Source: a virus. From it: DNA of 26,008 nucleotides. The stretch covers positions 1 through 26,008 of the IMG/VR virus record IMGVR_UViG_3300037189_009658, one strand, 5' to 3'. The number at the start of each line of letters is the position of its first letter. The stretch's first letter is position 1. The notes under the pieces are model-generated. The model did no database searches and was not told the DNA's origin. It was given only the letters and a program-made list of their open reading frames with translations. The translations under genes and the position numbers were made by a program. This document shows positions 1-26,008 of the stretch, piece by piece.

Positions 1-247
1 AGAATGGAATGGTAAGTTAGCGGTCATTGACTTCAAAACGTCTACAAAGCAAAAGAACGAAGAAGATATCCAGAATTACTTCATGCAGTGTACAGCATAT
101 GCTTTGATGTTTGCTGAACGCACCGGCATCTGGATTGATGATATCGTCGTACTGATTGCTACCGAAGAGGGTGATGCTTTGTTATTTGAACGGCAGATAC
201 ATGATTATCGGAAACCTCTAATGGAGTATATTGATAAATATGCTTGA
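1..247 (+). CDS. PD-(D/E)XK nuclease, C-terminal part (partial)
   Basis: The reading frame is open from base 2 to a TGA at 245-247, so only the last 81 residues are present. The fragment contains IDFKTSTK, which fits the D-x-K catalytic strand of PD-(D/E)XK nucleases. Shortly after it comes QCTAYA, which fits the QxxxY motif of the RecB/Cas4-like branch. T4-like marine phages often carry such an exonuclease near their replication genes. It would act on DNA ends in phage recombination, replication or host DNA turnover. The N-terminal half with the first acidic catalytic residue lies outside the window, so the exact subfamily cannot be fixed. The stop is 15 bases before the next gene. Confidence 0.75.
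   Translation, partial: EWNGKLAVIDFKTSTKQKNEEDIQNYFMQCTAYALMFAERTGIWIDDIVVLIATEEGDALLFERQIHDYRKPLMEYIDKYA
233..240 (+). promoter_or_regulatory. Possible T4-type late promoter (GATAAATA)
   Basis: GATAAATA differs by one base from the T4 late consensus TATAAATA. A start about six bases downstream would give a short leader containing the strong ribosome site GGAGG (254-258) before the ATG at 263. The motif lies inside the end of the upstream gene, and AT-rich DNA produces such octamers by chance, so this is tentative. Confidence 0.3.
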
Positions 248-262
248 TAATTTGGAGGCATC

Positions 263-793
263 ATGCTATCATTCAAACAACACATACAATTAGATGAAGG
301 TAATCCTCTAGCAAGATTACACAAACACGCTCAAGAAGGCAGACATTATGTGGTTATGTCAGCGCATCGTGGCTCAGATGAAGCTACGCCAGAGCAGAAT
401 AAGAAGCGCCACGAAGAACTGAAGAAGAAGCTATCATCACAAGGTTATGCACACAAAGAAGTTGAAGGACATTGGGAAGGTGGCAAAGAGAAGTCAATTA
501 TGGTTCATGCAAAAGATAAGGGTGACGATGCTGGTCACAAGCTTTTGAGTGATATGAAGAAGCATGGTGAACACTATAATCAAGATGCGATTTTGCATCA
601 TGATGGTAAGAAAGCAACATTGCATGGAACAAACAAAACTGGCTTTCCAGGACATGGCAAAACTGAAAATGTGGGTAGCATGAAGTATAATAAACCTGAT
701 GCGCCGTTTCAGACAGAGATGAAACCGAAGTCAGACAAACCAGTGAAAGCTGGTAGAACGAGTAAAGGCTCTGCAAGATTCACGACGGAGTAA
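263..793 (+). CDS. DUF3293-like phage protein
   Basis: A 176-aa hydrophilic protein with many His, Lys and Gly residues. Residues about 28-90 (VVMSAHRG, then NKKRHEELKKKL, SQGY and a Glu-Lys-Ser followed by a hydrophobic strand) resemble DUF3293, whose function is unknown. The N-terminus MLSFKQHIQLDEG looks like a leader shared by many small T4-like phage proteins. The C-terminal third is low in hydrophobic residues and probably flexible. The start is supported by GGAGG five bases upstream. There is no signal peptide or membrane segment. The family match rests on motif pattern only, and I assign no function. Confidence 0.55.
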   Translation: MLSFKQHIQLDEGNPLARLHKHAQEGRHYVVMSAHRGSDEATPEQNKKRHEELKKKLSSQGYAHKEVEGHWEGGKEKSIMVHAKDKGDDAGHKLLSDMKKHGEHYNQDAILHHDGKKATLHGTNKTGFPGHGKTENVGSMKYNKPDAPFQTEMKPKSDKPVKAGRTSKGSARFTTE

Positions 794-795
794 TT

Positions 796-966
796 ATGGA
801 AATAAGTGAAAAAGAATATAATGAAAAATTAGATGATTATCTAAGACAGCAAGGACCAAATCCTGGTACTACATTCTTTAGTTCTTGGGGTTGGTATGCA
901 ACAAAACGAAATGAATTCAACGCAATAATGAAAGAAGAAGGAATTGTTGTAATCCCTTCAAAGTGA
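796..966 (+). CDS. Small hypothetical protein, 56 aa
   Basis: ATG at 796 follows the previous stop (791-793) by two bases, with GGAG just upstream, so it would be translated by coupling. The product starts MEISEKEYNEKLDDYLRQQG, is acidic and Trp/Phe-containing in the middle (FFSSWGWY), and ends IVVIPSK. I do not recognise it. Its last codons overlap the predicted 5' part of the tmRNA acceptor piece: CCTTC at 955-959 pairs with the coding piece. The same DNA may therefore be both the end of a gene and part of a structured RNA. Confidence 0.5.
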   Translation: MEISEKEYNEKLDDYLRQQGPNPGTTFFSSWGWYATKRNEFNAIMKEEGIVVIPSK

Positions 967-1007
967 AGGCATTCTGGACGTGGGTTCGACTCCCACCTGG
1001 TCCACCA
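953..1007 (+). other. ssrA: tmRNA acceptor piece (T-arm and CCA end)
   Basis: This segment holds the T-stem/loop, the 3' acceptor strand 997-1003, discriminator A1004 and encoded CCA 1005-1007. The new 5' end made by the permutation is unknown. It should lie upstream of CCTTC (955-959) if the proposed P2 pairing is right, which places it inside the end of the 56-aa ORF. Confidence 0.8.
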
Positions 1008-1089
1008 AAAACGAGATGACTCCGGATACTGTGGTCGACATACGGTACCTGAACATTAGGATAATAGGTAGTCCTAGTCCGTTTTTGAG
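1008..1089 (+). other. Intervening segment removed from permuted pre-tmRNA
   Basis: These 82 bases join the CCA end to the GGGCCAG start. AAAAACG (1007-1013) is perfectly complementary to CGTTTTT (1080-1086), so the segment closes as a hairpin stacked near the acceptor stem, a form that tRNA-processing enzymes (RNase P at 1090, a 3' tRNase at 1007) could cut. GACT (1017-1020) and AGTC (1076-1079) could extend the pairing across an internal loop. Processing is inferred from known permuted tmRNAs. Confidence 0.75.
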
Positions 1090-1262
1090 GGGCCAGTATC
1101 TGGTTTCGACAGGGTGAGATAGCAGAGAAGGCAACACGGTAGGCGATGACCGTTAATCAAGCAAATTAGTAAATGCTAATGATGCATTTTATGGAGAAGA
1201 TCGCCTAGCAGCGTAATCTCTTGGGGTTTCGCCGACTGTCCTTATTACCCAATCAGTCGGCA
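1090..1262 (+). other. ssrA: tmRNA coding piece with D-loop, hairpin and pseudoknot
   Basis: It starts at G1090 of the acceptor stem. A hairpin ACGGT (1136-1140)/ACCGT (1149-1153) lies upstream of the tag, at the PK1 position. After the tag, GCCGACTG (1231-1238) pairs with CAGTCGGC (1254-1261), and its loop bases CCCAA (1248-1252) can pair with TTGGG (1221-1225), giving an H-type pseudoknot. The 3' end is taken just after this structure and is not precise. Confidence 0.8.
1172..1216 (+). other. tmRNA-encoded degradation tag (A)NANDAFYGEDRLAA
   Basis: Following TTAGTA, the position of the conserved UAGUC before the E. coli resume codon, the frame AAT GCT AAT GAT reads 14 codons to TAA at 1214-1216: NANDAFYGEDRLAA. 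With the alanine carried by the tmRNA this makes a 15-residue tag. The AND start is like alphaproteobacterial tags, and the LAA end is the ClpXP degron. If the resume codon were GCT at 1175 the tag would be one residue shorter. Confidence 0.8.
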
Positions 1263-1282
1263 CCAATTACTAGGATTATATT

Positions 1283-1951
1283 ATGAAAGTTTATTTGTCT
1301 AAGTATCGCAATCATTGGATTTCTCCATACACAATATTGGAGAAAGCTTTCTTTTGGCGTGAGATTGATTATGATGAACCTATCATTGAAAAATTTTCTA
1401 ACATTCTTGAACCATTTTGCATAGCATGGATGAAGTTTCTTGATTTCATTCATCCAAGAATTGAGTACGTCAAGATTGATCCTTGGGATGTGTGGAATAT
1501 GGATCACACACTTTCACCAATCATTCTTCCAATGTTGAAGAGACTCAAAGAAACAAAACACGGTTCGGGTTTTGTTGACATGGAAGATGTGCCAGAACAT
1601 CTCCGCGCAACGACAACTGAAGAATGGGATAGTCAACACACCTTTGATTTTTATAATGAGGATGTTCCAAAAGAGGGTGTTGCAGATATTCATGCACGAT
1701 GGAATTGGGTGCTTGATGAAATGATTTTTGCTTTTGAACACCTTGTTGATGACACGTGGGAAGACAAGTTTAGTTCGGGTACTATTGATACAGTATTTGT
1801 TCCTTGTGAAGATAATCCAAAACTTAGTCGTATGGAACACGGACCGAATCACACATACGTTTGTGATTATGACGGTATCAGAAGAGTGTATGATCGTATA
1901 GATAATGGTCTGCGTTTGTTTGGTAAATATTATCGTAACTTGTGGGATTAA
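1283..1951 (+). CDS. Conserved T4-like phage protein of unknown function, 222 aa
   Basis: The sequence has a characteristic core, DPWDVWNMDHTLSPIILPML (about residues 67-86), then ETKHG, VDMEDVPEHL, HARWNWVLDEMIFAFEHL (about 139-156), EHGPNHT and a C-terminal GLRLFGKYYRNLWD. I recognise this pattern as a widespread conserved protein in marine T4-like phages and viral metagenomes, but know no function. It is rich in Trp, Asp, His and Glu. No signal peptide or membrane helix is obvious. The start at 1283 has AGGA nine bases upstream. It begins about 20 bases after the tmRNA structure and could be cotranscribed with it. Confidence 0.75.
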   Translation: MKVYLSKYRNHWISPYTILEKAFFWREIDYDEPIIEKFSNILEPFCIAWMKFLDFIHPRIEYVKIDPWDVWNMDHTLSPIILPMLKRLKETKHGSGFVDMEDVPEHLRATTTEEWDSQHTFDFYNEDVPKEGVADIHARWNWVLDEMIFAFEHLVDDTWEDKFSSGTIDTVFVPCEDNPKLSRMEHGPNHTYVCDYDGIRRVYDRIDNGLRLFGKYYRNLWD

Positions 1952-1953
1952 TT

Positions 1954-2127
1954 ATGAATAAATCTTTTTTACTAATTGGTGGTACAGTTGCTTTGGTTAT
2001 GCTTTTGATTGTATTCGTACCGCAGCCTAAGGGTACATACATCAACTGTGGACTGTCTGAGATATCTCCAGACTTTACTCCAGAGATGCGTAAAATGTGT
2101 CGTGAAGTAAGAGCAACGAAACTATAA
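1954..2127 (+). CDS. Small membrane protein, 57 aa
   Basis: MNKSFLLIGGTVALVMLLIV is a single hydrophobic segment (residues about 4-24). A short polar tail follows with two cysteines (YINCGLSEISPDFTPEM, then KMCREVR). The ATG at 1954, two bases after the previous stop, is preferred over a GTG at 1942 that overlaps the upstream gene. The Cys-containing tail would sit outside the cytoplasm if the N-terminus stays inside. No family is recognised beyond similar small proteins in marine T4-like phages. It may belong with the neighbouring cell-wall hydrolase in lysis or envelope interaction, but that is only context. Confidence 0.6.
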   Translation: MNKSFLLIGGTVALVMLLIVFVPQPKGTYINCGLSEISPDFTPEMRKMCREVRATKL

Positions 2128-2131
2128 AATA

Positions 2132-2139
2132 ACTAAATA
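2132..2139 (+). promoter_or_regulatory. Possible late promoter (ACTAAATA)
   Basis: ACTAAATA keeps the TAAATA core of the T4 late consensus in the only sizeable gap of this operon (2128-2194). Transcription from it would begin at about 2145, right at the foot of a hairpin. It deviates from consensus at two positions, so confidence is low. Confidence 0.25.
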
Positions 2140-2143
2140 AAAG

Positions 2144-2168
2144 ACTGGCATCACACACACTCGCCAGT
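2144..2168 (+). promoter_or_regulatory. Leader hairpin before the 90-aa gene
   Basis: ACTGGC (2144-2149) and GCCAGT (2163-2168) form a perfect 6-bp stem with a 13-base CA-rich loop. No T-run follows, so it is not an intrinsic terminator. It lies 16 bases before AGGAG (2184-2188). It could be a 5'-stabilising leader hairpin if transcripts start at the motif just upstream. Confidence 0.4.
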
Positions 2169-2194
2169 AAATACACACAACACAGGAGAAACAA

Positions 2195-2467
2195 ATGAGT
2201 AATCTGACACCGTTTGAGATTCGTCTTGAACTTCTAAAAATGGCGAAAGAATTATTGTTAGAAGAGTATCACTCTAACAAAGATCGCCTAACCAACGAAT
2301 GGCAAGTAAAGGTAGAGTCCGCCAAGTTAAACGGACAAGCAATACCTGAACATCCAGCCTTTCCAACATATCCCTCAGAAAGCGACATCATTACCAAGGC
2401 ACAGTCCTTGAATGGATTCGTATCTAACATTACAGCAGAAAAAACACAGAGCAAAAAATCTGCCTGA
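2195..2467 (+). CDS. Conserved small phage protein, 90 aa
   Basis: MSNLTPFEIRLELLKMAKEL is followed by an EYHSNKDRLTNEW segment, a Pro-rich middle (AFPTYPSESDIITKA) and a Lys/Ser tail. The first 35 residues are predicted helical and amphipathic. I recognise the N-terminal pattern as common to small hypothetical proteins of T4-like marine phages, but no function is known to me. AGGAG seven bases before the ATG is one of the clearer ribosome sites of the region, so it is probably well translated. It stands between two short gaps, each containing a hairpin. Confidence 0.65.
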   Translation: MSNLTPFEIRLELLKMAKELLLEEYHSNKDRLTNEWQVKVESAKLNGQAIPEHPAFPTYPSESDIITKAQSLNGFVSNITAEKTQSKKSA

Positions 2468-2475
2468 CGGGACCG

Positions 2476-2493
2476 GGCGCAGTTTATCGCGCC
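2476..2493 (+). other. Short GC-rich hairpin between genes
   Basis: GGCGC (2476-2480) pairs with GCGCC (2489-2493) around an 8-base loop, in the 46-base gap before the cell-wall hydrolase. No T-run follows, so it is unlikely to terminate transcription on its own. Its role is unknown. Confidence 0.3.
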
Positions 2494-2513
2494 TCTAACT
2501 TATAGGAGAAAGT

Positions 2514-3068
2514 ATGCGTTACATCACACTAACGATTTGTAGTTTGTTTGCAGCATTTATTGTTTATACTGGTCATGCAGCAGCACAAGTAGAAATTCCA
2601 ATTGCACCAAAAGTTGAGTTGGACGATCTAACACCAATGGCACGGCAAGAAGTCATATGTCTTGCACAGAATATGTATTTTGAAGCAGGTGGTGAACCAG
2701 AACAGGGTCAATTAGCCGTTGCATTTGTCACACATAACCGCGCACAATCTGGCGCATTTCCCGATTCATATTGCGGCGTAGTAAAACAAAGAGTTGGCGC
2801 AGTTTGTCAATTTTCTTGGTATTGTGAATCTAGAGCTAGAAATATGATTGATAAAGGTCGCTTGACAATTGAGAACAACTCTGTGTATAATAGAATAACT
2901 CAAATGGCATTGAGTTTTTATCTGTACACCGATACATTTAAAGATCCAACAAAGGGTGCATTATTCTTTCATGCAAACTATGTAAAGCCGATGTGGAATA
3001 ATATGAAATACACCGCACAAATAGGTAGACATTTATTTTACAACAAGGTATCAAGAAAGGCAGTATGA
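2514..3068 (+). CDS. Secreted SleB-type cell-wall hydrolase (probable endolysin)
   Basis: The 184-aa product begins with a signal-peptide-like segment (a positive residue, about 15 hydrophobic residues, then GHAAAQ, possible cleavage near residue 25). Residues about 45-175 fit the Hydrolase_2/SleB family: CLAQNMYFEAGGEPEQGQLA with presumed catalytic E57, THNR, CQFSWYC and near the end GALFFHANYVKPMW and IGRHLFY. SleB-like enzymes cleave peptidoglycan as muramidases or lytic transglycosylases. A Sec-exported enzyme in a phage can work as an endolysin without a large-hole holin. The ATG follows TAGGAG by six bases. Flanking small membrane proteins support a lysis role, but this is inference. 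Confidence 0.85.
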   Translation: MRYITLTICSLFAAFIVYTGHAAAQVEIPIAPKVELDDLTPMARQEVICLAQNMYFEAGGEPEQGQLAVAFVTHNRAQSGAFPDSYCGVVKQRVGAVCQFSWYCESRARNMIDKGRLTIENNSVYNRITQMALSFYLYTDTFKDPTKGALFFHANYVKPMWNNMKYTAQIGRHLFYNKVSRKAV

Positions 3069-3103
3069 GTATTTTATCAAGTAAAGAGAAAAAGGAGATT
3101 GTT

Positions 3104-3322
3104 ATGGAAAAAGGATTGAGTTCAGTTACTACACTTAGTGTGACACTGGTACTTCTTTCTATTGTGACTGCAATTTGTATTTACGGATTGAATGAACGCA
3201 AATTGATGGCTGCAAATATTGAAAACGCAATTGCAAAGGGTGTTGATCCTCTGTCGGTAAGATGTTCTTACGTAAAGAGTGACGATATCATTTGTATCGC
3301 ATACGCATCAAACAAAAAGTAA
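3104..3322 (+). CDS. Small one-helix membrane protein, 72 aa
   Basis: MEKGLSSVTTLSVTLVLLSI begins a hydrophobic helix (about 9-28) and is followed by NERKLMAANIENAIAKGVDP and a tail with two cysteines (VRCSYVKSDDIICIAYA). I chose ATG 3104 because AAGGAG lies seven bases upstream. An earlier ATG at 3065 overlaps the hydrolase stop as ATGA and would give 85 aa with a charged leader. Similar small proteins are common in T4-like marine phages, but no function is known to me. A single N-terminal helix with an outer domain next to an endolysin resembles an i-spanin layout, yet the outer part is too short for a clear call. Confidence 0.65.
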   Translation: MEKGLSSVTTLSVTLVLLSIVTAICIYGLNERKLMAANIENAIAKGVDPLSVRCSYVKSDDIICIAYASNKK

Positions 3323-3337
3323 ACAGGAGATTATATA

Positions 3338-3637
3338 ATGCACTTTGAAAATGACGATCATAATTTTACATTCAAATTTGATTCTAGTGATGGTAAAACA
3401 AGTCTTGAAATGAACTTCAGTGAACTTTACATTGATGATATTTTCAATCAATTTAAAAATTTCTTGCAGGCTTGCGGTTATGAAATTGATGGCTATATTG
3501 ATGTAGTTCCTTGGCACAATCATTTACCACAAAATGAACAGCCACAATTCGATTTTTCAAACATACCTAATAACAATTGGCCGTTTGGACAAAAAGAACC
3601 TGATGTGCAAAATCTAACGCAGGCATCCGAAAAATAA
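3338..3637 (+). CDS. Hypothetical phage protein, 99 aa
   Basis: An acidic, Asn/Phe-rich soluble protein. The first half, up to FLQACGYEIDGYIDVV (about 43-58), looks like a small alpha/beta domain. The second half is Pro/Gln/Asn-rich and likely disordered (HNHLPQNEQPQFDF and onward). AGGAG ten bases upstream supports the ATG. Its stop overlaps the gp33 start (TAATG at 3635-3639), so the two are translationally coupled. That places it in the late-transcription/replication operon. I do not recognise a function. Confidence 0.6.
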   Translation: MHFENDDHNFTFKFDSSDGKTSLEMNFSELYIDDIFNQFKNFLQACGYEIDGYIDVVPWHNHLPQNEQPQFDFSNIPNNNWPFGQKEPDVQNLTQASEK

Positions 3638-3861
3638 TGCCCACAAAAGATGAAATGTTAAAGTTTTCTATGAGTATAGAAGACTTTGTTGCTAGGACTG
3701 ATTACACATATCTTGAAGCAATTGCTGAACACTGCAAACAAACAGGATTAGAACTAGAGGTTGCTGCTATGCTTGTAACGCCTAATCTGAAATCAAAGAT
3801 TCAGGAACAAGCCGAGCGCAATAATTTGTTGAAAACAAAAAACAGCCGTTTACCTATATGA
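3637..3861 (+). CDS. 33: Late-transcription coactivator gp33
   Basis: At 74 aa it is shorter than T4 gp33 (112 aa) but has the compact form seen in cyanophages: KDEMLKFSMSIEDFV, YLEAIAEHCKQTGLELEVAA, NLKSKIQEQAERNNLL and a terminal SRLPI. gp33 binds the flap of the host RNA polymerase beta subunit and links the late sigma-like gp55 and the sliding clamp to late promoters. Gene order supports the call, because in T4 genes 33, 59 and 32 are also consecutive. The ATG is coupled to the upstream stop, and its own stop overlaps the gp59 start (ATGA at 3858). No gp55 homologue lies in the window. Confidence 0.85.
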   Translation: MPTKDEMLKFSMSIEDFVARTDYTYLEAIAEHCKQTGLELEVAAMLVTPNLKSKIQEQAERNNLLKTKNSRLPI

Positions 3862-4472
3862 TCAATGGTTATGAAGCCTTTTGTTTATACACTTCTCTTA
3901 AACTCCACTTCAATTCAGATTCTTACGATTACTTTAAGTATAATGGGAAAGTAAATACGAGTATTGATGCGTTTGAGAATCGGAAAGACAAATGGCACTT
4001 TTACAAACTGAGCAGGAGATTCACCAATGTTGAACAGGGTCGTGACTTTATTGTTGCTAATCTTGTGCATGATCCTAATGTTTGGATTGGAAATTTATTG
4101 ACAGAAGAATCTGATATTCAGTATCGGAAGCGGCAGAAAGTGATTCAGTCTTTGACATATACGTTCACAAACGAAATTGAATCAATAATGAGTCAGGAGA
4201 ACCCAAATGAATCATTAATGATTTTAGATGGTCAATATCCTGAACTACTCACAAAATATCTTCAACACGATATTTCAATTGAAACGATTTGTATATTGAA
4301 TACATTGATGAACTTTTTGTCTATGTGGGATAAAAAAATCATTGATACGATTCGGTATCCAGCAGTGAGCAGAACGATCAAAAAATATACGCCATTTATA
4401 TCTTTTGATGCAACAAAATATAAATTGATACTCAAAAAGGAATACGATGCAAATACGCAAAATATATCTTGA
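3858..4472 (+). CDS. 59: DNA helicase loader gp59
   Basis: The 204-aa protein is close to T4 gp59 in length (217 aa) and position. Recognisable features are the N-terminal FCLYTSLKLHF and DYFKYNGK, the KDKWHFYKLSRRF segment, DFIVANLVHDPNVWIG, the SLTYTF region, LQHDISIETICILNTLMNF and the C-terminal IKKYTPFISFDATKYKLIL. gp59 binds forked DNA and gp32, and loads the gp41 helicase on lagging-strand template. It is mostly helical. It overlaps gp33 by four bases upstream and the HAD gene by 26 bases downstream, so the operon is tightly coupled. Confidence 0.88.
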   Translation: MINGYEAFCLYTSLKLHFNSDSYDYFKYNGKVNTSIDAFENRKDKWHFYKLSRRFTNVEQGRDFIVANLVHDPNVWIGNLLTEESDIQYRKRQKVIQSLTYTFTNEIESIMSQENPNESLMILDGQYPELLTKYLQHDISIETICILNTLMNFLSMWDKKIIDTIRYPAVSRTIKKYTPFISFDATKYKLILKKEYDANTQNIS

Positions 4473-5019
4473 CCTTGATGGGGTTCTTTGTGATTTTCAT
4501 AAACGTTACAGAGAACTGTTTAGTAAAGAACCAAACTATCAAAGACCAAGGGGTGAAACAAAAACAAGAGAGTTTGAAGAATTCATTGAGGGTAAACATT
4601 TTGAAAGTCTTGATTGGCAGCCAGGTGGTAAAGACTTATATGAGTTCGTAACTTCACTCGGAATTCCTGTTGAGATTTTATCTTCTTCTGGTGGTAAGAC
4701 ACGCCATGATGAAGTAAAGAAGCAGAAGAAAGTTTGGCTGAAACGGAATGGTATTACAGTACCAGCCAATATAGTTCCTGGTCGTGCATTCAAAGCAGAT
4801 TATGCGAAAGCAAATACTATTTTGATTGATGACACAAGAGATGTGATTGATGATTTCAATATGGCAGGTGGTATCGGAATTCATCACACAGATGCGGCAA
4901 AAACGATAGCAATCATTGAATCTATACTTGACGATAGCTATATAGATGTATATAATGAATCATGTGAACAAGATGCACATACAACTAATACACTTTTATA
5001 CGGAGTAAAACATGTCTGA
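4447..5019 (+). CDS. HAD-superfamily phosphatase (5'-nucleotidase-like)
   Basis: Motif I is LDLDGVLCDF with nucleophile D9 and acid/base D11. Motif II is LSSSGG (about 79-83). A lysine-rich helix (about 84-96) probably supplies motif III, and motif IV is ILIDDTRDVIDDF with D128 and D129. The size (190 aa) and the short cap between motifs I and II resemble 5'(3')-deoxyribonucleotidase-like HAD proteins, so a nucleotide or DNA-end phosphatase role is possible. Substrate cannot be read from sequence. It sits between gp59 and gp32, which are adjacent in T4, and overlaps both (26 and 8 bases). About 40 C-terminal residues with two or three His/Cys extend past the usual fold. Confidence 0.8.
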   Translation: MQIRKIYLDLDGVLCDFHKRYRELFSKEPNYQRPRGETKTREFEEFIEGKHFESLDWQPGGKDLYEFVTSLGIPVEILSSSGGKTRHDEVKKQKKVWLKRNGITVPANIVPGRAFKADYAKANTILIDDTRDVIDDFNMAGGIGIHHTDAAKTIAIIESILDDSYIDVYNESCEQDAHTTNTLLYGVKHV

Positions 5020-5884
5020 TTTTTCCAGTCTCAAACGCAATCGCAATTCATTTGACAAACTGACTAAAGCGATTGAATCAATCAATACAGTAACAACAGA
5101 AAATTCCAAAGAAGACAACAGATTCTGGCAACCAGAGGTAGATAAAGCTGGTAACGGAATGGCAGTTATTCGATTTCTTCCAGGTCCAGCAGTTGATGGT
5201 GATGACGCTCTTCCTTGGGTTCGTGTATTCAATCACGGCTTTCAAGGACCAGGTGGTTGGTATATTGAAAACTCTTTGACTACACTCAATCAAAAAGATC
5301 CGGTTTCAGAATATAATTCTGTTCTTTGGAATTCCGGTATTGAAGCAAACAAAGAAATCGCACGTAAACAAAAACGCCGTTTGACTTACATTTCAAACGT
5401 TCTGATTGTTTCTGATCCAAAGAATCCAGAGAATGAAGGTCAGGTAAAACTCTACAAGTTTGGTAAGAAAATCTTTGACAAAATCAGTGAAGCAATGAAT
5501 CCTGAGTTTGAAGATGAGACACCATTGAATCCATTTGACTTGTGGGAAGGTGCTAACTTCAAGATCAAGATTCGTCAAGTTGAAGGCTATCGTAATTATG
5601 ATAAGTCTGAGTTTGACAAGCCTTCTGCATTGCTTGATGGTGATGATGCGAAACTTGAAGACTTGTGGAAGAAAGAATACTCACTCAAAGAGTTTCTTGA
5701 TCCTAAGAACTTCAAATCATATGATGTGTTGAAAGCAAAGCTTGATAAGGTGTTGGGTCTTGATGGCGCTGCACCAGTATCTAAAACTAAAGCGGTTGAT
5801 GAGAACTTTACACCAAAGACATCATCCGATTTGGATGAAGATGACGAACTTGATTACTTCAAGTCACTAGCTTCAGAAGAGTAA
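5012..5884 (+). CDS. 32: Single-stranded DNA-binding protein gp32
   Basis: At 290 aa it is near T4 gp32 (301 aa). The N-terminal SSLKRNRNSFDKL is the basic cooperativity segment. The core has FWQPEVDKAGNGMAVIRFLP, GGWYIENSLTTLNQKDPVSE and KRRLTYISNVLIV, ending near FDLWEGANFKIKIR. The C-terminal tail is acidic (DLDEDDELDYFKSLASEE) and in T4 recruits replication proteins. The protein contains no cysteine at all, so the zinc ribbon of T4 gp32 is absent and NSLTTLNQKDPVSEYNS takes its place, as I recall for cyanophage homologues. The ATG overlaps the HAD stop. The gene ends 8 bases before a strong terminator. Confidence 0.92.
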   Translation: MSDFSSLKRNRNSFDKLTKAIESINTVTTENSKEDNRFWQPEVDKAGNGMAVIRFLPGPAVDGDDALPWVRVFNHGFQGPGGWYIENSLTTLNQKDPVSEYNSVLWNSGIEANKEIARKQKRRLTYISNVLIVSDPKNPENEGQVKLYKFGKKIFDKISEAMNPEFEDETPLNPFDLWEGANFKIKIRQVEGYRNYDKSEFDKPSALLDGDDAKLEDLWKKEYSLKEFLDPKNFKSYDVLKAKLDKVLGLDGAAPVSKTKAVDENFTPKTSSDLDEDDELDYFKSLASEE

Positions 5885-5892
5885 AAGATAAA

Positions 5893-5914
5893 CCCCGCTT
5901 CGGCGGGGTTTTTT
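5893..5914. terminator. Bidirectional intrinsic terminator between convergent operons
   Basis: CCCCGC (5893-5898), loop TTCG, GCGGGG (5903-5908) and six T residues form a textbook terminator after gp32. Reading the other way, the same hairpin follows the minus-strand tape-measure-like gene, whose stop codon lies at 5915-5913 inside the T-run. The plus direction is clearly stronger, because the minus side has only a broken T-run. Confidence 0.93.
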
Positions 5915-8525
5915 ATGAGATTTGTCTTTTCAGAATTGCGTTTAAAATGTTTTGATTTGTTTTTTGTATGTTTGGAGGAGTGTTTACCATAGTTTGAGTT
6001 TTATGCACAGCAGCCTTTGACGATAAATCAAAAATAGAAGTTCCTTGATTGAATTCATCCTCAAGATATCTTAGTGCTTCATTTAAGTCTGATGAAGATG
6101 CACCAATTTTTCCTCCAGTCATTTCATCTAAAGCCTTTAGTTGAGATGCTAACTGAGCCATCAAAACACCAGCTACAGTATTTTTCTTTTCGGTATCTGG
6201 ATCAACTTTGTTAGTATCAACTATATTTTTAAACGTTTGAATCAATGTTTCTGATCCTGGTTTAATAATGTTTTGTGCATCTGTAAGATTTATTTTTTCT
6301 GCGTTTGCGTCTGGAGTTGGAACTGCATTTGATGTTGATGTAGCATTCGTTGCTGTTGGCTTAATTTGTGAAGCAAACTGCGAATAACTTGAATGATGTA
6401 TACCATCAGAAGATGTTGCCACACCCAAATCAACAATCGGAACATTGACTGCTGCTCTCAGTGCTTCTCTTAATTCATTTCTTCTTGCAAAATCTTTGTG
6501 GTTAGGATCTTTTGGCAATGTTGGTAATAGATATGTTACTTTGTGTCCTCTTTTCTGTGCTGCTCCAATCACTGATGTAACGTCTTTAACAATATCTGAA
6601 ATTTTTCTATTTGCATACATGCTCACATCGTTCGCACCCAAACTAATTACAACATTGCTGCCCTCAGGAATAGAATTAATTGCATCTAAGTGTAATGGAT
6701 TTAACTTGCCCTTTAAAAGTGCTGGACTGCCATTTTTTCCAAGGAACTGATAACCTTTTCTTTTACCATAGTTACTTACTCCGCCAGCATGACTGTCACC
6801 AATAGCGTATATTGTAGAGTCTCCTGTTGGTGTAGGCGTAGCATAACTTGCATTAGATGTTAGTGTTTCTTTTGCTGGAGTAGGAGTTGCTGATTGTGAT
6901 GCTTCAATTGCATTGTCTATTCTACGCACATCTGCTTGAGTAGCCATCGGTTCAACTGCTGCTGGTTGATTTGCATTTTCAGCTTGTGTTGGCGTTTTTG
7001 GTTCTTCTTCTTTTTCCGCTTCGTCCAAAATTTCATCAAAGTTATCCATAATGAGTACAAAAATTTCATATCCTAACCAACCCCACATTGCTATATTAGC
7101 CACTGTCATCCCTATACCCAATAATGTGCCTCCTCCAGCAGTAACTAAGCCAGCAGCATATGCGAAAAGAGTTGCGAGAATACTACCAGCAATTCTTAAT
7201 ATTGTTGATTCAGATGCTTTTATACCAACACGATACGCAATTTTAGCAACAACATTTGAAAGTCTACCTAATGCATCTGGACGATATCTGAGTAATTCAA
7301 AAAATCTTATAAGTCTTGTTTTTTGCTGAGTTAGATATAATTTAATTTTATCCATCATTGATGCTTTTGTCGCCCGTGCTTCTGCTATTTGAGTCAATCT
7401 TTGTTCTGTAACTTTTCGTATGCCTTGGTTTGCTGCATTTGCTGCACCCGCAGTTCCTACACCTCTTCCAGTATTATTTCCTTTTCCTTGTTGTCCCTGT
7501 TGTCCTTTATTGTCACCTGGAAGAGGAATTCCTGGACCCTCTGGAGGTAATGCATATATCGCTGCTCCATATTCCATAAACTTTAATTTTAATATTTTTG
7601 AAGCAGCATAAAGGATAGCCGCTTCCGCAATTATTTTTCCAACTTCAGCTAAAATATTTACACGCTCACCTGTTTTATTATTCATATAATCATACTTAAA
7701 TGCTTCAATAACTAAATTAACTAAGCCAGAGAAAATATTCTTTAGATTATTTAAAAATTCGCCGTTATGCATTAGACTTTGAAAAAGATTTCCAGTAACT
7801 TGCAAAACGTTTACAAAAATATCAACAAGTTTTGAAAATAAATTTATCAAATTTGTTTTGATGGAGCCTATATCGTTATCAAAAAGATTCTTTATTATGT
7901 TGTATGATGATTGTACTGCATAAGCTATTGCACTAAAAAGTGCAATGATTGTGCTAATGATTGATTGTATAACTTCACGGTCATTAAATAACGCTTTTAC
8001 TATTTCAAATGACTTCGTTAAAAAATTACCAACAAGCTGAAACAATGAATTAAAAGCTTTTGCAAAAGCTTCTTTTATTGCACTATTATTTAAAATATCT
8101 TTTAAAAAATGTATTACTTTTTTAAATAAATCTACAACAGATTCAAAAGCAGCGATCATAAATTTACTAATATACGTTCCTGCATTACTCAATAACAACA
8201 TTTTTGCTATTCCAGCAACACCTAAAATTAAAAACGCTGCGCCTAAAGCACCACTAACACCCTTTAGGAATGACAAAAATCCTCGTGACTGTTCCAATAG
8301 GGGTTTTGATTCATACTTTTTTTCAACTTTTGAGGTAAACTTTGATTTGTATGCTGCTTGTCTTATTCCATATTTTTCTCTCAATATAATTGCATCTTGT
8401 TCTTTTCTTATTTTAGCAAACTTTATAAAATTATGAGAGATTTGTCTGAAGTCATCGACAAGAGTTGGAAATATATTTTCCAATTTTTGACTAGATAAAG
8501 GAGTAGACGAGACTGTTGTAGCCAT
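5913..8525 (-). CDS. Tape-measure-like tail protein with SGNH hydrolase domain
   Basis: An 870-aa protein with a charged helical N-terminus (1-80), a hydrophobic helical region (about 85-330) built from repeated 40-residue units such as ILNNSAIKEAFAKAFNSLF, a Gly/Gln-rich linker, and a second strongly hydrophobic stretch (about 430-495). An acidic, Pro/Ala-rich linker leads to an SGNH/GDSL hydrolase domain (about 570-720): GDSH with catalytic S578, SLGAND with N632, and DGIHH with D707 and H710. This class removes acyl groups, so it could trim peptidoglycan, surface sugars or lipids during entry. The motif LDEMTGGKIG near 797-807 is shared with the preceding gene, from which it is one base away, so the two appear paralogous. 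Confidence 0.72.
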   Translation of the reverse strand: MATTVSSTPLSSQKLENIFPTLVDDFRQISHNFIKFAKIRKEQDAIILREKYGIRQAAYKSKFTSKVEKKYESKPLLEQSRGFLSFLKGVSGALGAAFLILGVAGIAKMLLLSNAGTYISKFMIAAFESVVDLFKKVIHFLKDILNNSAIKEAFAKAFNSLFQLVGNFLTKSFEIVKALFNDREVIQSIISTIIALFSAIAYAVQSSYNIIKNLFDNDIGSIKTNLINLFSKLVDIFVNVLQVTGNLFQSLMHNGEFLNNLKNIFSGLVNLVIEAFKYDYMNNKTGERVNILAEVGKIIAEAAILYAASKILKLKFMEYGAAIYALPPEGPGIPLPGDNKGQQGQQGKGNNTGRGVGTAGAANAANQGIRKVTEQRLTQIAEARATKASMMDKIKLYLTQQKTRLIRFFELLRYRPDALGRLSNVVAKIAYRVGIKASESTILRIAGSILATLFAYAAGLVTAGGGTLLGIGMTVANIAMWGWLGYEIFVLIMDNFDEILDEAEKEEEPKTPTQAENANQPAAVEPMATQADVRRIDNAIEASQSATPTPAKETLTSNASYATPTPTGDSTIYAIGDSHAGGVSNYGKRKGYQFLGKNGSPALLKGKLNPLHLDAINSIPEGSNVVISLGANDVSMYANRKISDIVKDVTSVIGAAQKRGHKVTYLLPTLPKDPNHKDFARRNELREALRAAVNVPIVDLGVATSSDGIHHSSYSQFASQIKPTATNATSTSNAVPTPDANAEKINLTDAQNIIKPGSETLIQTFKNIVDTNKVDPDTEKKNTVAGVLMAQLASQLKALDEMTGGKIGASSSDLNEALRYLEDEFNQGTSIFDLSSKAAVHKTQTMVNTPPNIQKTNQNILNAILKRQIS

Positions 8526-8526
8526 A

Positions 8527-10731
8527 TTAAACTACCTTAAATTTTTCTAAAAGAGTCTCATCATAAACAGAAGGTATTGGTCCTTCCCATTGATTTGATG
8601 AAGTTGAAGCTAAGGTTCTAGATGCGTCAATGATAGTATCTTCTTGATTATCGAAAAATAAATTTCTTGTTCGTAAAGCTGTTGCTAATTCACCAGAAGC
8701 AATTCCAAGTTTGCCTCCGGTCATCTCATCAAGTTTTCTTAAAAAATCACTTCCTGGACCAGTTGAAACTAATGAAGCTAATGTATCTTGTATTGTTTGG
8801 CCAAAAGAAGCTGCTCTTCCAGCAAGATTTCTGATAGAAGGTGCTGATGTTGGTGATGATGCTGAAGCAACTGTTTGTTCTGGATAGGGTTTTGACGATA
8901 GATCATTAGATGCTGTATTGGTTATAGGATAAGGTTTGCTTTCACCTTCTCCAGCAATCATTTGCCCAGGAATGGAGCCTGGACTAACTTTATTTCCTAA
9001 AGCAAGTTGAATTTGTTCGGTTGTTATTGCAGCCCGATTATCACCTTCTCCTGAATAATAAGATTGCCCAGTTTTAATGAACTTGCCTTTATAGTTTATC
9101 AGATCGACAGGAACTGCAATTGAAGCAAATTCTTTTGCAAGTTCTATCTGTTGTTTTATTGGATCTTTGCCTGCCACATTCAATCTCTTGTTTATTAATA
9201 CTGTTGCGAGTTTATCTTGTGTGATTGAATTGAATGGTTCTGAAGGATTTGTCGCACCCATCGCAACTAAACCTTTTAGTGTGTCAGGAATAATTTGATA
9301 TTTTCCAGCAGCAAACACCTGTCTTTTTGCTTGTAAGTCCATCACTTGACCGACAGTTAATTTTGATAATCCAGGATAACCTCCTGGCATGTCACCGGCT
9401 CTACCTCTATTTGCTGCATCATAACCAACTTTACCACTTTCTTTTGATGCTATCAAATCAAGTAATGCTGAGGGATTGACCGTTCCTCCTGTATTTGTTA
9501 TTTGAACAGGTGTTGATGAATCGCTCGGAACACTTGACGATGTATTTGAAAACTCTGTTCTAGCTCGATTCGCATCTTCTCCTGAGCCAAAATCTTTAAG
9601 TGTATTCGGATCATTTTTGACTTTGAAGAAAGCATCATAAATTTCTTTACCGGATATTACAGCTCCAGCACCAAGAATAAGACCGCTGGCAGATGTTATG
9701 GCAGGCAATTTACCTTTTCCAACTCTACCCGACATTGCTCTAGCGATTATTGCTCCTGTATAATATGCTAGGGCTGCTTCAAGTAATATAAATCCAATCC
9801 CAAGAGTTATTAAACCCTGTTTGAAAGTTAGTCCTACACCAGGTATATCTTCATTTAATATGGTGGTAATAAAATCTTTAATTGCAATATATATTTTTGC
9901 AATTGAATCTCTGAATTGTTGGTCTTTGAGTAAGTCTGTTGTAAACTTAATTGCACCTACAATCCCTTCTGAAATTTTAACAAAGATTTTTACTAAGCCA
10001 TCAACGATTGATTGTTTATTTTGACTTATTAAATTGCCACTTACGTCAAGAACCGCCATGAAGCCAGCGAACACAGCTTCAATTACAGACTTTATTATTT
10101 TTACTAAACTCTCTTGATTTTTTGGATCAGCAACAATTGTTTTAAAAAGATCAGATGCTTTTTGTATGCCATTTGCAACGAAAGTAAAAATGCTCTTAAA
10201 AACATCGGTTATTGACTTTATAATTTCTTTATTGTTCAATAACTCTGATATAAGATCAGCACCCTTTTTAATTAAATCAGCAAAAGTTAATATCACATTT
10301 AAAAAGAACTTTTTGATGCCTACCATTACTCCAGGCAAATTCAATAATTTTGATAAGCCTATTGCTGCAAGACCAAGAAAGGCAAACTTAAAGATACTTG
10401 AAAGACCTTCTTTGATTATGTCAAAGAAAGATTTTTGCTCACCCGTAATGACTTTTTTGTCTTCTTTTGTTGGTTTAACTTTTTTGTATTTTGCTGCGTA
10501 GTCTGATATCCTTTGTCGTTGCCTCTCTATCTTTCGTTCTTTTTGTTCCGCTTCCGTCGATTTGACAATCGACAGCAGACTCATCTTGATTGAGCCAACA
10601 CTCTTTGCTATATCAGGAATGAATCTTTTAAGGAGAGCAGAATCCTCTCTTATGGTAACTTTTGTAACGTTACCACGATTGGTTTTTCCTTTTGTCCACC
10701 AAGCAACATCGTTATTGTTTACATTTGCCAT
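8527..10731 (-). CDS. Tape-measure-like tail protein with muramidase domain
   Basis: A 734-aa protein. Residues 1-95 are basic and charged. About 95-330 is a hydrophobic region of amphipathic 40-residue units such as ISELLNNKEIIKSITDVF, followed by a membrane-like segment near 310-350. Residues about 420-540 look like a lysozyme/transglycosylase domain: LIASKESG with presumed catalytic E431, GYDAANRG, then FAAGKYQIIPDTLKGLV. LDEMTGGKLG lies near 665. It starts at TAATG, overlapping the stop of the predicted frameshift extension of gp26. In many tailed phages the tape-measure gene directly follows a frameshifted chaperone gene, and it sets tail length and can enter the cell. Which of the two paralogues is the ruler (T4 gp29 role) is undecided. 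Confidence 0.75.
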   Translation of the reverse strand: MANVNNNDVAWWTKGKTNRGNVTKVTIREDSALLKRFIPDIAKSVGSIKMSLLSIVKSTEAEQKERKIERQRQRISDYAAKYKKVKPTKEDKKVITGEQKSFFDIIKEGLSSIFKFAFLGLAAIGLSKLLNLPGVMVGIKKFFLNVILTFADLIKKGADLISELLNNKEIIKSITDVFKSIFTFVANGIQKASDLFKTIVADPKNQESLVKIIKSVIEAVFAGFMAVLDVSGNLISQNKQSIVDGLVKIFVKISEGIVGAIKFTTDLLKDQQFRDSIAKIYIAIKDFITTILNEDIPGVGLTFKQGLITLGIGFILLEAALAYYTGAIIARAMSGRVGKGKLPAITSASGLILGAGAVISGKEIYDAFFKVKNDPNTLKDFGSGEDANRARTEFSNTSSSVPSDSSTPVQITNTGGTVNPSALLDLIASKESGKVGYDAANRGRAGDMPGGYPGLSKLTVGQVMDLQAKRQVFAAGKYQIIPDTLKGLVAMGATNPSEPFNSITQDKLATVLINKRLNVAGKDPIKQQIELAKEFASIAVPVDLINYKGKFIKTGQSYYSGEGDNRAAITTEQIQLALGNKVSPGSIPGQMIAGEGESKPYPITNTASNDLSSKPYPEQTVASASSPTSAPSIRNLAGRAASFGQTIQDTLASLVSTGPGSDFLRKLDEMTGGKLGIASGELATALRTRNLFFDNQEDTIIDASRTLASTSSNQWEGPIPSVYDETLLEKFKVV

Positions 10732-10937
10732 TAAGTTCTTCCTGCTCCGGCGCTTCTTCTTTCTTCTTTTATTCTCTCTTTTTCTTCATCCAAAAACTTT
10801 AATAACAAATCAATGTATACCTGTCTTTCCCACGGTATCATATTTTCAAGTTCAGTTAAACTGTACTTGTGATGTTGAACTAAAGCAAAGTTAGTTTGAA
10901 AATAATTAGCTAACGAATCATGACTAAAATTTATCCG
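10731..10937 (-). CDS. -1 frameshift extension of gp26 (chaperone T-like domain)
   Basis: In the -1 frame after the slippery site, 68 codons run from CGG (10937) to TAA (10733-10731). They begin RINFSHDSLANYFQTNF, continue with LVQHHKYSLTELENMIPWE and end in a charged helix. No ATG start precedes the conserved part: the only nearby upstream ATG is in another frame and meets a stop after three codons. Expression as a fusion of 239 + 68 = 307 aa is the simplest reading. The SLTELENMIPWERQVYIDLL pattern resembles the second domain of tail-assembly chaperones such as lambda GT. T4 gp51 could be the functional counterpart, but I cannot show homology. Confidence 0.7.
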   Translation of the reverse strand, partial: RINFSHDSLANYFQTNFALVQHHKYSLTELENMIPWERQVYIDLLLKFLDEEKERIKEERRSAGAGRT

Positions 10938-11653
10938 AAAAAACTTTGGATTCCTTCCAAAGTTAAGACTTCTTTATATCCACATTTTTCACATTGGAAA
11001 TCAACATCTTTTTTCACTTTAGGTAAAGTATTAAAAAAAGTTGAAACTTTCTCCAAATCTGCTTGCTTCAGATTCTCAATAAATTCCACCAATTCTTCCT
11101 TTGGCGTGTCTTTTGCATAATAAACGTTATCAGCATCATAGATGTAATCAATACATGAAACGATGATTTCAAGTATCTGCTCTATGTTGTCTGTGTTTAA
11201 GTTTGATATATCTAAAGAGTTAAACGTTGGATACTTTAAAACAATTCCAATTGTGTCGGTAATTGGTATTTTATTGCTGTGATCTTTGTTTTTTTCTGGA
11301 TTAATTTCTAAAACATTTACATCAATTTTTACATTGTTGCCACACTTCTCAGTTTCAGAAATATTATTGTTGCATGTGAATCTCAGATTAGCAACTTCTC
11401 CAACGGATCTTGCTCTAAGTTGAAGAAACAAATACTCAATATCAAATGTTGCCATGTTTTCGATGTCAACATCATCAAGGATACAGTTTCTCAATACTTG
11501 TTTAATAGCTTTAATTGTTTCTGTTGGATCGTCTGATTCACCTGCCATCAGGAATAGTTTTTGCTCTTTAACCAGAAAAGGTCGAAATCTTATGACTTCA
11601 CCATTAGAAATCAGTTTTGTTTCATAAATTGGTATATCTATTTTTGGTAACAT
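10931..11653 (-). CDS. 26: Baseplate hub assembly protein gp26-like (tail assembly chaperone)
   Basis: The 240-aa product matches the T4_baseplate family pattern: MLPKIDIPIYETKLISNGEV, RFRPFLVKEQKLFLMAGES, IKQVLRNCILDD, FDIEYLFLQLRARSVGEV, then paired cysteines (TCNNN with EKCGNN, and CEKCGY near the end) that could bind zinc. In T4 gp26 (208 aa) is needed for hub assembly but has not been an obvious structural part, so a chaperone role is likely. The gene ends FFG-stop at a T TTT TTC heptamer that permits -1 frameshifting into the next frame. It lies between the tube-initiator gene and the tape-measure-like genes, which is the expected place for such a chaperone. Confidence 0.82.
   Translation of the reverse strand: MLPKIDIPIYETKLISNGEVIRFRPFLVKEQKLFLMAGESDDPTETIKAIKQVLRNCILDDVDIENMATFDIEYLFLQLRARSVGEVANLRFTCNNNISETEKCGNNVKIDVNVLEINPEKNKDHSNKIPITDTIGIVLKYPTFNSLDISNLNTDNIEQILEIIVSCIDYIYDADNVYYAKDTPKEELVEFIENLKQADLEKVSTFFNTLPKVKKDVDFQCEKCGYKEVLTLEGIQSFFG
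10937..10963 (-). promoter_or_regulatory. Programmed -1 frameshift site with adjacent hairpin
   Basis: On the minus strand the gp26 frame reads AGT TTT TTC GGA TAA. T TTT TTC (10943-10937) is a classic X XXY YYZ heptamer, six bases before the stop codon ends. Immediately upstream ACTTTGGA (10963-10956) pairs perfectly with TCCAAAGT (10950-10943). The loop AGGAA is Shine-Dalgarno-like and lies 8 bases from the heptamer, similar to the stimulator of E. coli dnaX. The hairpin plus T-run also looks like a weak intrinsic terminator. Confidence 0.72.
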
Positions 11654-11677
11654 AATGTCCTCATTAAAAAAATACGT

Positions 11678-12400
11678 TTATCTGAATAACGCTGCACCAC
11701 CGGCAAGTGCAAGATTGGAGATTGCTTCACCCACATCAACCGAACTTTCAGTAATTGCTTCATATCTTTGATACGCAAACTGGATGCTCAAACGATGAAA
11801 ATTATCTTCACCCCAATTTAAAGGTTGTGCTGATATGCTTATAGGATAAGCATCAATCAATTTTGCTGCAAAAATTTGTGTTACATCTGCGTTGTATTGC
11901 TTGATTGTTATTTCTGTCATGTATCTTGAATTTTCACCTTTTGGATATCTCAGGTTGTTTGTGTCTGTTGGCATGATTGCTTCCATCCAACGTTCAAACA
12001 ATTTGCGCTCATAGAAATCATTGGTGCAAATAAATGTTAAAGTCATGTCAGAATATTGTGTTTGATATGGAACTTTAAAAGTGGGACCGTAAATTTTAAC
12101 ATCGTCCGTTACAAAATTTTTACTGGGTAGTTCTGCCGATTCACACTGTAGAGACAAATATCTGCTAATTGTTGGATTTCCTCCTACATTGCCGCTGTTT
12201 TGTCCAATCGCATCATTAATAGCACCACTTATATCCGACATGATAGAATTTGGTAAATTTAAAATTCTCTCTATTAAAGAGTTTTTTACAAATTGTGCTA
12301 TGTATGGAGGTATAGGCAATATCACTTGAAATCTGGAAGGTTTTGCCAAACCACCCTTTGCGTTTACGTGTGATAAAAATGAATTAGGTGAGAATGCCAT
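11678..12400 (-). CDS. 54: Baseplate tail-tube initiator, gp54-like (gp19 fold)
   Basis: The 240-aa protein starts MAFSPNSFLSHVNAKGGLAK. It contains RFQVILPIP, SRYLSLQCESAELPSKNF, KIYGPTFKVPYQTQYSDMTL, CTNDFYERKLFERWMEAIMP and QPLNWGEDNFHRLSIQFAYQ, the signature of the T4 gp19 tail-tube fold. With gp48 present on the other strand this copy best fits gp54, which starts tube polymerisation on the baseplate. It is shorter than T4 gp54 (320 aa), so the tube protein gp19 itself is not excluded. I chose the ATG at 12400, which overlaps the upstream stop as TAATG with AAGGAA upstream. An ATG at 12427 would add nine unsupported residues. Confidence 0.7.
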   Translation of the reverse strand: MAFSPNSFLSHVNAKGGLAKPSRFQVILPIPPYIAQFVKNSLIERILNLPNSIMSDISGAINDAIGQNSGNVGGNPTISRYLSLQCESAELPSKNFVTDDVKIYGPTFKVPYQTQYSDMTLTFICTNDFYERKLFERWMEAIMPTDTNNLRYPKGENSRYMTEITIKQYNADVTQIFAAKLIDAYPISISAQPLNWGEDNFHRLSIQFAYQRYEAITESSVDVGEAISNLALAGGAALFR

Positions 12401-12981
12401 TAAAATTGTTCCTTTGATTCCATCCAAACTGTTGTTTTTTTCTCTTTCATAAATTGTTCAACAGGCAGTAATGCTGCAATATCCCATTCATCTGCCGTAA
12501 TCTCTAAAAATCTAGATTGCACATAAGAAAATAGATAGCGTTTAATGCACGGCGTAGCTTCAAATATTCTTGATGCGTTTTTCAAATACTCATAACTTAT
12601 CTTTAATCTTGTTGTCTCATCATACTCATGATTATTCAGAATTGTGCTGAGTTTATCCAGCAGTATTATTCTGTACTTTGGGCTAATATAATGTAAGTTA
12701 ATACCGATAAATCCATCAGGAAGTCTCTTGATAGGAATTACCAACGGAAATCTGTCATAGTACGGTAATGAATCTTTAAGCTTAGGATCATAGAAGTAAA
12801 AATACATTCTACCGATCAAAGATTTATTACGCAGTCTAATGCGGTCACGCATCATATCTCTACGAGAAACACGTAGATTCATCATCTTGGCTTTTAGCCA
12901 TTGACGAGCAACTCTTGTGCGTGGCTCTAAACCCTCTTTTGCAAGGGACTCTTTAACTCTGTCAATTAATCTTTTTGCCAT
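12400..12981 (-). CDS. Conserved phage virion-associated protein, 193 aa, unassigned
   Basis: Basic N-terminus (MAKRLIDRVKESLAKEGL, then VARQWLKAKMMNLRVSRRDM). It continues SLIGRMYFYFYDPKLKDSLP, YYDRFPLVIPIKRLPDGFIG, INLHYISPKYRIILLDKL and a helical C-terminal part. I recognise this as a conserved protein of T4-like marine phages, located beside gp4, but do not know its function. Position between gp4 and a tube initiator suggests a head-tail or DNA-end role, comparable to T4 gp2 or gp3, without sequence proof. The ATG at 12981 is preferred over a TTG one codon earlier. Its stop overlaps the next start (TAATG). Confidence 0.68.
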   Translation of the reverse strand: MAKRLIDRVKESLAKEGLEPRTRVARQWLKAKMMNLRVSRRDMMRDRIRLRNKSLIGRMYFYFYDPKLKDSLPYYDRFPLVIPIKRLPDGFIGINLHYISPKYRIILLDKLSTILNNHEYDETTRLKISYEYLKNASRIFEATPCIKRYLFSYVQSRFLEITADEWDIAALLPVEQFMKEKKTTVWMESKEQF

Positions 12982-12993
12982 CAACTATTTAGC

Positions 12994-13425
12994 TTAGATT
13001 CCTAGGTCTTTCTCTGTCAGAATTTGGAACTTCCATCCACGGTCATGGCAAAACTCATCGGCTGCTTTCCACTTTTGTTGATTGACAATATATGTGTAGG
13101 ATTCTTGAAGATACTTCTTCGTTTTTCTTTGCTGCTTGGGTGGTTGAGTTTGACACTCCGGTTTGACTTCAATAATGTAAGTCATTACCGTGTTGTCTTT
13201 TCTTCGGACTTTTGCTATAAAGTCTGGAAAATATCGGTGCATTTTTTTGTCTACTGGATTGTAATAGGGTATATGAAGTTCTTCAGAACCCCACCAAACC
13301 ACGGCTGGATTGCTATCTAAATATTTCATAACGCGCACCTCCCACGACGAACGATATATGATATTCGTTGCATCTCCCTTGTATTTTTCTGGGTTTTGGG
13401 GTACAAATTTTCCTTTGTATGGCAT
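12994..13425 (-). CDS. 4: Head completion nuclease gp4 (TnsA-like)
   Basis: The 143-aa protein begins MPYKGKFVPQNPEKYKGDAT and contains YRSSWEVRVMKYLD, WGSEELHIPYYNP, HRYFPDFIAKV and YIIEVKPE. This is the T4 gp4 (gp50/65, 150 aa) head-completion family, which has a TnsA-like PD-(D/E)XK fold. Likely catalytic residues are E29, D68, E86 and K88. In T4 the protein is needed to finish filled heads so that tails can join. It is the first gene of the minus-strand operon and faces the gp48 operon across a 33-bp spacer. No clear ribosome site or minus-strand promoter is visible in that spacer. Confidence 0.88.
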   Translation of the reverse strand: MPYKGKFVPQNPEKYKGDATNIIYRSSWEVRVMKYLDSNPAVVWWGSEELHIPYYNPVDKKMHRYFPDFIAKVRRKDNTVMTYIIEVKPECQTQPPKQQRKTKKYLQESYTYIVNQQKWKAADEFCHDRGWKFQILTEKDLGI

Positions 13426-13430
13426 AAATA
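13423..13430 (+). promoter_or_regulatory. Late promoter candidate (CATAAATA) for the baseplate operon
   Basis: CATAAATA differs from TATAAATA at one base, and a start near 13436 gives a 23-base leader with TTAGGAA before the gp48 ATG at 13459. It is the only good promoter-like sequence in the divergent spacer and overlaps the start codon of gp4 on the other strand. A gp33 homologue in the same genome agrees with T4-type late promoters being used. Confidence 0.5.
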
Positions 13431-13458
13431 CTATCTAGTCAACTAATTAGGAAACTCC

Positions 13459-14787
13459 ATGGCTTTTTTCGGTCTCACAGACGTTAAATTCAATCAAGAA
13501 TCACCGAGAGTTGGACCATTGTCCGCTTTAGAGGGTTCATCATATGAATCTACTACATTAAGATATCCACAAGATGTGGGTAGCGTGAACAAAGGTCATT
13601 ACATGATCTTCTTTGTTCGTGAACAAACTAACACCGCATTTAAAGCTGGTGATAGAGGATATCGAGACTTTGCGACCAATCAACAAGATTTATTTGATTC
13701 GTTTAGTAACAGAGATTTATTCTCTGGTGGTGGTTTAACTGCTGGAAGAGAAACTTTTGCTGATAAGATTAACGGAGCATTAACGGGTGCGGTTTCAAGA
13801 GGCACTTCGTTTCTTTCCCAAAAGGGAGGAAAAATTGGTGGAAAAGTTTCTGGTGCAATTGACGGTTTTGTAAAAGGACCCCAACCACAAGAACAATTGA
13901 ATGATCAAAAATCGACTTCAATTGAACAATCGGTTAAATCAATCACAGATAAAAATTCATCAACCACCCTTGGCGGTAAGCTTTTAAAGAGAACGAGATT
14001 AACAAGTGACGCAATTGCGTTATACATGCCAGACACTTTGAATTTTGATTCTGAAGCAAATTACGATGAACTCAGACCGGGTGAAGAGGTGCTAGGACAA
14101 CTCTTGGCAGCTGCGCCCACAATGGTTGAATTTGTTAAAAATAAAGACTACAGAGGATTATTGAACGCTGCAAGAAAATCTGGTTTAGCATCAATTGTTG
14201 GACAACAACTCGCGGCGGCGGCTGGTATAGGTCCTGGAGTCTCTCGTTTGGGTACATTTGCAGCAACAGGTGGTATTGTGAATCCCATGCTTGAACTTAT
14301 CTATTCGTCACCAAGACTTCGTGATTTTCAATTTGAATTCATGTTTTATCCTAGAAGTGAAGCTGAGGCATTTGAGGTTCAAAAAATTATTGATCGTTTT
14401 AGATTTCATCAAGCACCAGAACTTGAGGGTGGTCTAGGAAGTCAAACTGGATTAATTATTCCACCATCAGAATTTGATATCAGATTTTATTATGGTGGTC
14501 GTGAAAATCCTAACATACCGCCAATAGCAACTTGTGTTTTACGCAGTGTTCAGGTCAACTTTGCTCCTAGAGGCTTTTCTGCTTATGAATCTATAGGAGA
14601 AAATTCTCCCGCTTTAGGTAGAACTGGTATGCCAGTTGCAATCACAATGACTCTTAGATTCCAAGAAACAACTTTTGTTACAAAAGAAGATTTTAATAAA
14701 CAGCTTACTATTGAAAGACCTGTTTCTGGAAAATCGGGAGAATATGCGGGCATAACTGAAGGCGTTGCTTTTGGTAAAATGAGATAA
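13459..14787 (+). CDS. 48: Baseplate tail-tube cap gp48
   Basis: The 442-aa protein begins MAFFGLTDVKFNQESPRVGP. Diagnostic parts lie in the centre and C-terminal half: IALYMPDTLNFDSEANYDEL, MLELIYSSPRLRDFQFEFMF, YPRSEAEAFEVQKIIDRFRF, PPSEFDIRFYYGG, NPNIPPIATCVL and the gp19-fold-like end VNFAPRGFSAYES with PVAITMTLRFQET. gp48 caps the baseplate centre and, with gp54, nucleates the tail tube. It is longer than T4 gp48 (364 aa); the extra length is a Gly/Ser-rich insert near 90-165 that is probably flexible. It is the first gene of the plus-strand baseplate operon, preceded by TTAGGAA. Confidence 0.85.
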   Translation: MAFFGLTDVKFNQESPRVGPLSALEGSSYESTTLRYPQDVGSVNKGHYMIFFVREQTNTAFKAGDRGYRDFATNQQDLFDSFSNRDLFSGGGLTAGRETFADKINGALTGAVSRGTSFLSQKGGKIGGKVSGAIDGFVKGPQPQEQLNDQKSTSIEQSVKSITDKNSSTTLGGKLLKRTRLTSDAIALYMPDTLNFDSEANYDELRPGEEVLGQLLAAAPTMVEFVKNKDYRGLLNAARKSGLASIVGQQLAAAAGIGPGVSRLGTFAATGGIVNPMLELIYSSPRLRDFQFEFMFYPRSEAEAFEVQKIIDRFRFHQAPELEGGLGSQTGLIIPPSEFDIRFYYGGRENPNIPPIATCVLRSVQVNFAPRGFSAYESIGENSPALGRTGMPVAITMTLRFQETTFVTKEDFNKQLTIERPVSGKSGEYAGITEGVAFGKMR

Positions 14788-14789
14788 AA

Positions 14790-15455
14790 ATGGCAAATTA
14801 CTTTAACAATTTTCCTCTCACGCTTTATTCTTTATCCGCAAACAATAAAGTAAGTTTAGATACTGTTACTAACATAACAGCAAGATTTGCTTTTGAAGAA
14901 AAATTAAAAGAAAATTCTTCTGCTTTTTATTCTTACGACATAAAAGACACGGATACACCAGAGATTATTGCCGCAAAGTATTACAATAATCCAGAACGAC
15001 ATTGGATTGTATTGATGTTTAATGACATCATTGATCCCCAATATGACTGGCCATTGAGGTATTCAAACTTTATAAGTTATGTAAATGAAAAATACGCGGC
15101 AAATGGTGCGGCAAATACTACAGTTCAAACAGGATTAACTTGGGCACAAAGCATCAATAATATTCATTCTTACTATCAGGTAAATACAAGAACTTTGTTA
15201 ATATCAACAGCAGACAAAAAAACTATAACTGAAAAAATTAAAATAACATCAAATGCGTATGCAAACTTGGCCGAAACAACTACAACATATACTTTACCAA
15301 ATGGTAAAGAAGTAAAAGAAACTGTCACGAAAGAGAAATTGACATATTATGAATATGAAATGGAACAAAATGAAGCCAAAAGAAAAATAAAATTAATTAA
15401 ACCAATTTTCATTAGCCAAATAGTTGAAGAGTTTAAGAGTATCATAAATCCATAA
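14790..15455 (+). CDS. 53: Baseplate wedge protein gp53
   Basis: A 221-aa protein beginning MANYFNNFPLTLYSLSANNK. SAFYSYDIKDTDTPEIIAAK with YYNNPERHWIVLMFNDIIDP and QYDWPLRYSNFISYVNEKY is the LysM-like gp53 core: the T4 protein (196 aa) has the same sequence of adhesion-like loop, Pro-Glu helix and WVLLMCND strand. gp53 clamps neighbouring wedges together when the six wedges close around the hub. After residue 100 comes a Thr-rich segment and a helical, Lys/Glu-rich C-terminus ending IVEEFKSIINP. The ATG follows the gp48 stop by two bases, and its stop overlaps the gp27 start (TAATG). Confidence 0.85.
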   Translation: MANYFNNFPLTLYSLSANNKVSLDTVTNITARFAFEEKLKENSSAFYSYDIKDTDTPEIIAAKYYNNPERHWIVLMFNDIIDPQYDWPLRYSNFISYVNEKYAANGAANTTVQTGLTWAQSINNIHSYYQVNTRTLLISTADKKTITEKIKITSNAYANLAETTTTYTLPNGKEVKETVTKEKLTYYEYEMEQNEAKRKIKLIKPIFISQIVEEFKSIINP

Positions 15456-16804
15456 TGACATTTTCTGAATCCACACAATATGTTTTAAAAGAAGCTACAC
15501 TTGAGACAACAGGTGGTCCTGTTTCTATTAATGCCCTCATAGAAGAAATAAATTTTTACGATAATTTGTTTTTGCCAGTTTCATCGGGTTCTGTTATTAT
15601 TACGGATACAGCAAATTTACTAAAAGAACTTGCGCTCAATGTTGATGTTTTAAAATTTCATATACAAAAAATTTCTGACAACACTTCGATGGAGTTTAAG
15701 AAAGCGTTTGTCATTTATAGCATTACTGATCGAAAAAATTTGAACAGTACAAGTGAGGCTTACGTATTAAATTTTGTTTCATCTGAATATTTGTTTTCTA
15801 GACAGCAAACGCTTCTTGGAAAATTTGAAGGAAAATATTCAGAATTGGTAAAACAAATATTGTCTAAAGATTTAAATGTTCCTAACGACAAAATTAAAAA
15901 CATAGAAGACTCTAATCGAATTGTAAAAGTTACTATTCCTAATATTAAACCTTTTGATGCGATTGAATGGTGTTCAAAGAGAGCAATAAGTTCTAGAGAT
16001 TTGCCAGAGTTTTTATTTTTTTCGAACAGAGAAGGTTATAATTTTACCACGCTATCTAATCTGATGTCAAGAGACACTGTGTTAAGAATAAATTTTTCGC
16101 CAAAAAACCTAGAAGAAGATGATCAGTGGGCGGAACTATCAAAGGCAAGAGGTTTAGAAGTAGAAAAACAAAGGGACATTATAGATAGAATTGATTCTGG
16201 TGTTGATTCTGGCATAATCCTTGGCTTTAATCCGTTAATGAGAACTTTTGGTTCCAAAACAATTAATGGTCAAGATGTTTATGATAAAGGACAACATGCA
16301 AATAAGAATGCTGATTTTTTCACTTTAATTAATCCTGACAACACAACCAATCAGGTAAGCTATAATGGTAAACAAGTTTTGACTGCGAACTATTTTGAAG
16401 GAATCGTTAAAAGCAAATATGTTAAAGAAAACGATCCAACTCTAGCATCAAAGACAGAAAGATATGAAGATATTCTTCTTCAAAGAGGTCAAATAATTTC
16501 CAAGTTGATGGAAAAAAGAGTGAAAGTTGTCATGCCCGGTAACTTTCAATTGACTTCGGGCGTTACAGTTGATCTAGATGCTCCTGGTTTTTCTATCAGA
16601 GAAAAAGGACAAGATCCTAGTCAAGATGTCTCGTTAAGTGGTAAATACATTATTGTTGCTGCAAGACATGTTTTGGGATTAAAAAGATTCGTGACGATTA
16701 TTGAGTTAGCTACAGACTCAACAAATGACTCAAGAAAAATAAAAACATCAGCGCAACAAATAGAAGCGATGAGAACTTACGATAAGATTACGGGCGCAAG
16801 ATAA
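15455..16804 (+). CDS. 27: Baseplate hub protein gp27-like
   Basis: The 449-aa protein (T4 gp27 is 391 aa) starts MTFSESTQYVLKEATLETTG, followed by a typical hub entry (INFYDNLFLPVSSGSVIITD, meaning a peripheral binding face). RKNLNSTSEAYVLNFVSSEY, FEGKYSELVKQIL and FDAIEWCSKRAISS agree with gp27-type hub barrels. The end GKYIIVAARHVLGLKRFVTI is the usual last barrel strand. Hub trimers join gp5 below to the tube initiator above. The gp5 homologue lies immediately downstream. Residues about 235-330 are a polar, Asn/Asp-rich insertion. Start is coupled to gp53 by TAATG. Confidence 0.8.
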   Translation: MTFSESTQYVLKEATLETTGGPVSINALIEEINFYDNLFLPVSSGSVIITDTANLLKELALNVDVLKFHIQKISDNTSMEFKKAFVIYSITDRKNLNSTSEAYVLNFVSSEYLFSRQQTLLGKFEGKYSELVKQILSKDLNVPNDKIKNIEDSNRIVKVTIPNIKPFDAIEWCSKRAISSRDLPEFLFFSNREGYNFTTLSNLMSRDTVLRINFSPKNLEEDDQWAELSKARGLEVEKQRDIIDRIDSGVDSGIILGFNPLMRTFGSKTINGQDVYDKGQHANKNADFFTLINPDNTTNQVSYNGKQVLTANYFEGIVKSKYVKENDPTLASKTERYEDILLQRGQIISKLMEKRVKVVMPGNFQLTSGVTVDLDAPGFSIREKGQDPSQDVSLSGKYIIVAARHVLGLKRFVTIIELATDSTNDSRKIKTSAQQIEAMRTYDKITGAR

Positions 16805-16807
16805 TTA

Positions 16808-17737
16808 ATGAACACGCAGAAAAATAACTTTGCTGGAAAAGACGGATTTATTTGGTGGACTGGTGCTGTTGAAGACAGACAAGATCCACTTAAATTAGGT
16901 CGATGTCGTGTGCGATGTTTGGGTTGGCACTCACCAAACAAAATGGAACTGCCTACGAAATTTCTACCTTGGGCCATACCAAGTGTGCCAATCAACATGC
17001 CGAACGTATATACACCACGTGAGGGTGATATGGTATTTGGTTTCTTTCTTGATGGAGAAAACGCACAGCAACCCGTAATGTTAGGTAGTTTTCCAAACAT
17101 ACCAATTAAAGCGCCTAATGCTCAACAACCTTTTAATGATCCAAGAACAAATTCAGAGTTGTCTGTGGCGCCAGTTAAACCATATGAATCGGCAACAAAT
17201 TATCCACGCAAATTGGATGAACCAACAACATCACGGCTGGCAAGAAATGATGCTAATTATCCTTCAGAAATCGTAACCGCAAAGAAAAGTAAACGAGCAA
17301 ATAAAGTTGAACCAGCATCATATTATGCGGCAAAATATCCTTATAATAATGTATATGAGTCCGAGTCTGGTCATGCTCTAGAATTTGATGATACAAAAGA
17401 TGCGGAACGTGTACACATTTATCATCGATCTGGTTCATATGTCGAATGGGCACCAGATGGTTCACGTTCAGAAAGAATACAAAAAGATAAATTTGAAGTT
17501 GTTGTTGGTAATGAAGCAATTTATATTAAAGGAGATGTTCAAGTTTATGTTGATGGAGATTACAACTTGAATGTTACTGGAGATATAAAAATTAACGGTA
17601 AAACAGTCAATATTAATCAAGGAACAAAGGGTGCTGCTCGTATTGGAGACAGCACACTTGATAACGATAGTGAGCGTAATGGACCAGATACAGGACAAAT
17701 CAAAACTGGTTCGGGCACAGTATTCATCGGAAACTAA
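16808..17737 (+). CDS. 5: Baseplate central spike gp5-like, without lysozyme domain
   Basis: A 309-aa protein. Residues 9-95 are the gp5 OB-fold: GKDGFIWWTGAVEDRQDPLK, LGRCRVRCLGWHSP, LPWAIPSVP, REGDMVFGFFLDGENAQQPV and MLGSFPNIP. A Pro-rich linker follows. ESGHALEFDDTKDAERVHIY is like VgrG/gp5 spikes, and the YIKGDVQVYVDGDYNLNVTG run matches beta-helix repeats. T4 gp5 (575 aa) has a lysozyme domain between OB-fold and helix, but here nothing resembles it. The last 35 residues (AARIGDSTLDND, then GQIKTGSGTVFIGN) resemble half of a PAAR tip. The spike pierces the outer membrane when the tail contracts. It follows gp27, its partner. Confidence 0.85.
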   Translation: MNTQKNNFAGKDGFIWWTGAVEDRQDPLKLGRCRVRCLGWHSPNKMELPTKFLPWAIPSVPINMPNVYTPREGDMVFGFFLDGENAQQPVMLGSFPNIPIKAPNAQQPFNDPRTNSELSVAPVKPYESATNYPRKLDEPTTSRLARNDANYPSEIVTAKKSKRANKVEPASYYAAKYPYNNVYESESGHALEFDDTKDAERVHIYHRSGSYVEWAPDGSRSERIQKDKFEVVVGNEAIYIKGDVQVYVDGDYNLNVTGDIKINGKTVNINQGTKGAARIGDSTLDNDSERNGPDTGQIKTGSGTVFIGN

Positions 17738-17749
17738 GATAAATAAACG

Positions 17750-18172
17750 ATGGCAACCATAATAACATCAACAGACCCAAGAATAACGGCTGAAAGAACG
17801 TTTAAAGATTTAGATTTATCTTTTATCATTCATCCCGTTAAGAAGGATATTAATAAACACACCAATGAATATGCGGTGATTAACTCCGTAAAAAATCTTG
17901 TTTCTACCAATTTTTATGAGAAACCTTTTAGACCAGAAATTGGTAGTGGAATTAGAAATTTATTATTCGAGAACGTTGATCCAATTATTTCAGCAAGACT
18001 AGAAAGAGCCATTCAGGAAACAATTACAAACTATGAGCCTAGGGTTTCAATATCAGGCATAAGAGCGACGGCTCGTCCAGATGAAAATTTATATAGTGTG
18101 TCGATGACATTTTTTATTATTAATAATCCGAGTCCTATTACGATTGACTTTTTTTTAGAAAGAATTAGATAA
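17750..18172 (+). CDS. 25: Baseplate wedge protein gp25
   Basis: The 140-aa protein matches the GPW_gp25 family: DLDLSFIIHPVKKDINKHTN, AVINSVKNLVSTNFYEKPFR, GSGIRNLLFENVDPIISARL and NYEPRVSISGIRA with the conserved E-P-R, then FFIINNPSPITIDFFLERIR. T4 gp25 has 132 aa. It forms the wedge core with gp6 and gp53 and contacts the sheath, starting sheath assembly. The gp6 gene follows after two bases. A GATAAATA at 17738 lies just before the ATG but is too close to serve this gene. Confidence 0.92.
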   Translation: MATIITSTDPRITAERTFKDLDLSFIIHPVKKDINKHTNEYAVINSVKNLVSTNFYEKPFRPEIGSGIRNLLFENVDPIISARLERAIQETITNYEPRVSISGIRATARPDENLYSVSMTFFIINNPSPITIDFFLERIR

Positions 18173-18174
18173 AA

Positions 18175-20232
18175 ATGGCAGACAGTTTATCAGTAACAAA
18201 TCTTGATTTCGACACAATCAAGGAAAACTTAAAAACATTTTTAAGTCAACAATCTGAATTCACTGACTATGATTTTGAAGGTTCTGGTCTTTCTGTTTTG
18301 CTTGATGTTCTTGCGTACAATACGCATTACCAAGCTTATTACTTAAATATGGTGGCAAATGAAGCGTTCATGGATACGGCTCTGTTAAGAGATTCTGTAG
18401 TTTCACACGCAAAAGTTTTAGGATATTTGCCATACTCACGTAAATCGCCACGTGCAACAATCAATTTCACTGTAAATACTTCAACATCTACAGCATCCAC
18501 TCTCACAATACCTAGAGGATTTAGATTTTTATCGGAAGATATTGACGGCGTTAGTTACAGTTTTGTTACCCTGGAAGAAGTAAAAGTAACAAAAGCAAAT
18601 ACGGATTTTACATTTTTAAATTTGCCTATCTATGAAGGTCAACTAGTTACATACACATATGTTCACAATGAATCGGCAAATCCTAAACAGATTTATACAT
18701 TACCAGATAAAGAAGTAGATACAACAACCGTTCAAGTTACTGTTCAACCGCTGGCGGAAAACAGTGAAGTCTTTGTTTATTCCTTAGCAACAGATTCTAG
18801 TAACACCAATACACAATCTGAAGTTTTTTATTTGCAAGAAGGCAAAAATCAACAATATGAAATTTATTTTGGCGATGATGTAATTGGTAAAAAATTACCC
18901 AATGGTTCCATACTGAATATCCAGTATCTTGTTACAAGCGGAGATGCTTCAAATAAAGCAAACAACTTTGTTGCGACAGACACTCTTACAGATTCGTTAA
19001 GCACAGTTCAAACAGATTTTATTATTGATCCTGTAAGTGCTGCTTCTGGTGGAGCAGAAAGAGAAAGTGTGGACGAAATTAAATTCTCTGCACCATTACA
19101 ATTCACAACACAGAATCGTTTGGTAACATATAAAGACTATGAATCTTATATTAAGAAAAATTATCCAGCAATAGATTCAATTTCTGTTTGGGGTGGAGAA
19201 GATGAGATACCTCCAATTTACGGAACAGTTTTTGTTTCTCTTAAACCAAGACAAAACTATTACATTTCAGAAGCAGAAAAGCAAAGAATTATTGACGAGG
19301 TGATTAAGCCCAAAGCTATTGTTGCCGTAAATACGATTATTCGTGATCCAGAATATTTGTATTTGCTTATCTCATCGAACGTTTTGTATAACTCTAAAAA
19401 AACAACATTGACGCAGGAACAGTTAAAAACAGCAGTTCGAAATGCTGTATTAAATTATAAGTCTCAGTATCTTGACAAATTTGATTCGACATTAGTTTTA
19501 TCAAAGCTTCAAGATGATATTGACAATGTTGACACAAATTCAATTATAGGTTCAGAAGTTAGCATTCGTGTACAAAAAAGATTTAAGCCAACTTTAGGTG
19601 AATCGAAACCATACACCATTGTCTTCAACGTTCCACTCCACAGAGGCACAATTAGTAACAAGCTGGCTTCAACTCCGTTCAGTATATTTGATTCTGATGG
19701 TGCTATACAAGAAGTCCAATTCGAAGAGGTACCCCAATCTTACTCTGGCATATCCTCAATTAACATTTTGGATCCTGGTCAAAACTATACAGGAACTCCA
19801 ACGGTCACAATTACCGGAGATGGAACTGGCGCTACTGCCGTTGCAAAGATTGTCAATGGCAAATTGAATAATATAAGCGTGATCAATCGAGGAATTAACT
19901 ATACAAGAGCAACTGTTACGATTGAGGGCGGAAATGGTTTTGGTGGAACTGCGGAAGCTGTAATTGACGCAAGAACCGGAACACTGAGTACCGTATATTA
20001 TGATAGCAATTCTCAAAAACAAACAATCACAGAAAACGCTGGTACAATCGATTACAATACTGGTATAGTTACATTAACAGACATTCGTATTCTTTCAGTG
20101 GCTTCTCTTGATGGTTATATTCGCATAAGTATAGAATCAGAAAAAGGTTTAATCAGCACAATTAGAAATACAATTATTACGCTAGACGAAACTGATCCAA
20201 CTGCGATTGCGACCACACTAGAACAAGTATAA
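18175..20232 (+). CDS. 6: Baseplate wedge protein gp6
   Basis: The 685-aa protein (T4 gp6 is 660 aa) shows the baseplate J-like pattern: TIKENLKTFLSQQSEFTDYD, FEGSGLSVLLDVLAYNTHYQ, AYYLNMVANEAFMDTALLRD and SVVSHAKVLGYLPYSRKSPR near the N-terminus. YFGDDVIGKKLPNGSIL and GGAERESVDEIKFSAPLQFT follow, with NRLVTYKDYESYI further on. gp6 dimers build the iris-like inner ring of the baseplate and move on contraction. Residues about 527-605 contain two copies of a Gly-Tyr motif (DPGQNYTGTPTVTITGDGTG and NRGINYTRATVTIEGGNGFG) that also occurs in the next gene and in gp8. The stop overlaps the next start (TAATG). Confidence 0.9.
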   Translation: MADSLSVTNLDFDTIKENLKTFLSQQSEFTDYDFEGSGLSVLLDVLAYNTHYQAYYLNMVANEAFMDTALLRDSVVSHAKVLGYLPYSRKSPRATINFTVNTSTSTASTLTIPRGFRFLSEDIDGVSYSFVTLEEVKVTKANTDFTFLNLPIYEGQLVTYTYVHNESANPKQIYTLPDKEVDTTTVQVTVQPLAENSEVFVYSLATDSSNTNTQSEVFYLQEGKNQQYEIYFGDDVIGKKLPNGSILNIQYLVTSGDASNKANNFVATDTLTDSLSTVQTDFIIDPVSAASGGAERESVDEIKFSAPLQFTTQNRLVTYKDYESYIKKNYPAIDSISVWGGEDEIPPIYGTVFVSLKPRQNYYISEAEKQRIIDEVIKPKAIVAVNTIIRDPEYLYLLISSNVLYNSKKTTLTQEQLKTAVRNAVLNYKSQYLDKFDSTLVLSKLQDDIDNVDTNSIIGSEVSIRVQKRFKPTLGESKPYTIVFNVPLHRGTISNKLASTPFSIFDSDGAIQEVQFEEVPQSYSGISSINILDPGQNYTGTPTVTITGDGTGATAVAKIVNGKLNNISVINRGINYTRATVTIEGGNGFGGTAEAVIDARTGTLSTVYYDSNSQKQTITENAGTIDYNTGIVTLTDIRILSVASLDGYIRISIESEKGLISTIRNTIITLDETDPTAIATTLEQV

Positions 20233-22886
20233 TGGCAACAAATTTAAAAACATCTGTTCTCGTAAATAATCAAGTTCCTGAATTTGTTCGGGACGAATAT
20301 CCATTATTCTTAAATTTCTTACAAGCATACTATGAGTTTCTTGAGCAGGAACAGGGAACAGAAAAAAATGATTTAATTACGCAAGCCAAAGAGTTGCGTG
20401 ATATTAAAGATGTTGATGCGTCTATTGATAAGTTTGAAGATAACTTTTTCAATACGTTTGCAACATTGTTTCCTAAAGAATCTGCAATCAATAAAGAGAC
20501 ATTGATCAAACATGCTTTGCCAATATATCTCTCAAAAGGTTCGGAAAAATCATTTCAGTTTTTGTTCCGTTTATTATTTGGTAAAGAAGTAGATGTTATC
20601 TATCCTAAAGATAATATTCTTCGTGCGTCAGATGGTAAATGGATATCTAACAACATTCTCAGAACAACACAGAACATCCAAAGCTATCATCGTGGCGATG
20701 GAATTAATAAATCTTTTACACTAGCACAGTCAGTTGATTCTAGCAGCATCGTTGTTTACATCAATAATGTTGTTCAGACGAATAATTTTTACATACTTAA
20801 AGAATATTCAAAACTGGTATTCAACACAGCGCCACCTAATAATGCTGAAATAAGAGTCCTCTACTTAAACTTTAATGTTGCGCTTTTTAATAATAGGAAA
20901 GTAACAGGAAGTATTTCGAGTGCTTCAGCACTCATTGAAACAGCAACTAAAAGAGTCATTACAGATGAAGTTAATTTAGGATTTCCTGTTGAACTTGTTG
21001 TAAGTAAGAGTAGCATTATTGGAACTTTTGCAAACGGTGAAGATTTACTTATTCCAATTATTGGTGCTGATGGCAATCAAATAGATGTTCGCACAGAAAC
21101 ATTTTCTATTATTCGTAAAATCAATGTTATTGATGGTGGACAAAGTTATAGAGTAGGCGATCTTGCAATTCTAACTGGTGGTGCACCAAAAAAAGAAGCA
21201 TTGGGTGAGGTTGAATCTGTATTCTCTGGCACAATTCAATTTGCCAACGTATCTGATGGCGGTGCAATATTCACGGTCACATCAAATGTTACATTAAGTC
21301 CAAACAACCAAGTTGCTAGAATCGTTGTTGGTTCAATTGACACTTCTGGAAGATTTGGCGCAAACACATATGTTGTTGCTACAGATTTAATTTCAAATCA
21401 TTCTAGCAATTTGATTTCTTCAGCAGACTATGGTTTTCCATCACCAAAAATTGCTTCACAGAATGTGAACACAAAAATTGCCGATGCGTTGAGTTTTCAA
21501 ACATTGACTGTAGGTTCTATTGCAACATTGAGTTTGTTGGGTGCAACGGGTGTTGTCAACACTGCTCCTATTTTGGATGCAAATGGTGCAGTTTTTCAAC
21601 CGATGACTGGTTCAGCAGAACGCTCAGTCAAGTCGCTTAAAGGCATCGGTCGTATTGATATAGTTACTTCTGGCAGTGGATATGTTCCGGGTGATGAAAT
21701 TGTTTTTGGTGCAAATCCTTTTGGAACTTATGGTGAAGGTGCTGCTGCTGTTGTTGGCGAAGTAACATCCGCAGGCGGTGTGAAACGTATATACATGCAG
21801 CCAAGTCGTATCACTGGAACGGCAAATATACAAGCATCAAATGTTACAATCGTTGGTACTGGAACAAAGTTTAATACTGAACTTGCTATTGGTGATAGAA
21901 TCATTGTCAACAATGAGACAAGAATTGTCAATGCAATCGTAAGTGCAACAAGCGTCAACGTGAATGTCGCATTTACTACAACAGCAACAAGAAGAAGAGT
22001 TGGCGCATATGAAAGGCATCCTGTTGGTGGAATAAATTATACACAAAACAATTTTCCAACAGTTACAATTTCTTCAGCAACAGGAACTGGAGCAAACATA
22101 TTCATCCACTCTTGTGTTTCTGATGGTGAACATTTATCGGCAGCTGGCACAAAAAGACCCGGTGAGATTCTTTCAGTTCGTGTCAAAGATCCTGGACAAG
22201 CATATAAATATGAGCCTACTGTATTTTTTCAATCTGAAACTGGCAGTGATGCAAGAGGCAATGTTGAAATTGAACAGGCAATTACGAATTCAGAAGGTCG
22301 TTGGAGAACATCCGATTCAATATTATCCTCAAGTGATAGAAGATTGCCTGGAGAAGAATATTTCATCAACTATTCATATGTACTTTCTTCACAAGTTGAA
22401 TTTTCAAGATATAAAACCATATTCAAAGAGTTGATTCATCCGTCCGGATATATTGACTATAGCTGGTTTAATAAAGAAAACGTTGCTGCAAAAGAATCAA
22501 TTACAACAGCCGAAACAAAAGATTTTTCAATTGACGAATACTCATATACAATTGCTGGTACAGTTAATGTCAATAGTACGATTTTTGTTATTGGTACAGG
22601 AACAAAATTCAATACAGCAAACGCATTAGGATTCTTGTCAATTGGCTCCAACATTGCTGTAAACAATGTAATACGCACTGTAAATAGTATTATAAGTAAT
22701 ACAGAACTGACGGTTTCAAGTCCATTCAATACGCTTGCAAACCAGCAAACGATGATTATTTTGACATCAGAAAGAGTTCTGCCGGGACTGGATAATCTTG
22801 CGTCTGACAATCTCAGCGCACAATTAATTACAACAGAAGATGAAATTATTTTGGAAACCGAATCATCACTAATCCTTAGAATCTAA
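20232..22886 (+). CDS. Large baseplate wedge/tail structural protein (gp7 position)
   Basis: The 884-aa protein begins MATNLKTSVLVNNQVPEFVR, then DEYPLFLNFLQAYYEFLEQE, IDKFEDNFFNTFATLFPKES, HALPIYLSKGSEKSFQFLFR and GKEVDVIYPKDNILRASDGK. I recognise this N-terminal domain from large virion proteins of T4-like marine phages. Genome position after gp6 suggests the gp7 role (T4 gp7, 1032 aa), but homology to T4 gp7 is not evident to me. Three Gly-Tyr motifs occur near 296, 474 and 647. Two copies of a GTGTKFNT-type repeat (about 537-575 and 779-820) are like those of tail-fibre and adhesin proteins. The body is beta-rich, Asn/Ser/Thr-rich and cysteine-poor. It would attach to the wedge rim. Confidence 0.7.
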   Translation: MATNLKTSVLVNNQVPEFVRDEYPLFLNFLQAYYEFLEQEQGTEKNDLITQAKELRDIKDVDASIDKFEDNFFNTFATLFPKESAINKETLIKHALPIYLSKGSEKSFQFLFRLLFGKEVDVIYPKDNILRASDGKWISNNILRTTQNIQSYHRGDGINKSFTLAQSVDSSSIVVYINNVVQTNNFYILKEYSKLVFNTAPPNNAEIRVLYLNFNVALFNNRKVTGSISSASALIETATKRVITDEVNLGFPVELVVSKSSIIGTFANGEDLLIPIIGADGNQIDVRTETFSIIRKINVIDGGQSYRVGDLAILTGGAPKKEALGEVESVFSGTIQFANVSDGGAIFTVTSNVTLSPNNQVARIVVGSIDTSGRFGANTYVVATDLISNHSSNLISSADYGFPSPKIASQNVNTKIADALSFQTLTVGSIATLSLLGATGVVNTAPILDANGAVFQPMTGSAERSVKSLKGIGRIDIVTSGSGYVPGDEIVFGANPFGTYGEGAAAVVGEVTSAGGVKRIYMQPSRITGTANIQASNVTIVGTGTKFNTELAIGDRIIVNNETRIVNAIVSATSVNVNVAFTTTATRRRVGAYERHPVGGINYTQNNFPTVTISSATGTGANIFIHSCVSDGEHLSAAGTKRPGEILSVRVKDPGQAYKYEPTVFFQSETGSDARGNVEIEQAITNSEGRWRTSDSILSSSDRRLPGEEYFINYSYVLSSQVEFSRYKTIFKELIHPSGYIDYSWFNKENVAAKESITTAETKDFSIDEYSYTIAGTVNVNSTIFVIGTGTKFNTANALGFLSIGSNIAVNNVIRTVNSIISNTELTVSSPFNTLANQQTMIILTSERVLPGLDNLASDNLSAQLITTEDEIILETESSLILRI

Positions 22887-22888
22887 AA

Positions 22889-24649
22889 ATGAGTACAACG
22901 ACTAAAATTACATCACTCACAACATTGACTGCGCTCAGTGCAAATACCGATAATACGGTAATTCTTGTTGTTGATAAAAGTTCTGGAACTCCTGTAACCA
23001 AACAAATGACGATTAGTGTTTTAGACACACGAATCGGTAATGGAGAATTTGCAAAAGCTAACGCAGCGTTTGATCATGCGAATGCAAGTTTCAATCATGC
23101 GAATTCTGGTTTCATTCAAGCAAACACAGCTTTTGCAAGAACAAATGCATCATTCAGTCATGCAAACTCAGGATTTATCCAATCAAATGCAAGTTTCAAT
23201 CATGCGAATTCTGGTTTCATTCAAGCAAACACAGGATTCACTCTAACAAATGCGGCATTCATTCATGCTAACTCGGCATTTTTAGCGGCAAATGGAACAG
23301 CAATCGCTGCTAACACGCCATCACATGTAGCAAACTCTGCTGGCTCATATGCAAATTCTGGATTTATTCATGCAAACTCTGCGTTCATTCATGCAAACGC
23401 AGCGTTTGATGCTGCTAATACTGCGACTGGTGCAGCAACAGATACGTATGCACGAAATACATCCAACGCAAGTTTCAATCATGCGAACTCAGGATTCATT
23501 CAAGCAAACACCGGATTTACGCTAACAAATGCTGCATTCAATCATGCAAATGCATCTTTTAATTTTAGTAATACAGTAAATACATTTGCAAACAATTCGT
23601 TCCACCAAGCAAATGCTGCATTTAATCACGCAAACTCTGGATTTATTCAAGCAAATTCTGCATACGATACAGTAAATGCTGCCGCTTCTTATGCGAACTC
23701 TGCTTTCTTGGTAGCTAACACGCCATCACACGTGGCTAACTCTGCTGCGATTTATGCAAATGGTGCATTCGTCAGAGCTAATACGCCAAGTCTGACTGCG
23801 AATCTTTCGTTCAATCATGCAAATGCTGCGTTCAATTTTGCAAATACCATATCAACTTCGGTAAATTCAAATTATATCAATGCTGCTTTTGCAAAAGCGA
23901 ACACTGCTTGTACACGTGCAGACGGTGCATTTACTACAGCAAATAATTCAGTTATTACCGCAGGTGGCGCACAGATAACAGCAACAAGTGGGTATAATCA
24001 TGCAAATGCTTCGTTTGTTCAAGCAAACGCGGTGTTTGTCTTAGCAAACGGAATTGCAATTGCTGCTAACACGCCATCAAGTGTTGCGAACTCTGGATTG
24101 ACTTTAGCAAATGCTTCGTTTATTCATGCAAATGCTGCGTTTGATACAGCAAATGGAATTGCAATCGCTGCAAACACTCCATCACATGTTGCAAACTCTG
24201 CTGCAATTTACGCAAACGGTGCATTCGTTCTTGCAAATGGGAATGCAATTGCTGCAAATACGCCATCACATGTAGCTAACTCTGCTGCGATTTATGCAAA
24301 TGGTGCATTTGATAAAGCAAATTCTGTATCAAGTACAGTAACTCTAGTATACAATCATGCAAATTCTGGATTTGATACTGCGAATACTGCGCTGACAAAT
24401 TCACTTCTTGCGCTGACACTTGATGCAAACGCAAACAATGCAAGTAATACTGCAAACGCAGCATTCAATCACGCAAATAGTGGATATATTCATGCAAACG
24501 CAGCATTCAATGCTGCAAACACAGCCGATGATTATACTGCTGCAAATTCGGCAATTTGGGCAACTTCACCGCCGTTAACCATTTATGCTGCGATTGATCG
24601 TCTAGCAAATCTGGTATATACTTTGAACAGTAACACACCAATACCATAA
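22889..24649 (+). CDS. Heptad-repeat fibre-like protein, 586 aa
   Basis: After a 50-residue head (TSLTTLTALSANTDNTVILV and onward), nearly the whole protein consists of seven-residue units of the form A-N-x-x-F-x-x, with x often Ala, Ser, Gly, His or Gln, as in HANASFNHANSGFIQAN. An Ala/Phe every seventh residue suggests a long trimeric alpha-helical coiled coil, such as a fibre shaft or whisker. Some units are broken by NTPSHVANS segments, perhaps hinges. The end SPPLTIYAAIDRLANLVYTL is a new small domain. A 49-bp segment is repeated exactly at 23081-23129 and 23186-23234. It lies between the wedge genes, where a short-fibre, whisker or spacer protein is plausible. Function is inferred. Confidence 0.65.
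   Translation: MSTTTKITSLTTLTALSANTDNTVILVVDKSSGTPVTKQMTISVLDTRIGNGEFAKANAAFDHANASFNHANSGFIQANTAFARTNASFSHANSGFIQSNASFNHANSGFIQANTGFTLTNAAFIHANSAFLAANGTAIAANTPSHVANSAGSYANSGFIHANSAFIHANAAFDAANTATGAATDTYARNTSNASFNHANSGFIQANTGFTLTNAAFNHANASFNFSNTVNTFANNSFHQANAAFNHANSGFIQANSAYDTVNAAASYANSAFLVANTPSHVANSAAIYANGAFVRANTPSLTANLSFNHANAAFNFANTISTSVNSNYINAAFAKANTACTRADGAFTTANNSVITAGGAQITATSGYNHANASFVQANAVFVLANGIAIAANTPSSVANSGLTLANASFIHANAAFDTANGIAIAANTPSHVANSAAIYANGAFVLANGNAIAANTPSHVANSAAIYANGAFDKANSVSSTVTLVYNHANSGFDTANTALTNSLLALTLDANANNASNTANAAFNHANSGYIHANAAFNAANTADDYTAANSAIWATSPPLTIYAAIDRLANLVYTLNSNTPIP
23081..23234 (+). repeat. 49-bp exact direct repeat within 21-bp unit array
   Basis: Bases 23081-23129 are repeated exactly at 23186-23234, 105 bp away, which is five 21-bp (seven-codon) units. 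A near copy occurs around 23467-23515. The rest of the array (about 23050-24530) has diverged copies. The identity at DNA level points to recent duplication or recombination among units, and copy number may vary between related phages. Confidence 0.8.
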
Positions 24650-24661
24650 TAAATAAAAATT

Positions 24662-26008
24662 ATGACTTCAGTAACTACAAAAAAGCTTCAAATTATTGCT
24701 GCAAAAGACTTTAAGGAAGCATTTTCTTCCAGTAACGATCCGACTGTCGGATATGTCTTTATTGGTAATCATACGGCATGGGCAGACGAAGGAAGTCCGC
24801 CAAATCTTGAAGATACTGTAAAGACAGAAAAGAGTATTTGGGACAATATGATTGCTGCTAAGAAAGTTGCTGGCGGCGATGTTGAATTGGTAATTCCTCG
24901 TATTCTTTGGACAGCAAATACAAAGTATCGTCAGTATGATGATACTATACCTTTCAGCACATTGCTCTCTGCAAATACAACACAAAATCTGAAGGGCATG
25001 TATGTAATGACCTCAGAGAAAAATGTTTATAAGTGTGTGTCTAATGCGATTTCTTCAAATGGCGCAACATCAAATTCAACAGTAATGCCTACTGGCGATT
25101 TTACAACATCAAATGGTAATATTGCAACATCTGATGGTTATATTTGGAAATACATGTACAGTGTACAGTCATCAAACAAATTTTTGACATCGGAATGGAT
25201 ACCAGTACCAGAATCAACAGCACAGTTTGACTATGATGTAAGTTCAACAGGAGTTGTTTCAGGAGAACTCGTTTCAATTATTGTGACAGCAAACGGTTCA
25301 AATTATCGTGAAGCATCTAATATTGTAGTTGATTCTTATGCTTCAGGTACTAAGCATTTAAATTTTTCAAATACAGTTTTAGTTCGTAATATTTTCAGTG
25401 TGTCTTCGTTAGCTAACTTAGCTAACATGTCTATTTCAGGCACAGGCATACCGACAGGAACATATATTTCAGCTATTGAAAATTCCAATGGAAATATATC
25501 TCTTTCTTCCACAACAACAGCAAATGGCGGTGGTTCAAATACACTAACTCACTTGACGCTTGCAACACGGGTTTATATAAACGGAGATGGAACAGGCGCA
25601 ATTGCAAATACGGTCCTATCAAATACTAATATAAACGCAACAGCAACACAAGCAAATATATCAAAAATTGTTGTAACAACAATTGGTAAAAATTATACTG
25701 TAGCCAATGCTTACGTATATGGTTCGGGTTCAGGAGCAACAGCTAGAGTTATTTTGCCACCAAAATACGGTCACGCTTATAATCCGTCAAAAGAATTGTT
25801 TGCAAATAACGTTATGGTTGCAGTCAGAATTGGAGAAATTGATACGACTGAAGGCGGAAAAATAACAGCAAACACAAACTTCCGACAGTATGGATTGCTA
25901 ATAAATCCGCATAAATATGGCAATACTGGAGCAGTTTCTTTAGCAAACGCAAATACAGTCTTTGTTCAAACATCTAACGTTACTGTGCTTTCTGGCGCAT
26001 CTTATCAG
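24662..26008 (+). CDS. 8: Baseplate wedge protein gp8 (partial, 3' end missing)
   Basis: The frame is open from ATG 24662 to the window end, giving at least 449 residues. The N-terminus reads KLQIIAAKDFKEAFSSSNDP, TVGYVFIGNHTAWADEGSPP, IWDNMIAAKKVAGGDVELVI and PRILWTANTKYRQYDD. It continues YVMTSEKNVYKCVSNAI, DGYIWKYMYSVQSSNKFLTS and EWIPVP. Later come GHAYNPSKELFANNVMVAVR and FRQYGLLINPHKYG, all gp8 signatures. T4 gp8 has 334 aa and forms dimers in the wedge. Here residues about 195-355 are an insertion with the Gly-Tyr motif (IVTANGSNYREASNIVV and IVVTTIGKNYTVANAYVYGS), so this gp8 is considerably longer. Confidence 0.85.
   Translation, partial: MTSVTTKKLQIIAAKDFKEAFSSSNDPTVGYVFIGNHTAWADEGSPPNLEDTVKTEKSIWDNMIAAKKVAGGDVELVIPRILWTANTKYRQYDDTIPFSTLLSANTTQNLKGMYVMTSEKNVYKCVSNAISSNGATSNSTVMPTGDFTTSNGNIATSDGYIWKYMYSVQSSNKFLTSEWIPVPESTAQFDYDVSSTGVVSGELVSIIVTANGSNYREASNIVVDSYASGTKHLNFSNTVLVRNIFSVSSLANLANMSISGTGIPTGTYISAIENSNGNISLSSTTTANGGGSNTLTHLTLATRVYINGDGTGAIANTVLSNTNINATATQANISKIVVTTIGKNYTVANAYVYGSGSGATARVILPPKYGHAYNPSKELFANNVMVAVRIGEIDTTEGGKITANTNFRQYGLLINPHKYGNTGAVSLANANTVFVQTSNVTVLSGASYQ

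Follow-up and report, generated by a model that had tools for sequence, protein, structure and literature searches.

The tmRNA locus and its carrier phage

The window, that is, the whole stretch of DNA that was analysed, is a virus fragment of 26,008 bases, which carries the T4-like genes gp59, gp32, gp6 and gp8 as well as genes for the tail tube cap, the baseplate hub and other baseplate and tail families. Among isolated phages, the nearest gp6 proteins are those of Melnitz, HTVC008M and Mosig (37-40% identity). On the plus strand, Rfam models and ARAGORN identified a complete permuted tmRNA gene at 945-1262, which is flanked by a small ORF (796-966) and a gene at 1283-1951. A preliminary description had proposed a phage-borne, circularly permuted two-piece tmRNA here, which is borne out by both programs and by the T4-like carrier. 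The layout it gave, with the half bearing the T arm and CCA placed first, an 82-base spacer, and a 7-bp acceptor stem with G-U as the third pair, agrees exactly with the sequence, which also places the CCA end at 1007 and the start of the coding piece at 1090 as predicted. Its range of 953-1262 is right at the 3' end, but the start clips the 5' P2 strand, which is part of the Rfam models. The features of the locus are as follows.

796-966, plus strand: ORF of 56 residues that runs with its last codons into the 5' end of the tmRNA gene (tblastn, 37 phage loci)
945-1007, plus strand: acceptor (tRNA-like 3') piece with encoded CCA at 1005-1007 (Rfam, ARAGORN; 5' end approximate)
945-949, plus strand: 5' P2 strand (Rfam models)
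980-996, plus strand: T arm, stem GUGGG 980-984 / CCCAC 992-996, loop UUCGACU 985-991 (sequence, Rfam)
997-1003, plus strand: acceptor stem 3' strand CUGGUCC, pairing with 1090-1096; G1092-U1001 is pair 3:70
1004, plus strand: discriminator A (sequence)
1006-1013, plus strand: spacer-end helix 5' strand CAAAAACG, 8 Watson-Crick pairs with 1080-1087
1008-1089, plus strand: intervening spacer, 82 bases, expected to leave the precursor (sequence)
1080-1087, plus strand: spacer-end helix 3' strand CGUUUUUG, pairing with 1006-1013
1090-1262, plus strand: coding piece, with acceptor 5' strand, P2 3' strands, P3 hairpin, tag frame and final pseudoknot
1090-1096, plus strand: acceptor stem 5' strand GGGCCAG (sequence)
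1137-1152, plus strand: P3 hairpin (Rfam)
1175-1216, plus strand: tag frame ANDAFYGEDRLAA, resume codon GCU 1175-1177, stop UAA 1214-1216 (ARAGORN)
1221-1261, plus strand: pseudoknot, stem 1231-1238 / 1254-1261 (8 bp) and UUGGG 1221-1225 / CCCAA 1248-1252
1283-1951, plus strand: downstream gene phrog_11543, used as locus marker

In some relatives, L005 and L011 among them, the 56-residue ORF does not adjoin the tmRNA gene. Two genes upstream of the tmRNA gene, at 263-793, there is a possible anti-restriction gene, which matches PF23780 (S-adenosylmethionine lyase family) with E 2.9e-15.

Consensus matches to a promoter of the tmRNA gene's own were seen, none of them convincing, and a search for a plus-strand terminator of this gene found none. 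A scan of the whole window for the T4 late promoter TATAAATA gave a single exact match, at 22203; when up to one mismatch was allowed there were 51 matches, where 55 would be expected. A T4 late promoter driving the tmRNA gene was rejected on these grounds. Since neither a clear promoter nor a terminator was seen, transcription would presumably read through from the phage genes upstream and yield the tmRNA as a single precursor.

Identity and type of the tmRNA gene

The gene matches RF01850 (beta_tmRNA) with 139.2 bits (E 7.9e-43, cut-off 84) and RF04321 (tmRNA_permuted) with 137.7 bits (E 2.7e-27, cut-off 47), the latter over the full model (positions 1-213 of 213), and these Rfam matches are far beyond chance. 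When the alpha, beta and cyano covariance models named in the preliminary description were run, only the beta model matched above its cut-off; the alpha model reached 35.1 bits (cut-off 50) and the cyano model 31.8 bits (cut-off 70), so the gene is assigned to the beta type. ARAGORN independently reported a permuted tmRNA at 915-1307 with the tag ANDAFYGEDRLAA. The terminator-like 3' hairpin of RF01850 is deleted in the gene's alignment, which bears on transcription and not on the mature RNA.

A G-U as third acceptor pair is the known alanine identity element, and the gene possesses this pair (G3-U70) together with the 7-bp acceptor stem and CCA. It also possesses a tag frame that starts at a resume codon and closes with Ala-Ala and a stop. 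The tmRNA is real, of a known kind, and almost certainly functional.

Spacer and probable processing hairpin

The two spacer ends are complementary and form a helix that extends the acceptor stem beyond CCA, and the spacer folds as a hairpin atop the acceptor stem (-38.1 kcal/mol). Spacer-end helices of at least 7 Watson-Crick pairs are present in 85 of 142 permuted genes, compared with about 11 expected when 3' ends were dealt among genes. The helix thus covaries, which fits a precursor cut at 1007 and 1090, both sites lying at the hairpin base. It supports a two-piece mature RNA, in which the cuts themselves would fall at these two predicted sites.

Conservation and covariation

Among 80 IMG/VR relatives of the downstream gene, 43 have a permuted tmRNA in the same orientation immediately upstream, one (L023) carries it further upstream, and nine are too short to tell. 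The remaining 27, mostly more distant, have none at this place, although two of them have one elsewhere; the gene is thus dispensable at this locus for the wider group.

Covariation was assessed on 51 distinct phage genes. In the acceptor stem, where three pairs show compensatory change (variants CUGGUCC/GGGCCAG, CAUCUCC/GGGGAUG, CAGCUCC/GGGGCUG, CUAGUCC/GGGCUAG and others), 357 of 357 cells are paired, compared with 0.79 of cells when acceptor 3' strands were dealt at random, and G3-U70 is invariant (51/51). The T stem is paired in 243 of 249 cells, also with 3 compensatory pairs, P2 and P3 likewise covary, and the final hairpin and pseudoknot are present in 50 of the 51 genes with changing sequences. 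P5, tested by aligned columns, was poorly supported, the alignment being ambiguous there.

Several relatives depart from the common form. The acceptor end reads CCACT in L098 and L116, so that CCA is not encoded in these two, and a T loop of GGCAGCA or GGCAGAG replaces UUCGAxU in L015 (2236-2604) and L093, with an alphaproteobacterial parallel (e.g., L418). The latter loops hint at exchange of the T arm between tmRNA types.

The degradation tag

The tag of the window gene has 13 residues. An exact degenerate pattern for it, AND-x-[FY]-YGE-[DE]-RLAA-stop with A, S or N at x (AND[ASN][FY]YGE[DE]RLAA), matches 54 viral contigs; across 84,980 species genomes of bacteria and archaea, where it would miss divergent versions, it has no match, whereas the control pattern ANDxxYALAA matches there at least 118 times. 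One bacterial one-piece gene carries the tag ANDEFYGEAVAAA. The YGE group comprises 41 genes with 24 coding DNAs and four near-identical peptides, and the variable sites among the 14 tag codons number 2, 2 and 11 at codon positions 1, 2 and 3, respectively. As the changes are almost all synonymous, the tag peptide is, by this codon pattern, under purifying selection. Frame, resume codon, stop and LAA end are kept in every parsed gene of the group.

At the same phage locus, tags are either of the 13-residue kind or of 10-residue kinds, mostly ANDxx[FY]ALAA. Both occur with several acceptor stems, which suggests module exchange.

The absence of the 13-residue pattern from the species genomes, set against the control, could be taken to mean that the main targets of the phage tmRNA are host or specific proteins, tagged for amino-acid recycling or removal of defence proteins, with the phage-only tag altering the choice of adaptor or protease; recycling of host proteins was also proposed for Melnitz (PMC9004378). 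However, ordinary ANDxxYALAA tags are carried by other phages at this locus, so the function does not depend on a private tag. The 13-residue tag moreover retains the C-terminal LAA, and an RLAA ending is also seen in some alphaproteobacterial tags. We consider this role unlikely.

Selection on the tag also bears on whether the gene might be a decaying relic of host capture, as the preliminary description had allowed, or an integration-site fragment, bacterial ssrA genes being known integration sites (PMC9004378). Against this, the gene is complete, its synteny is conserved, its stems show compensatory change and its tag is under purifying selection, which leaves the relic without support. The gene content is moreover T4-like, and T4-like phages are a lytic group. 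Decay or a leftover fragment is hardly conceivable for such a gene.

Proposed role in infected cells

The window gene probably is a working ssrA of the betaproteobacterial permuted type that rescues ribosomes during infection, to which we give a probability of roughly 85%. In the folded precursor, the spacer would form a hairpin atop the acceptor stem, and it would be removed by tRNA-processing enzymes, with RNase P cutting at 1090 and 3' trimming to CCA at 1007. Covariation and the known biology of two-piece tmRNAs suggest that the two pieces left would stay joined by the acceptor stem and P2. The product may then be charged by the host alanyl-tRNA synthetase via the G-U pair and brought to stalled ribosomes by host SmpB; translation would restart at GCU 1175, and the tag would direct the product to host proteases. 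The most likely benefit for the phage would be that ribosomes are freed and truncated products removed during host mRNA degradation and the shut-down of host genes. Rescue may also be kept going late in infection, as the preliminary description suggested.

Of 12 phage records of up to 194 kb, 11 have a permuted tmRNA, and SmpB was found in none of the 12, so host SmpB would have to serve; smpB is present in all 12 of the bacterial genomes with the beta type. The phage thus appears to rely on the SmpB, alanyl-tRNA synthetase and proteases of its host. A lack of phage SmpB would also suit a decoy that blocks host trans-translation by occupying SmpB or ribosomes, and phage tRNA-like-domain decoys have been reported to inhibit tmRNA, such a role having been proposed for the tRNA-like-domain-only tmRNA of mycobacteriophage DS6A (PMC4131195, PMC11915505). 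A decoy, however, needs no reading frame, yet frame, resume codon, stop and LAA end are conserved in the YGE group, which makes this very improbable.

Relation to bacterial beta-type genes

In a sample of 300 Burkholderiales genomes, 12 have a beta permuted ssrA that scores above the cut-off. Two of these 12 also carry a one-piece gene, G176 (L391, L465) and G270 (L393, L466), and for the permuted copy in G270 ARAGORN reads an unusual tag. A prophage origin of the bacterial permuted copies was rejected, as their neighbours in G176 and G270 are ordinary chromosomal genes.

In a quick tree, the bacterial beta genes are scattered among the phage genes. The tree is limited by its 166 columns and by module exchange, and in the AU test a single bacterial clade is not rejected (p 0.76), the constrained tree having the higher likelihood; phage-to-bacteria transfer is accordingly not claimed from it, and the direction of transfer lies beyond what such trees can settle. 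Phages may hold their own pool of beta-type permuted tmRNAs with tags absent from bacteria, giving phage-specific degradation tagging in infected cells, and this pool may have supplied the patchy Burkholderiales ssrA, but we regard this as decidedly unlikely.

Comparison with known permuted tmRNAs

The window gene shares with the Burkholderiales ssrA of RF01850 the permuted order, the tRNA-like domain, P2 and the hairpin elements. Unlike these, it is without an intrinsic 3' terminator and has a longer spacer-end helix, and its tag differs from the Burkholderiales tags, which are mostly ANDExFALAA, ANDExFAIAA or ANDExYALAA.

The preliminary description knew of no characterised two-piece tmRNA in a T4-like phage, which is outdated, for the two-piece ssrA of the T4-like myophage Melnitz, a Methylophilales phage, was published in 2022 (PMC9004378). 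A survey in the same paper reported 53 two-piece forms among 133 phage tmRNA structures, 50 of the 53 being aquatic (PMC9004378), and a 2025 tmRNA database holds 79 phage sequences (PMC11915505). The window phage shares with Melnitz and the pelagiphages Mosig and HTVC008M that it is a T4-like myophage with a permuted tmRNA. By gp6, no isolate found is nearer to it than Melnitz (37% identity), but the Melnitz ssrA is of the alpha type (RF01849, 106.7 bits) with the tag ANDNYVPVDYALAA and has a glutamine riboswitch close downstream, whereas the window gene is of the beta type and has no riboswitch match. The permuted tmRNAs of Mosig and HTVC008M (the latter at L452, 1443-1754) score as alpha type as well. 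The T4-like Synechococcus phage S-CAM3 also possesses a permuted tmRNA, but of the cyano type (RF01851, 132 bits; L451, 1476-1745).

Pseudomonas phages SM1 and UF_RH6 (Samunavirus) carry beta-type genes like that of the window (111 and 104 bits, respectively), and Samunavirus was the only match when the window gene was compared with phage records by blastn. They differ from the window phage in genus, in their 93-95 kb genome and in their tmRNA tag, ANDTSFDVRLAA. Their tmRNA genes are unannotated (UF_RH6, L368 2508-2807; SM1, L369 2505-2804). The one Pseudomonas genome examined has a one-piece gene with the tag ANDDNYALAA, so a phage and its host may differ in tmRNA form.

Compared with these systems, what is new here, on the sequences searched, is the occurrence of beta-type genes in this T4-like clade, together with a tag found only in phages. 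With the window clade included, the alpha, beta and cyano types of permuted tmRNA all occur in T4-like phages, and in one T4-like lineage ribosome rescue appears to be maintained with a tag that is absent from the bacterial genomes searched. Two questions thereby become testable, namely what use trans-translation is to a lytic phage and whether the tag alters the fate of rescued proteins.
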